The notes under the pieces were generated by a model. The model saw only the letters and a program-made list of their open reading frames with translations. It made no database searches and was not told where the DNA came from. DNA of 64,000 nucleotides from an uncultured Alphaproteobacteria bacterium (GTDB lineage Bacteria > Pseudomonadota > Alphaproteobacteria > HIMB59 > GCA-002718135), in assembly GCA_902524385.1 (NCBI GenBank), contig CABZCZ010000003.1, positions 1 to 64,000 of the forward strand, written 5' to 3'. Positions 1-64,000 of this stretch are shown here, in pieces (the first letter of the stretch is position 1; each line of letters starts with the position of its first letter). The translations under genes and the position numbers were made by a program.

Positions 1-357
1 CCAAATACGCACTTGTTCTTTTCCAAATTTTTCAGCAGTTTCTGCTTTATTTAAACCAACTAAATCTCCATAATCTCTCTCATTTAGTCTTTGATCTTTT
101 TCATAAATAAGAATTCCATTTTTATGTAAATTTTCTATTTCTGATGCCATGATTGCTATTTCTACTGTTTTATTTGCTCTTTCTAAAACACTACTAAAAA
201 TTTTATCAATTTTTATATTATTTTTTTTTAATAAAATGCCAGCATTATTTGCTTCATTTATACCTTTTTCAGTTAATGGAACATCTTTCCAGCCAGTAAA
301 TTTATTTTCTAAATTCCACTGACTCTGGCCGTGTCTAAGTAAAACAAGTTTGTTCAT
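1..357 (-). CDS. gpmA: 2,3-bisphosphoglycerate-dependent phosphoglycerate mutase (5' part, cut by window edge)
   Basis: The first 119 codons are visible, reading off the left edge in frame. The N-terminus MNKLVLLRHGQSQWN carries the RHG phosphohistidine motif of the histidine phosphatase superfamily. It is followed by NKFTGWKDVPLTEKG and by LNERDYGDLVGLNK, which are typical of GpmA rather than generic phosphatases. The enzyme interconverts 3- and 2-phosphoglycerate in glycolysis and gluconeogenesis. The start ATG at 357-355 is the only one giving the family N-terminus. The gene is divergent from fumC, with 41 bp between the starts. The C-terminal half and the stop lie outside the window, so intactness cannot be judged. 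Confidence 0.93.
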   Translation of the reverse strand, partial: MNKLVLLRHGQSQWNLENKFTGWKDVPLTEKGINEANNAGILLKKNNIKIDKIFSSVLERANKTVEIAIMASEIENLHKNGILIYEKDQRLNERDYGDLVGLNKAETAEKFGKEQVRIW

Positions 358-365
358 ATGTTGCA

Positions 366-371
366 TATAAT
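366..371 (+). promoter_or_regulatory. Putative -10 box of fumC
   Basis: A perfect TATAAT lies 27 bp upstream of the fumC ATG, in the 41-bp gap between the divergent gpmA and fumC. No good -35 is seen 16-18 bp upstream. In a genome this AT-rich a lone TATAAT is weak evidence. Confidence 0.35.
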
Positions 372-398
372 ATGTTATAAGAAATTTGTTAATAATTA

Positions 399-1784
399 AT
401 GAAAAATACAAAAAGAATAGAATTTGATAGCCTAGGTTCAAAAAAAATTGATAAAAATAAGCTTTGGGGTGCTCAAACACAAAGATCCCTAGAGAATTTT
501 AAAATTGGTGGTGAAAAAATACCGGTTGAATTAATAATTGCTTTAGGACAACAAAAAAAAGCTGCTGCAGAAGCTAATATTGAACTTGGTGTATTAAACA
601 GAAAATTAGGAACATTAATTATAAAGGCATGCAATGATATAATTAATTTAAAACTTATTGAAGAGTTTCCTTTAGTAGTATGGCAAACTGGATCTGGTAC
701 TCAGACAAATATGAATGCTAATGAAGTAATTAGTAATTATATAATAAAAAAATTAAGAGGAAAAATTGGGAGTAAAGAACCGATTCATCCAAATGATCAC
801 GTAAATTTATCTCAATCATCAAACGATACTTTTCCAACAATAATGCATGTCGCAATTAATGAATTGGCAATCAAAGACTTAATTCCAAATCTAAAAAATT
901 TAATAAAAGAATTTCAAAAAAAGAAAAAGATTTTTCAAAAAATAATCAAAATAGGAAGAACTCATACACAAGATGCAACTCCAATTACTTTAGGTGATGA
1001 ATTCTCAGCTTTTTGTTCTCAATTACATACTTGTTTAAAAAGAATAGAAATTGCAAAATCAGAATTAAAATATCTTGCCCAAGGTGGAACTGCTGTAGGC
1101 TCAGGTATTAATGCTCCAAAAAAATTTGATAAAGTATTTTGTAAATATTTGAATAAACTGACTAAGGGTTATTACAAACCTTCTCCAAATAAATTTGAAT
1201 CATTAGCTTCTCATGATCCATTAATTAATTTTTCAAATTCTTTAAAAACTTTATCACTTTCATTATTAAAAATAATAAATGATATTAGATTTTTGGCATC
1301 TGGGCCTAGATCTGGTTTAGGAGAATTAACTTTACCTGCTAATGAACCTGGATCATCAATTATGCCTGGCAAGGTAAATCCAACACAAATTGAGGCACTA
1401 AGTATGGTTTGTGTTCAAGTAATTGGCAATTGTACAACCGTAGATCTTGCAGGATCCAATGGTCATTTTCAATTAAATGCATATAAACCAGTTATTGCTT
1501 TTAACATTATTCAGTCAGTAAACCTTCTTAGTGACGGGGTTAAAAGTTTTTGTAATAATTGCTTAAAGGGATTAAAAGCAAATAAAGAAATTATCGATAA
1601 CCATTTAAATAATTCTTTAATGCTTGTAACTGCTTTAAACAAAAGCATTGGATATGATAATGCAGCAAAAATTGCAAAAAAAGCCTTCAGTGAGAATTTA
1701 ACCCTTAAGGAAGCAGCCTTAAAATTGAAATTAATTTCAGAAAAAGATTTTGATAAAATAGTCGATCCAAAAAAAATGGTTTAA
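399..1784 (+). CDS. fumC: Class II fumarate hydratase
   Basis: The protein has 461 residues, the usual length for the iron-independent tetrameric fumarase that hydrates fumarate to malate in the TCA cycle. Visible motifs are GSGTQTNMNANE (about 98-109), the catalytic-His region GRTHTQDATP (about 186-195) and the superfamily signature GSSIMPGKVNP (about 318-328) with the catalytic serine. The GTQTNMN and SSNDTFPT segments favour FumC over aspartase or argininosuccinate lyase. Its stop codon abuts the stop codon of the convergent lpxC with no intervening base. Confidence 0.97.
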   Translation: MKNTKRIEFDSLGSKKIDKNKLWGAQTQRSLENFKIGGEKIPVELIIALGQQKKAAAEANIELGVLNRKLGTLIIKACNDIINLKLIEEFPLVVWQTGSGTQTNMNANEVISNYIIKKLRGKIGSKEPIHPNDHVNLSQSSNDTFPTIMHVAINELAIKDLIPNLKNLIKEFQKKKKIFQKIIKIGRTHTQDATPITLGDEFSAFCSQLHTCLKRIEIAKSELKYLAQGGTAVGSGINAPKKFDKVFCKYLNKLTKGYYKPSPNKFESLASHDPLINFSNSLKTLSLSLLKIINDIRFLASGPRSGLGELTLPANEPGSSIMPGKVNPTQIEALSMVCVQVIGNCTTVDLAGSNGHFQLNAYKPVIAFNIIQSVNLLSDGVKSFCNNCLKGLKANKEIIDNHLNNSLMLVTALNKSIGYDNAAKIAKKAFSENLTLKEAALKLKLISEKDFDKIVDPKKMV

Positions 1785-2660
1785 CTAAATATATTCGTAA
1801 TTATTTTTATCAGCAAACAAAGACCTTAATAGTAAGTTATTTAGGTGATGGCCTGATTTGTTTCCTAAAAAATAACCTTGAATTGGGGCACCTGCTAAGT
1901 ACAAATCTCCAATAGAATCAAGAATTTTATGTCTCACAAACTCATCCTTAAACCGTAAACCATCTGAATTTAGTATTTTACTTTCTCCAACAACAACAGC
2001 ATTATCTAAAGAGCCACCAAGTGCTAAGCCATTTGATCTCAACATATCGACATCTCTTTCAAATCCAAAAGTACGAGCTGAGGCAATATCAGTTTTATAA
2101 TTTCCATTTACTAGTTGTAAATGACAGCTTTGTTTACTAACTAGCTTACTAGGAAAATCGATTTCAAAATCAATTGAAAACTGGTCATTAGGTTTTAATT
2201 CCACAGATGAATCATTATTTACTACTTTTATATTTTTTTTAACTTTTAAAATTTTTCTTCTTTTATTTAAGCTTTGAGTAGAAGTTTGATCAATAAGATC
2301 AACAAACTTTATTGAACTACCATCCATGATTGGTACCTCTGGTCCATCAATCTCAATCTTAATATTATCTATATGTAATCCTGATAAAGCACTCATTAAA
2401 TGCTCTATTGTTGATACACTATTACCATTTTGATTGCTTATAGTTGTACTTAGTTTTGTACTGCTTACATTTGACCATAAAGCCTCAATCACATTATTAC
2501 CTTTAATATCTTTTCGAATAAACTTTATTCCGTAATCAACTTTAGCGGGATATAATTTCATAGTTACTTCTGCTCCAGTATGTAGTCCTATTCCTTTTAT
2601 TGATACTGGTTTGCCAATTGTCTGTTGTTGATTGCTAGATGAGTATGATGTGTCTATCAT
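1785..2660 (-). CDS. lpxC: UDP-3-O-acyl-N-acetylglucosamine deacetylase
   Basis: LpxC is the zinc deacetylase that commits UDP-3-O-acyl-GlcNAc to lipid A, so the cell has an LPS-type outer membrane. The 291 residues include GIGLHTG near the N-terminus, STIEHLMSAL (zinc His), EIDGPEVPIMDGSS, HKILDSIGD (zinc His and Asp) and the catalytic-His segment GHHLNN near the C-terminus. It is slightly shorter than the usual ~305 residues. The start at 2660 is the only ATG that keeps the N-terminus; an in-frame stop lies a few codons upstream. It follows ftsZ, as in many proteobacterial dcw clusters. A stem-loop with a U-run ends only a few bases before the start codon, and no Shine-Dalgarno sequence is visible. 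Confidence 0.97.
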   Translation of the reverse strand: MIDTSYSSSNQQQTIGKPVSIKGIGLHTGAEVTMKLYPAKVDYGIKFIRKDIKGNNVIEALWSNVSSTKLSTTISNQNGNSVSTIEHLMSALSGLHIDNIKIEIDGPEVPIMDGSSIKFVDLIDQTSTQSLNKRRKILKVKKNIKVVNNDSSVELKPNDQFSIDFEIDFPSKLVSKQSCHLQLVNGNYKTDIASARTFGFERDVDMLRSNGLALGGSLDNAVVVGESKILNSDGLRFKDEFVRHKILDSIGDLYLAGAPIQGYFLGNKSGHHLNNLLLRSLFADKNNYEYI

Positions 2661-2663
2661 TTT

Positions 2664-2690
2664 AAAAAAGTGCTGAAATCAGCACTTTTT
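2664..2690 (-). terminator. Stem-loop with U-run between ftsZ and lpxC
   Basis: A perfect 6-bp core stem (GTGCTG/CAGCAC, 2670-2675 with 2680-2685) with a four-base loop is flanked by A and T runs that lengthen the stem. Read on the minus strand it is a textbook intrinsic terminator, about 75 bp after the ftsZ stop. The U-run ends 4 bp before the lpxC ATG, so it fills the place where a ribosome binding site would lie. Confidence 0.75.
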
Positions 2691-2762
2691 ATAAATATAT
2701 ATTTTTTGCGATTTTAACAACTAACCTAATATTTCAAAATATTGCAAATAATTCAATAATTG

Positions 2763-4409
2763 CTAATTGGCTTGTCTTCTAAGAAAGGTGGGTATATCCA
2801 GAAGTTCTTCCTCTGTTTCCTGATTGAACTCATCATCAATTTCAGAAGACTCAGTCTCTTCAGCGCTAAACTCCTCTTTTTCATCAATGCTTAAATTATT
2901 ATCTTCAGAGTTATCTTCTGATTTATTTTTTTCAATCTTTTCATCTGAAGATGCAAAAACAGGTTCAGTCTTCCCTAGTGCGTCATTTTCTGAAGAAATA
3001 TCTTCAGATTTATTTTCAGTAGAAAGAGTATCAAATAAGCTCAACCTTCTTACACTTGTTTCATTTGGTTTTTCAGTGTGGGAAGATGAATTTGAAACTT
3101 CCTCAGAAATATATTTAGTTTCAATTTGATCTACGGCTTCTGAAAGTTCATTTTGTTCAAACACTTTATCGTCAGTATTTCCTTCTAAACTTGAAGTCTC
3201 TATTTGGTTAATATTTGCTTGCTCATCTAGATCAATATTTTCAGAATTCTGATTATTGAGAATTTCATCATTTGAAATCGCATTAATTTCTTCATCTAAG
3301 AAGCTTCCATCTTTTAAAGAATGATCCTGCAATACCGTACTTTCAGTTAATGACTCAGATTTTTCTATATCTTGTTTGTAAATATCGTTATTTAAATTTA
3401 TTGGTGCAAAGTTTTCTATCGGTTTAGCTGAAATATTATTATTTGCATCAATACCTGTAGCTACAATACTGACTCTAACGACACCTTCAAGCCTATCATC
3501 ACAAGTAGTTCCGTAGATAATATTTGCTTCTTCATCAACTTCTTGTTTGACTCTATTTGCTGCCTCATCAACTTCGTACAATGTAATGTCTTTGCCACCA
3601 GTAATATTAATTATTAAACCTTTTGCACCTTTAAGGGACACATCATCAATTAATGGGTTTGCAATAGCAGCTTCAGCTGCTGCAATTGCTCTACCTTCAC
3701 CTTGTGCCTCACCAGTACCCATCATAGCTTTACCCATTTCAGACATAACAGTTTTGATATCTGAGAAATCTAAATTTATCATTCCAGGCTGAACCATAAG
3801 ATCAGTTACACCTCTTACACCTGCATACAGGACATCATCTGCCATCTTAAAAGCATCAGAGAAAGTAGTTTTTTCATTGGCAATCCTAAATAAATTTTGA
3901 TTTGGTATTGTTAGTAATGTATCAACATACTGTTGAAGTTCTTCAATTCCTTTTTCAGCTAACTTCATCCTTTGAGAGCCTTCAAAATGAAAAGGTTTAG
4001 TAACTACACCTACAGTTAGTATCCCTTTTTCTCTTGCTAATTTAGCAATAACTGGTGCAGCTCCTGTGCCTGTTCCACCACCCATACCAGCAGCTATAAA
4101 AAGCATATGACTACCTTCAAACTTTTCACTTAAATCTTGAATTGCTTCCTCAGCAGCCTGTCTTCCAATATCAGGCCTCATTCCTGCTCCTAAACCTTTA
4201 GTGCTGTTTAATCCTAATTGAATTTTATTTGGGCAACTTGAAATTTGTAGAGCTTGTGCATCAGTATTTGCTATTAAAAAGTCTACACCTTCTAAATTAG
4301 CATTAATCATGTTATTAACTGCATTTCCACCAGATCCACCTACTCCTAAAACTGTTATTTTAGGATGTAAGTTTTGTGCTACATCTTGTATTGAAATATT
4401 GATAGTCAT
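2763..4409 (-). CDS. ftsZ: Cell division GTPase FtsZ
   Basis: FtsZ is the tubulin homologue that forms the division ring. The globular domain (about 1-320) has the GTP-binding [10 protein letters not shown] signature (about 110-119), the T7-loop region [11 protein letters not shown], and [16 protein letters not shown]. Residues about 321-535 form a very acidic, Ser/Glu/Asn-rich, presumably disordered linker. The protein ends with the conserved C-terminal peptide [11 protein letters not shown] that binds FtsA and other partners. At 548 residues it is much longer than E. coli FtsZ (383); long linkers are known in alphaproteobacteria. The start is supported by GGAG about 8 nt upstream of the ATG. 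The 79-bp gap after ftsA is wide for this cluster and may hold a promoter for ftsZ alone. Confidence 0.98.
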
Positions 4410-4425
4410 TATAATCTCCGCCGTT

Positions 4426-4463
4426 TTAAATAGTTTTTAACGATTTATGTTCGAAATCGTCAA
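4426..4463 (-). promoter_or_regulatory. Candidate ftsZ promoter with CtrA-like box and palindrome
   Basis: On the minus strand TTGACG (4463-4458) is followed after 17 bp by TTAAAA (4440-4435). The -10 candidate overlaps TTAA-N7-TTAA (4426-4440), the consensus of the alphaproteobacterial cell-cycle regulator CtrA. The spacer holds a perfect 7-bp inverted repeat, ACGATTT and AAATCGT, at 4440-4446 and 4454-4460. All elements lie 17-54 bp upstream of the ftsZ start. TTAA pairs at this spacing occur by chance in AT-rich DNA, so this is a candidate only. Confidence 0.35.
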
Positions 4464-4488
4464 TATATTTTACTAGATATAGTATTAT

Positions 4489-5709
4489 CTAAATATATTG
4501 GTCAAGCCAAGTAAAAAAGCCGGAAATTCCTCGTTTTTTTGATGTTTTTGAATGATTTGCTAGAAAATCAATTTTAAATAAACCTTGGTCATACAATATA
4601 GACCCAATAATGTCGCAGTAATTAGGTTTTTTAAAATTATTTTCCAAGTTTAATTGTTCTAAAGGGCTAGATACTCTCACACCACTTGCAAAAATTGTTT
4701 CTACATATTTTGTAATATTATCCATCATTGCACCACCACCAGTTAGAACTACATTGTTTAATTTTTTAGTTCTTAAATTATTATCTCTAATTTTTTGCCA
4801 TATCATCTCTAAAGTTTCTTCAATTCGAGGTCTAATAATAGCATTTAAGCTCGATCTTGTTATTTGTTTAAATGTGTTTTTATCCCCTGAAACAATTGGA
4901 ATTTCTATTATTTCATGATCGTCGCTGGGAGATGAAACTAGAGAGCCATATAAAGTTTTTAACCTTTCAGCGCTGGAAATAGTAGTTGATAAACCCCTTG
5001 CAATATCTAATGTAACATTATTACTACCAATGCCTATTGTATCTCCATACACAAACTTATTATTTTCAAATACCGATATAGAAGATGTGGAATGTCCTAA
5101 ATCAATACAAATAGTTCCAAGTTCTTTTTCATCTTTTGTTAGTGATGATAAAGAGGAAGATAACGGAGAAGGAATATAATTATCAATATTAAGTTTCAAT
5201 TTTTTGATAACACTAGAAATATTAGCTGAATATTTTTTTTGAATATATATTTTATAAAAGTTAATTTTAATATTATCTGAATAATTACCAATCGGAGCAT
5301 CGAAATAAAGATTATTATCGATATCATATGAGGTTATATTGTTAAATATTTCAAATTTTTCACTAGGATTATTAAAATATTCGGATTGATTAATTATTTT
5401 TTTCAGATGTAATTCAGAAATCCTCTCATTTTTTAATTTTATTTCTGAATTATAATAATGAGAATTAGAATTTAACAGAGACAAGTTTAGATTAATAGAA
5501 TTTAGTTTAGTTTGAGATTGTTTTTCAGCATCTACAACTAAAGATTTAATTTGATCATATAAATTTTCAAAATTTAAAATAATATTTTTTTTAATATTAT
5601 TATTAGGAACACTAGCAATTGATAAGATATTTATGTTTTCAGTATTCTTATAATCAGCAATGACAAATGATATTTTTGAATTACCAATATCTAAACCAGC
5701 TTTAATCAT
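4489..5709 (-). CDS. ftsA: Cell division protein FtsA
   Basis: FtsA is the actin-like ATPase that tethers FtsZ to the inner membrane. Visible are the N-terminal phosphate-1 loop AGLDIGNSKISFVIAD (about 3-18), the phosphate-2 region GTICIDLGHSTSS (about 197-209) and the adenosine motif LTGGGAMM. The C-terminus SGFFTWLDQYI is an amphipathic helix suited to membrane binding. The 406 residues are close to the usual ~420. The gene overlaps ftsQ by 8 bp, giving the conserved order ftsQ-ftsA-ftsZ. Confidence 0.95.
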   Translation of the reverse strand: MIKAGLDIGNSKISFVIADYKNTENINILSIASVPNNNIKKNIILNFENLYDQIKSLVVDAEKQSQTKLNSINLNLSLLNSNSHYYNSEIKLKNERISELHLKKIINQSEYFNNPSEKFEIFNNITSYDIDNNLYFDAPIGNYSDNIKINFYKIYIQKKYSANISSVIKKLKLNIDNYIPSPLSSSLSSLTKDEKELGTICIDLGHSTSSISVFENNKFVYGDTIGIGSNNVTLDIARGLSTTISSAERLKTLYGSLVSSPSDDHEIIEIPIVSGDKNTFKQITRSSLNAIIRPRIEETLEMIWQKIRDNNLRTKKLNNVVLTGGGAMMDNITKYVETIFASGVRVSSPLEQLNLENNFKKPNYCDIIGSILYDQGLFKIDFLANHSKTSKKRGISGFFTWLDQYI

Positions 5710-6475
5710 TTAAATTAATCAAGATTGTTTTTTTAAAATTTCTTAAATCATATGTTTTTATATTATTAATATCGGTTTTGCTAAGTTTATTTTGTATCAT
5801 AATAAAATTTTGAATAGATTTATTTGGATCTTCTTCTGAAAGCATTAATTTCACATGGCTATATAAATTTATATCCCATCTTCTTTTATTAATAAATTCC
5901 AAACTCTCTATTTGAAATTTTTTTTCAAAATCATTATTTTTTAAAATATTAATTAGTGAATTTGCTTTTAAGTTTGAAGAATTACCCTTAAAAATTAATA
6001 ATGACTGATCAGCTAAATTTATATTGTAAATTTGATCTATAATTTTTCCATTTTCATCAAAAACAAAATATTTCTCATTAAAAAAATAAATACCTATTGG
6101 TTTGTATTCTTTAACCCTGATAAATAAAGTGTCTTTATAATTTGTATTTAGATATATTTCTTTGACCCAATTATTTTCTTTTATTGAGTCGTAAATTTGA
6201 TCCAATGGTAATAAAAAAATTGAAGATTGCATATATTTTTGTAGTTTTTCTTCTACAAATTTTATTTCAATTTTCTCCAAACCTGAAATATCAAGTTTTG
6301 TTAATTGATATTCGAAATTTTCTGAAAAACTCTCAATAATATTTTTAGATATCTCAATTATATTATTTTTATTAAAATATAGTAAATATGAAGTAATAAT
6401 TAAAAAAAAGAAAATACAGAAATAAATAAATGATCTAAAACTTAAAACATATCTTCTCCTATTAATATTGTTCAT
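5702..6475 (-). CDS. ftsQ: Cell division protein FtsQ
   Basis: FtsQ is a bitopic inner-membrane protein of the divisome core (FtsQLB). The sequence has a short basic cytoplasmic end (INRRRYVLSFRS), one strong membrane segment at about 15-33, and a periplasmic region starting with a POTRA-like FDISGLEKIE-type segment near residues 62-75. NWVKEIYLNTNY and KPIGIYFFNEKYFVFDENG follow, as in the FtsQ beta domain. The 257 residues are normal for the family. Sequence conservation is low, so the call rests on architecture and on the position between ddl and ftsA. Confidence 0.88.
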   Translation of the reverse strand: MNNINRRRYVLSFRSFIYFCIFFFLIITSYLLYFNKNNIIEISKNIIESFSENFEYQLTKLDISGLEKIEIKFVEEKLQKYMQSSIFLLPLDQIYDSIKENNWVKEIYLNTNYKDTLFIRVKEYKPIGIYFFNEKYFVFDENGKIIDQIYNINLADQSLLIFKGNSSNLKANSLINILKNNDFEKKFQIESLEFINKRRWDINLYSHVKLMLSEEDPNKSIQNFIMIQNKLSKTDINNIKTYDLRNFKKTILINLND

Positions 6476-6476
6476 A

Positions 6477-7427
6477 CTAATAATTCAAATTTTTGATCAA
6501 TATAAAAATGATTTCTGAAAAAGATAGACCTTCATAATTAGCTTGCTCAGGTAATAAGGATATAGGTGTAAGTCCAGGTTGAGTATTTGTTTCTAAAAAG
6601 AAAATTTTATTTTTTTTTGTATCAAAAATAAAGTCAGTTCTCGCAAGTGAATTACAACCTAAGAGTTTATGAGCCTTAGTAGCAAATTTAAGACATTTAG
6701 CATAATTTATTTTACTTAACTTAGCTGGTAAAATATGTTTAGCATAACCTTTTGAATATTTTGCTTTATAATCAAAAAAATTATTTTTTGATTTTATCTC
6801 TGTAACAGCAAGTGCATGAATTTTTTTATCCAATTTAATTGTTGAAACTGTAAGTTCTCTTCCAGATATATACTCTTCTATTAAAATTTCTTTGTGATTA
6901 TTTAGTTTCCTTTTAAATTCCTCTAAATTTGAAATTAAAATATCAAATTCTTTTTGATTTTTAATTATTTTTATACCAAAACTTGAACCACTTCTATTGG
7001 GCTTAATAACAAATTTTTTTAATCTACTTTTGATATTTATTAATTTCTTTTCATTCAAATCATTTATGTTTAATAGATAATATTTTGGAGACATTAATTT
7101 ATTTTTAATAATTTCTTTCTTTGATGCCGATTTATTAAAACATAGATTAGATGATTTAATATTAGAATGAGAAAAAGGAATTTTATTTTTTTTTAAAATT
7201 TTTTGAGTTTGTCCATCTTCACCAAAAGGTCCATGTAAAGCATTAATACAAACAAAATTTTTATAATTAATTATTTTTTTATGAAAGTTTTTAGGATTAA
7301 CTCTTAATTTCTTAAACTTCAATTTATTTTGATTAAGAATTTTTTGAATTTCTCTAGAGGTCACTAAAGATACATCATGCTCTTCATTATTACCCCCTTC
7401 TAAAATTAAAATTTTTTTATTACTCAC
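6477..7427 (-). CDS. ddl: D-alanine--D-alanine ligase
   Basis: This ATP-grasp enzyme joins two D-alanines for the peptidoglycan stem peptide. Motifs are LEGGNNEEHDVS at the N-terminus, HGPFGEDGQ (about 65-73), KPNRSGSSFGI (about 142-152), EEYISGRELTVS, and the metal-binding ARTDFIFD and FLETNTQPGLTP near the C-terminus. The 316 residues are typical. It overlaps murB by 8 bp and ends 1 bp before ftsQ begins, the standard dcw arrangement. Confidence 0.95.
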   Translation of the reverse strand: MSNKKILILEGGNNEEHDVSLVTSREIQKILNQNKLKFKKLRVNPKNFHKKIINYKNFVCINALHGPFGEDGQTQKILKKNKIPFSHSNIKSSNLCFNKSASKKEIIKNKLMSPKYYLLNINDLNEKKLINIKSRLKKFVIKPNRSGSSFGIKIIKNQKEFDILISNLEEFKRKLNNHKEILIEEYISGRELTVSTIKLDKKIHALAVTEIKSKNNFFDYKAKYSKGYAKHILPAKLSKINYAKCLKFATKAHKLLGCNSLARTDFIFDTKKNKIFFLETNTQPGLTPISLLPEQANYEGLSFSEIIFILIKNLNY

Positions 7428-8313
7428 CTATTATTTTTACCTCCCATTCCAATTTTATATTGAATTTGGTAAATACTTTTTCAACAATACTTTTACCTAG
7501 GTTTTCTATATCTGTTGCTGAAGCACTTCCCCTATTTATTAAAAAATTTGCATGTTTATCACTCACATATGCATCTCCATAATTAGCACCTTTACATCCG
7601 GCTTCCTCAATTAGCTTTGCAGCATGAAGATTTTTGGGATTTTTGAAAGTACTACCGGAAGTTTTATTTTTAATTGGCTGAGATTCTAACCGTTTATTTT
7701 TTATTTCATTAATCTTATCTTTTATTAAATTTTGATCTCCATAATTAAAATTAAATATAGCTTTTGTAACTATATCTGTATTATTGATTTTTGAAGATCT
7801 ATATTTTAGATTTAGTTTATCTTTTGTAATTGTTTTTCTTTGACCAAAATTATCACAAATTTCTATACTATTTATAACATCTACAGTTTCCGAACCATAA
7901 CAACCAGCATTCATTTTAACCGCTCCACCTATCGATCCTGGAATACCGCTATAAAATTCAAAACCCTCTATATTTTGCCTCAATGCATAATTTGATAAAT
8001 TAATATCTAAAATACTAGCGCCAACTTCAAGTTTGTTATCATTAATATTAATAGTATTAAAACCTTTACCTAATTTTATAAGAGTTCCATTATAACCATT
8101 ATCTCTAATTAAAAGATTTGAACCTGAACCTATTATGTAAAAATTTTCATTATTAATTTCATTTAGTATAATTTCTAACTCTAAATTATCTTCGACTATA
8201 GCAAATATTTTTGCATTACCTCCTGTTCTGAACCAAGTATGTTTACCAGCATTATAATCTGAATAAATTTTACTTTTAAGATTATTAGCTAATTCTATAA
8301 TTTTTTTTGACAT
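7420..8313 (-). CDS. murB: UDP-N-acetylenolpyruvoylglucosamine reductase
   Basis: MurB is the FAD enzyme that reduces UDP-GlcNAc-enolpyruvate to UDP-MurNAc. The FAD-binding PCMH-type domain shows TWFRTGGNAKIFA, IIGSGSNLLIRDNGYNGT and YSGIPGSIGGAVKMNAGCYG (split here by motif). SGSTFKNP carries the catalytic serine, and a C-terminal EEAGCKG/SDKHANFLIN region follows. The length of 297 residues fits. It overlaps murC by a single base and ddl by 8 bp. Confidence 0.96.
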   Translation of the reverse strand: MSKKIIELANNLKSKIYSDYNAGKHTWFRTGGNAKIFAIVEDNLELEIILNEINNENFYIIGSGSNLLIRDNGYNGTLIKLGKGFNTININDNKLEVGASILDINLSNYALRQNIEGFEFYSGIPGSIGGAVKMNAGCYGSETVDVINSIEICDNFGQRKTITKDKLNLKYRSSKINNTDIVTKAIFNFNYGDQNLIKDKINEIKNKRLESQPIKNKTSGSTFKNPKNLHAAKLIEEAGCKGANYGDAYVSDKHANFLINRGSASATDIENLGKSIVEKVFTKFNIKLEWEVKIIGE

Positions 8314-9683
8314 TAGTTATTCAAATATTTTTTTGCAATACTTGATATTGAACCCGCACCCATAAAAACAATGGTATTTTGATTCATTGTATGAGGTTTC
8401 ATTAATTTATTTAAATCACCTATATTCTTTATATATATAACATTTTTATTTTTTTTTAATATTTTAGAATATATATCCTTTGAAGTTGCACCCTTGATAA
8501 TCTTTTCTCCAGCTGAATAGGTTTCTAATAAAAATAAATAATCAACTTTAGATAAAACATTAATAAATTTTCTAATTAGTATTTTAGTTCTAGTGTATCT
8601 ATGTGGTTGAAAAACAACTATTACTTTATTTTTAAGACTTTTAGCTGCACTTAGTGTAGCTGCAATTTCTGTTGGATGATGTGCATAATCATCATACACA
8701 AAAGATTTATTTTTTTTTCCAATAAATGAGAATCTTCTTTTTACACCTACATAATCATTCAACGCGTTATTAATATCTTTATTTTTTATTCCATTTAGTT
8801 TGGCAGCAACAATACTTGCAGTTGCATTTAAAATATTGTGATTGCCGATTGCATTGATATTAAATTTATAATTAGAAGAATGAATAATTTTATTGTTAAT
8901 TTTTAATTTAAAAGATGTTTTTAATTTATTTTGTATAATGTCAAAGATTAACACATCTGCTTTTTTATTTTTTATTGAATAAGTTAAAATATTTCTAGTT
9001 TTTATTTTGTTAATTAGTAATTTAAGGTTCTTATCATCATAACACATTATTGTGGTTCCATAAAATGGAAGCAGATTTATAAATTTTTCAAATGCATTAA
9101 TTAAATTTTTCTTTGATTTATAAAAATCCATGTGTTCAATATCTAAATTAGTAATAATTGATATTTGATGGGGGAGCTTTAAAAAGGTACCGTCACTTTC
9201 GTCTGCTTCAACAATCATCCACTCCCCTTTTCCATAGCGATTATTATTAGAAAAAGAATTTATAATCCCACCATTAACAATAGTAGGGTCTAATCCTGCT
9301 TCATTAAAAATGTTTCCTACCAAACTAGTAGTGGTAGTTTTCCCATGAGATCCAGCTATGGCAATAGATTTTTTATTTTTCATTAATTCTGAAAGCATAT
9401 CAGCTCGAGAAAGAACAGGGATTTTCTTTATATATGCCTCTTTTATTTCAGGATTATTTTTTTTTATAGCTGATGAATAAACAACAGCATGAGCATATTT
9501 AATATTTTTTTTATTATGTCCTAAAAAAAATTTTATACCTTTTTTCTTTAATCTTTTTGTGTTGTCGTTTTCTGATATATCACTACCCTGAATCGAAAAT
9601 CCTTTATCTAACATCAATTCTGCAATACCAGACATTCCTATTCCTGAAATACCTATAAAATGAATTTTACTATTAATTTTCAT
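8313..9683 (-). CDS. murC: UDP-N-acetylmuramate--L-alanine ligase
   Basis: MurC adds L-Ala to UDP-MurNAc. The protein (456 residues) begins with a Rossmann-like IHFIGISGIGMSGIAELM, has the ATP P-loop AGSHGKTTTTSLVG (about 110-123), the metal-binding EADESDGTFL and NLDIEHMDFY, and the C-terminal FDDYAHHPTEI-type motif (here YDDYAHHPTE) with VVFQPHRYTRT. It overlaps murG by 11 bp and murB by 1 bp. Confidence 0.96.
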   Translation of the reverse strand: MKINSKIHFIGISGIGMSGIAELMLDKGFSIQGSDISENDNTKRLKKKGIKFFLGHNKKNIKYAHAVVYSSAIKKNNPEIKEAYIKKIPVLSRADMLSELMKNKKSIAIAGSHGKTTTTSLVGNIFNEAGLDPTIVNGGIINSFSNNNRYGKGEWMIVEADESDGTFLKLPHQISIITNLDIEHMDFYKSKKNLINAFEKFINLLPFYGTTIMCYDDKNLKLLINKIKTRNILTYSIKNKKADVLIFDIIQNKLKTSFKLKINNKIIHSSNYKFNINAIGNHNILNATASIVAAKLNGIKNKDINNALNDYVGVKRRFSFIGKKNKSFVYDDYAHHPTEIAATLSAAKSLKNKVIVVFQPHRYTRTKILIRKFINVLSKVDYLFLLETYSAGEKIIKGATSKDIYSKILKKNKNVIYIKNIGDLNKLMKPHTMNQNTIVFMGAGSISSIAKKYLNN

Positions 9684-10758
9684 TAAGTATTAATTTATAA
9701 ATTAAAGTGTTAGAGTTTTTAACTTGAATCATATCAAACTTCTTATTCATTGATTCTAATTTTATTGGATTGAAATATATTTCATAAATATGTCTTTTTA
9801 CTTTGTCTAAAACATCATTATTTTGATCAATAATTATGGCTAAGTCATGTTTAGCTAATATTTTAGCATTAAAAAATTGATGATTATCTTTTGAAAAAGG
9901 TAATGGAATTAAAATCGAGGGAAGTTTATAGTTAATTAAATCAACAATTGTGCCCGCTCCAGCTCTACATATTGCTAAATTAGCTTTAGCTAGTATTTCG
10001 TCTACATTTATAAAAAAATCTTTTAAAATGATTGGTGATTTAATATTTCTTAATTTTTCTTCTTGTTTTTTAATCAAATGTTTAGCACACTGAAATATAA
10101 ATTTAGCTTTTATAATTTTTTCATTATCTATAATTTTAATTAAATTTGCTGCAAAGTTTGATACAAATTCTGATCCTTGGCTTCCACCGGAAATAAAGAT
10201 TGTAAAGTTACTCTCAGAATTTTTATTATTTATATTAATATTTTTTTTAAAATTATTTTCCGGGGAACCTACTACAAAAATTTTGTCTTTAAACTTTGAA
10301 TTAATTTTAGATTTTATATCAAAATTTAAAAATAATTTATTTGTAAAATTCAGAAAAAATTTATTCGTTCTGCCTATTATAGAATTTTGTTCATGTATAT
10401 AAAGCTTAACTTTAAAGAATGATTTAAATAATATACATGATAACATTGGAGAAAACGAAGCATAACTTCCAAAAGAAATAGTGTGTGATGGTTTTAATAA
10501 AAATATAATAATAAATGATTGAATTAATCCTAATAAAATTTGGAATATACCAAAGATTTTAAATATTATGTTCCCATTTAAATTTGATGCGCTAATTATA
10601 TAAATTTTTCCATTATAATTATCAAAGTATTTATAACCTCTTTTGTCAGTTATAATTGTACAGTTTGTATTCTTTATAGATAAATAATTAGCAAAATTTT
10701 TCGCTGGTATAACATGCCCACCTGTTCCTCCTGTAATTAGTAAAATATTTTTTTTCAT
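9673..10758 (-). CDS. murG: UDP-GlcNAc:lipid I N-acetylglucosaminyltransferase
   Basis: MurG is the peripheral inner-membrane GT-B glycosyltransferase that makes lipid II. The N-terminal glycine-rich loop LLITGGTGGHVIPA and the second loop IFISGGSQGSEF are visible, with CRAGAGTIVDL and IPLPFSKDNHQFFNA of the UDP-GlcNAc site. The 361 residues are normal. It lies between ftsW and murC, overlapping both (4 and 11 bp). Confidence 0.95.
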   Translation of the reverse strand: MKKNILLITGGTGGHVIPAKNFANYLSIKNTNCTIITDKRGYKYFDNYNGKIYIISASNLNGNIIFKIFGIFQILLGLIQSFIIIFLLKPSHTISFGSYASFSPMLSCILFKSFFKVKLYIHEQNSIIGRTNKFFLNFTNKLFLNFDIKSKINSKFKDKIFVVGSPENNFKKNININNKNSESNFTIFISGGSQGSEFVSNFAANLIKIIDNEKIIKAKFIFQCAKHLIKKQEEKLRNIKSPIILKDFFINVDEILAKANLAICRAGAGTIVDLINYKLPSILIPLPFSKDNHQFFNAKILAKHDLAIIIDQNNDVLDKVKRHIYEIYFNPIKLESMNKKFDMIQVKNSNTLIYKLILNEN

Positions 10759-11816
10759 AATTCTTCATTTTTTTTGTTTGTAAGAGATAATAAAAAACCA
10801 AATAAAATTGCTATTGATATCATGGAAGAACCTCCATAACTTACAAATGGCAGTGTCATACCTTTTGTTGGTATAAGACCTAGTGAGCTAAAGATATTAA
10901 TTAAACATTGCAATCCAAATGAGCAAATTAAACCACTAATTGCTATTATTTTATATGGATCTTCAAGTTGTAGAACTTTTAATAAACTTCTTATTATAAT
11001 AGAAAGAATTATAAAAATAATGATTAAACAAAAGATAAATCCTAATTCTTCTCCAGCAACAGCAAAAATAAAATCGGTGTTAGCATCAGGTATTTTTTCT
11101 TTTAAAATACCTTGCCCTGGACCCTTCCCAAGTAGCCCACCATTTTTAAATGCTTGAATACTTAAATCTATTTGGTATGTATCAGTCCCACCTAACCCAC
11201 CAAGAAATGAATTAATTCTTGATTGAACATGATCAAAAATAAAATAAGAAAAAATTGAAATTCCTAATATAAATAAAAATGCAACAATAACTAAAAAAAT
11301 TGATAAACCAGCAACGAATAATTGGCAAAAAAAAGTTGCTGACAGTAAAACTGTCATTCCCAAATCAGGTTGTATAAGTATTAAAGATAAAAGTAAGAAG
11401 AAAAAAACAAACAGTAAAGGTAAATAAAATTTTTTATCTTCTATAGATTTACTTATACACCATGCCGTCAATATGACAAAAATAGGCTTAATTATTTCTG
11501 AAGGTTGTAGTGTAAAGTTAAATATTTGAAACCATCTCTTAGCGCCTTTCACTTCGTAATCTAAAAAAAGTATTAGCAGTATTATTATTAATAAAATAAT
11601 AAATAAAAATAGTGAAATTCTTCTTATATTTTTACTATCTAAGTCTGATAGCACAATAAGTAAGAAAATTGAAAAAAGAAAAAAAATAGAGTGTCTATTT
11701 ATGGATAAATTTTCATCTATGGAAAATGAAAGTATTAATCCCGTAAAACCCAATAACAATATTAATATTATATTAATTCTATCAATTGAGCTCCACCAAT
11801 TCTTTAAAAATTCCAT
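10755..11816 (-). CDS. ftsW: SEDS glycosyltransferase FtsW
   Basis: FtsW is the division-specific lipid II polymerase. The protein is a polytopic membrane protein (353 residues, roughly ten hydrophobic segments) with GAKRWF, LQPSEIIKP, QPDLGMTVLL, AGEELGF and PFVSYGGSSM, the standard SEDS motifs. Its position between murD and murG favours FtsW over RodA. Its partner transpeptidase FtsI is encoded five genes upstream in the same cluster. Confidence 0.94.
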   Translation of the reverse strand: MEFLKNWWSSIDRINIILILLLGFTGLILSFSIDENLSINRHSIFFLFSIFLLIVLSDLDSKNIRRISLFLFIILLIIILLILFLDYEVKGAKRWFQIFNFTLQPSEIIKPIFVILTAWCISKSIEDKKFYLPLLFVFFFLLLSLILIQPDLGMTVLLSATFFCQLFVAGLSIFLVIVAFLFILGISIFSYFIFDHVQSRINSFLGGLGGTDTYQIDLSIQAFKNGGLLGKGPGQGILKEKIPDANTDFIFAVAGEELGFIFCLIIIFIILSIIIRSLLKVLQLEDPYKIIAISGLICSFGLQCLINIFSSLGLIPTKGMTLPFVSYGGSSMISIAILFGFLLSLTNKKNEEL

Positions 11817-11818
11817 AG

Positions 11819-13135
11819 TTAATTTATATAATTTCTAATTAACTTATTAAAATGTATGCCTCTTTCTTCAAAATTTTTGTATTGATCATAAGAGGCACAT
11901 GCAGGAGCAAACAATATAGTTGATTGATTTGGATTTTTTTTAATATCCTTAAAGGTTTTTTTGATAACTGATTTTAAATTTGCTGACCTTTTTACAACTA
12001 ATTCTTTTTTTAATTTTTTTTCAATAAAATATCCTGATTTTCCGTAGGTATATACACAGCTAATTTTATTTTTATATTTTAGAAGAATTTCAAAATTTTT
12101 TTCTTTAGCTATGCCCCCTAAGATTAGATAAATATTATTGTAATTTACAACTGAATTTATTGTTGAATTTAAATTAGTAGACTTGCTATTATTTACAATT
12201 GTTAATTTATTATTTGTAAAAATTGTAGATGATCTAAATGGCAGACCATTAAATGTTTTAATAACCTTAAGAAAATTAGTTTCTGGAATTTTTAATATTT
12301 TGCTGCACATATATGCTATTAAAATATTTTGGATATTAAAATGACCTTCTAAGTCTTTTGAGATTTTTTTTATAAATAATTTTCTGCTTTTTTTGAAATA
12401 ATTATCTAGAATATAATCATTATTAGCGAAACAATCGGCTGATTTATCGACTAAAGAAAAACTAATTTTATTTTTTATTTTCTTTTGATTAAATATCTTT
12501 CTTGAATGAATATCATCAATGGATAGCAAATTAATTCCGTTTTTAGAAATAATATTTTTTTTCTGATTAATATAATCTCTAATATTGTTGTACCTATCTA
12601 AATGATCGCTAGATAAATTTGTTATTACTGATATTATACTATCAAGTGACTTAACTGTTTCTAATTGAAAGGAACTTAATTCGATAACATGAACTTTATA
12701 TTTTTTTTTAAGAAGAAAAGCATTGCATAATGATTCTCCAATATTACCACCAATAAATGTTTTAGTTTTATTTTTTTTTAAAATGTCTCCTATTAATTTG
12801 GTTGTTGTTGATTTACCATTTGTGCCAGTAATAGCTACAATCTTTTGATTTGTTAAATTCGAAATATATAGATTTAAATCTCTATTTACTTTTTTATATA
12901 TATCTTTTCTTTTAAATTTTTTTTGTCTTAAAGATATTCCTGGGCTAACAAAAATTTTTTCAAAATCATTCAAATTATCTTTTTTATTATTAAAAAAATA
13001 ATCTTTATTATAATTTTTTTTTATAGTCTTTCTTACTATTGGATTATCATCCCACATCTTAAATTTTATTCTTTTATTTTCAAAATAATTTACTATAGAA
13101 AGTCCTGATTTTTGAATTCCATAAATTAAATACAT
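11819..13135 (-). CDS. murD: UDP-N-acetylmuramoylalanine--D-glutamate ligase
   Basis: MurD adds D-Glu to UDP-MurNAc-L-Ala. The P-loop AITGTNGKSTTTKLIGD (about 104-120) and VIELSSFQLE with NLSSDHLDRY are the Mur ligase signature. The C-terminus has the FAPACASYDQYKNFEERG segment, which is MurD-specific. The length of 438 residues fits. It overlaps mraY by 1 bp. The text is very Lys- and Asn-rich, following the local AT bias. Confidence 0.95.
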   Translation of the reverse strand: MYLIYGIQKSGLSIVNYFENKRIKFKMWDDNPIVRKTIKKNYNKDYFFNNKKDNLNDFEKIFVSPGISLRQKKFKRKDIYKKVNRDLNLYISNLTNQKIVAITGTNGKSTTTKLIGDILKKNKTKTFIGGNIGESLCNAFLLKKKYKVHVIELSSFQLETVKSLDSIISVITNLSSDHLDRYNNIRDYINQKKNIISKNGINLLSIDDIHSRKIFNQKKIKNKISFSLVDKSADCFANNDYILDNYFKKSRKLFIKKISKDLEGHFNIQNILIAYMCSKILKIPETNFLKVIKTFNGLPFRSSTIFTNNKLTIVNNSKSTNLNSTINSVVNYNNIYLILGGIAKEKNFEILLKYKNKISCVYTYGKSGYFIEKKLKKELVVKRSANLKSVIKKTFKDIKKNPNQSTILFAPACASYDQYKNFEERGIHFNKLIRNYIN

Positions 13136-14223
13136 TATCTAATTCTTAAAGTTGCAAGACCTATCAAAGCTAATACAATTGTAATTATCCAAAAACGAAT
13201 AACTATTGTTGACTCAGGCCATCCCTTTTTTTCAAAATGATGATGTAGTGGAGCCATTAAAAAAACTCTTTTTCCTGTTATTTTAAAAATGAATACTTGG
13301 ATTACTACAGACAAGGTTTCTAAAACAAATAAACCTCCTATTATTGCAAGAAGAATTTCATGTTTGCATATTATTGCTATCGAGCCTAAAGAGCTACCTA
13401 ATGCTAAAGATCCAGTATCACCCATGAAAACTTTAGCAGGTGGTGCGTTAAACCATAGAAAACCTAAAGCAGCTCCAATTAAAGAACCACAAAAAACTGC
13501 TAATTCACCAGTCCCAGGAATATATTGGATAAGTAAATAATTAGAAAAAACTATATTACCTGATACATAAGCTATGAAAGCAAAAGACATAGCAACAATC
13601 ATTACAGGGACAATTGCTAAACCATCAAGTCCATCAGTTAGGTTTACTGCATTAGCCGATCCTATAATTATAAATATTGAAATTAGAAAATAAAATATTC
13701 CAAAATCTATAATTAAATTTTTAAAGAAAGGAAATGTCATAGATTTGCTTATACTTGGATCTAAATTGATAAGAATTAAATATGTAATGAAAAATGAAAA
13801 AATGATTTGAAATATAATTCTTATTCTTGATGAAATACCAGCACTTGTATTTGATTTAATTTTTTGGTAATCATCTGCAAATCCAATAGATCCAAAAATT
13901 AAAATAGTTAAAAGTAGAATCCATATAAAAATGTTTTGTAAATCAGCCCAAATAATTGTTGAAACAAAAACACTTAAAATAATCAACAAGCCGCCCATTG
14001 TTGGGGTACCTTTTTTTGCAATTACGTGCGACTCTGGACCATCATCTCTTATTGGCTGACCAGTTGGCTGAACATTTGATAATTTGTTAATAATATAATT
14101 TCCGAATATGAGAGAAAAGAATAATCCAGTAAGAATAGAGGCGCCAACCCTAAATGTTATATAACTAAAAATATTTAGAAAACTAAATAAAGATTGATAT
14201 TCAAAGGCCAAATATTTAATCAA
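13135..14223 (-). CDS. mraY: Phospho-N-acetylmuramoyl-pentapeptide transferase
   Basis: MraY transfers phospho-MurNAc-pentapeptide to undecaprenyl phosphate, making lipid I. This polytopic membrane protein has 362 residues, close to the family's 360. Motifs are KKGTPTMGGLLI (about 70-81), FADDYQKI, NAVNLTDGLDGLA with the catalytic Asp residues, AKVFMGDTGSLALG, and the cytoplasmic loop MAPLHHHFEKKGWPE near the C-terminus. It overlaps murF by 4 bp and murD by 1 bp. Confidence 0.97.
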   Translation of the reverse strand: MIKYLAFEYQSLFSFLNIFSYITFRVGASILTGLFFSLIFGNYIINKLSNVQPTGQPIRDDGPESHVIAKKGTPTMGGLLIILSVFVSTIIWADLQNIFIWILLLTILIFGSIGFADDYQKIKSNTSAGISSRIRIIFQIIFSFFITYLILINLDPSISKSMTFPFFKNLIIDFGIFYFLISIFIIIGSANAVNLTDGLDGLAIVPVMIVAMSFAFIAYVSGNIVFSNYLLIQYIPGTGELAVFCGSLIGAALGFLWFNAPPAKVFMGDTGSLALGSSLGSIAIICKHEILLAIIGGLFVLETLSVVIQVFIFKITGKRVFLMAPLHHHFEKKGWPESTIVIRFWIITIVLALIGLATLRIR

Positions 14224-15587
14224 ATCGATACCTGCTTTAATAATGTTTTTGCAAACTTATTTATTTTTGTTGAATTAGAACATTTAATTAAAATAATGTC
14301 ATTATTATGCACTTTCTCTTCTAAAAATTGCATGATTTTATTCGTATTTTTAAAATAGATAAATTCATTATTTGGATTAAAAAATTTTTTTATAGATAAT
14401 TCAAAGAATTCGCCACATAAAATTACAAATTTAAAAATAGTGTTATCTAATTGTTTTAGTAATTTATAATGAATTTTATAAGAATTATTTCCTAATTCAT
14501 TCATTGTTCCAAGTATTATTATTTTTTTATTATTCTTTGTTTTTATATTTTTTAAGTTTTGTATACTTTGTATCATTGTATCTGGATTAGCATTATAAGA
14601 TTCATCAATAATATTTATTTTTTTCTTATTTAAAGAAATTTTATGAACTAATCCCCTACCTTCAACTGGTTTTAAAAGCTTGAAACGATTTAGAACTGAT
14701 TTAATATTTAGAGAATTTTCATTGTAAAATGCAATACAAAATAATAAGTTATTTAATCTATGTATTACTACTGCATCAGTAACAATATTAATTTGTTTTT
14801 TATTAATTGATAAAGTTACTTTATGAAAATTTTTAAATGGAGATATCTTTTTAATAAAGTATTTTTTTGAAGAATTATCAATACGAATTATTTTAAGATT
14901 TTTTTCTTTTTTTGCCTTTGTAATTAAAATTTTTTCAGATTTAGATGAAACATTTAGATATAGGTTTTGTCTATTATTATTATGTTTTAAAATAAATATA
15001 TCAGCTTTTTCTCTAGCTATATTTTTTTTATTTTGAAAATTTTCAAGATGCGTAGATTGTATATTTGTAATAAATACCTCTGATGGTTTAACTAAATTAC
15101 TAAGAAATTTTATCTCACCAAAATTGTTTGTTCCAATCTCAAAAATTGCAAAGTTTGACTTTAAGTTTAAATTTAGTAAAGATATTAATACACCTAACTG
15201 ATTATTATAACTTTTCTTTGAGTAAGAAATAGTATGATCTTTTTTTAAAAAAAATGCTAAAGTTTCTTTTAAAGTTGTCTTACCAGCACTGCCAGTAATA
15301 CCTATTACTTTACCTTTATATAAATCTCGTTTTCTTTTTGCTATTTCAGAAAGATATTTATAAATATTATTTACATATATAATTTTTTTATTCTCTTTAA
15401 AATATTTGTTATCAGTTAGACAAAATCTTGCACCTTTATTTATTGCTTCACTTATGAATTTGTTTCCATGAAATCTTTTACCTTTTAAAGCAAGGAATAT
15501 ATCACCGCCTTTAATATCTTTACTTGATATTTGAATTTTATCTTTTTTAGATATTATGTATTTCTCTAATTTATTTAATTCACTCAT
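14220..15587 (-). CDS. murF: UDP-MurNAc-tripeptide--D-alanyl-D-alanine ligase
   Basis: MurF adds D-Ala-D-Ala, the Ddl product, to complete the pentapeptide. The 455 residues have the N-terminal SSKDIKGGDIFLALKGKRFHG region, the P-loop GITGSAGKTTLKETLA (about 95-110), FEIGTNNFGEI, NIQSTHLENF and DESYNANPDTM, which together identify MurF. It overlaps murE by 1 bp and mraY by 4 bp. Confidence 0.95.
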   Translation of the reverse strand: MSELNKLEKYIISKKDKIQISSKDIKGGDIFLALKGKRFHGNKFISEAINKGARFCLTDNKYFKENKKIIYVNNIYKYLSEIAKRKRDLYKGKVIGITGSAGKTTLKETLAFFLKKDHTISYSKKSYNNQLGVLISLLNLNLKSNFAIFEIGTNNFGEIKFLSNLVKPSEVFITNIQSTHLENFQNKKNIAREKADIFILKHNNNRQNLYLNVSSKSEKILITKAKKEKNLKIIRIDNSSKKYFIKKISPFKNFHKVTLSINKKQINIVTDAVVIHRLNNLLFCIAFYNENSLNIKSVLNRFKLLKPVEGRGLVHKISLNKKKINIIDESYNANPDTMIQSIQNLKNIKTKNNKKIIILGTMNELGNNSYKIHYKLLKQLDNTIFKFVILCGEFFELSIKKFFNPNNEFIYFKNTNKIMQFLEEKVHNNDIILIKCSNSTKINKFAKTLLKQVSI

Positions 15588-17005
15588 TAATTTAATAATT
15601 GTTTCACAACTTTAAAATCATCAAACTTAATTTTTTTATTTTTTAAAATTTGAAATTTTTCGTGCCCTTTACCTGCTACTATTAAAATTTCATTTATTTT
15701 TAATTCTTTAATAGCTAATTTAATTGCTTTTCTTCTATTAGATACTTCAATAGCTCTAGAACAATACTTTAAGAGATATTTCCTTATTTTAGATGGATTT
15801 TCATTTCTAGGATTATCATCTGTTATATAAATTTTACCTGCATATTTATTTGCAATTAATGCCATGGATTTTCGCTTACTTTTATCTCTATCACCACCAC
15901 AACCAAATAAAATTGCTGGTTTTATTTTTTTGATTTTATAAGCAGTTAATATTTTTTTTAATGCATCTGGTGTGTGTGCATAATCAATAATAATTTTTGA
16001 ATTTTTTTTCTTATATTCAATTGTTTCTAAACGACCTGTGGGATTAGTAACTTTTGATAGTACTTTTATAATTTTATTTTGACTAATATTGAGTGCTAAA
16101 CAACAAGTAATTGCACATTCTAAATTTTCAAATTCTATGTTTGTTTTTAGTTTTAAATTTTCTAATTTATATTTTTTATTGTTAATATTCAAATATAGAA
16201 CATCTTTAATCTTTAACAATTTTAAACTTTTATTTCCAAAAAATTTTAATTGGGCATTTTTTTTTATCAGTTTATTTTTTAATTCTGATGAGATTTTTAA
16301 TCTTGAATTAATTATAGCAAATCCCTTGTTTTCTAAATAATTAGTAAAAAGTTTAATTTTTGATTTTTTATAATTTGAGAATGTTTTATGGTAATCAAGA
16401 TGATCTTTCGAAATATTTGTAATAGCTGCAATATTTATATGAAAGTTTCTTAACCTGTTTTGTTCTAAAGCATGACTTGAAGCTTCAAAAATGTAAATAT
16501 TTTTTTCTCTTTTATTAGAACATCCATATTTAAATAATTCCTCATAGGCAGGAGTTGTTAAATTTATATCATTTATTTTTTTTCCATTGATAAAATGCCC
16601 TAAGGTACCAACCGTTGTATTATTATATTTTAGTGAATTAAGAATTTTTGAAATATACCAAACTACTGACGTTTTTCCATTTGTACCCGTGACGGCTATC
16701 GTTTTAAAGGGAAGATTATTATGAAGCTTATTTAATAAAGAATAGGTCTCAAAATTAATATTAGATACAACAAATTGAGGAATTTTTAAGTTTTTAATAT
16801 ATTTATTCGAAATTATAGCAGGGGTTTTATTCTTAAGTGCTTCATTTAAATAAATCTTTTTTACCTTTGTATTTTTGTCATAAACAAACAACGTTTTGTT
16901 ATTAGTAAATTTTGAATTGGAGGTAATTGAAGAGAAATATTTATTTTTATTGAAGTTGTACGTTTTATTTACACTTATAACTTTTGATAAATTAGACAGT
17001 AGCAT
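15587..17005 (-). CDS. murE: UDP-MurNAc-L-alanyl-D-glutamate--2,6-diaminopimelate ligase
   Basis: MurE adds the third stem-peptide residue. The P-loop VTGTNGKTSVVWY (about 103-115) and TTPAYEELF, EASSHALEQNRL and ITNISKDHLDYH are visible. DDNPRNENP near residue 400 is the DNPR motif associated with meso-diaminopimelate specificity, so a DAP-type peptidoglycan is expected. AGKGHEKFQ lies near the C-terminus. It overlaps ftsI by 14 bp. Confidence 0.95.
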   Translation of the reverse strand: MLLSNLSKVISVNKTYNFNKNKYFSSITSNSKFTNNKTLFVYDKNTKVKKIYLNEALKNKTPAIISNKYIKNLKIPQFVVSNINFETYSLLNKLHNNLPFKTIAVTGTNGKTSVVWYISKILNSLKYNNTTVGTLGHFINGKKINDINLTTPAYEELFKYGCSNKREKNIYIFEASSHALEQNRLRNFHINIAAITNISKDHLDYHKTFSNYKKSKIKLFTNYLENKGFAIINSRLKISSELKNKLIKKNAQLKFFGNKSLKLLKIKDVLYLNINNKKYKLENLKLKTNIEFENLECAITCCLALNISQNKIIKVLSKVTNPTGRLETIEYKKKNSKIIIDYAHTPDALKKILTAYKIKKIKPAILFGCGGDRDKSKRKSMALIANKYAGKIYITDDNPRNENPSKIRKYLLKYCSRAIEVSNRRKAIKLAIKELKINEILIVAGKGHEKFQILKNKKIKFDDFKVVKQLLN

Positions 17006-18641
17006 TTAATTTTCTATATAAAAAATTTGTGTCTACTTTTAGAAGTTCATCATTTTTATCTTTTGAAATATTAAAAAGGTTTATAATATTAATAATAATA
17101 TCTTTTACCAAGGGTGCATTTACTCTTGCTCCAGTCATTCTTTGTTTTGTGCCTATTTCTTTTTTTGGATACTCGATAGCAGTGTAAACTACATATTTTG
17201 GATTATTTGTTGGGAATATTCCTATAAAGGACGTTAAGTTTCTATCTTTGTAATATCCACCATTTGGATTTAGTAATTCTGACGTTCCAGTTTTACCTCC
17301 TATAGAATAACCGTCTACTTTTATTCTAGGACCAGTGTATTTGGTTTTGATAACAACAGAACTTAATAAATCTATAAAGAATTTAGATGATTCTTTTTTA
17401 ATAAAAATTTGTTTTTGTTCAATTTGTTTATTTAATTGAAGTGTAGGAAAAACCTCATTCCCATTATTTGCCAATGTAGCGTAAGCCTTAACTAAATGAA
17501 GAGGTGTAATTGCAAATCCATGACCAAACCCTATAGTTGCTGTTTCTAACCTGCCCCAATTATTTTTATTTCCTAGAGGAGCTGAGCTTTCTTTGTTTTC
17601 TATATTTATTTTTTTATTAAACCCTAGTTTTTCAAAAAATTCTTTTTGGTTTTTTTTACCAATTAATGTAGCAATCTGAGCTGTACCAATATTAGATGAT
17701 TCAACAATTATTTTTTCAACATCATAAATACCATTATCTTTGTATTTATCATAATCACCAATATTTAAATATTTTTTTGTAACATCAAAAGTCATCTGAG
17801 GATCTAAAATATCTAAATCAAATCCAATAGTTGCAGTTATTGGTTTGAATGTAGATCCCATTTCATAATTAGACTGAAAAACTCTGTTTATTAGATTATT
17901 ATTATTAAATGATGATTTGTCTTCAGGATTAAAATCAGGTAAACTTACTGATGATAAGATTTGTCCATTAGTAATATCCATTACTATGGCTAAACCTGAT
18001 TGAGCTTTATAATTATTTATAGTTTTTAAGAGATTTTCTCTAACCAACTGCTGTAAATTAACATCTATACTAATATTGATATCTTGTGACTTTGAGAGAT
18101 CATTTTCAAAATATCTCTCAATTCCACTTTGTCCATACTGATCAATATCTACATATCCAAGAATATGAGATAATGTATTTTTATAAGGATATATTCTTTT
18201 AAATTCCTTGTGAGCTTTAATATTTATTTCGCCTAGATTAATTATTTCTTGATATTCAATTGGAGATATATTTCTTTTTATCCAAACAAATTTACTTGAT
18301 GATAGTAATTTTTTTTCTATTTTTTTTATATCTAAATCAAGAATTAATCCTAATTTATTTGCGAGGCCTATTTTATTTCTTATTTTGTTAGGATTTATCG
18401 ATAAAGATATACTTTCAATTGAGGTGGCTATAATATTTCCACTCCTATCATAAATACTTCCCCTAGTATCCTTTTTAACGTAATCACTTGTTTCATCAAT
18501 AGAATCAGGAAAAAGCATTATTGATGAAATTCTATAAATAGAAATAAAATAGACAAAGATAAAAATTGTAATTGAAAAAAAAACTCTACTATGAAGTAAT
18601 TTTAATGAATCACTATCAAATAATTTAAACTTGCTTAACAT
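16992..18641 (-). CDS. ftsI: Division transpeptidase FtsI (PBP3)
   Basis: This class B penicillin-binding protein cross-links septal peptidoglycan. One membrane segment lies at about 20-40. The pedestal domain has DTRGSIYDRSGNIIATS. The transpeptidase domain carries the three catalytic motifs: STFK (about 262-265), SSN in VESSNIGTAQ, and KTG in IGGKTGTSELLN. The 549 residues are normal. It follows ftsL with 3 bp spacing and precedes murE, as in the canonical cluster. Confidence 0.95.
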   Translation of the reverse strand: MLSKFKLFDSDSLKLLHSRVFFSITIFIFVYFISIYRISSIMLFPDSIDETSDYVKKDTRGSIYDRSGNIIATSIESISLSINPNKIRNKIGLANKLGLILDLDIKKIEKKLLSSSKFVWIKRNISPIEYQEIINLGEINIKAHKEFKRIYPYKNTLSHILGYVDIDQYGQSGIERYFENDLSKSQDINISIDVNLQQLVRENLLKTINNYKAQSGLAIVMDITNGQILSSVSLPDFNPEDKSSFNNNNLINRVFQSNYEMGSTFKPITATIGFDLDILDPQMTFDVTKKYLNIGDYDKYKDNGIYDVEKIIVESSNIGTAQIATLIGKKNQKEFFEKLGFNKKINIENKESSAPLGNKNNWGRLETATIGFGHGFAITPLHLVKAYATLANNGNEVFPTLQLNKQIEQKQIFIKKESSKFFIDLLSSVVIKTKYTGPRIKVDGYSIGGKTGTSELLNPNGGYYKDRNLTSFIGIFPTNNPKYVVYTAIEYPKKEIGTKQRMTGARVNAPLVKDIIINIINLFNISKDKNDELLKVDTNFLYRKLNATV

Positions 18642-18644
18642 TCA

Positions 18645-18959
18645 TTAATTATTTGAACTAACTAATTTTATATTTTTATCTTTATTAGGAAATTCCTGAA
18701 TTTTTACAATACTAGAAACATTATCATTTTGAGATTCATAAAAATACAATTCATAGAGTATTTTTAAATATGAGCTATTTTGATGAGTAGCTAATTCAAT
18801 CTTATTTATTTTTAAATTTTCTAAAATTTTAGATATACTAATTTTTAGATTTTGATTGTCTTTTTCAACTTCTCTAGTATTTTTAGCAATAAATATCATT
18901 AAAAAAACAAGGATTAAGTTAAGGATTAAAAAAAAAATAATTGATTTAGAATACTTCAT
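18645..18959 (-). CDS. ftsL: Small bitopic protein, probable FtsL
   Basis: The 104-residue protein has one strong membrane helix at about 7-26 followed by a Lys/Glu/Asn-rich region (about 28-75) with heptad-like hydrophobic spacing. This is the FtsL layout: a short cytoplasmic end, one membrane span and a periplasmic coiled coil that joins FtsB and FtsQ. FtsL sequences are barely conserved. The call rests on size, topology and the location between rsmH and ftsI. Confidence 0.8.
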   Translation of the reverse strand: MKYSKSIIFFLILNLILVFLMIFIAKNTREVEKDNQNLKISISKILENLKINKIELATHQNSSYLKILYELYFYESQNDNVSSIVKIQEFPNKDKNIKLVSSNN

Positions 18960-18961
18960 TA

Positions 18962-19900
18962 TTAAATTTTCTGAGCTACCCGAAGTTTTGCTGATCTAGA
19001 TCTGGGATTTTCGAAAATCTCAGAAGCCGATGGCAATATTGGTTTTTTGGTGATTATTTTAAGTTGAGTTGCCAGTTTATCAGGTAACTCCGGGTAGTGG
19101 CGGGAGGAACGCCATCGTTTACCACTATTGTGGTTAAAAAAATCTTTCACAATTCTATCTTCTAGACTTTGGAAAGAAACTACTAAAATTAAACCATCTT
19201 TATTTAAAATTTTTAAAGTTTTTTCTAAACTCGTCTTTAGTTCATTTAACTCATCATTTACATAAATTCTAATTGCCTGAAATGTTTTTGTTGCTGGATG
19301 AATTTTGTTTTTTAATTTATTCTTTTTTGGTAAACATTTTTTAATAATGTTTGATAATTCTATCGTGTTGTTTATAAATTTTACTCCTCTGTTTTTTACT
19401 ATTTCTTTTGCAATAACTCTTGAATAACGTTCTTCTCCATATTGATAAATTATATCAGCTAAATTTTTTTCTTCGTACTTATTAATTATATCATAAGCAT
19501 TTTTATCTGAACCACCCATTTGCATATCAAGTGGTCCAGATTTGTTGAATGAAAAACCTCTTTGCGCATTATCTATTTGATTTGAACTTGTACCTATATC
19601 GAAAAGAATTATGTCAAATTTTTTATCTTTAAACTCTGTATTATTTACTATTTCCTCAATTTTACTAAATTTATCATTTATTAAAGTAAAATTTGAAAAT
19701 TTTGATTCTATTTTTTTTGCAAATATTTTTGAAGTAGGATCCCTATCTATTGCTAACAAATGTTTTACATTAAATTTTTCAAGAATAGTTTTTGAATAGC
19801 CTCCGCCACCAAAAGTGGCATCTATTATATTTATTGATTTTGTTAATGGTAGAAAGGATATTATTTCATTAATCATTACTGACTTATGTAAATTTTTCAT
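18962..19900 (-). CDS. rsmH: 16S rRNA (cytosine(1402)-N(4))-methyltransferase
   Basis: RsmH (MraW) methylates C1402 of 16S rRNA in the decoding centre. HKSVMINEIISFLP at the N-terminus, the SAM-binding ATFGGGGYSKTIL (about 27-39), FDIGTSSNQID, RGFSFNKSGPLDMQM and SFQSLEDRIVKDFF are all family landmarks. The 312 residues fit. It sits 2 bp after mraZ and 2 bp before ftsL, as in nearly all dcw clusters. Confidence 0.96.
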   Translation of the reverse strand: MKNLHKSVMINEIISFLPLTKSINIIDATFGGGGYSKTILEKFNVKHLLAIDRDPTSKIFAKKIESKFSNFTLINDKFSKIEEIVNNTEFKDKKFDIILFDIGTSSNQIDNAQRGFSFNKSGPLDMQMGGSDKNAYDIINKYEEKNLADIIYQYGEERYSRVIAKEIVKNRGVKFINNTIELSNIIKKCLPKKNKLKNKIHPATKTFQAIRIYVNDELNELKTSLEKTLKILNKDGLILVVSFQSLEDRIVKDFFNHNSGKRWRSSRHYPELPDKLATQLKIITKKPILPSASEIFENPRSRSAKLRVAQKI

Positions 19901-19901
19901 A

Positions 19902-20363
19902 TTATTTTTGTTGTGTTAACATCATTCGTAATGATTTTTTTTCATTTAAAAGACGTCTTCTTGAATCTTCGGTATTTTTTAGACCTTTTTTTGGCTCCCA
20001 AATTTGAAAATAATAGCCTTGACCTAAAAAAGCAGCTTCAGTTTTAATACTAGCGTATAATTTTAATTCATCAGGAATTAAAAATCTTCCTTCTTTATCA
20101 ATTTTAGTTGTTACTATTTCAGAAAATATAGATGTTGAGAAATCATCATAATCTTCTGAAAAAAAATCTAAATTATTAATTCTTTTTGCAATTTCTTTTA
20201 ACCTTCCGACACCACAACCTTCAATAGAAGGTGTTTTTATAGATTTGTATAAAATAATTTCATTTCTATTAGCTTTTGGAAGTACATTTCTAAAGCTAGA
20301 AGGTAAAGAAACTCTTCCCTTCTTGTCTATTTTATTCAAATATTTAGATACAAATAAATCCAT
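19902..20363 (-). CDS. mraZ: Transcriptional regulator MraZ
   Basis: MraZ is an AbrB-fold DNA-binding protein that controls its own operon, usually as a repressor. Two SpoVT/AbrB-like repeats are seen: KIDKKGRVSLPSSFRN (about 11-26) and KIDKEGRFLIPDELK (about 90-104), with the DKxGR signature in each. The 153 residues are typical. It is the first gene of the dcw cluster, and four ATGGG repeats that fit its known operator lie directly upstream of the start codon. Confidence 0.95.
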   Translation of the reverse strand: MDLFVSKYLNKIDKKGRVSLPSSFRNVLPKANRNEIILYKSIKTPSIEGCGVGRLKEIAKRINNLDFFSEDYDDFSTSIFSEIVTTKIDKEGRFLIPDELKLYASIKTEAAFLGQGYYFQIWEPKKGLKNTEDSRRRLLNEKKSLRMMLTQQK

Positions 20364-20368
20364 GAATT

Positions 20369-20403
20369 ATGGGTTATCATGGGATTATATGGGCGTCAAT
20401 GGG
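20369..20403. promoter_or_regulatory. MraZ operator: four ATGGG repeats at exact 10-bp spacing
   Basis: ATGGG occurs on the plus strand at 20369, 20379, 20389 and 20399, so the four sites face the same side of the helix. TGGGN boxes separated by 5 bp are the known MraZ target in E. coli. The array begins 5 bp upstream of the mraZ ATG. On the minus strand a TATAAT (20389-20384) lies inside it, so bound MraZ could block both transcription and translation starts. The repeats read TGGG on the strand opposite to mraZ. Confidence 0.8.
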
Positions 20404-20450
20404 TATATGAATTAATCGTAAATGTTCTTTGTATGTTCTCAATAAATAAA

Positions 20451-20784
20451 GATGGTGCATAAGCCGGGTTCTGTAATTTAATAAAAAATTGATGATCATT
20501 AATCTAGAACAAATGTTACCATTTGTTTCAAGCAGTCTACCCGAATAACTCAGCTGGAACTGATTGTTATTCCTATTTGACCTTGCTCCAAAAAGGGTTT
20601 GCAATGCCTTTTTTGTTACCAAAAAAGCGGTAAGCTCTTACCCTACCATTTCACCCTTACCTTTTCAGGCGGTATATTTTCTGTTGCACTTTCCCTAAGC
20701 TTGCACTTGCCAGGTGTTACCTGGTTTTTTTTCCAGTGGAGCCCGGACTTTCCTCTTGATTTCTCAAGCGATCATCGCACCATC
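20451..20784 (-). ncRNA. rnpB: RNase P RNA, bacterial type A
   Basis: The catalytic RNA of RNase P, which trims tRNA 5' ends. On the minus strand the 5' region contains GAGGAAAGTCCGGGCTCC. The middle has GAGCAAGGTCAAATAGG and GGTAGACTGCTTGA, and the 3' end has CAGAACCCGGCTTATG, all universal landmarks. The ends pair as helix P1: GATGGTGC at the 5' side (20784-20777) with GCACCATC at the 3' side (20458-20451). The length of about 334 nt fits. It lies upstream of mraZ on the same strand. Both long open frames across it are chance. Confidence 0.96.
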
Positions 20785-20804
20785 AATTAGAGTAATAAAT
20801 CTAT

Positions 20805-21551
20805 TTAATTTTTCGTCAATAAATTTTTAAATAAATGCTTGATTATATAAGTATAAACAATTTCTTGATTTACATAAGTTAATTCACTTAAGTATCTACT
20901 TTTATAAGCAGAGATTAATCTATTATATTGTTTTAAATTTTTATAAACTTTACGAGTGTCATACCCAATTAGTGAGAGAGCAAAAATTATAATTCTTTTT
21001 TTTGTTCTAATGTTATATTTTTTAAACCAATCTTCAATTATTTTTGTGTCATTTTTTTTTATATTTTGAAAGTTTGAGATAATTTTTTCATTTCTTAATG
21101 ATTTCCAAGGAAAATATTTGCCTGGATCCTTTTTTCTAAATGGTGATATATCAGAATGTGCTAAAATATTTTTTTTATTAATTTTATGTTTATCTATTAT
21201 TTTAAGAATTAATTTTTTTAATGAAGATATCATTTTAGAAGAAAATTTATTATTTTTTCCATTTGGGTTATAATCAAGCTCAATTCCTATTGAAAAAGAA
21301 TTTATATCAACAATATCTTGCCAGAATGATTGACCTGCGTGCCATGCTCTGAACCTTTCATTTACTAAATTATAAATTACACCATTTTGAGAGATTAAGT
21401 AATGGGCACTTACTTTTTTTTCCTTTGTGCACAAATATGTAATAGCTTCTTTAGTATTTCTTAATGCAGTATAATGAATTATTATAAGCTGTATTTTAGA
21501 TTTATTTCTTGAATTGTAATTAGGAGATTTGTATTTGGTTATATATTTCAT
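20805..21551 (-). CDS. N-acetylmuramoyl-L-alanine amidase (Amidase_2, AmpD/AmiD-like)
   Basis: The enzyme cleaves the bond between MurNAc and L-Ala in muropeptides. The Amidase_2 domain (about 18-150) has IIHYTAL (zinc His), VSAHYLISQNGVIYNLV, RAWHAGQS and AHSDISPFRKKDPGKYFPW, with the second zinc His and the Asp ligand. A C-terminal region (about 160-235) resembles the peptidoglycan-binding helical extension of AmiD-type amidases. No signal peptide is evident, so a cytoplasmic recycling role like AmpD is possible. It lies upstream of the dcw cluster and rnpB on the same strand. Confidence 0.85.
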   Translation of the reverse strand: MKYITKYKSPNYNSRNKSKIQLIIIHYTALRNTKEAITYLCTKEKKVSAHYLISQNGVIYNLVNERFRAWHAGQSFWQDIVDINSFSIGIELDYNPNGKNNKFSSKMISSLKKLILKIIDKHKINKKNILAHSDISPFRKKDPGKYFPWKSLRNEKIISNFQNIKKNDTKIIEDWFKKYNIRTKKRIIIFALSLIGYDTRKVYKNLKQYNRLISAYKSRYLSELTYVNQEIVYTYIIKHLFKNLLTKN

Positions 21552-21584
21552 TCAAATTTTAAAATTAAAATATATAAATAAATT

Positions 21585-26614
<5,030 letters not shown>

Positions 26615-26619
26615 TTTTT

Positions 26620-26628
26620 TGCTATAAT
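26620..26628 (+). promoter_or_regulatory. Extended -10 promoter of mlaA-mlaC
   Basis: TGCTATAAT (TG at 26620-26621, TATAAT at 26623-26628) is a perfect extended -10 element 66 bp upstream of the mlaA ATG. A -35 is not obvious, which is usual for extended -10 promoters. It lies just beyond the uvrD start codon, between the divergent genes. Confidence 0.5.
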
Positions 26629-26693
26629 AGAGATATATATAATGTAATTTATAAACTATATTAAATAAAAGTTTAGTTATTAGTGGTTAGTCT

Positions 26694-27479
26694 ATGAGTA
26701 AAAAAATTATAATTCTATTTTTTCTATTTTTCAGTTTAATATCCTATAATGTAATTGCGAGTGATGCAGATCAGGTAAATACTAATTCAGAAGATTTTGA
26801 GACAACCACAATAGAAGATGAAATATATGATCCTTTTGAAACAGTAAATAGAGCTATATTTAGCTTTAACAATATAGCTGATAGAATTGTTTTAGAGCCA
26901 ATTGCAAAAGGCTACAAAAAATTACCTTCTCCACTACAAAGTGGAATTAATAATTTCTTGAGCAATTTAAGAGCGCCATTAGTTGTTGTTAATCAATTAT
27001 TACAAGGTCAAAGTGAAAATGCCATTCAATCTTCAGGAAGATTTTTTGTAAATAGCACTGTAGGTGTTTTTGGTCTGATTGATGTAGCTGAAAAAATAGG
27101 ACTTGAGGAAAAAGAAGAGGATTATGGACAGACTCTTGCTACGTGGGGTGTTGGAGATGGTTTTTATATTGTTCTTCCTTTATTTGGACCATCAAACCTT
27201 AGAGATACATCAGGAATGGTATTAACAATGTTGACAGATCCAATTAATGCATATGCAGCAAGTGAAGGTGAAGCTTGGTTAGTGCCAATGAGAACAGCAG
27301 TTAATGCTGTTGATACAAGATCACAAATAATTGATGAAGTAAATGCATTAAGGGATAATTCAGTAGATTATTATGCAGCAGTAAGAAGTTCTTACTATCA
27401 AAATCGCAAAGCAGCAATTAACAATGTGGATGACTCAGAATTAACACCTCTACCTCTTATAAGTATTGAATTTGAATAA
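26694..27479 (+). CDS. mlaA: Phospholipid-transport outer membrane protein MlaA (VacJ)
   Basis: MlaA removes mislocalised phospholipids from the outer leaflet of the outer membrane. The family core DPFETVNRAIFSFNN (about 46-60), NFLSNLRAPLVVVNQLLQG, GRFFVNSTVGVFGLIDVA, EEDYGQTLATWGVGDGFYIV and LPLFGPSNLRDT are clear. It has a Sec-type signal peptide (about 1-22, cleavage likely near IAS) but no lipobox Cys, unlike E. coli MlaA. The stop codon overlaps the mlaC start (TAATG). Confidence 0.93.
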   Translation: MSKKIIILFFLFFSLISYNVIASDADQVNTNSEDFETTTIEDEIYDPFETVNRAIFSFNNIADRIVLEPIAKGYKKLPSPLQSGINNFLSNLRAPLVVVNQLLQGQSENAIQSSGRFFVNSTVGVFGLIDVAEKIGLEEKEEDYGQTLATWGVGDGFYIVLPLFGPSNLRDTSGMVLTMLTDPINAYAASEGEAWLVPMRTAVNAVDTRSQIIDEVNALRDNSVDYYAAVRSSYYQNRKAAINNVDDSELTPLPLISIEFE

Positions 27480-28081
27480 TGAAGTTTAATCTAATTATAA
27501 TTTTTTTTATTATCTTTATTTCAAAAAATTTGTATTCTGATGAAACTTCAGAATGGCTTAAAAGAGAAATAGACATCATTCTTGAAGCTTATAAAAATCA
27601 AAATCTCTCAAATGAAAATAGATTTCTTCTAATAGAAAAAACTATAAATAATAATTTTGCTGGTACTGGTATAGCTAAATTTGTTGCAGGGGAAGCTTGG
27701 AAAAAATCAGATAAAAATACAAAAAAAATCTACATAGATAATTTTAAAAGACATTTAGCACTAAATATAGCTTCAATGATGCAGGGATATTCAGATCAAA
27801 CATACGAATTAACAAAATCAAAATATGATAACAAAAACCAGGTTACTTTAATTGATATGGAGATTTTTTCAGATACTGGATCAGTTATTGTAACATGGCG
27901 AGTAAAAGAATCAAAAGATCGATTTTTTGTTATTGATTTAATTGTTGCTGATATTTCTTTAGTAGTAACAAAAAGATCAGAATTCAATTCAATGTTAAAA
28001 AAAGTTGATAATGAACTTTCAAAATTTAATGAAGTTTTATTTGATCAAAACCAAATAAGTTATCTAAGAATCACTGAATAA
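27479..28081 (+). CDS. mlaC: Periplasmic phospholipid-binding protein MlaC
   Basis: MlaC shuttles phospholipid between the outer-membrane MlaA and the inner-membrane MlaFEDB complex. A signal peptide is visible at about 1-20 (hydrophobic IIIFFIIFIS, then NLYSDE). The mature part has the Ttg2D/MlaC pattern FVAGEAWKKSDKNTKKIYIDNFKRHL and RVKESKDRFFVIDLIVADISLVVTKRSEF (partial motif). The length of 200 residues is typical. It is translationally coupled to mlaA. No mlaFEDB genes are in the window. Confidence 0.92.
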   Translation: MKFNLIIIFFIIFISKNLYSDETSEWLKREIDIILEAYKNQNLSNENRFLLIEKTINNNFAGTGIAKFVAGEAWKKSDKNTKKIYIDNFKRHLALNIASMMQGYSDQTYELTKSKYDNKNQVTLIDMEIFSDTGSVIVTWRVKESKDRFFVIDLIVADISLVVTKRSEFNSMLKKVDNELSKFNEVLFDQNQISYLRITE

Positions 28082-28103
28082 AATCTAATAAAGTTCTCAA
28101 TAA

Positions 28104-29228
28104 TTAAATTTTTAAATTCTTTATTTCTTCTTCTTTTAATATTTTAGGTTGAGTAGGATTAGTAGATAGTTGATAAGATTTTCTTTCTTCAGCTGATTTT
28201 ATAATTCCATCCATAATCTCGAGAACATGAAGAGATAATTCAAGAGAGCATCTTGCATTTCGATTATTGGATATAGAATCAATCATTTCTGAGAGACCTA
28301 TTCCTCTATAATTAGCTTTTTTGTTTCCCTCTTCATCACTTTTATTTGGAATACCTAATAACATACTATCATTATTTATAGTTTCCCAATCACTATCTTT
28401 TTGCGAAATTAATAGATCACCACTAAAAAAATTTGGATCGGGGACTATCATTGAACCATCAAGTCCATAAAGTTCAATTGTTGAATGATTATTTTTCCAG
28501 ACATCCCAAGTACAAAAAAACTGAATTTTTGCATCGTTTTCAAACTCCAATGAACCCATTAGAGTTGTTGGAGTTTCAACCTTAATTTTATCACCGTATC
28601 TAGGTTGACTAGTAATTGTTCTTTCATTTGTAGCAGTGCCACTAATTGCATTTATTTGTTTTACTGGTCCAATAAGGTTTACTAATTGAGTAATATAATA
28701 AACACCAACATCAAAAACAGGTCCAGCTCCAGCTTTAAAGAAAAAATCTGGGTTAGGGTGCCAATGCTCCATTCCATGAGACATTAAATTAAAAGTTCCT
28801 AGAACAATTTTACCTATTTTATTGTCTTCAATTAATTTTCTAGCTCTTTGTCCTGCTGCTCCTAAAAATGTATCTGGAGCACAACCAACATACAAACCTT
28901 TTTCATTTGCTAGTTTTTGTATTTCTAGACCCTCTTGAAAATTCATTGCCAAGGGCTTTTCACTAAAACAATGTTTTTCACTAAGAAGTGATTTTGTAAT
29001 AATTTCTTTATGAGCTGCAGGAATTGTTAAATTAATTATTAAATCAATTTCATTGTTTTCTAAAATTTTCTCTACTGATAAAGCTTTAACCTTATATTTA
29101 GATGCAGCATTTGATGCGACTTCTTTATTTATATCAGAACAAGCAATTATCTTAAAATTATTAAATATTTTTTGGCATTCAAAATATGTTTCAGAAATAT
29201 TTCCACAACCTATTATACCAATATTCAT
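28104..29228 (-). CDS. Gfo/Idh/MocA family oxidoreductase
   Basis: This NAD(P)-dependent sugar or polyol dehydrogenase is of unknown substrate. The Rossmann motif GIIGCGNISETYF lies at the N-terminus and the family's Lys motif SEKPLAMNF at about 92-100. HGMEHWHPNPDFFFKAGAGP and FDVGVYYITQLVNLIGP form the catalytic region of the C-terminal beta-sheet domain, with Tyr where many relatives have His. It is 374 residues long and is the last gene of the nine-gene sugar unit, overlapping the upstream TIM-barrel gene by 4 bp. Relatives act on inositols, 1,5-anhydro sugars or 3-keto sugars; the sequence does not decide between these. Confidence 0.88.
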   Translation of the reverse strand: MNIGIIGCGNISETYFECQKIFNNFKIIACSDINKEVASNAASKYKVKALSVEKILENNEIDLIINLTIPAAHKEIITKSLLSEKHCFSEKPLAMNFQEGLEIQKLANEKGLYVGCAPDTFLGAAGQRARKLIEDNKIGKIVLGTFNLMSHGMEHWHPNPDFFFKAGAGPVFDVGVYYITQLVNLIGPVKQINAISGTATNERTITSQPRYGDKIKVETPTTLMGSLEFENDAKIQFFCTWDVWKNNHSTIELYGLDGSMIVPDPNFFSGDLLISQKDSDWETINNDSMLLGIPNKSDEEGNKKANYRGIGLSEMIDSISNNRNARCSLELSLHVLEIMDGIIKSAEERKSYQLSTNPTQPKILKEEEIKNLKI

Positions 29229-30001
29229 GATATTTTTTCTAAATTTGCCAATGATTTAGTTGTGAATTCTTTATAGTCTTTAGGATCATCATGTTCTAAA
29301 ACAAATACTTCGCAAGGTGTTTTTTTAACTTCTGAAATTAGTCTAGGCCAATCAATAAAACCTTCTCCTACAGCAGATTGTTCATCGTGTTCTAATAAGT
29401 TATTACTTTGATCATAAAAGTCTTTTAGGTGACATCCAATAATTTTATTTGAATATTTATTTATCCAAGGGATAGGGTCAGAACCACCTGCAATGGTCCA
29501 ACCTAAATCAATTTCAAATTTCAAGTTTTCATTATGATCCATCATACATTCAATAGGAAACTTTCCACTAGGCAGTGCTTTAAATTCATAAGAATGATTG
29601 TGATAACCAAGCGTTAATCCAGCATCTTCAAATACATTTACATAAGAAGATAATTTTTTTCCAAATTCCATCCATTCTTCCTCATTCATATTAAATGTGT
29701 TTTTAAACTCAGCATCTTTTCTTGCTGGAGGAGCAGGTACGATAACATGTTTGATATTCATTTTATTTGCCCGATTAATGATATCACTTGGATCTGTTAA
29801 AGATTCATAACTAACATGAGTAGACTTTGATGTAATATTTGATTGATCCAAAATTGATTTAAATTCATCTATATTCATTGACTCTAAACCAAAAAGTTCA
29901 ATATTCACAATACCTGAATCTGATAAAAATTTTAGTACAAGATCATAAGGTTGAAAGTGTCTTGTAGTGTAGAGTTGCATTGATATTTCTTTTTTTTCCA
30001 T
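29225..30001 (-). CDS. Sugar phosphate isomerase/epimerase family TIM barrel
   Basis: This is a xylose-isomerase-like AP endonuclease-2 fold protein of 258 residues. Putative metal ligands are seen in strand motifs LGYHNHSYEF, FEIDLGWTIAGG, GCHLKDFYD and FVLEHDDP. Family members include hydroxypyruvate isomerase, inosose dehydratase and 3-keto-glycoside hydrolase/epimerases. Close coupling to two Gfo/Idh/MocA genes is typical of pathways that oxidise a sugar and then isomerise or cleave the keto product. The exact reaction is not determined. Confidence 0.85.
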   Translation of the reverse strand: MEKKEISMQLYTTRHFQPYDLVLKFLSDSGIVNIELFGLESMNIDEFKSILDQSNITSKSTHVSYESLTDPSDIINRANKMNIKHVIVPAPPARKDAEFKNTFNMNEEEWMEFGKKLSSYVNVFEDAGLTLGYHNHSYEFKALPSGKFPIECMMDHNENLKFEIDLGWTIAGGSDPIPWINKYSNKIIGCHLKDFYDQSNNLLEHDEQSAVGEGFIDWPRLISEVKKTPCEVFVLEHDDPKDYKEFTTKSLANLEKIS

Positions 30002-30016
30002 TTTAATTTTTCTCCA

Positions 30017-30976
30017 TTAATTTAAGTTTAACCAGTTTATCTCTTCTTTATTTAATTCTATATCTAAACAAGGAAGAGTGGTATCCAACTCACTAATTGA
30101 TCTAGGGCCTATTAAAGCAAAAGATGGAAAAGATTGGCTTAATGTCCAACTTGCTGCAATATTATTTGCAGAGCATCCTTTTTTTTCTGCTAATTCTCTA
30201 GCTCTTTTTTTTCTCTCTTTATTATCGTCACTATCATAACAACTTATAGGGCCACTAGAATTTTCACCTGGTTTTCTCCAGGATGATTCAGCCTGTGTGA
30301 TTTTTCTTTCTATTTCATTGGTAATTATATCATCTAAAAAGTAACCTCTTGCTTGGCTTGACCATGACATATGGGATTTTTGAGTAGTATTAAGATAATC
30401 CATAATTTCATTGTCATTTGATGATAAGCATCCATTCCAAAGTGGATTAATCATTTTAGCAAGAGCTAAATTATTATTTATTATAGACATTTCTTGTTTA
30501 TTATTTTTTTGTGCCCAGTCATTTCCCTTTTTAAATCTTTCAATAGTCCAATTTGAACCACCAAATATTTTTATTCTTCCTTTTTCTTTTTCTACATTTA
30601 AAACATCAATAAACTCATCTACTGGATAATCATTATTGTCACGATGCATAATATAAATGTCCACATAATCTGTTTTCATTCTTTCAAGAGAAATAGTTAA
30701 CTGTTTTGAGATAGCTTCAGGGTTACAATCAGGTGTATGAGCACCTTTGCCCAAAATTAGAACATCTTCTCTATTATTATTATTTGTTAGCCACTGTCCT
30801 AAAACTTTTTCATGGTTACCACCACCATAAATAAATGCTGTATCAAATATATTTCCACCAACTTCAATCCAATGATCCCATAACTTTGAAGCTTCAATGA
30901 TATCATCTTGATTATCACATCCCATAACAAGTTTAGAAATGTCTTTATCTATTCCTTCTATTCTATCGTATTTCAT
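30017..30976 (-). CDS. Aldo/keto reductase
   Basis: This NAD(P)H-dependent carbonyl reductase is a (beta/alpha)8 barrel of 319 residues. The catalytic tetrad is visible: Asp in NIFDTAFIYGGG, Tyr in the same segment, Lys in VLILGKGAHTP and His in DIYIMHRDNN. SERMKTDYVD-type spacing (here SLERMKTDYVDIY) and LALIGPRSISELDTTL near the C-terminus complete the fold. It overlaps the upstream Gfo/Idh/MocA gene by 4 bp. In this operon it may reduce an aldehyde produced from the imported sugar, but the substrate is unknown. Confidence 0.88.
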   Translation of the reverse strand: MKYDRIEGIDKDISKLVMGCDNQDDIIEASKLWDHWIEVGGNIFDTAFIYGGGNHEKVLGQWLTNNNNREDVLILGKGAHTPDCNPEAISKQLTISLERMKTDYVDIYIMHRDNNDYPVDEFIDVLNVEKEKGRIKIFGGSNWTIERFKKGNDWAQKNNKQEMSIINNNLALAKMINPLWNGCLSSNDNEIMDYLNTTQKSHMSWSSQARGYFLDDIITNEIERKITQAESSWRKPGENSSGPISCYDSDDNKERKKRARELAEKKGCSANNIAASWTLSQSFPSFALIGPRSISELDTTLPCLDIELNKEEINWLNLN

Positions 30977-32016
30977 ATTTCATCCTGTGGCAGTTTATAA
31001 TTTACTTTCTCTCTCCAGCAATCAAGAGCTTTAAGATTTCCTAATGTGTCTTCCCAAGTCATTGCTGGATGAGGAGGTTCGGTTTTTTCTTTTGCAATAC
31101 ATTGACTTGCAAGTTCTCCCTCAAAGAAAAAGAGATGTTCAGGTCCTTTGACATTGACTATTTCTTCATTTACATTTTTATTTATAATAATTTTTGCATG
31201 GTATGGACCACCATCTCTACCGGGCATCCAAGGATCTGGTAATTCAATTTCTCCCCGTGAACCTATAATAATTGCATTATTTTTCATTGTTTCTCTAATA
31301 GCCGTAGATACTTTAGCTTTTATACCATTTTTAAATTCTAAATTTGCGTGAGCAATTTCATCAACGCCCGTTTCCCCTATTTTTGCTTTAGCATTTAAAA
31401 ATTTTGGTTCTGAAAATTTATCTCCTGTTGCTACTGCTGCTATTAGTCTAGAAAAAGAAATGGGATATAGTCCAACATCAAGTATAGCCCCTCCTGCTAA
31501 ATTTTTATTAAATAACCTATGATCAGGTATTGTCTTTCCCATATCAAAACCAAAAGAGGTTTCAATAGATATTACATCTCCTATTATTTTGTTTTTAATT
31601 ATCTCAACTAGTTTTGGAATTTGTGGATGGCAACGATACATAAAACCCTCCATGTAAAAAACGCCAGCTTCTCTTACCGCATCAATAATTTTCTTTCCTT
31701 CATTAAAATTTATAGCTCCAGGTTTCTCACAAAGAATGTGTTTACCTTTACCAGCAGCTTTTATTGTCCATTCAGCATGTAAAGTATGGGGTGTAGAAAT
31801 ATATATAGCATCTATGTGTTCTGAATTTATAATATCTTCATAAGAATCAAATCTAAAATCAGGATGAATATCATACTTGTCACCAAAGTTTTTCCTGCGA
31901 TCTTCACTTTTACTCGCTATGCTAACTAATTGTCCAGAATAGGAACCTTTTAATCCATCAGCAAAATTATTTGCTATATTTCCAGGGCCAATGATACCCC
32001 ATTTAATTTTTTCCAT
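30973..32016 (-). CDS. Gfo/Idh/MocA family oxidoreductase (second copy type)
   Basis: This 347-residue NAD(P)-dependent oxidoreductase belongs to a different subfamily from the one at 28104. It has WGIIGPGNIANNFADG at the N-terminus, STPHTLHAEWTIKA, ILCEKPGAINF (about 93-103), YMEGFMYRCHPQIPKL and GGAILDVGLYPISFSRLI. The YRCHPQ and DVGLYP segments recall the glucose-fructose oxidoreductase and dihydrodiol dehydrogenase branch. It starts 1 bp after the oxygenase gene, so the two proteins are likely made together. Confidence 0.88.
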   Translation of the reverse strand: MEKIKWGIIGPGNIANNFADGLKGSYSGQLVSIASKSEDRRKNFGDKYDIHPDFRFDSYEDIINSEHIDAIYISTPHTLHAEWTIKAAGKGKHILCEKPGAINFNEGKKIIDAVREAGVFYMEGFMYRCHPQIPKLVEIIKNKIIGDVISIETSFGFDMGKTIPDHRLFNKNLAGGAILDVGLYPISFSRLIAAVATGDKFSEPKFLNAKAKIGETGVDEIAHANLEFKNGIKAKVSTAIRETMKNNAIIIGSRGEIELPDPWMPGRDGGPYHAKIIINKNVNEEIVNVKGPEHLFFFEGELASQCIAKEKTEPPHPAMTWEDTLGNLKALDCWREKVNYKLPQDEI

Positions 32017-32017
32017 T

Positions 32018-32851
32018 TTATTTATTATTTGGTGTCAATACATTTTGATGTGGCATAACTATTTTTTTTTGAAATTTTGATAATCTTGATAGAAGGTCTT
32101 TAGATGGTCTGTATGGATGTCTAAAGAAACCCCAAGAAGGTCCATATCTATAAACTACTATTCTTCTTTCACCTTTATTTATTTTTTTTGCTGATCCATG
32201 ACAGAGTGAATCAACAAATAAAAGAGCTTCTCCAGCTTTCATATAAACTTCTTTAGCTCCTGTCATACCTTCTGCAGAGGATACTTTGCCTCCTTTTAAC
32301 ATTTTATTGTCTCTAAATTCAGGATGTACAATATTTGATTTATGTGAAGATGGAATTATTACAGTACCGCCATCACCTGGACCAATATTTGTTAGAGCAA
32401 GAAGAATATTTACTTGTGAACAATGAAATTTTCCATTTTGATACCTGTAATGATTTCTTTGCAAACCTTCGGGATTACCTGAATGAATACCAATAGCTTC
32501 ACCAGGTCCACGAATATTGGCAAAGTTTTCATCTATAAAAAGAGGTCCATGAAGATGATCAAAAGTACCCTTTCCTCCAACAAAATGTAACATATGATTT
32601 ATCCATGATGGATGATCAATTAATTTTTCAAATGGTTTTCCAGCTTCATAAATTTGCTGAAGATTTAAACCCTCTTTTCCACCATAATTGTGACCATGAA
32701 CATGGCCTGCCCATTCATCATTTTTAGTATTTTTTAATTTATCAAGAATATTGTTAAGATCTTTTAGTTCTATTTTATTTAATGCATTTTTTATGATTAG
32801 GTATCCATTTAAATCAAAAAGATATTCATCAAGTTTAGAAATTTTTTTCAC
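32018..32851 (-). CDS. PhyH-family (phytanoyl-CoA dioxygenase-like) oxygenase with altered iron motif
   Basis: A cupin-fold, non-heme iron 2-oxoglutarate oxygenase-like protein of 277 residues. The family frame is clear: GYLIIKNAL at the N-terminus, NILLALTNIGPGDGGTVIIPSSHKSN (partial motif, about 148-173), the distal LLFVDSLCHGS with His218, and RRIVVYRYGPSW with the likely 2OG-binding Arg (229-230). Where canonical members have His-x-Asp, this one has IHSGN (His123-Ser-Gly125), so the iron-binding carboxylate is absent at that spot. The substrate is unknown. Linkage to sugar genes suggests a carbohydrate or a sugar conjugate. Confidence 0.8.
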   Translation of the reverse strand: MKKISKLDEYLFDLNGYLIIKNALNKIELKDLNNILDKLKNTKNDEWAGHVHGHNYGGKEGLNLQQIYEAGKPFEKLIDHPSWINHMLHFVGGKGTFDHLHGPLFIDENFANIRGPGEAIGIHSGNPEGLQRNHYRYQNGKFHCSQVNILLALTNIGPGDGGTVIIPSSHKSNIVHPEFRDNKMLKGGKVSSAEGMTGAKEVYMKAGEALLFVDSLCHGSAKKINKGERRIVVYRYGPSWGFFRHPYRPSKDLLSRLSKFQKKIVMPHQNVLTPNNK

Positions 32852-32895
32852 TAGAGTATTTTGAAATAAAAAATTTAGTTTTTCAATATAAAAAT

Positions 32896-33960
32896 TTAAT
32901 TTATGACTGCTTTAAATTCTCCAGATTTATATTTTGTTGCCATTGCACCCAGAGAAATTGAATTTATAGAAGAAGCATTTCCTGCAGTTCCAAATTCTTG
33001 CAATCTACTTTTAACAACTTCTTTCATAGCATCCTTAGAAAGTAATAAATATTTACGAGGATCGAATTGTGAGGGATTCTCATGGAAGTATTTTCTTACT
33101 GCAGCTGTAGCAGCTAATCTTAAATCAGTATCAACGTTAACTTTTCTTACACCATGTTTTATACCCTCTTGGATTTCAGAAACTGGTACACCGTATGTCT
33201 CTTTTATTTTTCCTCCATATTCATTAATGGTTTTTATTAAATCTTGTGGAACTGATGATGAGCCGTGCATAACTAGATGTGTATTTGGAAGTCTTGAGTG
33301 TATTTCTTTTATTCTATCTATTGCTAAAATATCTCCAGTTGGTGGTCTTGAAAATTTATAAGCACCATGGCTTGTACCAATTGCAATAGCTAATGCGTCA
33401 ACATTTGTGGCTTTAACAAAATCTGAAGCTTCATCAGGATCAGTTAATAGTTTATCATGATCAAGTTTACCTTCAGCACCAACTCCATCTTCTTTTTCAC
33501 CTGTTCCAGTTTCTAAAGAGCCTAAACAGCCTATCTCACCTTCAACTGAAACTCCTAATGCATGGGCCATATCTGTTGTTTCTTTTGTGACTCTCACATT
33601 ATAGTCAAAATCTGAAGGTGTTTTTTGATCATCTAACAACGAACCATCCATCATCACAGATGTAAAACCAAGTTCTATACAATTTTTACAATCTTTTGGA
33701 GAGCCGCCATGATCTTGATGTAAAACTGTTGGGATTTCAGGAAATTCATCCATTGCTGCTTCAACTAGTTTTTTCACAAAGATAGGTCCAGCGTATTTTC
33801 TTGCAGCACCTGATGCTTGAAGTATTACAGGACTGTTTAATTCTTTCGCCCCTTCCATTATCGCTCTAATTGCCTCTAAATTATTTACATTGAATGCAGG
33901 TACACCATAATTATTCCCAGCTGCATGATCTAGGAGTTGTCTAAGTGAAATTAAAGACAT
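32896..33960 (-). CDS. fba: Class II fructose-bisphosphate aldolase
   Basis: This zinc-dependent aldolase cleaves or forms fructose 1,6-bisphosphate in the cytoplasm. The 354 residues match the Calvin-cycle (CbbA-like) subtype. Motifs are [16 protein letters not shown] (about 19-34), the zinc site [10 protein letters not shown] (about 79-88), [34 protein letters not shown] and [11 protein letters not shown]. It lies inside the sugar unit between the permeases and the oxygenase, which suggests that the imported compound is fed into glycolytic intermediates. It could equally be the cell's only aldolase. Confidence 0.94.
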
Positions 33961-33998
33961 GAAGATCTTTTATATTTTACAAATTTATTTGCAACAAA

Positions 33999-34850
33999 TT
34001 ATCCTTTAACTGCTCCGAAAGTAAGTCCTCTAATAAATTGTTTTTGTAAAATAAAAAACATAATAACAGGAGGTAAAGCACAAACTATTGAACCTGCTGC
34101 AATTAAGTTCCAAGAAGCAACCCACTGCCCTCTTAAAGCTTGTAAACCGACTGTTACTGGCCTTACACTATCACTTTGCACTAATACCAAAGCCCAAAAA
34201 TAATCATTCCAAATAAATGTAAAAATTAAAACACCTAAAGCTGCTAAAGCTGGTCTCATTAGAGGTATAATTATTTTTGTGTATATATATACCTCTGTTG
34301 CTCCATCAGCTCTAGCTGCTTCAATTAATTCAAAAGGTAATTCTTTTATAAAATTTCTTAGGAAAAAAGTACAAAAACCAGATTGAAATGCAACGTGAAA
34401 TATTATTAATGCATACCATGTATCATACATTCCAAATTGAATTGTAATACTTCTAACAGGAACTAATAATATTTGAAAAGGAATAAAATTTCCAGCAATA
34501 AACATTGCAAATATAAACATGTTAAATTTAAACTTATGAATAGCAAGTGTAAACCCTGACATAGAGCTTATAATCAATGTTATTATTGTTGTTGGAATAG
34601 TTATTATTAAACTATTTAAAAAATATGTTGCCATGGGACTTCTTACAAAAACTTCAGAATAATTTTGTAAAAAATTTAATTCTGTTGGAATACCCCAATA
34701 ATTTCCAGCATTTAAATCTGATAGCGACCTCAAAGATACAAGCATTATTGCAATTAGTGGGAGTAACCACAAAATAACACTCAAATATAAAAATAGCCTA
34801 TATCTGTACTGATTAATTTTTGGAAGTTTCTCTACTGGTAAAGGAAACAT
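33999..34850 (-). CDS. Carbohydrate ABC transporter permease, MalG-like
   Basis: The second membrane subunit of a CUT1-type sugar importer, 283 residues with six predicted membrane helices. The EAA loop that docks the ATPase reads ELIEAARADGATEVYIYTKI near residues 190-209, and the C-terminus FIRGLTFGAVKG is the MalG-type ending. It overlaps the first permease gene by 1 bp. No ATPase gene is in the neighbourhood. Confidence 0.92.
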   Translation of the reverse strand: MFPLPVEKLPKINQYRYRLFLYLSVILWLLPLIAIMLVSLRSLSDLNAGNYWGIPTELNFLQNYSEVFVRSPMATYFLNSLIITIPTTIITLIISSMSGFTLAIHKFKFNMFIFAMFIAGNFIPFQILLVPVRSITIQFGMYDTWYALIIFHVAFQSGFCTFFLRNFIKELPFELIEAARADGATEVYIYTKIIIPLMRPALAALGVLIFTFIWNDYFWALVLVQSDSVRPVTVGLQALRGQWVASWNLIAAGSIVCALPPVIMFFILQKQFIRGLTFGAVKG

Positions 34851-35770
34851 TACTTTTCACTACTTTCATTAATAAATAATCTATACAAAAACCATGCAAT
34901 ATAGATATCCATTATAAGAAATAGTATTGTTGCTATTGCAGAACCATAACCCATCCTATAGCTAAATAATGCCTCTTCATACATTTTGTATGCAAGAACA
35001 GAAGAGCTTCCCCAAGGGCCACCTTTAGTCATTATAGCAACCATATCAAAACTTCTTAATGCACCAACAACAGTAACAACAGTTGCAATAAATGTTGCTG
35101 GCCTTAATTGTGGTAATATAACATTCCAAAACATATTAAAACCTGAAGCACCATCTATTCTACCAGCCTCAACTACTTCGGTATTTATATTTGTTAATCC
35201 AGTTAGATAAATTATCATTGTGTAAGCAATAGCAGGCCAAAAAAATGCAAAAATAATTGCATAAGTTGCCAGTGTTTCTTCAGCTAAAAAAGCAATGGGT
35301 TCTAATCCAACAGATCTAAAGATTAGATCTAAAAGTCCATATTTTGGCATATAAAACCAAGTAAATATCAAACTGACAACTACTAAATTAATTACAAATG
35401 GAAAAAAAAATAAGGGCTTTATAAATTTCATTTCTTTTATATTTTGATTTAAAAAAATCGCTAATCCTAAACCAATTGGAATTACTAAAAGACTTAAAAT
35501 AAGCCATTTTAAATTATTAATTATATTTATTGGAAATGTATAATCATCAAAAAATAATTCTCTATAATTATCTAAGCCAACCCATTTCCAATTTTTTAAT
35601 TCTCCAGAGCTATCTAATAATCTTCTATCCATACCATTCCAGGAATGAAAACTTACCCAAATAGAGTCTATTATTGGATAAATAACATATAATGAAAAAA
35701 GTATAATTGTTGGTGCTAAAAAATAAATTGGAGCAAATTTTAATTGATTTTTTTTTAAATAATTTATCAT
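34850..35770 (-). CDS. Carbohydrate ABC transporter permease, MalF/UgpA-like
   Basis: The first membrane subunit of the same sugar importer, 306 residues. It has PTIILFSLYVIYPIIDSIW in the first helix and the EAA-loop EVVEAGRIDGASGFNMFWNV at about 200-219. A strong stem-loop ends 7 bp before its ATG, between it and the binding-protein gene, and no Shine-Dalgarno sequence is visible. Expression may therefore be lower than that of the binding protein. Confidence 0.92.
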   Translation of the reverse strand: MINYLKKNQLKFAPIYFLAPTIILFSLYVIYPIIDSIWVSFHSWNGMDRRLLDSSGELKNWKWVGLDNYRELFFDDYTFPINIINNLKWLILSLLVIPIGLGLAIFLNQNIKEMKFIKPLFFFPFVINLVVVSLIFTWFYMPKYGLLDLIFRSVGLEPIAFLAEETLATYAIIFAFFWPAIAYTMIIYLTGLTNINTEVVEAGRIDGASGFNMFWNVILPQLRPATFIATVVTVVGALRSFDMVAIMTKGGPWGSSSVLAYKMYEEALFSYRMGYGSAIATILFLIMDIYIAWFLYRLFINESSEK

Positions 35771-35776
35771 TTTACA

Positions 35777-35801
35777 AAAGGCGGACTTAAAGTCCGCCTT
35801 T
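35777..35801 (-). terminator. Stem-loop between solute-binding protein and permease genes
   Basis: A perfect 11-bp stem (AAAGGCGGACT with AGTCCGCCTTT) closes a three-base loop. On the minus strand it follows the binding-protein stop by 17 bp and is followed by only a short, interrupted U-run. It is best read as a partial terminator or as a 3'-end stabiliser that lets the binding protein be made in excess over the permeases, as known for other binding-protein operons. Confidence 0.7.
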
Positions 35802-35818
35802 AAAACAAATAGTTTATA

Positions 35819-37042
35819 TTATTTAAAAACTCTTTTACGAGTTTTATCAAGCCTAGATCTAATAGCTCCGATTCTATCAGGTTTCACCATAAATTCCTGT
35901 AAACCAGGCATTCCATCAGCATGCATATCAGGGTGAGTATCACGGTCGTAGAACTGAGCAATATCACTTGCATTACTTAAGACTTTAAATCCTTGCATTT
36001 GAAATCTGTCTTCAGGGGCTTTTGCATTTCCATTAGGAGTTAGAACACCGTTTCCAGAAGCCAGTTTATAAGCTTCCTCTGGATTTGCTAAGAAGGCGAG
36101 AAATTTTCTTGCATCTTCTTTATTTTTAGCACCACTTGGGATATGGAAAGTATCTGTAGGAGCATCTTCTGCCATGCCTATACCTTCATAAATTTTGGGA
36201 AATTGAAAATAGTCAACTTTGTCAACCATTCCGGCATCTTCAAAAAATGGAACCATAAAATTACCCATTAGGTACATAGCAGCCTCACCATTAATCATTG
36301 GTGTAATAGCTTCCTGCCAAGATAATGCTGCATGATCTTCAAGAAAATAACCTGCGTTTAATAATTCAGCCCATTTATCAAAAACATCATCAAGTCTTGG
36401 ATCCTCATAGCTAGCATCACCATTCATTAAATCCATATGAAAATCGTAGCCATTAACTCGCATATTCATATAATCAAACCAACCAGCGGCTGTCCATAAG
36501 TACCTTGTTCCGATAGTAATAGGTGTTACACCATTTTTCTTAAGCATAGCACAAACCCATTTAAACTCATCCCAAGTTCTCGGCTCATTTAAACCAAGAT
36601 CATCAAAAATATCTTTTCTGTAATAAACTCCCCACTGGTAGTAACCATATGGAACACCATACTGTTTACCATCAACTGTAAGAGCTCCTTTTGTTGCCGA
36701 CATTGAGTCGTTAAAACCAGCACTTTCCCATACGTCTGATACATCTTCAAACAATCCTTGATCGACAAAAAATTTCATTCTATTTCCTGCAAACCAAATT
36801 GCGACATCTGGTGGATCAGCTTGTAGAAAGTTTCTTATTGAAACTTTATATTCCTCAGTATCAAAATCATTTACAACAACTGTTATGTCAGGGTGAGCTT
36901 CATCAAAAGCTTTGATATAAGCATGCATAACTTCATTTGCTCTTGGGTCTGATTGGTTACTATTTATAACTAATGTTCCCGCATATGAAATTGTTGAAAG
37001 AAAAAATGTAGAAATAACTACTAAATATTTAAGTATTTTCAT
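35819..37042 (-). CDS. Extracellular solute-binding protein (family 1, sugar)
   Basis: The periplasmic receptor of the sugar importer, 407 residues. A signal peptide is clear (MKILKYLVVISTFFLS, cleavage near SYAG). The mature protein has the family-1 pattern GTLVINSNQSDPRANEVMHA, ITVVVNDFDTEEYK, YGVPYGYYQWGVYYRKD and ITPMINGEAAMYLMGNFMV. The start is placed at 37042 and not at the upstream in-frame ATG (37054), because GGGAGGT lies 3 nt before it and the signal peptide then begins correctly. It is the first gene of the nine-gene unit. Sugar specificity cannot be read from sequence. Confidence 0.92.
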   Translation of the reverse strand: MKILKYLVVISTFFLSTISYAGTLVINSNQSDPRANEVMHAYIKAFDEAHPDITVVVNDFDTEEYKVSIRNFLQADPPDVAIWFAGNRMKFFVDQGLFEDVSDVWESAGFNDSMSATKGALTVDGKQYGVPYGYYQWGVYYRKDIFDDLGLNEPRTWDEFKWVCAMLKKNGVTPITIGTRYLWTAAGWFDYMNMRVNGYDFHMDLMNGDASYEDPRLDDVFDKWAELLNAGYFLEDHAALSWQEAITPMINGEAAMYLMGNFMVPFFEDAGMVDKVDYFQFPKIYEGIGMAEDAPTDTFHIPSGAKNKEDARKFLAFLANPEEAYKLASGNGVLTPNGNAKAPEDRFQMQGFKVLSNASDIAQFYDRDTHPDMHADGMPGLQEFMVKPDRIGAIRSRLDKTRKRVFK

Positions 37043-37045
37043 TTT

Positions 37046-37052
37046 ACCTCCC
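37046..37052 (-). promoter_or_regulatory. Strong Shine-Dalgarno of the solute-binding protein gene
   Basis: GGGAGGT, one of the best ribosome binding sites seen in the window, lies 3 nt upstream of the ATG at 37042. It sits inside the reading frame of the alternative upstream ATG at 37054, so it decides the start. Confidence 0.75.
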
Positions 37053-37132
37053 ATGAAAATTGTAAATATTCTGTAACATATCTCGATGTATTTAAAATGA
37101 TAAAATTTAATATTTTAGAGAAATTATAGAAG

Positions 37133-37209
37133 TGGTGGGCCCTCAGGGACTTGAACCCCGGACCACCCCGTTATGAGCGGGGCGCTCTAACCAACTGAGC
37201 TAAGAGCCC
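37133..37209 (-). tRNA. trnI: tRNA with CAU anticodon, probable tRNA-Ile2 (lysidine type)
   Basis: A complete 77-nt cloverleaf with encoded CCA. The acceptor stem is GGGCUCU with AGGGCCC and the anticodon stem CCCGC with GCGGG-like pairing around the loop CUCAUAA. CAU could be Met or Ile2. The acceptor GGGC...GCCC, the UGGUC variable region and overall likeness to alphaproteobacterial Ile2 favour the isoleucine tRNA whose C34 is modified by TilS. It lies between the binding-protein operon (same strand, downstream) and the divergent GH4 gene. Confidence 0.85.
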
Positions 37210-37273
37210 TAAAAAGCCTTATATACAAAAAAAAAATTTAGTAATATGGTTTTTTTAATTATACATAAATTAA

Positions 37274-38638
37274 ATGACTAAACTAACTATTATTGGTGCA
37301 GGAAGCGCAGTATTTACAAAAAATATAGTAACAGATATTTTATCAATTGATAATTTTAAACAAATGGAGATAGCTCTTCATGACATAGATCCTGTCCGAC
37401 TAAAATCATCACATGATTTATTAAACATAATTTCAAAAAAATTAGGTGCTAATCCTAAAATAACATCTCACACAAATAGAAAAGAATCTTTAAAAGGTTC
37501 AGATTTTGTGCAAACCACAATTCAAGTTGGTGGTTATAATCCATCTACAATTATTGATTTTAAAATTCCAAATGAATTTGGTTTAAAACAAACTATAGCA
37601 GACACTTTGGGAATTGGTGGCATAATGAGGGGGCTTAGAACAATTCCTGTGTTACTTGACATTGCAAATGACATAATAGAGATTTGTCCAAAAGCTATTT
37701 GGTTACAATACGTTAACCCTATGTGCTCAAATATGATTGCAATCAATAAAGCATTTCCTGAACTTAAAGTAATCGGATTATGTCACTCGGTACAAGGAAC
37801 TGCTGAAATGTTAGCAAAAGATTTAAATGAAGATATTAATAATATCGAATATCTATGTGCTGGTATAAATCATATGGCTTTCTACAAAAAATTTGAAAAA
37901 AAAATAGAGGGAAAAGCTAATGAGGATTTATATCCAAAATTAAAATTATTAGCTGACAAAATTATAAATAATGAAGAAGAGTCTTCGAGAAGCAATAGTG
38001 TTGATAATGAGTCTAATAAAATTCTCTATGAAAAAGTTCGATATGAAATTTTAAAAAGATTTGGATACTTTGTTACAGAATCAAGTGAACACTTTGCCGA
38101 ATACGTTCCATGGTTTATCAAAAAAAATAGAAATGATGTAATTGAAAAATATAAAATTCCTTTAGAGGAGTACATAGATAGATGCGAAAATAATATTAAA
38201 TTATGGAATGATTTAGAAAAAGATATGTCTTCAATTTATGATCAGCCACTTGGTAGAAGTAATGAATACGCATCCTATATTGTTGATGGAATGGTAAATG
38301 GTAATGAGATTACAATAAATGCAAACATAATGAATGAGGGATATATAGAAAATTTACCTTCAAATTGCTGCGTGGAAGTTCCTTGCATTATTAATTCAAA
38401 TGGATTTATGCCACAAAAAATTGGAAAATTACCAGAACAATTGACTGCTCTAATGAGAACAAACATAAACGTTCAAATACTTACTGCAGAAGCTGCACTA
38501 ACTAAAAAAAGAGAGCATATTTATCATGCAGCTATGCTTGATCCATTAACAGGTGCAAATTTAACAATAGATGAGATATATGATATGACTGACAAAATGA
38601 TTGAAGCACATGGCAATTACTTACCTCAATATAATTAA
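37274..38638 (+). CDS. melA: Family 4 glycoside hydrolase, probable alpha-galactosidase
   Basis: GH4 enzymes use NAD+ and a divalent metal to cleave glycosides by a redox-elimination route in the cytoplasm. The 454 residues match MelA (about 450). The Rossmann motif TIIGAGSAVFTKNI (about 5-18) and NPMCSNMIA are present. The metal and specificity motif reads GLCHSVQGTAEML (about 171-183): CHSV is typical of alpha-galactosidases, whereas alpha-glucosidases have CHEV and phospho-glycosidases have Asn or Asp there. Its stop overlaps the next gene (TAATG). It is divergent from the importer operon, so the imported compound may carry an alpha-galactosyl group. Confidence 0.88.
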   Translation: MTKLTIIGAGSAVFTKNIVTDILSIDNFKQMEIALHDIDPVRLKSSHDLLNIISKKLGANPKITSHTNRKESLKGSDFVQTTIQVGGYNPSTIIDFKIPNEFGLKQTIADTLGIGGIMRGLRTIPVLLDIANDIIEICPKAIWLQYVNPMCSNMIAINKAFPELKVIGLCHSVQGTAEMLAKDLNEDINNIEYLCAGINHMAFYKKFEKKIEGKANEDLYPKLKLLADKIINNEEESSRSNSVDNESNKILYEKVRYEILKRFGYFVTESSEHFAEYVPWFIKKNRNDVIEKYKIPLEEYIDRCENNIKLWNDLEKDMSSIYDQPLGRSNEYASYIVDGMVNGNEITINANIMNEGYIENLPSNCCVEVPCIINSNGFMPQKIGKLPEQLTALMRTNINVQILTAEAALTKKREHIYHAAMLDPLTGANLTIDEIYDMTDKMIEAHGNYLPQYN

Positions 38639-39465
38639 TGACTAAACTAACTGTTAAAGATTTATTCGATAAAAAAGGAAAAGTTAAGTTAACTGAATTA
38701 TATGTAACAAATGCTCTTGAAGCTTATGCTGCTGAAAAAGCAGGAATAGATATCCAAATTGTATCTTTTAAAAAAGAGACTCTTAGAACAGGAGTGCCAA
38801 CAAATAGATGGTTTAGAGATGCCCACATAAAGGATATTCGAGAAGCTGCACCAAATACTTTTATGATATATGGTCTTGGTCAAGTATCATCGCCTGACAA
38901 AGCTATCGATGCTGCACTAATAGCAAGAGACAATGGAGCGGATGCTGTATACTGTGGAAATAGCCCAAAATATATAGAGGCTCTTCGCAATGAAGGTTTG
39001 CCAGCAGTCAGTCATATTGGGCTAATACCTTATAAGAGTACATGGACCGGTGGCTTTAAAGCTGTTGGCAAAGATGCTGTGTCTGCATTAAAAGTTTATC
39101 AAGATGCAATTGCTTACGATAATGCTGGTGCTATAGGACTTGAGGTAGAATGTGTACCAGACCGTGTAGCTGAAATAATTACTAAGGAAGTTAATTTACT
39201 TACATTGTCAATGGGAAGTGGACCAAAATGTGATGTTGAATTTTTATTTATTCAAGATGTTATTGGCACAAATACAGAAAGAGTTCCTCGTCATGCTAAA
39301 GTATTTAAAGACACAAATGTATCTTATGAAAAACTCTTAGATGATACTATAGAAGGTTTAAAAGAATTCATTAATGATGTGAAAGAAAAAAAATTTCCCG
39401 CACCTTCTAACATTGTTGAAATTAAGGATGAAGAATTTGAAAAGTTTTTAAATCAAATTAATTAA
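38638..39465 (+). CDS. PanB-fold protein (ketopantoate hydroxymethyltransferase-like) with altered active site
   Basis: The C-terminal two thirds align by eye with PanB: SHIGLIPYKSTWTGGFKAVG (about 125-144), GLEVECVPDRVAEIIT with the catalytic Glu171, LSMGSGPKCDVEFLFIQDV and VPRHAKVFKDT. The N-terminal metal site does not. GDS is replaced by SFK (43-45), the second Asp segment by YGL (78-80) and the Glu of the EGG segment by CGN (106-108). The 275 residues and barrel fold are kept. Genuine pantothenate synthesis is therefore unlikely. It is translationally coupled to the GH4 gene, so a role in the same sugar pathway is inferred; the reaction is unknown. Confidence 0.7.
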   Translation: MTKLTVKDLFDKKGKVKLTELYVTNALEAYAAEKAGIDIQIVSFKKETLRTGVPTNRWFRDAHIKDIREAAPNTFMIYGLGQVSSPDKAIDAALIARDNGADAVYCGNSPKYIEALRNEGLPAVSHIGLIPYKSTWTGGFKAVGKDAVSALKVYQDAIAYDNAGAIGLEVECVPDRVAEIITKEVNLLTLSMGSGPKCDVEFLFIQDVIGTNTERVPRHAKVFKDTNVSYEKLLDDTIEGLKEFINDVKEKKFPAPSNIVEIKDEEFEKFLNQIN

Positions 39466-40289
39466 ATATTTATCGTCAATAAATCGTTTCCAATTATTGG
39501 ATCTTTACCAAAATCTTTTCTGACTATCTTTTTTAACTTTGAAATATTAAATCTAGTAGGAACAAAGTGAGTTAATACTAGTTTTTTACAATTAGATAAC
39601 TTTGCAACCTTACCTACTAAATTACTAGGGGTATGATATTCTTTAACATTATGTAATGTTTTTTTTGATCTGAGTCCTGAAGTTTGATTAATCTCATACT
39701 CAATGAAAACTTCATGTAAGAGGACGTCAGCATTCTTAGCATTAAGCATCAAACTTTCACACGGTCTTGTGTCACCACTTATAGTAAGTTTTTTATTCTT
39801 ATTAAAAAAAGAAAAACCATATGCGTGAGGAACTGGCTTATGATCGACTTCAAAATATTTTATTTTAATATCATTAATGTTTATAAATCCTTTTTTTTGA
39901 AATTCATAAACCTTGTAATTTAATGCTTTGGAAGATTTTCTTTTTTCATAGGAAATTCTCAACTTACGTTCACTTTTCCAAGCTAAGAAAATTTTATCTA
40001 CAAATTTCTTTGTACCTTTAGGTCCATAGATTTTCCATTGAGAAGATCTGTCTGAATGCCATGAAGAGATTATAAGTTGATATAAATCTATTACATGATC
40101 AGTATGAAGGTGAGTAAGTAAAAGTGCATCGATATCAGCAGAAGAGTTTTTACTTTGATTTAATCTTTGTGTAACTCCAGATCCACAGTCGACTAGAATT
40201 TTAGTTTTTTTAGTTGATACTAAATTTGAAGAGCCGCATCTTTTATGATCTACAGATGGACATCCTGTTCCTAGAAGAGTTAACTTCAT
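39462..40289 (-). CDS. Metallo-beta-lactamase fold hydrolase (RNase Z/AtsA-like)
   Basis: The 275-residue protein has the binuclear zinc motif LLLTHLHTDHVIDL (about 76-89), an N-terminal LLGTGCPSVDHKRCGSS, LTISGDTRPCESL, and downstream zinc His residues in LLHEVFIEYE and LVLTHFVPTRF. These place it with RNase Z-like and arylsulfatase AtsA-like hydrolases. A tRNA 3'-end nuclease role cannot be separated from a small-molecule hydrolase role by eye. It overlaps rpoD by 1 bp and the convergent PanB-like gene by 4 bp. Confidence 0.82.
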   Translation of the reverse strand: MKLTLLGTGCPSVDHKRCGSSNLVSTKKTKILVDCGSGVTQRLNQSKNSSADIDALLLTHLHTDHVIDLYQLIISSWHSDRSSQWKIYGPKGTKKFVDKIFLAWKSERKLRISYEKRKSSKALNYKVYEFQKKGFININDIKIKYFEVDHKPVPHAYGFSFFNKNKKLTISGDTRPCESLMLNAKNADVLLHEVFIEYEINQTSGLRSKKTLHNVKEYHTPSNLVGKVAKLSNCKKLVLTHFVPTRFNISKLKKIVRKDFGKDPIIGNDLLTINI

Positions 40290-42445
40290 TATTCATCAAG
40301 AAACGTTTTTAATTTCCTTGCTCTTGTTGGGTGTTTTAATTTTCTTAATGCTTTAGCTTCTATTTGTCTTATTCTCTCTCTAGTAACACTAAATTGTTGA
40401 CCAACTTCTTCAAGTGTATGGTCACTATTCATTCCAATACCAAATCTCATTCTTAAAACTCTTTCTTCCCTAGGTGTTAAAGATGAAAGTATTCTAGTAG
40501 TGGTATCACGAAGAGAACTTTTAACAGCTGCATCTATTGGAATAAGAGCATTTTTATCTTCAATAAAATCACCCAATGAACTGTCCTCTTCATCACCAAC
40601 CGGAGTTTCAAGACTTATTGGTTCTTTAGCAATTTTTAATACTTTTTTAACTTTATCTAATGGCATATGCAATCTATCAGCAAGTTCATTTGGTGTCGGC
40701 TCTCTTCCTATTTCGGACATTATTTGTCTTGTGGTTCTTACAATCTTATTAATTGTCTCTATCATATGAACAGGTATCCTTATTGTTCTTGCCTGATCTG
40801 CTATTGATCTTGTTATTGCTTGTCTAATCCACCAGGTTGCGTAAGTTGAAAACTTATATCCTCTTCTATACTCAAATTTGTCAACTGCTTTCATTAGACC
40901 AATATTACCTTCTTGAATTAAATCTAAAAATTGAAGGCCTCGATTAGTGTACTTTTTTGCTATTGAAATAACTAATCTAAGGTTTGATTCTATCATTTCT
41001 TTTTTTGCCCTATTTGCTGATCTCTCTCCTTGTTGAACTGTGCCAACTATTCTCCTAAACTCTGAAAGAGGCAATTCTGAAGCAGCTTGTATCTCTCTAA
41101 TCTCATCAATATTTTTATTAATTTCTAAATGATTTCTGTTAATAAATTTTTCCCAGTTTTTATCCTTCGTAGCTAATAAACTTTGTATCCAATTTTTTTC
41201 AAAATTAAAGTTTAAGTATTTAGATATAAAGTCTTCTCTTTTAATACCTGAGCTGGTTGCCATACGAAGCATCTTTCCTTCTCTTAACAGTAACTTTTTA
41301 TTTAGTTCGTATAAAGCTTCCATTAATGCTTCAATAGTAGTTGAATTAAAATGTACTGCTTTCATAGCCGCAACCATTTCCTTTTGTATTTTTATATATT
41401 TTTTTTCTAAAGAAATAAAATTTTTTTCATTTTTTTTATCTGCATTGATTAAATCTTGACTATATTTTTGAAGTTTTTTGAAAAGTTTAGTTATATCATT
41501 AAAGTCATTTAAAACTTTTGGTTTAAGTTTATCCTCCATTGCCGCAAGAGATACATTTAAGCTATCATCTTCATCTTCTTCCTGCTGTTGCTCATCACTA
41601 TTATCTTCATCATTGTTATTTTCATTGTCATTTTTTTTCTTATTATCTTCTTTTTTATCTCCACCACTTTCAATTAACTTTAGTGTGTCTTCAAGTTTAG
41701 AATCTGAAATATCTGACATATCGTAGGTAGCTTCTAAATCTACAATATCTCTTAGAAGCATAGTCCCATCTTTAATTGCATCTTTCCAATTTATTATTGA
41801 TCTAATTGTCATAGGGCTTTCACAAATGGCACCTATCATTTTTTCTCTTCCAGCTTCAATTCTTTTTGCGATAGCTATTTCACCTTCTCTACTTAGAAGT
41901 TCTACTGCACCCATATCTCTTAAATACAATCTTACTGGATCATCAGTTTTTCCTGTTTGTTTTTTTTCTTGTTCCTCGGAACCTTCTTCAGATTTAACAG
42001 TTTGTTCTTTAGCAAGAGAGATGATTTCTTTTGCTTCTTCCTCAGAATATATTTTTATATTATTTGTAGTGATTAAATCTTTAAATTTTTTAATATTTTC
42101 CTCAAGTCTAAATCTTTTAGGAATAACTTTTTCAATAATCTTTTGAGTATAAATTCCATCAACTTTATGTTTATTAATTAACTTGATAAAAATTTCTTTT
42201 ATTTTTTTGTCAAACTCTGAAATGACCTTTGGAATTTTTTTAGATTTTTCTTTTTTTATTCGTTTAACATAGGATTTTTTTGATACTTTTTTTGTAACCG
42301 GTTTTTTTGTTTTTTTTGTAACTTTTTTTTTTGAAATTTTTGATTTTACAGCTGATTTTTTTTTAATAACCTTTTTTTTAATAACCAGCTTTTTTTTGGA
42401 TTTGCTATTTCTTTTTGCAATTACTTTTTTTTTCTTTTTTGCCAT
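40289..42445 (-). CDS. rpoD: RNA polymerase primary sigma factor
   Basis: The housekeeping sigma-70 factor, 718 residues. Region 1.1-like sequence starts near residue 85. [12 protein letters not shown] marks region 1.2. [39 protein letters not shown] (partial) covers 2.1-2.2, and [19 protein letters not shown] is 2.3-2.4. [21 protein letters not shown] is the 4.2 helix-turn-helix. Two low-complexity parts stand out: an N-terminal tail of about 80 residues made mostly of Lys with Ser and Val, and an acidic Asn/Asp/Glu stretch near 265-300 in the non-conserved region. It forms the classic yqeY/dnaG/rpoD group. Confidence 0.97.
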
Positions 42446-42449
42446 AACT

Positions 42450-44198
42450 CTATTCTAGTAATTCATCATTACTATGAAGATTAAAAGTGATATTCTTTAA
42501 CTCATCCCAAGTAAGTGGAGATGTGTTATTTTCTATATCATTTAGGCTTTTATTTATTTTTTTCAAATTTGAAAGTCTTGTATTTAAGTTTTTAATAGAT
42601 TCTTTAATTTCCCTTAATGCATGCTCACTATTATAATCCTGTTGAACGTAAGGAAATAGTTGAAAAATACTATTATCTTTGGTTTTTTTATAAATTTCAG
42701 AGGCAATATTTGAAAAATTACTTCTATCTATCTTTTCTTCTTCAACCTCTAGAAATTCTGAATTGTGTATACAATTTAAGAACTCAATTTGATTATTATT
42801 TAACAAATTAGATTGAGTCAAAAGAGAATAGAGTTTATTCCTCAATTTAACGTGATTTAAATAAGCAGTTAAGAATGAAAAAATTTGTTTTTCTTTTAAA
42901 GATGTTTTATTTTTTTTTATATTAATTGAGTTTTTTTTGCTTGAAAATAATTTTATTTTTTTAAAAAATAAAGACTTGAATTCATTTTTATAAAAATATT
43001 TAATTTTTTTGTCTTTTATATTATTCACCAGTTCATCAATGTAGTTATCAAAAATAACTTTATTATCAGATTTACTAAGGTCTATTGATTTAGATGATTC
43101 ATCAAAGATAAAATCAACAATTGAAAGTGGGTTTTTTAAATATTTTGCAAACTCATTTAAAGAAAATTCATTTATATATGTGTCTGGATCATATTGATTA
43201 GGAAGTACAATAAATTGTAATAATTTTGATGGAGTTAAATAAGGTAAGGACATCACAGCACTTTTGAAAGATGCTTTTATACCAGAAGTATCACCATCAA
43301 ACATCAATGTTGGCTTATTTACATATTTCCATGATAATAAAAGATGACTTTCTGTTAAAGAAGTCCCAAGCGGAGCTACTGCAGTTTTTATGTTTTTTTC
43401 AAATAAACTTATTACATCCATATAACCTTCACAAATCAACATATTTTTTTTTGATCTTATATTTTGCTTAGCATGGGAGAGGTTGTATAATATGTTTCTT
43501 TTTTTAAAATATTCACTTTCAGGAGAATTTATGTATTTAGGATTTGAATTATCCAACACCCTTCCACCAAATCCAACAATCTTTCCATGTTCATTTGCAA
43601 TTGGAAACATTAATCTTTTGTAAAAAAAATCACGTATCCTATTATTTTTATCTAACTTTACAACATTGCTTTCTAGTATTTCCTTATCATTAAAATTTTG
43701 TTCTTTTAGAAATTCGTAAAGAGTTTTTTTTTGATTAGAAGAAAATCCTAATTTAAAAAATTTAATTGTTTCATCAGTTAGATTTCTTTTATGTAAATAT
43801 TCCATACAAAGTTTACTGTTATTTAGATTATCTTGAAACCATTTTGTTGAAATTTCTAAAATCTTGTAAATTTTATCGTTCTTTTTATTAATTTTTGCTT
43901 CAAAGTTGTCGACTATTCTAATGCCAACTTTCTGAGCTAACTCTTTTACTGCCTCAGGGAAGGAGAAATTATAAAGTTCTGTATAAATGGTAAAAATATC
44001 TCCTTTGGCACCACAGCCAAAACAGTAATAGGAACCTAATTCATCATTTAATTTGCACGAAGGAGTTTTTTCATCATGAAAAGGACAACAACACCAACTG
44101 TCTCTTCCTTTTTTTATAACTTTTGTTTTTTTTTCAATTTCTTGTGAAAGAATAATTTTTGACTTTATTAATTCAAGATCATTTTTTGAAAATGACAT
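42450..44198 (-). CDS. dnaG: DNA primase
   Basis: DnaG makes RNA primers at the replication fork. The N-terminal CHC2 zinc finger reads [14 protein letters not shown] with [11 protein letters not shown] (about 36-63). The catalytic core has [21 protein letters not shown]-type sequence (partial), and the TOPRIM motifs are [12 protein letters not shown] (about 255-266) and [14 protein letters not shown]. The 582 residues are normal, with a low-conservation C-terminal DnaB-binding part. It lies 4 bp upstream of rpoD and overlaps yqeY by 1 bp. Confidence 0.96.
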
Positions 44199-44653
44199 TA
44201 GTTGCCCAGTGAGGATTTAGCAATTTTTCCAACTAAACCCATATCTATTTTTCCAGTATATTTTTCCTTAATTATTTTCATAAGAGCACCCATGTCTTTA
44301 AGAGATGTAAAATTATTCTTTTTGATTATACCCTCAATAATTAATGTTGTTTCATTTTCATCCAGTTGCTTAGGTAAAAATATTTCTATTATTTTGATTT
44401 CATTTAACTCATTATCAATAAGATCATTCCGATTCGCCTTTTCAAACGCTTCTATTGAGTCTTTTCTTTGTTTTACTAAATTTTGAAGTAAACTTAAAAT
44501 ATCTGAATCGGTCAAAGCATCTTGTTTTCCTCTTATCAAAATTTCCTTATCTTTTATTGCACTTTTTATTAATCTTAAAGTATTTATTGAAATACTGTCT
44601 TTTTCTTTAATAGAATTTTTATAATGAGTTTCAATGTTATCTTTTAGGCTCAT
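44198..44653 (-). CDS. yqeY: GatB/YqeY domain protein
   Basis: A 151-residue protein made entirely of the YqeY domain, related to the tRNA-binding tail of the GatB amidotransferase subunit. LRLIKSAIKDKEI, LLQNLVKQRKDSIEAFEKANR and FLPKQLDENE are typical. Its precise function is not established, but the link to dnaG and rpoD is widely conserved. It is the first gene of the dnaG-rpoD unit. Confidence 0.9.
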   Translation of the reverse strand: MSLKDNIETHYKNSIKEKDSISINTLRLIKSAIKDKEILIRGKQDALTDSDILSLLQNLVKQRKDSIEAFEKANRNDLIDNELNEIKIIEIFLPKQLDENETTLIIEGIIKKNNFTSLKDMGALMKIIKEKYTGKIDMGLVGKIAKSSLGN

Positions 44654-44684
44654 ATTTATTTCACTTTCTAATTTATTTATTTTG

Positions 44685-44712
44685 ATAATATAATTCTTCT
44701 TTCTAATTTCAA
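44685..44712 (-). promoter_or_regulatory. Putative sigma-70 promoter of yqeY-dnaG-rpoD
   Basis: On the minus strand TTGAAA (44712-44707) and TATTAT (44690-44685) are separated by 16 bp, 5 of 6 matches each to consensus. Transcription would begin about 25 bp upstream of yqeY. The rpoD product would recognise this promoter, giving possible self-control. Confidence 0.45.
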
Positions 44713-44719
44713 CTAATCC

Positions 44720-44746
44720 TTGACTACATTGTTATAAATGCATACT
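44720..44746 (+). promoter_or_regulatory. Putative carA promoter
   Basis: TTGACT (44720-44725) is followed after 15 bp by CATACT (44741-44746), a weak -10. TACTAA at 17 bp spacing is an alternative. The start of carA is 29 bp further on. The 121-bp gap is shared with the divergent yqeY. Confidence 0.35.
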
Positions 44747-44774
44747 AAATATCATTTTGCTTCATCAAAATATA

Positions 44775-45944
44775 ATGGAAGTTTTAAAAAAAGAACCACA
44801 TATTCACAATAAAACTGCTGCTCTTGTATTGGAAAATGGAGAAATTATTTGGGGTTATGGTTTGGGAGAGAAAAAGGCAGCAATAGGAGAACTATGTTTT
44901 AATACCTCACAAACTGGTTATCAGGAGGCATTATCTGATCCTTCATATACAAAGCAAATCATTACATTTACTTTTCCACATGTCGGTATTGTAGGTACAA
45001 ATCAGCAAGATCAAGAGTCAAAAAAAATCTACGCTGATGGTTGTGTAATAAATCAGCCATTATCAGAATATTCAAATTGGAGAGCAGAAAATGACTTAAA
45101 TTCATATTTCTTAAAAAACAAAATTCCATGTATTTTTGGAATTGATACTAGATACTTAACTAAAAAATTATCTTTAGAGGGAGCTAAGAAGGCAGCAATT
45201 ATTCACTTTGGAGAAGGTGAAACTAAAATCGAAATACTTAAATCTCAAATAAATGATTGGAAAGGTCTTCAGAATTTAGATCTAGCTGGGATAGTATCGA
45301 CAGATCAAAACTATAATTGGAAAAAAAAAATATGGAAAAGTGATAAATCAATTAAAAAGAGATTTAAATATAATGTCACTTGTTTGGACTTTGGAATCAA
45401 AAATAACATTTTAAGAAATCTAAATGAATTTAATCTTAACCCAACTGTTTTAAACTTATTTTCTAGCTACGAAGAAATAATAAAAACTAATCCCTCAGGA
45501 ATTTTTTTATCAAATGGTCCTGGTGATCCTTATGCTACAGGTAGTAAAATAGTTAATGTAATTAAAAAATTAATTGATGATAATATTCCAATATTCGGTA
45601 TTTGTTTAGGGCATCAAATTCTAGGATTGGCATTAAATGCAAAGACTAAAAAAATGTTTCAGGGTCATAGAGGATCAAACCATCCAGTCAAAAATCTTAA
45701 AACAGGCATTGTTGAAATTACTTCACAAAATCATGGTTTTGAAGTTGATAGAGATAGTTTTAGTAAAGATATAATTGAAACTCATGTTTCACTATTTGAT
45801 GGGACTAATGAAGGTTTAAAACATAAGAATTTGCCAGTATTTAGTGTTCAGTATCATCCAGAGGCGTCTCCTGGTCCACATGATAGTCATTATTTGTTTG
45901 AAGAATTTTATAAACTTATTAAGAAAAATGCCAAAAAGAACTGA
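44775..45944 (+). CDS. carA: Carbamoyl-phosphate synthase small subunit
   Basis: CarA is the glutaminase subunit that feeds ammonia to CarB for pyrimidine and arginine synthesis. The N-terminal domain has [18 protein letters not shown] and [17 protein letters not shown]. The class I amidotransferase domain has [13 protein letters not shown], the nucleophile Cys in [14 protein letters not shown] and the catalytic His/Glu in [11 protein letters not shown]. The ATG at 44775 is preferred to the TTG 18 bp upstream, giving 389 residues. It overlaps carB by 17 bp. Confidence 0.96.
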
Positions 45945-48900
45945 TATAAATAAAATATTAATAGTTGGCGCAGGTCCTATAGTTATTGGTCAAGCTTGTG
46001 AATTTGATTACTCGGGTGCTCAGGCATGTAAATCTCTCAAAGATGAAGGTTACAAAATTGTATTAATTAATTCAAATCCAGCAACAATAATGACTGATCC
46101 GGAATTAGCTGATCAAACTTATATTGAGCCTATAACCAAAGAATTTATAGAAAAAATAATTGAAATTGAAAAACCAGATGCTCTTCTCCCGACTATGGGA
46201 GGGCAAACTGCTTTAAACGTTTCAATGGAACTTTTTAATAATCGTATACTTGAAAAACACGGGGTAAAAATGATTGGAGCAAATCCAACAGCAATCGAAT
46301 TAGCTGAGGATAGACAAAAATTTAAAGATGCTATGAAAGAAATTGGACTAAGCTGCCCAAAAAGTTATGTGGTTAACACTATTGAAGAGTCAAAAAGAGT
46401 AAAAAATGAATTAAATTTACCTCTTGTTATAAGACCAAGTTTTACTCTTGGAGGTACGGGAGGTGGTGTTGCCTATGATGATGAGGGATTTATCGATCTA
46501 TGTAATAGAGGTTTAAATGCTAGCCCAACAAATCAAATACTTATTGAAAAATCTGTTTCAGGTTGGAAAGAGTTTGAGATGGAAGTTGTTAGGGATAATA
46601 AAGATAATTGTATCATTGTTTGTTCTATTGAAAATGTTGATCCAATGGGTGTTCATACTGGAGATAGCATTACAGTAGCTCCGTCCTTAACATTAACTGA
46701 TAAAGAATATCAAATTTTAAGGAATGCTAGCATTAAGGTTCTTAGAAAAATAGGTGTTGATACTGGTGGCTCAAATGTTCAATTTGCAATAAATCCTGAA
46801 GATGGAGAAATTAATGTCATTGAAATGAATCCACGAGTTAGTAGATCTTCTGCATTAGCATCAAAAGCAACAGGCTTTCCAATAGCAAAAATTGCTGCAA
46901 AATTAGCTGTTGGTTACACTTTAGATGAACTTGAAAATGATATTACTACAACAACCCCTGCAAGTTTTGAACCAACTATTGATTACGTTGTAACAAAAAT
47001 ACCAAGATTTACTTTTGAAAAATTTGCGGGTGCTAATTCTGACTTAACGACATCCATGAAATCAGTTGGAGAAGCGATGAGTATAGGAAGGTCTTTTAAT
47101 GAATCAATTCAAAAGGGATTTAATTCTCTTGAATACGGTCTAACCGGTTTTGATAAACCAAAACTTAGCTCGAATGATAAAAATACAATTTTGCATGAAC
47201 TTAAAATACAATCATCTCAACGCTTGTTAGTTGTAGGAGAAGCACTTAGAATTGGGCTTACAGTTGATGAAATAAATAAAATTACAAAATATGATAAATG
47301 GTTTTTATATCAAATTAAAAGAATAATTGAGTTTGAAAAAATCTTAAAAGAAAAAGGTCTCAACAAAAATATTATATTATATGCAAAGAAAATAGGCTTT
47401 TCAGATAGTAAAATTTCATCAATATTGAATGTTAAAGAAAATGAATTAAGAGAATTTAGAAATAATAATAATATTAATCCCGTCTTCAGACTTGTCGATA
47501 CTTGTGCAGGTGAATTTAGCTCTAAAACTCCCTATCTTTATTCTACTTATGACTGGGATTTTGAAAATACTAAATTCTGTGAAGCAAATCCAACATCAAA
47601 AGATAAAGTGATAATTCTTGGCGGTGGTCCTAATAGAATTGGTCAAGGAATTGAATTTGATTATTGCTGTGTACATGCAGTCTATGCATTAAAAGATAAA
47701 GGTATTGAAACAATAATGATAAATTGTAATCCAGAAACAGTTTCAACTGACTATGATACTGCTGATAGATTATATTTTGAACCACTTTCTGCAGAAAGTG
47801 TTATTGAGATTTATAATAAAGAAAAAAATAAAGGAAATGTTCTTGGTGTTTTAGTTCAATTCGGAGGTCAAACTCCCCTAAAAATTGCAAAAGAAATAGA
47901 AGATGCCGGAATAAAAGTTATAGGCACTTCAACTGAAGCAATAGATTTAGCTGAAGATAGAGATAGATTCAGTGAAATATTAATGAAACTAAAAATTGCT
48001 CAACCAAAAAATGCATTTGCAAATACAGTAACTCAAACTTTAGAAAAGGCTGAAGAAATTGGATATCCTGTTTTAGTCAGACCTTCATATGTACTTGGGG
48101 GAAGAGCTATGCAAATTGCATATAATAAAGATAATTTAGAAACATTTTCTAATGAAGCACTTGAAGTTTCTTCAAATAATGTAATTTTAATTGATGAGTA
48201 TCTTGAGAATGCCAAAGAAATAGATGTAGATATAATTAGAGATAAAGATGGAGAAATATACGTAGCTGGTATTATGGAGCACATCGAAGAAGCAGGCATT
48301 CACTCTGGAGATAGTGCCTGTTCCTTACCTCCCTATTCAGTTAGTAAAGAAACTCAGAATAAAATTATTGAGTGGGTATCAAAAATTGCTAATGAAATTA
48401 ATGTTGTTGGATTAATGAATACTCAATTAGCAATTAAAGATAAAAAAATATATGTTTTAGAAGTAAATCCAAGAGCAAGCAGGACAGTACCATTTGTAGC
48501 AAAATCAAAGGGTATTCCAATTGCAAAAATTGCTGCAAAAATAATGATCGGCGAAAATCTTAGATCAATTTTAAATGATTATAAAATTAATGAATTAAAA
48601 AACTTTAATGTTAAAGAATCTGTTTTTCCTTTCAATAAATTTGATGGTGTTGATCTTATTTTAGGTCCTGAAATGAAATCTACTGGAGAAGTAATGGGAA
48701 TAGATGAGACTTTTTTATCTTCCTATATTAAGAGTCAAATAGCCTGCGGCAATATTCTTCCAGCCAAGGGTTCAGTATTTATCTCAATAGATAATGATAA
48801 TAAAAAATTCATTACTAAGATAGCACAAAAATTAGAAGAATTAGATTTTAATTTGCTTGCAACTAAAGGAACTGCAGAATTTTTAAATGCTAATAATATC

Positions 48901-49158
48901 AAGACAAAAATAGTAAATAAAGTTAAAGAAGGTAATCCTCATGTAGTTGACTCATTAGTTAATAACGAAATTCAGCTTGTAATTAATACAACAAAAACTC
49001 AATCATCTATCAGAGATAGCTATAGCATAAGAAGGACATCATTAATGTATAATATTCCATATTATACGACAATAGCTGGAGCAAAAGTTGCAGTAGATGC
49101 TATTGAACATATGAAAAGTCAAGAATTCACAATAAAAAGTCTTCAAACTATAAATTAA
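45928..49158 (+). CDS. carB: Carbamoyl-phosphate synthase large subunit
   Basis: CarB makes carbamoyl phosphate from bicarbonate, ammonia and two ATP. Two homologous ATP-grasp halves are visible, with [20 protein letters not shown] at the N-terminus and [19 protein letters not shown] (about 560-580) at the second half. ATP-site loops [15 protein letters not shown] and [15 protein letters not shown] follow, and a C-terminal MGS-like allosteric domain. The start ATG at 45928 gives [14 protein letters not shown] and 1076 residues, the family length; an earlier in-frame start would only extend into carA. Confidence 0.97.
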
Positions 49159-49163
49159 TTTTA

Positions 49164-49192
49164 TTGACTATAAAAAATAAATAAATCATCAT
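49164..49192 (+). promoter_or_regulatory. Putative greA promoter
   Basis: TTGACT (49164-49169) and CATCAT (49187-49192) are separated by 17 bp in the 40-bp gap after carB. The predicted transcription start falls on or next to the greA ATG (49199), so the mRNA could be leaderless. No Shine-Dalgarno sequence is visible, which fits. Confidence 0.35.
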
Positions 49193-49198
49193 ATATTT

Positions 49199-49672
49199 AT
49201 GAATAAAATTCCTATGACCGCTCAGGGTTATACAAAATTACAAGATGAATTAAAGAAATTAACATCTGAGGATAGACCAAAAATAATTGAAGCAATAGCG
49301 GAAGCTAGAAGTCATGGTGATTTATCTGAAAATGCAGAATACCAATATGCTAAAGAACAGCAAAGTTTAATTGAAGGAAGAATAATAGATTTAGAGAGTG
49401 CCATTAGTAAAGCAGAGGTAATAGATGTTAAATCTGTTGAAGGTGATGAGATTAAGTTTGGTGCAACAGTTGAAATTGAAGATGATGAAAGCGGAGAAAA
49501 ACAAAATTATCAAATTGTTGGTGAATATGAATCAGATATTGAAAATAAAAAACTTTCAATTATTAGTCCATTAGCAAGAGGCTTAATTGGTAAAAGAGAA
49601 GAAGATAATGTTGAAATCAATAGTCCAAAAGGTTTAAAAAGTTATACAATATTATCAGTCAAATACATTTGA
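49199..49672 (+). CDS. greA: Transcription elongation factor GreA
   Basis: GreA rescues backtracked RNA polymerase by stimulating transcript cleavage. The 157 residues begin with IPMTAQGYTKLQDELKKL. The coiled-coil tip has EARSHGDLSENAEYQYAKEQQ (partial motif, about 40-58) with the acidic residues that enter the polymerase. The C-terminal FKBP-like part has ISPLARGLIGKREEDNVEI. Its TGA stop overlaps the TTG start of the next gene. Confidence 0.96.
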   Translation: MNKIPMTAQGYTKLQDELKKLTSEDRPKIIEAIAEARSHGDLSENAEYQYAKEQQSLIEGRIIDLESAISKAEVIDVKSVEGDEIKFGATVEIEDDESGEKQNYQIVGEYESDIENKKLSIISPLARGLIGKREEDNVEINSPKGLKSYTILSVKYI

Positions 49673-50628
49673 AAATAGATAATCCTAAAATTTGGTCATT
49701 AACTGATGGTTCACAAGGCATGATAAGTCAGACAAAAGGGATTGCAAATGAATTGAGTATGAATATAGAAGAATTTAAAACTGAAATAATTTTTCCTTGG
49801 AATAGATTACAACCTGGGATACTTCCTATTTTTAGTTGGATATTTAAAAATAAGTTGCCTTTAAGCGAAATACCTGATGTGGTTATTAGTTGTGGAAGAA
49901 AAAGTGTTTACTTATCAGTCTATCTTAAAAAAAAATATCCTAATATAATTAATATTCATATTCAGAACCCAAAAATTTCTTCAAAATACTTTTCATTTGT
50001 TATAGTTCCAAATCATGATGCTGTTTATGGTGAAAATATAATTAATTCCATAGGTGCGATACATCATTTTAAAAAATCTAATAATTTAAAAAATCATTAT
50101 GAAATTAATACAAAAAATTTGATTACATGTATTATTGGAGGTGAAAATAATCACTATAATTTCTCAAAAAAAAATACTTTGGATCTTTGTGAAAGAATAA
50201 AAAAAATAAAGATTTATAATAACAATAAAGAAATTTTAGTTATTACCTCAAGAAGAACTAATCAAGAAATTAAACATATATTAAAAAAAGAATTGAACTC
50301 TTTATGTACAATATGGTTTGGAGAAGGAAAAAATCCATATGAATTTGCTCTTTATAATTCTAGTTACTTTATTATTACTTCTGACTCAACCTCTATGATT
50401 TCCGAAGCAAGTATTTCTGGTAAACCAATTTATGTTTATCAATTACCAATGAAGAGAAAAAGTAAAAGATTTATTAGATTTCATGAAGAATTTAAAAAAA
50501 TGAATATAACAAGAGATTTTAATACTTTAGACAAGTTAGAAAATTGGGCATATCCGATACTAGAAGAAAGCGAAAGAATTGCTGGAATTATAAAAAAAAG
50601 AATTATAGAAAGGAAAAATGAATCTTGA
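49669..50628 (+). CDS. ELM1-family protein (mitochondrial fission ELM1-like, GT-B fold)
   Basis: A 319-residue member of the ELM1 family, named from plant mitochondrial fission and common in alphaproteobacteria, where its role is unknown. IWSLTDGSQGMISQTKGIA at the N-terminus, VVISCGRKSVYLSVYLKKK, HIQNPKISSKYFSFVIVPNHD (partial) and ITSDSTSMISEASISGKPIY are the family pattern. The last segment resembles the nucleotide-sugar site of GT-B glycosyltransferases. The start is TTG at 49669, overlapping the greA stop; no ATG is near. It overlaps the following oxygenase gene by 11 bp. Confidence 0.85.
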   Translation: MKIDNPKIWSLTDGSQGMISQTKGIANELSMNIEEFKTEIIFPWNRLQPGILPIFSWIFKNKLPLSEIPDVVISCGRKSVYLSVYLKKKYPNIINIHIQNPKISSKYFSFVIVPNHDAVYGENIINSIGAIHHFKKSNNLKNHYEINTKNLITCIIGGENNHYNFSKKNTLDLCERIKKIKIYNNNKEILVITSRRTNQEIKHILKKELNSLCTIWFGEGKNPYEFALYNSSYFIITSDSTSMISEASISGKPIYVYQLPMKRKSKRFIRFHEEFKKMNITRDFNTLDKLENWAYPILEESERIAGIIKKRIIERKNES

Positions 50629-51238
50629 GAATTTAATTCATGCAGACTTTCCATTTAATCACTGGGTATTTAGTAATTGCTTGGAAGAAGGTGCATTAGA
50701 TGAAATTTCCTTTAGTAACATACCATCAGGGGATAGAATGTACGATGGGACAAGAGCTGCCGATCATACAGGACAGGGAGTTGATGGTAAATTAAGACTT
50801 TTTATTACAAAAAATAATTGTCAAAACTTTCCATATCTAACAAAATTAATTCAATCATTACAAAGTAAAGAAATGGTTAATATAATATCAAAAATAATCG
50901 ATAAAAATTTATCAAATTCATATGTCAGACTAGAAGTAATTGGAGATAAAAAAGGATTTTGGCTAAAACCACATAAGGATATCTCAGAAAAATTAATGAC
51001 GATGATGGTTTGGGCAAACCCATATAATGAAGCATCAAATTTGGGCACTGATCTATACGATAAAAATTTTAAATTAGTTAAAACAATTGAGTATATTCAT
51101 AATAGTGGTTATTTTTTTTCTTCAGGAGATGATACTTGGCATGGACTTGAATTAAAAGAGATACAAAAAGAAAGAAGATGCATTCAAATAAATTATGTTA
51201 CTTTTAATACAGATTGGCCAGTTGAAAAAAGTGACTAA
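50618..51238 (+). CDS. 2-oxoglutarate/Fe(II) oxygenase superfamily protein
   Basis: The 206-residue protein has a complete iron facial triad: His119 and Asp121 in WLKPHKDISE, and His175 in DTWHGLEL. An Arg at 186-187 is in the right place for 2-oxoglutarate. The N-terminus NLIHADFPFNHWVFSNCL and the region DRMYDGTRAADHTGQG look family-specific. The substrate is unknown. Coupling to the ELM1-family gene by an 11-bp overlap suggests shared work, perhaps on a surface glycan or lipid, but that is inference. Confidence 0.8.
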   Translation: MNLENLIHADFPFNHWVFSNCLEEGALDEISFSNIPSGDRMYDGTRAADHTGQGVDGKLRLFITKNNCQNFPYLTKLIQSLQSKEMVNIISKIIDKNLSNSYVRLEVIGDKKGFWLKPHKDISEKLMTMMVWANPYNEASNLGTDLYDKNFKLVKTIEYIHNSGYFFSSGDDTWHGLELKEIQKERRCIQINYVTFNTDWPVEKSD

Positions 51239-51255
51239 ATTATTAACTTAATTAT

Positions 51256-52197
51256 ATGACTGAAAAAATAGAAAATGATATCTTAATTATTGGATCTGGA
51301 CCAGCAGGCTATACTGCAGCAATCTATGCAGCAAGAGCAAATTTAAAACCACATTTAGTTTCAGGTTTAGAACCAGGAGGACAGCTAACTATCACCACGG
51401 ATGTAGAAAACTATCCAGGGTTTGAAAATGTCATTCAAGGTCCTTGGCTTATGGAACAAATGAAAGAACAAGCTGTAAAAGTAGGAACAATTTTTCATAA
51501 CGATATTGTAACCTCAGTAGATTTTGAAAAAAATCCATTTATTTCCAAAACTGAGTCAGGTAAAGAATTTGTATCCAAGTCAATCATTATTGCTACAGGT
51601 GCTCAAGCTAGATGGCTGAATTTGGAAAGTGAAAAAAAATTTAAAGGATTCGGTATTTCTGCTTGTGCAACTTGCGATGGATTTTTCTTCAAAGATCAGC
51701 AAGTAGCAGTTATAGGTGGAGGAAATAGTGCAGTGGAAGAAGCAATGTTTTTAACTAAATTTGCCTCAAAGGTATTGCTAATCCATAGAAGAGATAGTTT
51801 GCGAGCTGAAAAAATTTTACAAAACAGACTATTTAACAATAAAAAAATTGAAGTAATTTGGAATAGTAAGGTTTCTGAATTTGTTGGAGAAGAAAATCCA
51901 AATGAATTAAAAAAACTGATTTTAGAAAATACATTAGATGGCACCAAAAAAACTATTGAAGTAAATGGTGCGTTTATAGCTATAGGTCATGATCCTGCTA
52001 CTTCACTTTTTATTGATAAGTTAAAAATGGATGAGGAGAATTATATAATTACTAAACCGGATAGTACTGAAACAAGTATTAAAGGAATCTTTGCAGCTGG
52101 TGATGTAAAAGACAAAATTTACAGACAAGCTGTAACTGCTGCTGGTATGGGTTGTATGGCTGCTTTAGAAGCTGAAAAGTATATAGCTGAGAATTAA
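51256..52197 (+). CDS. trxB: Thioredoxin reductase
   Basis: This FAD and NADPH enzyme reduces thioredoxin. The 313 residues have the FAD motif LIIGSGPAGYTAAIYAARA (about 10-28), the redox-active CATC in GISACATCDGFF (about 132-143), the NADPH motif VAVIGGGNSAVEEA and the C-terminal GIFAAGDVKDKIYRQAVTAA (partial). All catalytic parts are present. It ends directly against the stop codon of the convergent rpmJ. Confidence 0.97.
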   Translation: MTEKIENDILIIGSGPAGYTAAIYAARANLKPHLVSGLEPGGQLTITTDVENYPGFENVIQGPWLMEQMKEQAVKVGTIFHNDIVTSVDFEKNPFISKTESGKEFVSKSIIIATGAQARWLNLESEKKFKGFGISACATCDGFFFKDQQVAVIGGGNSAVEEAMFLTKFASKVLLIHRRDSLRAEKILQNRLFNNKKIEVIWNSKVSEFVGEENPNELKKLILENTLDGTKKTIEVNGAFIAIGHDPATSLFIDKLKMDEENYIITKPDSTETSIKGIFAAGDVKDKIYRQAVTAAGMGCMAALEAEKYIAEN

Positions 52198-52323
52198 TTA
52201 ACCCTGTCTTGCTTTCATTCTGGGATTTTTTTTGTTAATTACATAAATCCTACCTTTTCTACGAACGATTTTACAATCTTTATCTCTAATCTTGGCAGTT
52301 TTTAATGAACATTTAACTTTCAT
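52198..52323 (-). CDS. rpmJ: 50S ribosomal protein L36 (zinc-independent form)
   Basis: A 41-residue protein, [20 protein letters not shown] in its first half and [20 protein letters not shown] in the second, matching the alphaproteobacterial L36 pattern ending in KARQG. The zinc-binding Cys and His set of classic L36 is incomplete: only one of the four ligand positions is a Cys. This is therefore the C-minus type, which needs no zinc. It is short enough to be missed by gene callers. Its stop abuts the trxB stop. Confidence 0.93.
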
Positions 52324-52325
52324 AA

Positions 52326-52359
52326 AAAGCGCTTTAAATTCTGGGATTTGTTTTGTCAA
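52326..52359 (-). promoter_or_regulatory. rpmJ upstream region: consensus -35 and palindrome
   Basis: A perfect TTGACA lies on the minus strand at 52359-52354. The -10 position (TAAAGC) is poor. AAAGCGCTTT (52326-52335), a perfect 10-bp palindrome, ends 2 bp before the rpmJ ATG. No Shine-Dalgarno sequence is visible. Confidence 0.3.
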
Positions 52360-52380
52360 ACATATATTATCTAAATTAAT

Positions 52381-53967
52381 ATGAGAAATTTATCATACCC
52401 AGGAAGATCTAATGTTTTAGCTCAAAATGGCATGGTGGCAACATCAAATCCATTGAGTTCTATAGTTGCTATTAATGTACTTCAAAAAGGTGGAAATGCC
52501 GTTGATGCTGCTATTGCGGCCTCAGCTGTTCAAGCTGTTGTATGTCCTAGTGCAACAGGAATTGGTGGAGATTGTTTTGCAATTATTTCGATGAGTGGGG
52601 AAAAACCAATTGCTGTAAATGGGTCTGGAATTGCACCAAAAAAAGCAAATTTACAATTTTATAAAGATAATAAAATAAAAAGTATTGGTTTAACAAGTCC
52701 GCATTCAGTTACTATTCCTGGAGCAGTTCATGCATGGTGTTCTATGCATGAAAAATTTGGAAGAATTGATTTTAAAGAAGTTTTATCCAGTGCAGAAAAC
52801 TTTGCGAGAAATGGATTTCCTGTTCATGAAGTTGAAGCTATTGCATGGAAAGAAAATGAACAAAAACTTAAAAAAAATACTAATTCTAAAAGATTATTTT
52901 TAAATGAAAATCTTAGTTATAGTTATGGTAATGTTTTTAAGAATATTCCTTTAGCAAATACTTTAAGTGTCATCTCAAAAAATAAAATTAAAGGATTTTA
53001 TCAAAGTGAAATAACTAAGGACATGGTCAAGACATTAAATAGACTTGGTGGACTGCATACAGAAGAAGATTTCTTTAATCAAAAAACGTTATTTTCAAAA
53101 ACAATTACAAATTCATATAGAAATTTAAAGATCCATCAATGCCCTCTAAATAGTCCTGGATTAGTTGTCTTGATGATAATGGCAATGACTGAGAAATTAA
53201 ATATCAAAAAATATAATCCTTCAAGTTTTGAAAGATATCATCTTCAGGCTGAAATTTCAAAAATATGTTTTGAAGTTAAAGAAACTATACTTGGTGATCC
53301 TGATTTTAATAATATTAAAATTAAAGATTTTTTAAGTAATGAATATATAAATTCTTTATGTTCTAAAATTAATAAAAATAAAATTTACTCTTCAAAAAAA
53401 GGTAATGTAACTTCTCACCCCGAAACAATATATTTAAGTGTTGTAGATAGAGATTTGAATTCAGTATCTTTTATTAATTCAATATGTCATAGTTTTGGAA
53501 GTGGAATTACAAGTAATAAAACAGGAATTCTTTTTCAAAATAGAGGTGTAAATTTTAGATTAGAAGATGATCACCCCAACTCAATTGATAGTCAAAAAAG
53601 ACCACTTCATACAATAATTCCTGGTCTAATAACTAATAAGCACGATGAGATCATGTATTCTTATGGGGTAATGGGAGGGCAATATCAGCCAATTGGTCAA
53701 TCTCATTTGATTCAAAATATAATCGACTACAACATGTCAGTACAAGAAGGTTTAGATTTACCTCGAGCATTTGCTCTTAATGGTATCTTAAATGTTGAAG
53801 ATTCATTAGATGATAAAATTGTAAAAAAATTACATAATATTGGTCATAAAATTAAAATAAACAAAAATGCTATTGGTGGTGGTCAATGTATAAAAATAGA
53901 TAGAAAAAATGGAGTTCTTATTGGGGGATCAGATCCACGAAAGGATGGTATGGCAATTGGGTACTAA
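52381..53967 (+). CDS. ggt: Gamma-glutamyltransferase-like Ntn hydrolase
   Basis: The protein belongs to the gamma-glutamyltranspeptidase family, which cleaves gamma-glutamyl amides such as glutathione and self-processes into two subunits. [32 protein letters not shown] (seen in parts at about 13-45), [12 protein letters not shown] and [15 protein letters not shown] are typical. The likely processing and catalytic Thr lies in [13 protein letters not shown] (about 343-355). There is no obvious signal peptide, so it may be cytoplasmic like the YwrD or cephalosporin acylase branch. The 528 residues fit. Substrate uncertain. Confidence 0.88.
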
Positions 53968-53968
53968 T

Positions 53969-55006
53969 CTATACTTTCCCAAAAGTGTCATTATACTGAT
54001 TATTTACTCTTACGAATGTCGTACACTTACTAAGCTGTTTTAATGATGAGGCGCCAACATATGTACAGCTACTTCGTACTCCTCCTAGAATATCTCTGAT
54101 TGTACTATCTAACGAATTCTTCATTCTTATTTTAACTTTTTTTCCTTCAGATGATCTATAATTTGCCAGACCACCATAATGTTTCTTATTAGCTTCTTCA
54201 GAACTCGATCCATAAAACTCAATGTATTTACTTCCTTTCTCTTCAATAATTTCACCTCCACCTTCTTTATGTCCTGCTAGCATTCCACCAAGCATAATAA
54301 AGTCTGCACCAGCACCAAATCCCTTTGCAACATCACCAGGACAGGTACAGCCTCCATCTGCAATAATATGCGCTCCTAATCCATGTGCTGCATCGGCACA
54401 TTCCATTACTGCACTTAGTTGTGGATACCCTACTCCTGTTTGTATTCTAGTGGTACAAACACTTCCAGGACCAATACCAACTTTAACAATGTCCGCCCCA
54501 CTTAATACTAATTCCTGAGTCATATCTGCAGTTACAACATTACCTGCAATAATTGTTTTTTTTGGATATTTTTTTCTTACTTCGGAAACAAAATTACTAA
54601 AGTTTTCTGAATATCCATTTGCAACATCAATACAGATGAATTTAAATTTTGGATATTTTTTTAAAATTGAATTTAACCTATTGTAACTATCTTTACTTGT
54701 TCCACAACTAAGAGCAATTGAATCAAAGAAAATATTTTTATTGTAAATAGTTCCTATTTGATTAATATCATGCTGTTTTGTTAGAGCTGTCATTAGTTTG
54801 TGAGAAGTTAGTTTTTTTGCAACATCTATTTCACCAACACCATCCATATTAGAGGCTATTATTGGAATTCCTTTCCATAATGATCTTGAATGTTTGAAAG
54901 TATATTTTCTATTCAAATCAACATCTTTCCTGCTTTTTAAAGTACTTCTCTTTGGTCTAAAAAGGACATCTGAGTAGTCGAGTTTAATTTCTTCTTCTAT
55001 TCTCAT
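53969..55006 (-). CDS. guaC: GMP reductase
   Basis: GuaC reduces GMP to IMP with NADPH in purine salvage. The 345 residues match the E. coli type (347). [18 protein letters not shown] at the N-terminus, the catalytic-Cys loop [20 protein letters not shown] (about 179-198) and [20 protein letters not shown] separate it from the longer IMP dehydrogenase; no CBS domains are present. Its stop lies 1 bp after the convergent ggt-like gene. Confidence 0.94.
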
Positions 55007-55068
55007 AAATACATTCGCATATTTGTATTAAATAATTTAGAAATTAAAACAAATATAAATTGTTATTT

Positions 55069-55950
55069 ATGAACTTAAATACGTTAATAAATGTAAATAA
55101 AATAAAGTTTGATATTAAATTTGAAAAACTTTTAAAAAATAAACTAGAAAAATCTAGTTTATCAAATGCAATGTTTTATAGCTCTATGAATGGAGGAAAA
55201 AGAATAAGGCCTTTTTTGGTAATGGAGTCTGCGAAAATATCAAAAATTTCATCAAATGATGCCTTCATCATTGCCTCATGTATTGAATGTATACATTCGT
55301 ACTCTTTAATTCACGATGATTTACCATCAATGGATGATGATGATTATAGAAGAGGTAAATTAAGTACTCATAGAAAATTTAATGAAGCTACTGCAATTTT
55401 AGCAGGAGATGCCTTACATGATTTAGCATTTGAATTGATCTCAGGAAATCTTAAAAATAAAAATGTTATTTCTAGATTAAATTTAATAAATTATCTATCT
55501 TTTTGTATTGGACATAAAGGATTAGCTCTTGGTCAAGCTTTAGATTTAGAATTTGAAAATAAAAAGTTATCTAAAAATAAAATTTTAGATATGTATTCAA
55601 GAAAAACTGGTAAGTTATTTGAATTTTCTTTTGCTGCACCTTTTATATTAAAAGATAAAAGTAAAATAGATATTCAATTTGCTAAAGATTATGGAATGTT
55701 ATTTGGTTTAATATTTCAAGTAATAGATGACTTAATCGATGAAAATGGAACTTTTAAGAAAATTGGAAAAACACCAGGTAAAGATGCTCAGCAAGGTAAA
55801 AGTACTTTACTACAATTAATTGGTGAAAAACAAGTTACTGATTTATGTAATAATAAAATAAATACTTTTATAAAAAAATATAAAAATAGATTAAATCGAA
55901 ACCCTATACTAATAAAGATGCTAGAATTTGGAATGAAAAGAATTCTTTAG
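55069..55950 (+). CDS. ispA: Geranyl/farnesyl diphosphate synthase (polyprenyl synthetase)
   Basis: The enzyme condenses isopentenyl diphosphate with allylic diphosphates to make C10-C15 isoprenoids. GGKRIRPFLV (about 46-55), the first Asp-rich motif HDDLPSMDDDDYRRG (about 86-100), THRKFNEATAILAGDAL and the second motif FQVIDDLIDENGT are clear, followed by GKTPGKDAQQGKST. The ATG at 55069 is preferred over a TTG three codons upstream; this gives 293 residues, normal for IspA. With ispG at 62575, two isoprenoid genes lie in the window. Confidence 0.93.
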   Translation: MNLNTLINVNKIKFDIKFEKLLKNKLEKSSLSNAMFYSSMNGGKRIRPFLVMESAKISKISSNDAFIIASCIECIHSYSLIHDDLPSMDDDDYRRGKLSTHRKFNEATAILAGDALHDLAFELISGNLKNKNVISRLNLINYLSFCIGHKGLALGQALDLEFENKKLSKNKILDMYSRKTGKLFEFSFAAPFILKDKSKIDIQFAKDYGMLFGLIFQVIDDLIDENGTFKKIGKTPGKDAQQGKSTLLQLIGEKQVTDLCNNKINTFIKKYKNRLNRNPILIKMLEFGMKRIL

Positions 55951-56366
55951 TAATGCACTATTTTCTTTGCAATATATAAACCTGTCGTAGCTGAAAGAGC
56001 TGTTAGTGAACCTCCCCAAAACATATCAACGAAAGTTACAGTTGGTGACCAACCTTTAACTACAGCCATATTTGTCAAGTTATAGGTTCCATATGCGACT
56101 AAGCCAAATATAAAACCCGTATAAACCGTTTTAAATATACTAGTAGAGTCCATGCATGGCTGTATGACTACTAGTGCCATTCCAAAGACATATAATATAT
56201 AAAAAAGAGCAGCTGCCCAAAGAACGGGTTTATCTGAAGGACCAATAATTAAATCACCTAATAAGGGTCTATAAAAGGATTTTGTAGCGAAACTAAGCCA
56301 GATTACATCAATAATTAAAAAAATTATTGACGCTAAAACGGTAGCTATAAGAAGGCATTTAATCAT
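55947..56366 (-). CDS. DUF2177 family membrane protein
   Basis: A small integral membrane protein with four predicted helices. The pattern MIKCLLIATVLASIIFLIID, then VIWLS, YRPLLGD and LTNMAVVKGWSPTVTFVDMF (about 95-114) matches the DUF2177 family, of unknown function. Two starts are possible: ATG at 56366 (139 residues), chosen because it begins the first helix as family members do, and ATG at 56384 (6 residues longer). It overlaps the ispA stop by 4 bp. Confidence 0.8.
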   Translation of the reverse strand: MIKCLLIATVLASIIFLIIDVIWLSFATKSFYRPLLGDLIIGPSDKPVLWAAALFYILYVFGMALVVIQPCMDSTSIFKTVYTGFIFGLVAYGTYNLTNMAVVKGWSPTVTFVDMFWGGSLTALSATTGLYIAKKIVHY

Positions 56367-56418
56367 ATTATTTAAATATATCATATTATTAAATTTCAAG
56401 AATGATTATTACATTATA

Positions 56419-56493
56419 TGGTGGGTGTGACAGGGATTGAACCTGTGACCCCTGCCGTGTCGAGGCAGTGCTCTACCGCTGAGCTACACACCC
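56419..56493 (-). tRNA. trnV: tRNA-Val(GAC), with C33
   Basis: A 75-nt cloverleaf including encoded CCA. The acceptor stem GGGUGUG pairs fully with CACACCC, the T arm is ACAGG-UUCAAUC-CCUGU, and the anticodon stem CUGCC pairs with GGCAG. The seven-base loop reads UCGACAC, so the anticodon is GAC (Val). Position 33, nearly always U, is C here. The call of valine rests on the anticodon. Confidence 0.9.
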
Positions 56494-56717
56494 AAGTATT
56501 ATTATTTACATAAAAATATAGTATTAGAAGTATAATGACTTTTAAAGCTAAAGCAATAATTGAAAGATTGAAATAATATTTTTAAATTTTACTTAATTTT
56601 ACCTTTTTTAATCATTAATTAAGTAAATAAATTATAAACATATTGATCAATTTTTTATTAAATAATATTCAGAGTTTAGAATTATTCACACAATTGAATA
56701 TTGAAATTAGGAGATAA
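56494..56717. other. Intergenic region between tRNA-Val and the GNAT gene
   Basis: About 224 bp of extremely AT-rich DNA. It holds a long AT-rich inverted repeat (56588-56598 with 56617-56627) and a clear Shine-Dalgarno AGGAG just before the GNAT start. A 13-codon open frame at about 56535 has no support. No RNA gene was recognised. Confidence 0.6.
56588..56627. repeat. AT-rich inverted repeat, 11-bp arms
   Basis: TTTACTTAATT and AATTAAGTAAA are perfect complements separated by 18 bp. The stem has a single G-C pair, so it would be a weak RNA hairpin; a protein-binding palindrome or chance are both possible. Confidence 0.45.
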
Positions 56718-57218
56718 ATGAAGGTAAAAAAAAATAATTTTACAGAAAATGAAATCTCTAAAGCTCTAAAAATTTATAATTATTTTATTGAAAATTCATT
56801 CTCTAATTTTGAAGAAAAAAAATTATCTAAATCAACATTTAATTTATTATTAATAAAAATTAAAAAAAATAAGTTACCATTTATTTTAGCAATTAAAGAA
56901 AATGAAGTTATTGGATTAGCCTTTGTAAATAAATTTAGAGAAAAAAGTGGATATAGATTTTCATATGAACATTCAATCTATGTAGATCCTGGTTATACTA
57001 ATAATGGTTATGGTAATAAAATATTAAAAGAACTTATCAAAATATGTAAAAAAATTACAAAAATTAAAAATTTAATAGCAGTGATTGGTGGAAAAAATAA
57101 TTTTGCTTCTATAAAAATTCATAAAAATAATGGATTTCAATATATTGGAACTATAAAAAAAGCCGGTTTTAAAAAAAATAAGTGGGTTGATTCGATTTAT
57201 ATGCAAAAAAGATTATGA
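56718..57218 (+). CDS. GNAT family N-acetyltransferase (PAT/MnaT-like)
   Basis: The 166-residue protein fits the GNAT fold and the branch containing phosphinothricin acetyltransferase and YncA/MnaT. The acetyl-CoA loop is YVDPGYTNNGYGNKILKEL (about 90-108). VIGGKNNFASIKIHKNNGF (about 123-141) and an aromatic C-terminus KWVDSIYMQKRL follow. The natural substrate may be an amino acid such as Met or an analogue. AGGAG lies just upstream of the ATG. It overlaps the next gene by 4 bp. Confidence 0.85.
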   Translation: MKVKKNNFTENEISKALKIYNYFIENSFSNFEEKKLSKSTFNLLLIKIKKNKLPFILAIKENEVIGLAFVNKFREKSGYRFSYEHSIYVDPGYTNNGYGNKILKELIKICKKITKIKNLIAVIGGKNNFASIKIHKNNGFQYIGTIKKAGFKKNKWVDSIYMQKRL

Positions 57219-57679
57219 AAAAAGTAAACACTAAGAATTTTAAAAAAACACTTAGTAAGTTCACAACAGGAATTACTGTTGTATGTGTTAAACATAATAA
57301 TTCAATATATGGGAAAACTGTTAATTCATTTAACTCTTTATCTCTTAACCCTCCTATGGTTTTGTTTTCTTTAGGTAATTACTCATCTTCAATAAAGCAG
57401 TTTTCAAAAACTAAATTTTTATCAATAAATATTTTATCTAATAAACAAAAAAAATTATCTGATAGTTTTGCCTCAAATGCGCCCGACTTAGAAGATATAA
57501 AATTTATTGAAGGAAAAAATAAAACTGTAATTATACCTAATTGCATAGCAAATCTTGAATGTGAGCTAATCGATAAAATCAAAAAAGGTGATCACGTAAT
57601 ATTTATATGTAAGATTTTGGAATTACAATCTAATGATAAATTAAAACCACTTGTATATTTTAATTCAAAATATTTTTAG
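57215..57679 (+). CDS. Flavin reductase-like (FMN-binding split barrel) protein
   Basis: A 154-residue flavin reductase-like domain. FKKTLSKFTTGITVVCV at the N-terminus, KTVNSFNSLSLNPPMVLFSL (about 30-49) and GDHVIFICKILEL (about 128-140) are the family pattern of HpaC-like NAD(P)H:flavin reductases, which supply reduced FMN or FAD to a monooxygenase. No partner monooxygenase is nearby, so the partner is unknown. It overlaps the GNAT gene by 4 bp and abuts the GTG start of the next gene. Confidence 0.87.
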   Translation: MKKVNTKNFKKTLSKFTTGITVVCVKHNNSIYGKTVNSFNSLSLNPPMVLFSLGNYSSSIKQFSKTKFLSINILSNKQKKLSDSFASNAPDLEDIKFIEGKNKTVIIPNCIANLECELIDKIKKGDHVIFICKILELQSNDKLKPLVYFNSKYF

Positions 57680-58957
57680 GTGTTTAGAATTTTAAGATAT
57701 CTAATTTTAATTTCTTTAATATCATCAGGATATTATTTGTTTATTTTTGAGTACTCAAATATATCAGAAAAATATATTTTTGATGAAGAAATTATAAAAA
57801 AAGAAATAGTAGAAGATAAAAAAGAAAAAAAAGAAGAAGATTCACCTAATATAAAAAAAATTATTGATAAAGAACAATTTGTTCAGAAAAAAATTGAAAT
57901 TTTACAAGGTGATACTTTTGTCTCTATTTTGGAAAATCTAAATTTTAAGCAGAAAAAAATTTATGAAATCATAAATAAGATAGAAGGTTCTTTTGATTTA
58001 AAGAAAATTAAAACTGGAGAAATTATAAGTGTTTTTGAAAATAATTTTGGTGAAATAAAAAAGATTGAATTTTTTAAGAACAGCGAGACTATTATCTCTG
58101 TTAATTTGGATAAAGAAATAAATTTAAATATAATAGAATTAACAAAGAATTCATTTATTGAATCAAAAGAATATAAAATTTCAGAATCATTATTTTCAGA
58201 TGGTATCAAAAATGGTGTATCATCAGATATTTTAGTTAAAATTATAAGGCTATTTAGTTTTGATCTCGATTTTCAAAGAGATATTAGGGTCGATACAATT
58301 GTTTCAATATCCTATGAATTTGATGAAATTGTTGAAACAGGTAGACTAGAATACAACGATATTAAATATGCTTCGATAATGATTGATGGAAAACAGTTAG
58401 AATATTTTATGTTTATTACAGATGATGGTTATATTGATTATTTTAACAGAGAGGGAAAAAATGTTAAAAAATCAATTTTAAAGACACCTTTAGATGGTGC
58501 TAGAATTTCATCAAATTTTGGTATGCGTAAACATCCTATCTCAGGTTTTAATAAAATGCACAAAGGTGTTGATTTTGCTGCACCTACAGGAACACCAATT
58601 TATGCTGGAGGGAATGGAATTGTTGAATATGTTGGAAGGAATGGAGGATATGGAAAATATATTCGTATAAGACATAATAATGGATATGAAACGGCTTATG
58701 CACATTTGTCAAATTATAAGAAAGGTATTTCTAAAGGGGTCAGAGTTAACCAAGGTGAAGTTATAGGCTATGTAGGCAGTACAGGAAATTCTACAGGGCC
58801 TCATCTTCATTATGAAATTATTTATCAAAATAAACATATAAATCCTTTAAAACTAAAACTACCGTCTGGAAAAATACTTCAGGGTAAAGAATTGGAAAAA
58901 TTTAGAAAAAAATATAAAATAATATATGCTGATCATTTGAGCATGTTATACGAATAA
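57680..58957 (+). CDS. M23 family peptidoglycan metallopeptidase
   Basis: A probable periplasmic peptidoglycan hydrolase or divisome regulator (LytM type). The 425 residues have one N-terminal membrane segment (about 5-20), a Lys/Glu-rich stretch, a LysM/Csd3-like middle region and a C-terminal M23 domain (about 265-395). The zinc ligands are visible in GMRKHPISGFNKMHKGVDFA and in GPHLHYEI. All catalytic residues are present. The start is GTG at 57680, directly after the upstream stop. Confidence 0.9.
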   Translation: MFRILRYLILISLISSGYYLFIFEYSNISEKYIFDEEIIKKEIVEDKKEKKEEDSPNIKKIIDKEQFVQKKIEILQGDTFVSILENLNFKQKKIYEIINKIEGSFDLKKIKTGEIISVFENNFGEIKKIEFFKNSETIISVNLDKEINLNIIELTKNSFIESKEYKISESLFSDGIKNGVSSDILVKIIRLFSFDLDFQRDIRVDTIVSISYEFDEIVETGRLEYNDIKYASIMIDGKQLEYFMFITDDGYIDYFNREGKNVKKSILKTPLDGARISSNFGMRKHPISGFNKMHKGVDFAAPTGTPIYAGGNGIVEYVGRNGGYGKYIRIRHNNGYETAYAHLSNYKKGISKGVRVNQGEVIGYVGSTGNSTGPHLHYEIIYQNKHINPLKLKLPSGKILQGKELEKFRKKYKIIYADHLSMLYE

Positions 58958-59371
58958 CTACTTTGTTGATCTTGTTCTTTTTTCTTTAGATGGTTCGGCT
59001 ATAAATGTAATAGATTCGATAGAATCCTCTTCTGCTTTATCGTCGTTATTTATTTCGATAGTTTCATTATCAGTATCTGAAGTTTGTTCATTTGAAGTAC
59101 TTTGTTTTTGCTCATCAAAATTTGAATTTTCTTCGATATTAATACCTAGCTCAACCATTATTCTGAAGTAGTGATCAGTAAATTGATAATAGTATTCAGA
59201 TTGTATTCTATCACCCGATCTTGATGCTTCTTTAGCTAGTTTTAAGTACTTGTTATATTGCTGAGATACATTTCCTCTATTTCTATTATTGAAATTTTTG
59301 TATCCACCAGGTTTCTTAAAACTGGTTCTTCTATTACTCTTATAAGCGGTTCTACCGTTTTTTTTATACAT
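58958..59371 (-). CDS. DUF4167 domain protein
   Basis: A 137-residue protein with a basic, Arg/Asn/Gly-rich N-terminus (about 1-33), the DUF4167 core NKYLKLAKEASRSGDRIQSE and YYYQFTDHYFRIM (about 41-75), and an acidic Ser/Glu tail. The family is alphaproteobacterial and its function is unknown; the basic start suggests nucleic acid binding. It lies after prmC, where this family is usually found in the class. Confidence 0.88.
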   Translation of the reverse strand: MYKKNGRTAYKSNRRTSFKKPGGYKNFNNRNRGNVSQQYNKYLKLAKEASRSGDRIQSEYYYQFTDHYFRIMVELGINIEENSNFDEQKQSTSNEQTSDTDNETIEINNDDKAEEDSIESITFIAEPSKEKRTRSTK

Positions 59372-59445
59372 TTTATATGGAAATTAAAAATTTATAAATT
59401 ATTAATCTTTTTTTTACCTATACAGTTCATTTGATTTATTTCAAC

Positions 59446-60276
59446 TTATATCTTTGAAAAACTAAGGATTCTTTCGATTCCTTGAAGATCATTGACACTT
59501 TTATTTAAATATAATCCAGAATTTTCAAATATTTCTTCACAATCTTGTCTCTGGTTAATGCCAATTTCACATATAAAATAAGAACTTTTATTCAGTAATT
59601 TATTAATATTATTTGAATATTCTCTATAAAATTTCAAACCATCATCTCCTCCAACTAAAGCTAATTTAGGTTCAAAATTTTTAACTTCTGGATCTAAATT
59701 ATTATACTGGCCATTTGTTAAATATGGTGGGTTAGATACAATTAAATCAAACTTGGAATTGATATATTTAAAATCAATCATCTTAAGTTGAATTTGATTA
59801 TAACAATTATGTATTTTTAAGTTTTTTCCTGCAACCTCTAATGCTTCTTTAGATATATCTATAGCTGTTATAGATGCATTTTTAAATTCCTTTGCTAGTG
59901 ATATTGCAATGCAGCCTGATCCAGTACCGATGTCTAATATTTTTAATTTAAGTTTTTTGTTTCTATAAATATTCAATGCTTCTTCAATTATTAGTTCAGT
60001 TTCAGGACGTGGATCTAACACAAAATTATTTACATAAAAATCATTTTTCCAAAAAGATTTACTGTTAATAATTTTAGCTATTGGTTCTCTATTAATTCTT
60101 TTTTGGAGATAAGATTTAAATTTAACAATATTAATATTATCTAGGTTTAAATTACTTAAAAAAATTTCATTATTTTTTTTTGAGGCATGCTTTAGTAAAA
60201 TTCTAAGTTCTAGTTCTGGATTATTTATATTTTCTCGTTTTAATTTAGTTAAACTATCTTTAATTAAATTATTCAT
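59446..60276 (-). CDS. prmC: Peptide chain release factor N5-glutamine methyltransferase
   Basis: PrmC (HemK) methylates the Gln of the GGQ motif in release factors. The 276 residues have the SAM motif [19 protein letters not shown] (about 111-129), the catalytic [11 protein letters not shown] (about 176-186) and [14 protein letters not shown]. It overlaps prfA, its substrate gene, by 8 bp. Confidence 0.95.
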
Positions 60277-61345
60277 TTTTCATATTTGCTAACTTTGTAC
60301 TCTCTTCTTCAGCAATTAAAGGATTTATTAACTCATCTATTTTACCCTCAAGTATTTCAGACAGATTATACAATGTAAGATTTATTCTATGATCAGAAAC
60401 CCTTCCTTGAGGAAAATTATAAGTTCTTATTCTTTCAGATCTATCTCCAGAACCTACTTGATTTTTTCTTTGCTCAGATCTTTCTTTGTTTTTTTCTTGT
60501 ATTTGATTGTCTAGTAATCTTGAACGTAAGATCTTCAAAGCCTTTGCTTTATTTTTATGTTGAGATTTTTCATCTTGTTGAGAAACTACTATGCCTGTTG
60601 GAATGTGTGTTATTCTTACGGCGCTATCAGTAGTGTTTACAGATTGTCCTCCTGGTCCACTTGATCTAAATACATCAATTCTAAGATCTTTATCAAGAAC
60701 TTCAATATCAACCTCTTCAGCTTCAGGTAGTACTGCTACAGTAGCAGCTGATGTATGTACTCTTCCACTACTTTCTGTTGTCGGAACCCTTTGCACTCTA
60801 TGAACACCAGATTCAAATTTTAGTTTTGAAAAAACATTTAATCCTGAAATATTACAAATAGCCTCCTTTACTCCTTTTAAACCTGTTTCTGATATTGATA
60901 AAATATCAAATTTCCATGAATTTAAATCGGCATATCTCTGATACATATTCAATAAATCTAAAGCGAAAAGTGATGCTTCGTCACCTCCAGTACCAGCTCT
61001 AATTTCTAATATTGAATTTTTAGAGTCATTTTCATCTTTTGGAATAAGTAATTTTAATAATTCCTGTTCAAGATCTTTGATTTGATTTTTTTTTTCAATA
61101 AGTTCCAACTCAGCTATTTTACTAATTTCTAAATCATTATCTTTTACTAACAAATTAAGATTTAATATATCTTTTTGTAAATCATTGTACTCTTGAATTT
61201 TTTCTACAATTGGTCGGAGTTCGGAATATTCTCTGTTTAATTTAATTAATTCATTTGAATCAATATTATTCATATTGTTTAATGAATTTTCAATTAATTT
61301 AAATTTTTCTAAAATTATTGAGAATTGTTTATCTAGATTTATCAT
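60269..61345 (-). CDS. prfA: Peptide chain release factor 1
   Basis: RF1 ends translation at UAA and UAG. The 358 residues carry the stop-codon reading region around [20 protein letters not shown] (about 187-206) and the hydrolysis loop [19 protein letters not shown] (about 227-245) with GGQ. The tripeptide of RF1 is represented in the PTTESSG segment, unlike the SPF of RF2. It overlaps hisS by 17 bp and prmC by 8 bp. Confidence 0.97.
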
Positions 61346-62573
61346 TCAAATGATTAAATATTTGATTAAGCTTTAATTCTTTTTGTTCGCCATTTATTAA
61401 ATTTTTAATTGTAAAAAAATTACCATTTAACTCATTTTCACCAATAATAATTATATAAGATGCTTGAGAGGTATTAGCTTTTGTAAATGATTTTTTTAGA
61501 TTATATTTATAATTCCAATAATATGAAATTTTATTTTCTAATAAGTATTTTTGTAAATTTAGAAAATGATTGTTAAATTTTTCATCTGTTACTGCAATAT
61601 GAACGCTAGAGCTTGTTTCATTTTCTGCATCCATCAATAATGCTAATCTTTCAATTCCTGCAGCCCAACCAATACCAGGTAAATCAGGTCCTCCTAAAAC
61701 TTTAATTAAACCATCATATCTTCCTCCACCTAATAGAGTGTCTTGACTTCCCAAATTATCTGATTTGTATTCGAATACAGTATTGCAATAATAATCTAGA
61801 CCTCTTACAAGATTAGGATTTTCTTCAAAATTAATTTCAAGCATATTCAATGCTCTTTTAAGATCTTCATAATGCTTTTTAGCTTCATTAGTTAAATATT
61901 CATAAATTTTTGGCGAAGATTTTGAAAGTTCAATATCTGCCTCATTTTTTGAATCTAAAATTCTTAATGGGTTAGTATCAATTTTTGTAATGCTTTCTTC
62001 CGATAATTTTTTTTTATGATTGTTAAAATATTTTGTAAGATTTTTTTTAAAATCAATTAAATTTTTTTTATCTCCTAAAGAATTAATTTGAAGTCTTATT
62101 ACAGATTTAGGTAAAAGTTCTTTTAAAATTTTATTTGATAGTAATATTAATTCAACATCAGCAAGAAAATCTTTAGTACCCAGTATTTCAAAATTTATCT
62201 GATTAAATTGTCTGAATCTACCCTTTTGTGGTCTTTCTCTTCTAAACATTGGTCCAATACCAAAGATTTTTAATGGAAGATCATTCAAAAGATTATTGGT
62301 AATGGCAGCTCTAATCATAGGTGTTGTATACTCTGGGCGTAGCGTTAAGAATTCGTTATTTCGATCTTTAAATGAATACATTTCTTTCAAGACAACATCT
62401 GATAGCTCTCCTAGAGGTTTTTTAAATAAATCACTAAATTCAAAAATTGGTGTCTGAATTTCTTTAAAGTCTTTTAAATATGCGTTTTTAGAAACAATAT
62501 TAGAAATACGATTAAATTTTTTTATTTCTTTTCCAAAAATGTCATGGGTTCCTCTTACTGATCTTAATTTCAT
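61329..62573 (-). CDS. hisS: Histidyl-tRNA synthetase
   Basis: This class II aminoacyl-tRNA synthetase has motif 1 around [23 protein letters not shown], motif 2 [21 protein letters not shown] (in parts, about 112-132), the histidine-specific [14 protein letters not shown] (about 255-268) and motif 3 [15 protein letters not shown]. The 414 residues are normal. It lies 1 bp after ispG and overlaps prfA. Confidence 0.96.
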
Positions 62574-62574
62574 T

Positions 62575-63672
62575 TTAATTACTAAGTTCTATTTCTTTTG
62601 TTTTCTTTCTAATAAGATCTTCAAGATAATTTTCTAAATCTACATTTTTCACAACATTATTTTTTTTTCCATCAAGATAAATCATATGTGTATCATTACC
62701 ACCACCAGTTATTCCAATATTTGTCATAGTTGCTTCACCTGGACCATTAACAACACATCCAATTATTGACACAGTTATAGGAGTAGAAATATCATCTAAT
62801 TTTTTTTCTAAATTTTTTACAGTTTTTATTACTTCAAATTGTTGTCTAGCACATGATGGACATGATATAATTTTTACACCTCTATTCCTTAATCCTAAGC
62901 TTTTTAAGATTTCAAAACCAACCCTTACCTCTTCCTCTGGCTCATCTGATAGTGATATTCTAATTGTATCTCCTATTCCTCTCAAAAGTAAATTTCCAAC
63001 TCCAATTGAAGATTTAATTGAGCCCGTTCTTTTTCCTCCAGCCTCCGTTATACCTAAATGCAATGGATAATCGCATAATTCAGCTAATTGCTCATATGCT
63101 TTTATAGACATAAATATATCTGAGGATTTCACACTGATTTTAAAATTGGTGAAATCATTATCTTCAAGTATTTTTATATTTAATTTAGCACTTTCAACTA
63201 AAGCTTCTGGATTAGGTTCAGAAAATTTTTCTAAAATTTGTTTTTCTAAACTTCCTGCATTAACACCTACTCTAATTGAACAATTATTGTCTTTCGCAGC
63301 TTTTATAACTTCCTTTATTCTTTCAATGCTGCCGATATTACCGGGATTTATTCTAATACAAGCAGCACCATTATTTGCTGCTTCAATTCCTCTTTTGTAG
63401 TGAAAATGTATATCTGCAATAATAGGAACAGGGCTATGTTTAACAATTTCTTTTAAAGAATATGATGATTCTTTATCTGGAACAGAAACACGAACTAAAT
63501 CAACCCCTAGTTTTGCCGACCTTTCTATTTGAGCAATAGTATCTTTTGCATTAGAAGTTAGAGTGTTTGTCATTGTTTGAACTGCAATTTGATTATTGCC
63601 GCCGACACTTACATTTCCTACTTTTATCACGCGCGATTTTCTTCTTTGAATTTGTTGATACGGTCTTAGCAT
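62575..63672 (-). CDS. ispG: 4-hydroxy-3-methylbut-2-en-1-yl diphosphate synthase
   Basis: IspG is the iron-sulfur enzyme near the end of the MEP isoprenoid pathway. The 365 residues have [50 protein letters not shown] and the three cluster Cys in [11 protein letters not shown] and [11 protein letters not shown] (near residues 268-315). It follows rodZ by 4 bp, in the order common to alphaproteobacteria. Confidence 0.96.
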
Positions 63673-63676
63673 CTAG

Positions 63677-64000
63677 TTAATTAGTAAAATCTTTATGTAA
63701 TATAAAAGAATCTATTATGTCACCGTATTCACCTATTTTGCCTCTTAAATCACCATTTATAAGCACTAAAATATTTCCCGCATTACCTGCTGTAATATTA
63801 TAATTCAATTTAAGCTCATATGAAAATTCTTCATCTTTATCCATTAATTTGCTCAAAACAATATTATTTGATCCATCTCTTAGTTGCAACCAAGTTGGAT
63901 TTAAAATTTTTAATGTGGCAATTGTAGATATATCTTCATCAAATTCTGAAGATGCTATAGCACTAGAATTATTTAGTAAATCACTTTTATCAATATCATT
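63677..64000 (-). CDS. rodZ: RodZ-like protein, C-terminal part (cut by window edge)
   Basis: The last 107 codons and the stop are visible; the frame is open to the window edge. The text includes LKILNPTWLQLRDGSNNIVL, ELKLNYNITAGNAGNILVLI and GDLRGKIGEYGDIIDSF, which match the DUF4115 beta-sandwich at the C-terminus of RodZ. RodZ links MreB to the envelope in cell-shape control. The helix-turn-helix and membrane segment would lie outside the window. The link to ispG is typical. Confidence 0.85.
   Translation of the reverse strand, partial: NDIDKSDLLNNSSAIASSEFDEDISTIATLKILNPTWLQLRDGSNNIVLSKLMDKDEEFSYELKLNYNITAGNAGNILVLINGDLRGKIGEYGDIIDSFILHKDFTN

What the first reader, a model, noticed from the sequence alone, without database searches (positions are those of the whole stretch)
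32018..32851. PhyH-type oxygenase with His-x-Gly instead of the iron-binding His-x-Asp
The segment that aligns by position with HxD of EctD and human PHYH reads His123-Ser-Gly125. The distal His218 and the Arg pair remain. Loss of this carboxylate is the hallmark of Fe/2OG halogenases, where a halide fills the vacant site. It also occurs in uncharacterised oxygenase-like groups that may use other ligands. In a marine, halide-rich setting, and inside a sugar operon, either outcome would be new.
Basis: partly seen in the sequence, partly recalled or inferred. Interest (0 to 1): 0.62.

Follow-up and report, generated by a model that had tools for sequence, protein, structure and literature searches.

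The report
HygX-like oxygenase with moved iron carboxylate
A sugar-operon gene of a marine bacterium encodes an iron enzyme that lacks the usual metal-binding aspartate, but instead of a halogenase it belongs to a large, mostly unstudied clade that includes the antibiotic enzyme HygX and that always carries a new acidic residue next to its second iron-binding histidine.

Summary
The gene (minus strand, 277 aa) is PhyH (PF05721, E 2e-15) with H123-S-G125 where other PhyH proteins have HxD; H218 and the 2OG arginine R229 remain. HSG is invariant in the homologues that align there (56-98% identity, many phyla). The other seven PhyH proteins of the same genome have HxD. The "either outcome would be new" reading is only partly supported. 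The closest solved protein by sequence, by fold and by clade is HygX (hygromycin B biosynthesis). HygX also has HxG and was crystallised with iron, and with nickel plus 2-oxoglutarate, so a carboxylate-less HxG PhyH that binds metal and 2OG is already known. The HxG proteins form one clade (support 100/98). SyrB2-type halogenases lie elsewhere, so the two losses are independent. What is new here is that every one of 40 non-redundant clade members has Asp or Glu four residues before the distal His (D214 here, E202 in HygX), against 4 of 54 HxD enzymes and none of three halogenases (Ser). The carboxylate has probably moved rather than been vacated for halide. Best reading: a HygX-like Fe(II)/2OG oxygenase acting on a carbohydrate in a catabolic operon. 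Metal geometry, substrate and activity are untested.

The parts
32018..32851 (-). PhyH-family (PF05721) HygX-like Fe/2OG oxygenase, 277 aa, GTG start
32477..32485 (-). codons of H123-S124-G125 (HxG in place of HxD)
   Evidence: 86/88 homologues; invariant
32372..32374 (-). codon of D160 (GPGDGG loop); HxD PhyHs usually have Asn here (xNG)
   Evidence: Asp 31/40 in the HxG clade, Asn 46/55 in the HxD set
32210..32212 (-). codon of D214, acid 4 residues before the distal His, universal in the HxG clade; candidate relocated metal carboxylate
   Evidence: D/E 40/40 in the HxG clade, 4/54 in HxD
32198..32200 (-). codon of H218, distal metal His
   Evidence: 40/40
32165..32167 (-). codon of R229, 2-oxoglutarate-binding Arg (H+11)
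   Evidence: 39/40; 55/55 in the HxD set
32896..33960 (-). class II fructose-bisphosphate aldolase, upstream in the operon
   Evidence: TIGR01521 586.8 bits over cut-off 496.35
33999..34850 (-). sugar ABC transporter permease
   Evidence: PF00528
34850..35770 (-). sugar ABC transporter permease
   Evidence: ORF position and sequence; not scanned against Pfam; conserved in relatives
35819..37054 (-). extracellular solute-binding protein
   Evidence: PF01547
30973..32016 (-). Gfo/Idh/MocA oxidoreductase, starts 1 base after the PhyH stop
   Evidence: PF01408, PF22725
30017..30976 (-). aldo/keto reductase
   Evidence: PF00248
29225..30001 (-). IolE-like TIM-barrel isomerase/dehydratase/lyase
   Evidence: PF01261
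28104..29228 (-). second Gfo/Idh/MocA oxidoreductase
   Evidence: PF01408
37274..38638 (+). divergent GH4 alpha-galactosidase-like glycosidase
   Evidence: PF02056; NF011657 588.6 bits over cut-off 486

Best explanation
The protein is a member of the HxG clade of PhyH-fold Fe(II)/2-oxoglutarate oxygenases, of which HygX is the one solved enzyme found here. SHOWN: it has the PhyH fold, the proximal His H123, the distal His H218 and the 2OG Arg R229. It has lost the HxD Asp. It shares a single well-supported clade with HygX. That clade has acquired an obligatory Asp or Glu four residues before the distal His (D214). The gene is packed inside a sugar uptake and catabolism operon. INFERRED: the metal is held by H123, H218 and a carboxylate supplied from the turn before the distal His (D214), directly or through a bound water, instead of from HxD. 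The enzyme then uses O2 and 2OG to make a ferryl that abstracts hydrogen from a C-H next to a sugar oxygen, and OH rebounds (hydroxylation or oxidative de-alkylation of a modified sugar or glycoside). The product would be passed to the adjoining Gfo/Idh oxidoreductases, aldo/keto reductase and IolE-like TIM barrel. No halide is needed. My estimates for the steps: Fe/2OG oxygenase about 0.85; acid D214 in or touching the metal sphere about 0.5; carbohydrate substrate about 0.6; specific chemistry about 0.35.
For: Sequence: best PDB hit HygX E 2.5e-13, 3e-17 by profile. HygX reads LYLHGGN (H102-G-G104) and NEALMHG (E202...H206). Fold: model pLDDT 86; HygX chains head both Foldseek (E 1.5e-17) and VIA-align (Z 23.6). 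HygX entries are titled with iron (4zpi), nickel plus 2OG (4xca) and nickel, 2OG and hygromycin B (4xcb). Tree: 39 HxG rows form one side of a branch, UFB 100 / SH-aLRT 98, 99% of bootstrap trees, including HygX and the window protein; three chlorinating enzymes group elsewhere. Relocation: -4 acid 40/40 in the HxG clade versus 4/54 HxD (Fisher p 2e-22; not corrected for phylogeny), while the +2 residue drifts among G, N, A, S, H. Only D13 and D/E214 are 100% acidic in the clade. A PF05721 census of three genomes gives the same pattern: 2 of 73 HxD-like rows with -4 acid, HxG 4 of 4. Human PHYH, TlxI and TlxJ, as printed, have P, G, G at -4. Operon: FBA, PhyH, Gfo/Idh and AKR are neighbours in most relatives of the same lineage.
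Against: No coordinates were available, so no distance from D214 to the metal could be measured. The HygX paper (McCulloch et al. 2015 PNAS) was not readable here. From memory its abstract speaks of a variation in metal coordination in HygX, but I cannot say whether E202 is the ligand. DSSP puts residue 214 just after a strand, not in a helical turn that would guarantee its reach. The acid may be second-sphere or substrate-binding. The clade set was recruited with a profile that already contained the -4 acid. Two members (L255, L260) read HAD and keep the -4 Glu, so both acids can coexist. Outside the window's lineage the operon genes are not conserved, so the substrate is a guess.
Confidence: 0.5

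Rival explanations
1. Fe/2OG halogenase: a halide fills the coordination site left by the missing carboxylate and is transferred to a sugar carbon.
For: HxG also occurs in a chlorinating-enzyme family member (L293, WHQGD); the setting is marine and halide-rich; some relatives carry a flavin halogenase-family gene (PF04820) near a PhyH paralogue.
Against: No match to the chlorinating-enzyme model TIGR01762. The tree places those enzymes elsewhere. They have Ser at -4 whereas this clade always has an acid. From memory, SyrB2 S231 at this position touches the bound chloride, so an acid there should repel halide. The nearest enzyme, HygX, is not a halogenase. The window genome has no PF04820 match.
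Confidence: 0.07
2. A true two-His site: water fills the third position and D214 is a second-sphere or substrate-binding residue, with ordinary hydroxylation.
For: HygX binds Ni and 2OG without an HxD carboxylate; the -4 residue lies at the end of the strand before the distal His in the model.
Against: The -4 acid is as invariant as the distal His (40/40), more so than the Gly itself; a merely substrate-binding residue would be expected to vary over so diverse a clade.
Confidence: 0.33
3. Pseudo-enzyme or non-iron binding protein that kept the PhyH fold.
For: Loss of one classical metal ligand.
Against: H123, H218 and R229 are invariant at 56-60% identity across phyla; HygX binds iron and 2OG.
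Confidence: 0.06

Closest known systems
HygX, hygromycin B biosynthesis (PDB 4xc9, 4xca, 4xcb, 4zpi)
   Same: PhyH fold; HxG (H102-G-G104); acid 4 before the distal His (E202, H206); 2OG Arg; one clade with the window protein
   Different: About 20-24% identity; Glu rather than Asp at -4; sits in antibiotic biosynthesis, whereas the window gene is in a catabolic sugar operon; the HSG family has its own invariant residues (R114, R132, R136, R235, N148) and HygX lacks most of them
Canonical PhyH/EctD-type HxD oxygenases (human PHYH 2a1x and seven paralogues in this genome)
   Same: Fold, proximal and distal His, 2OG Arg
   Different: They have the HxD Asp (54/54) and rarely an acid at -4 (4/54)
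SyrB2-type chlorinating enzymes (TIGR01762)
   Same: PhyH fold, lack of the HxD carboxylate
   Different: Different part of the tree, Ser at -4, no match of the window protein to TIGR01762

Membership tests
PhyH superfamily (PF05721) | Pfam gathering score | tested here: met
   58 bits over 22, E 2.2e-15
PhyH superfamily (PF05721) | 2-His-1-carboxylate HxD...H motif | tested here: not met
   H123-S-G125; 86/88 relatives the same. The HygX clade as a whole shares this deviation while still matching PF05721
PhyH superfamily (PF05721) | 2OG-binding Arg about 11 residues after the distal His | tested here: met
   R229
HygX-like HxG clade | HxG at the proximal His | tested here: met
HygX-like HxG clade | Same clade as HygX in a tree | tested here: met
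   UFB 100 / SH-aLRT 98, 99% of bootstrap trees; HygX itself is a long branch
HygX-like HxG clade | Acid 4 residues before the distal His | tested here: met
   D214; E202 in HygX
HygX-like HxG clade | Binds Fe and 2OG | not testable with these tools
   Known for HygX from entry titles only
HygX-like HxG clade | Forms a sugar orthoester | not testable with these tools
   Not expected in a catabolic operon
SyrB2-type Fe/2OG halogenases (TIGR01762) | NCBIfam model match | tested here: not met
   No NCBIfam family at E 0.01; in the own-genome part only two other PhyH genes match weakly, below the cut-off
SyrB2-type Fe/2OG halogenases (TIGR01762) | HxA or HxG in place of HxD | tested here: met
   HSG
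SyrB2-type Fe/2OG halogenases (TIGR01762) | Groups with chlorinating enzymes in a tree | tested here: not met
SyrB2-type Fe/2OG halogenases (TIGR01762) | Halide binding and transfer | not testable with these tools
   Needs an assay

The most novel reading that the evidence does not exclude
A large, unrecognised clade of PhyH enzymes (dozens of copies per genome in Latescibacterota, Gemmatimonadota and some Chloroflexota, and at least one in this marine lineage) has replaced the HxD carboxylate of the iron site by an Asp/Glu from the turn just before the distal His. That gives a facial triad of altered sequence order (H ... D/E-x3-H) that opens the site to bulky carbohydrate substrates, and the window gene uses it for sugar breakdown.
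Probability: 0.42. Interest if true: 0.6.

Novelty: new member of a known kind. Interest (0 to 1): 0.42.

Why it matters
HxG in PhyH proteins is easily annotated as a possible halogenase. The clade structure and the -4 acid give a simple sequence rule that separates HygX-like oxygenases (HxG plus D/E at -4) from SyrB2-like halogenases (HxA/HxG plus Ser at -4 in the three seen here). If the acid is a metal ligand, it is a natural relocation of a facial-triad residue that a single mutant can test. The clade is expanded in uncultured bacteria whose PhyH enzymes lack known functions (noted for Poribacteria in PMC3909097).

Tried and rejected
MAFFT alignment of the window family with HxD paralogues put WHQD on the YRYQNG segment. 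It was rejected because profile-profile alignment puts H123 on the proximal His, the spacing to the next strand fits only H123, and H123 is invariant while the QN pair is not. A regular-expression search for the distal His misassigned a few rows and was replaced by HMM columns. Model coordinates are not exposed, so I could not measure the site. Papers on HygX or SyrB2 geometry were not in the library. A PF05721 census found few HxG genes, fewer than the clade profile finds in the same genomes. SyrB2 not appearing among the fold-search rows was not used as evidence.

Full report
CHECK. The gene is on the minus strand, 32851 to 32018, 277 aa, GTG start. A relative has ATG at the same place (L121). 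It is PhyH by Pfam (58 bits, cut-off 22) and matches no NCBIfam or PHROGs family. The motif is H123-S-G125, with H218 and R229/R230. In 88 non-identical related ORFs, H123, S124 and G125 are each present in 86; the two exceptions are distant PhyH paralogues. Across 32 sequences from Alphaproteobacteria, Chloroflexi, Armatimonadetes, Latescibacterota, Gemmatimonadetes and others, at 56-89% identity to the window protein, HSG is invariant. The same genome holds seven further PhyH proteins, all HxD. So the absence of the Asp is fixed in this family and is not a defect of one sequence.

WHICH HIS. A plain MAFFT alignment is ambiguous here. Profile-profile comparison with HxD PhyHs (probability 99.1) aligns H123 with the proximal His.

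NEAREST KNOWN PROTEIN. The best solved homologue is HygX (with the profile E 3e-17). Through a plasmid-borne homologue that matches HygX end to end I could read its motif: LYLHGGN, that is H102-G-G104. The AlphaFold2 model (mean pLDDT 86) matches HygX best by Foldseek and by VIA-align (Z 23.6, 3.1 A over 217 residues; the next families are close behind). The HygX entries are titled with iron, with nickel and 2OG, and with nickel, 2OG and hygromycin B. Metal and 2OG binding by an HxG PhyH is therefore known. From memory, not readable here, the abstract of the HygX paper speaks of a variation in metal coordination.

THE CLADE AND ITS NEW ACID. I collected PhyH proteins from 24 genomes of the distant relatives, which carry 5 to more than 80 PhyH genes each, and fetched 80 regions. 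Ninety-five representatives at 60% identity were placed on two profiles. In the HygX-like set the residue four before the distal His is Glu (35) or Asp (5) in 40 of 40, whereas the +2 position drifts (G 30, N 3, A 3, S 2, H 1, one gap). In the HxD set +2 is Asp in 54 of 54 and the -4 residue is acidic in only 4. In HygX it is E202, in the window protein D214. Only this column and D13 of the N-terminal FDxxG motif are acidic in every clade member. A PF05721 census of three genomes agrees: HxD-like 2 of 73 with -4 acid, HxG 4 of 4. The Asn of the xNG loop in HxD enzymes is mostly Asp (D160) in this clade. Two members keep HAD together with the -4 Glu, so the exchange is not absolute.

TREE. A maximum-likelihood tree of 94 proteins puts all 39 HxG rows, HygX and the window protein among them, on one side of a branch (UFB 100, SH-aLRT 98, 99% of bootstrap trees; the bootstrap had not fully settled). 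The three chlorinating enzymes (TIGR01762, found) fall elsewhere, among HxD enzymes. Their motifs are HQA or HQG with Ser at -4. Loss of the HxD carboxylate thus happened at least twice, with different outcomes. In SyrB2 numbering the Ser is S231 (by offset and remembered SyrB2 numbers), which I recall as lining the chloride pocket (Blasiak et al. 2006, from memory). If so, the -4 side chain points at the site left free by the missing Asp, and an acid there can take its place.

SURROUNDINGS. The gene lies 44 bases after a class II fructose-bisphosphate aldolase gene and 1 base before a Gfo/Idh/MocA gene that overlaps the aldo/keto reductase gene by 4 bases. An IolE-like TIM barrel and a second Gfo/Idh gene follow. 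Upstream is a sugar ABC transporter, and divergently a GH4 alpha-galactosidase-like gene. FBA, PhyH, Gfo/Idh and AKR recur in most relatives of this lineage, while other members place PhyH beside an Opp/Dpp-type transporter with an SDR and a GMC oxidoreductase, or beside a sulfatase. Outside the lineage the neighbours differ; some carry Opp/Dpp-type transporters or an enolase-superfamily gene (transporter and enolase names from reading the sequences). The lineage is probably AEGEAN-169/HIMB59 (inference from single-cell genome names and genome size; PMC10308909 describes its broad sugar use).

MECHANISM. Shown: fold, two His, 2OG Arg, missing HxD carboxylate, universal -4 acid, clade with HygX, sugar operon. 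Inferred: D214 completes or closely supports the metal site, and the enzyme oxidises a C-H next to oxygen in a carbohydrate so that it can enter the Gfo/Idh and TIM-barrel steps. A PhyH-family enzyme removing O-methyl from ribose was reported in 2025 (PMC12709175), which shows the chemistry is available to the superfamily.

VERDICT. Observation confirmed. The halogenase reading is unlikely but not excluded. The protein is a new member of the HygX-like kind, and the clade-wide carboxylate exchange is the most interesting point.

Noticed in passing
L024, L028, L033-L043, L055 (e.g. L039:4079-5602): A flavin halogenase-family gene (PF04820, E 1.6e-99) with the WxWxIP signature lies a gene or two from the PhyH operon or its HSG paralogue in some relatives; the window genome has no PF04820 match.
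   Followed up: partly
L024:5571, L028:5574, L033:5570, L038:5569, L043:5573: A divergently oriented second HSG-type PhyH (66-67% identity) sits about 3 kb from the first in several relatives.
   Followed up: no
Genomes of L063, L064, L066, L067, L069, L072, L073, L075, L078, L081: About 80 or more PhyH genes per 3-6 Mb genome, a large share of them in the HxG clade (26-48 profile matches per genome).
   Followed up: partly
window 38638-39465 (+): Ketopantoate hydroxymethyltransferase-like protein scoring far below the PanB cut-offs (106 of 207 bits), paired with GH4; probably not PanB.
   Followed up: no
L108 (G021:C7:269-1090): One close relative's copy of the PhyH gene has an in-frame TAA, while the same genome keeps an intact paralogue.
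   Followed up: no
L255, L260: HxG-clade members that read HAD yet keep Glu at -4: both carboxylates present, possible intermediates or reversions.
   Followed up: no
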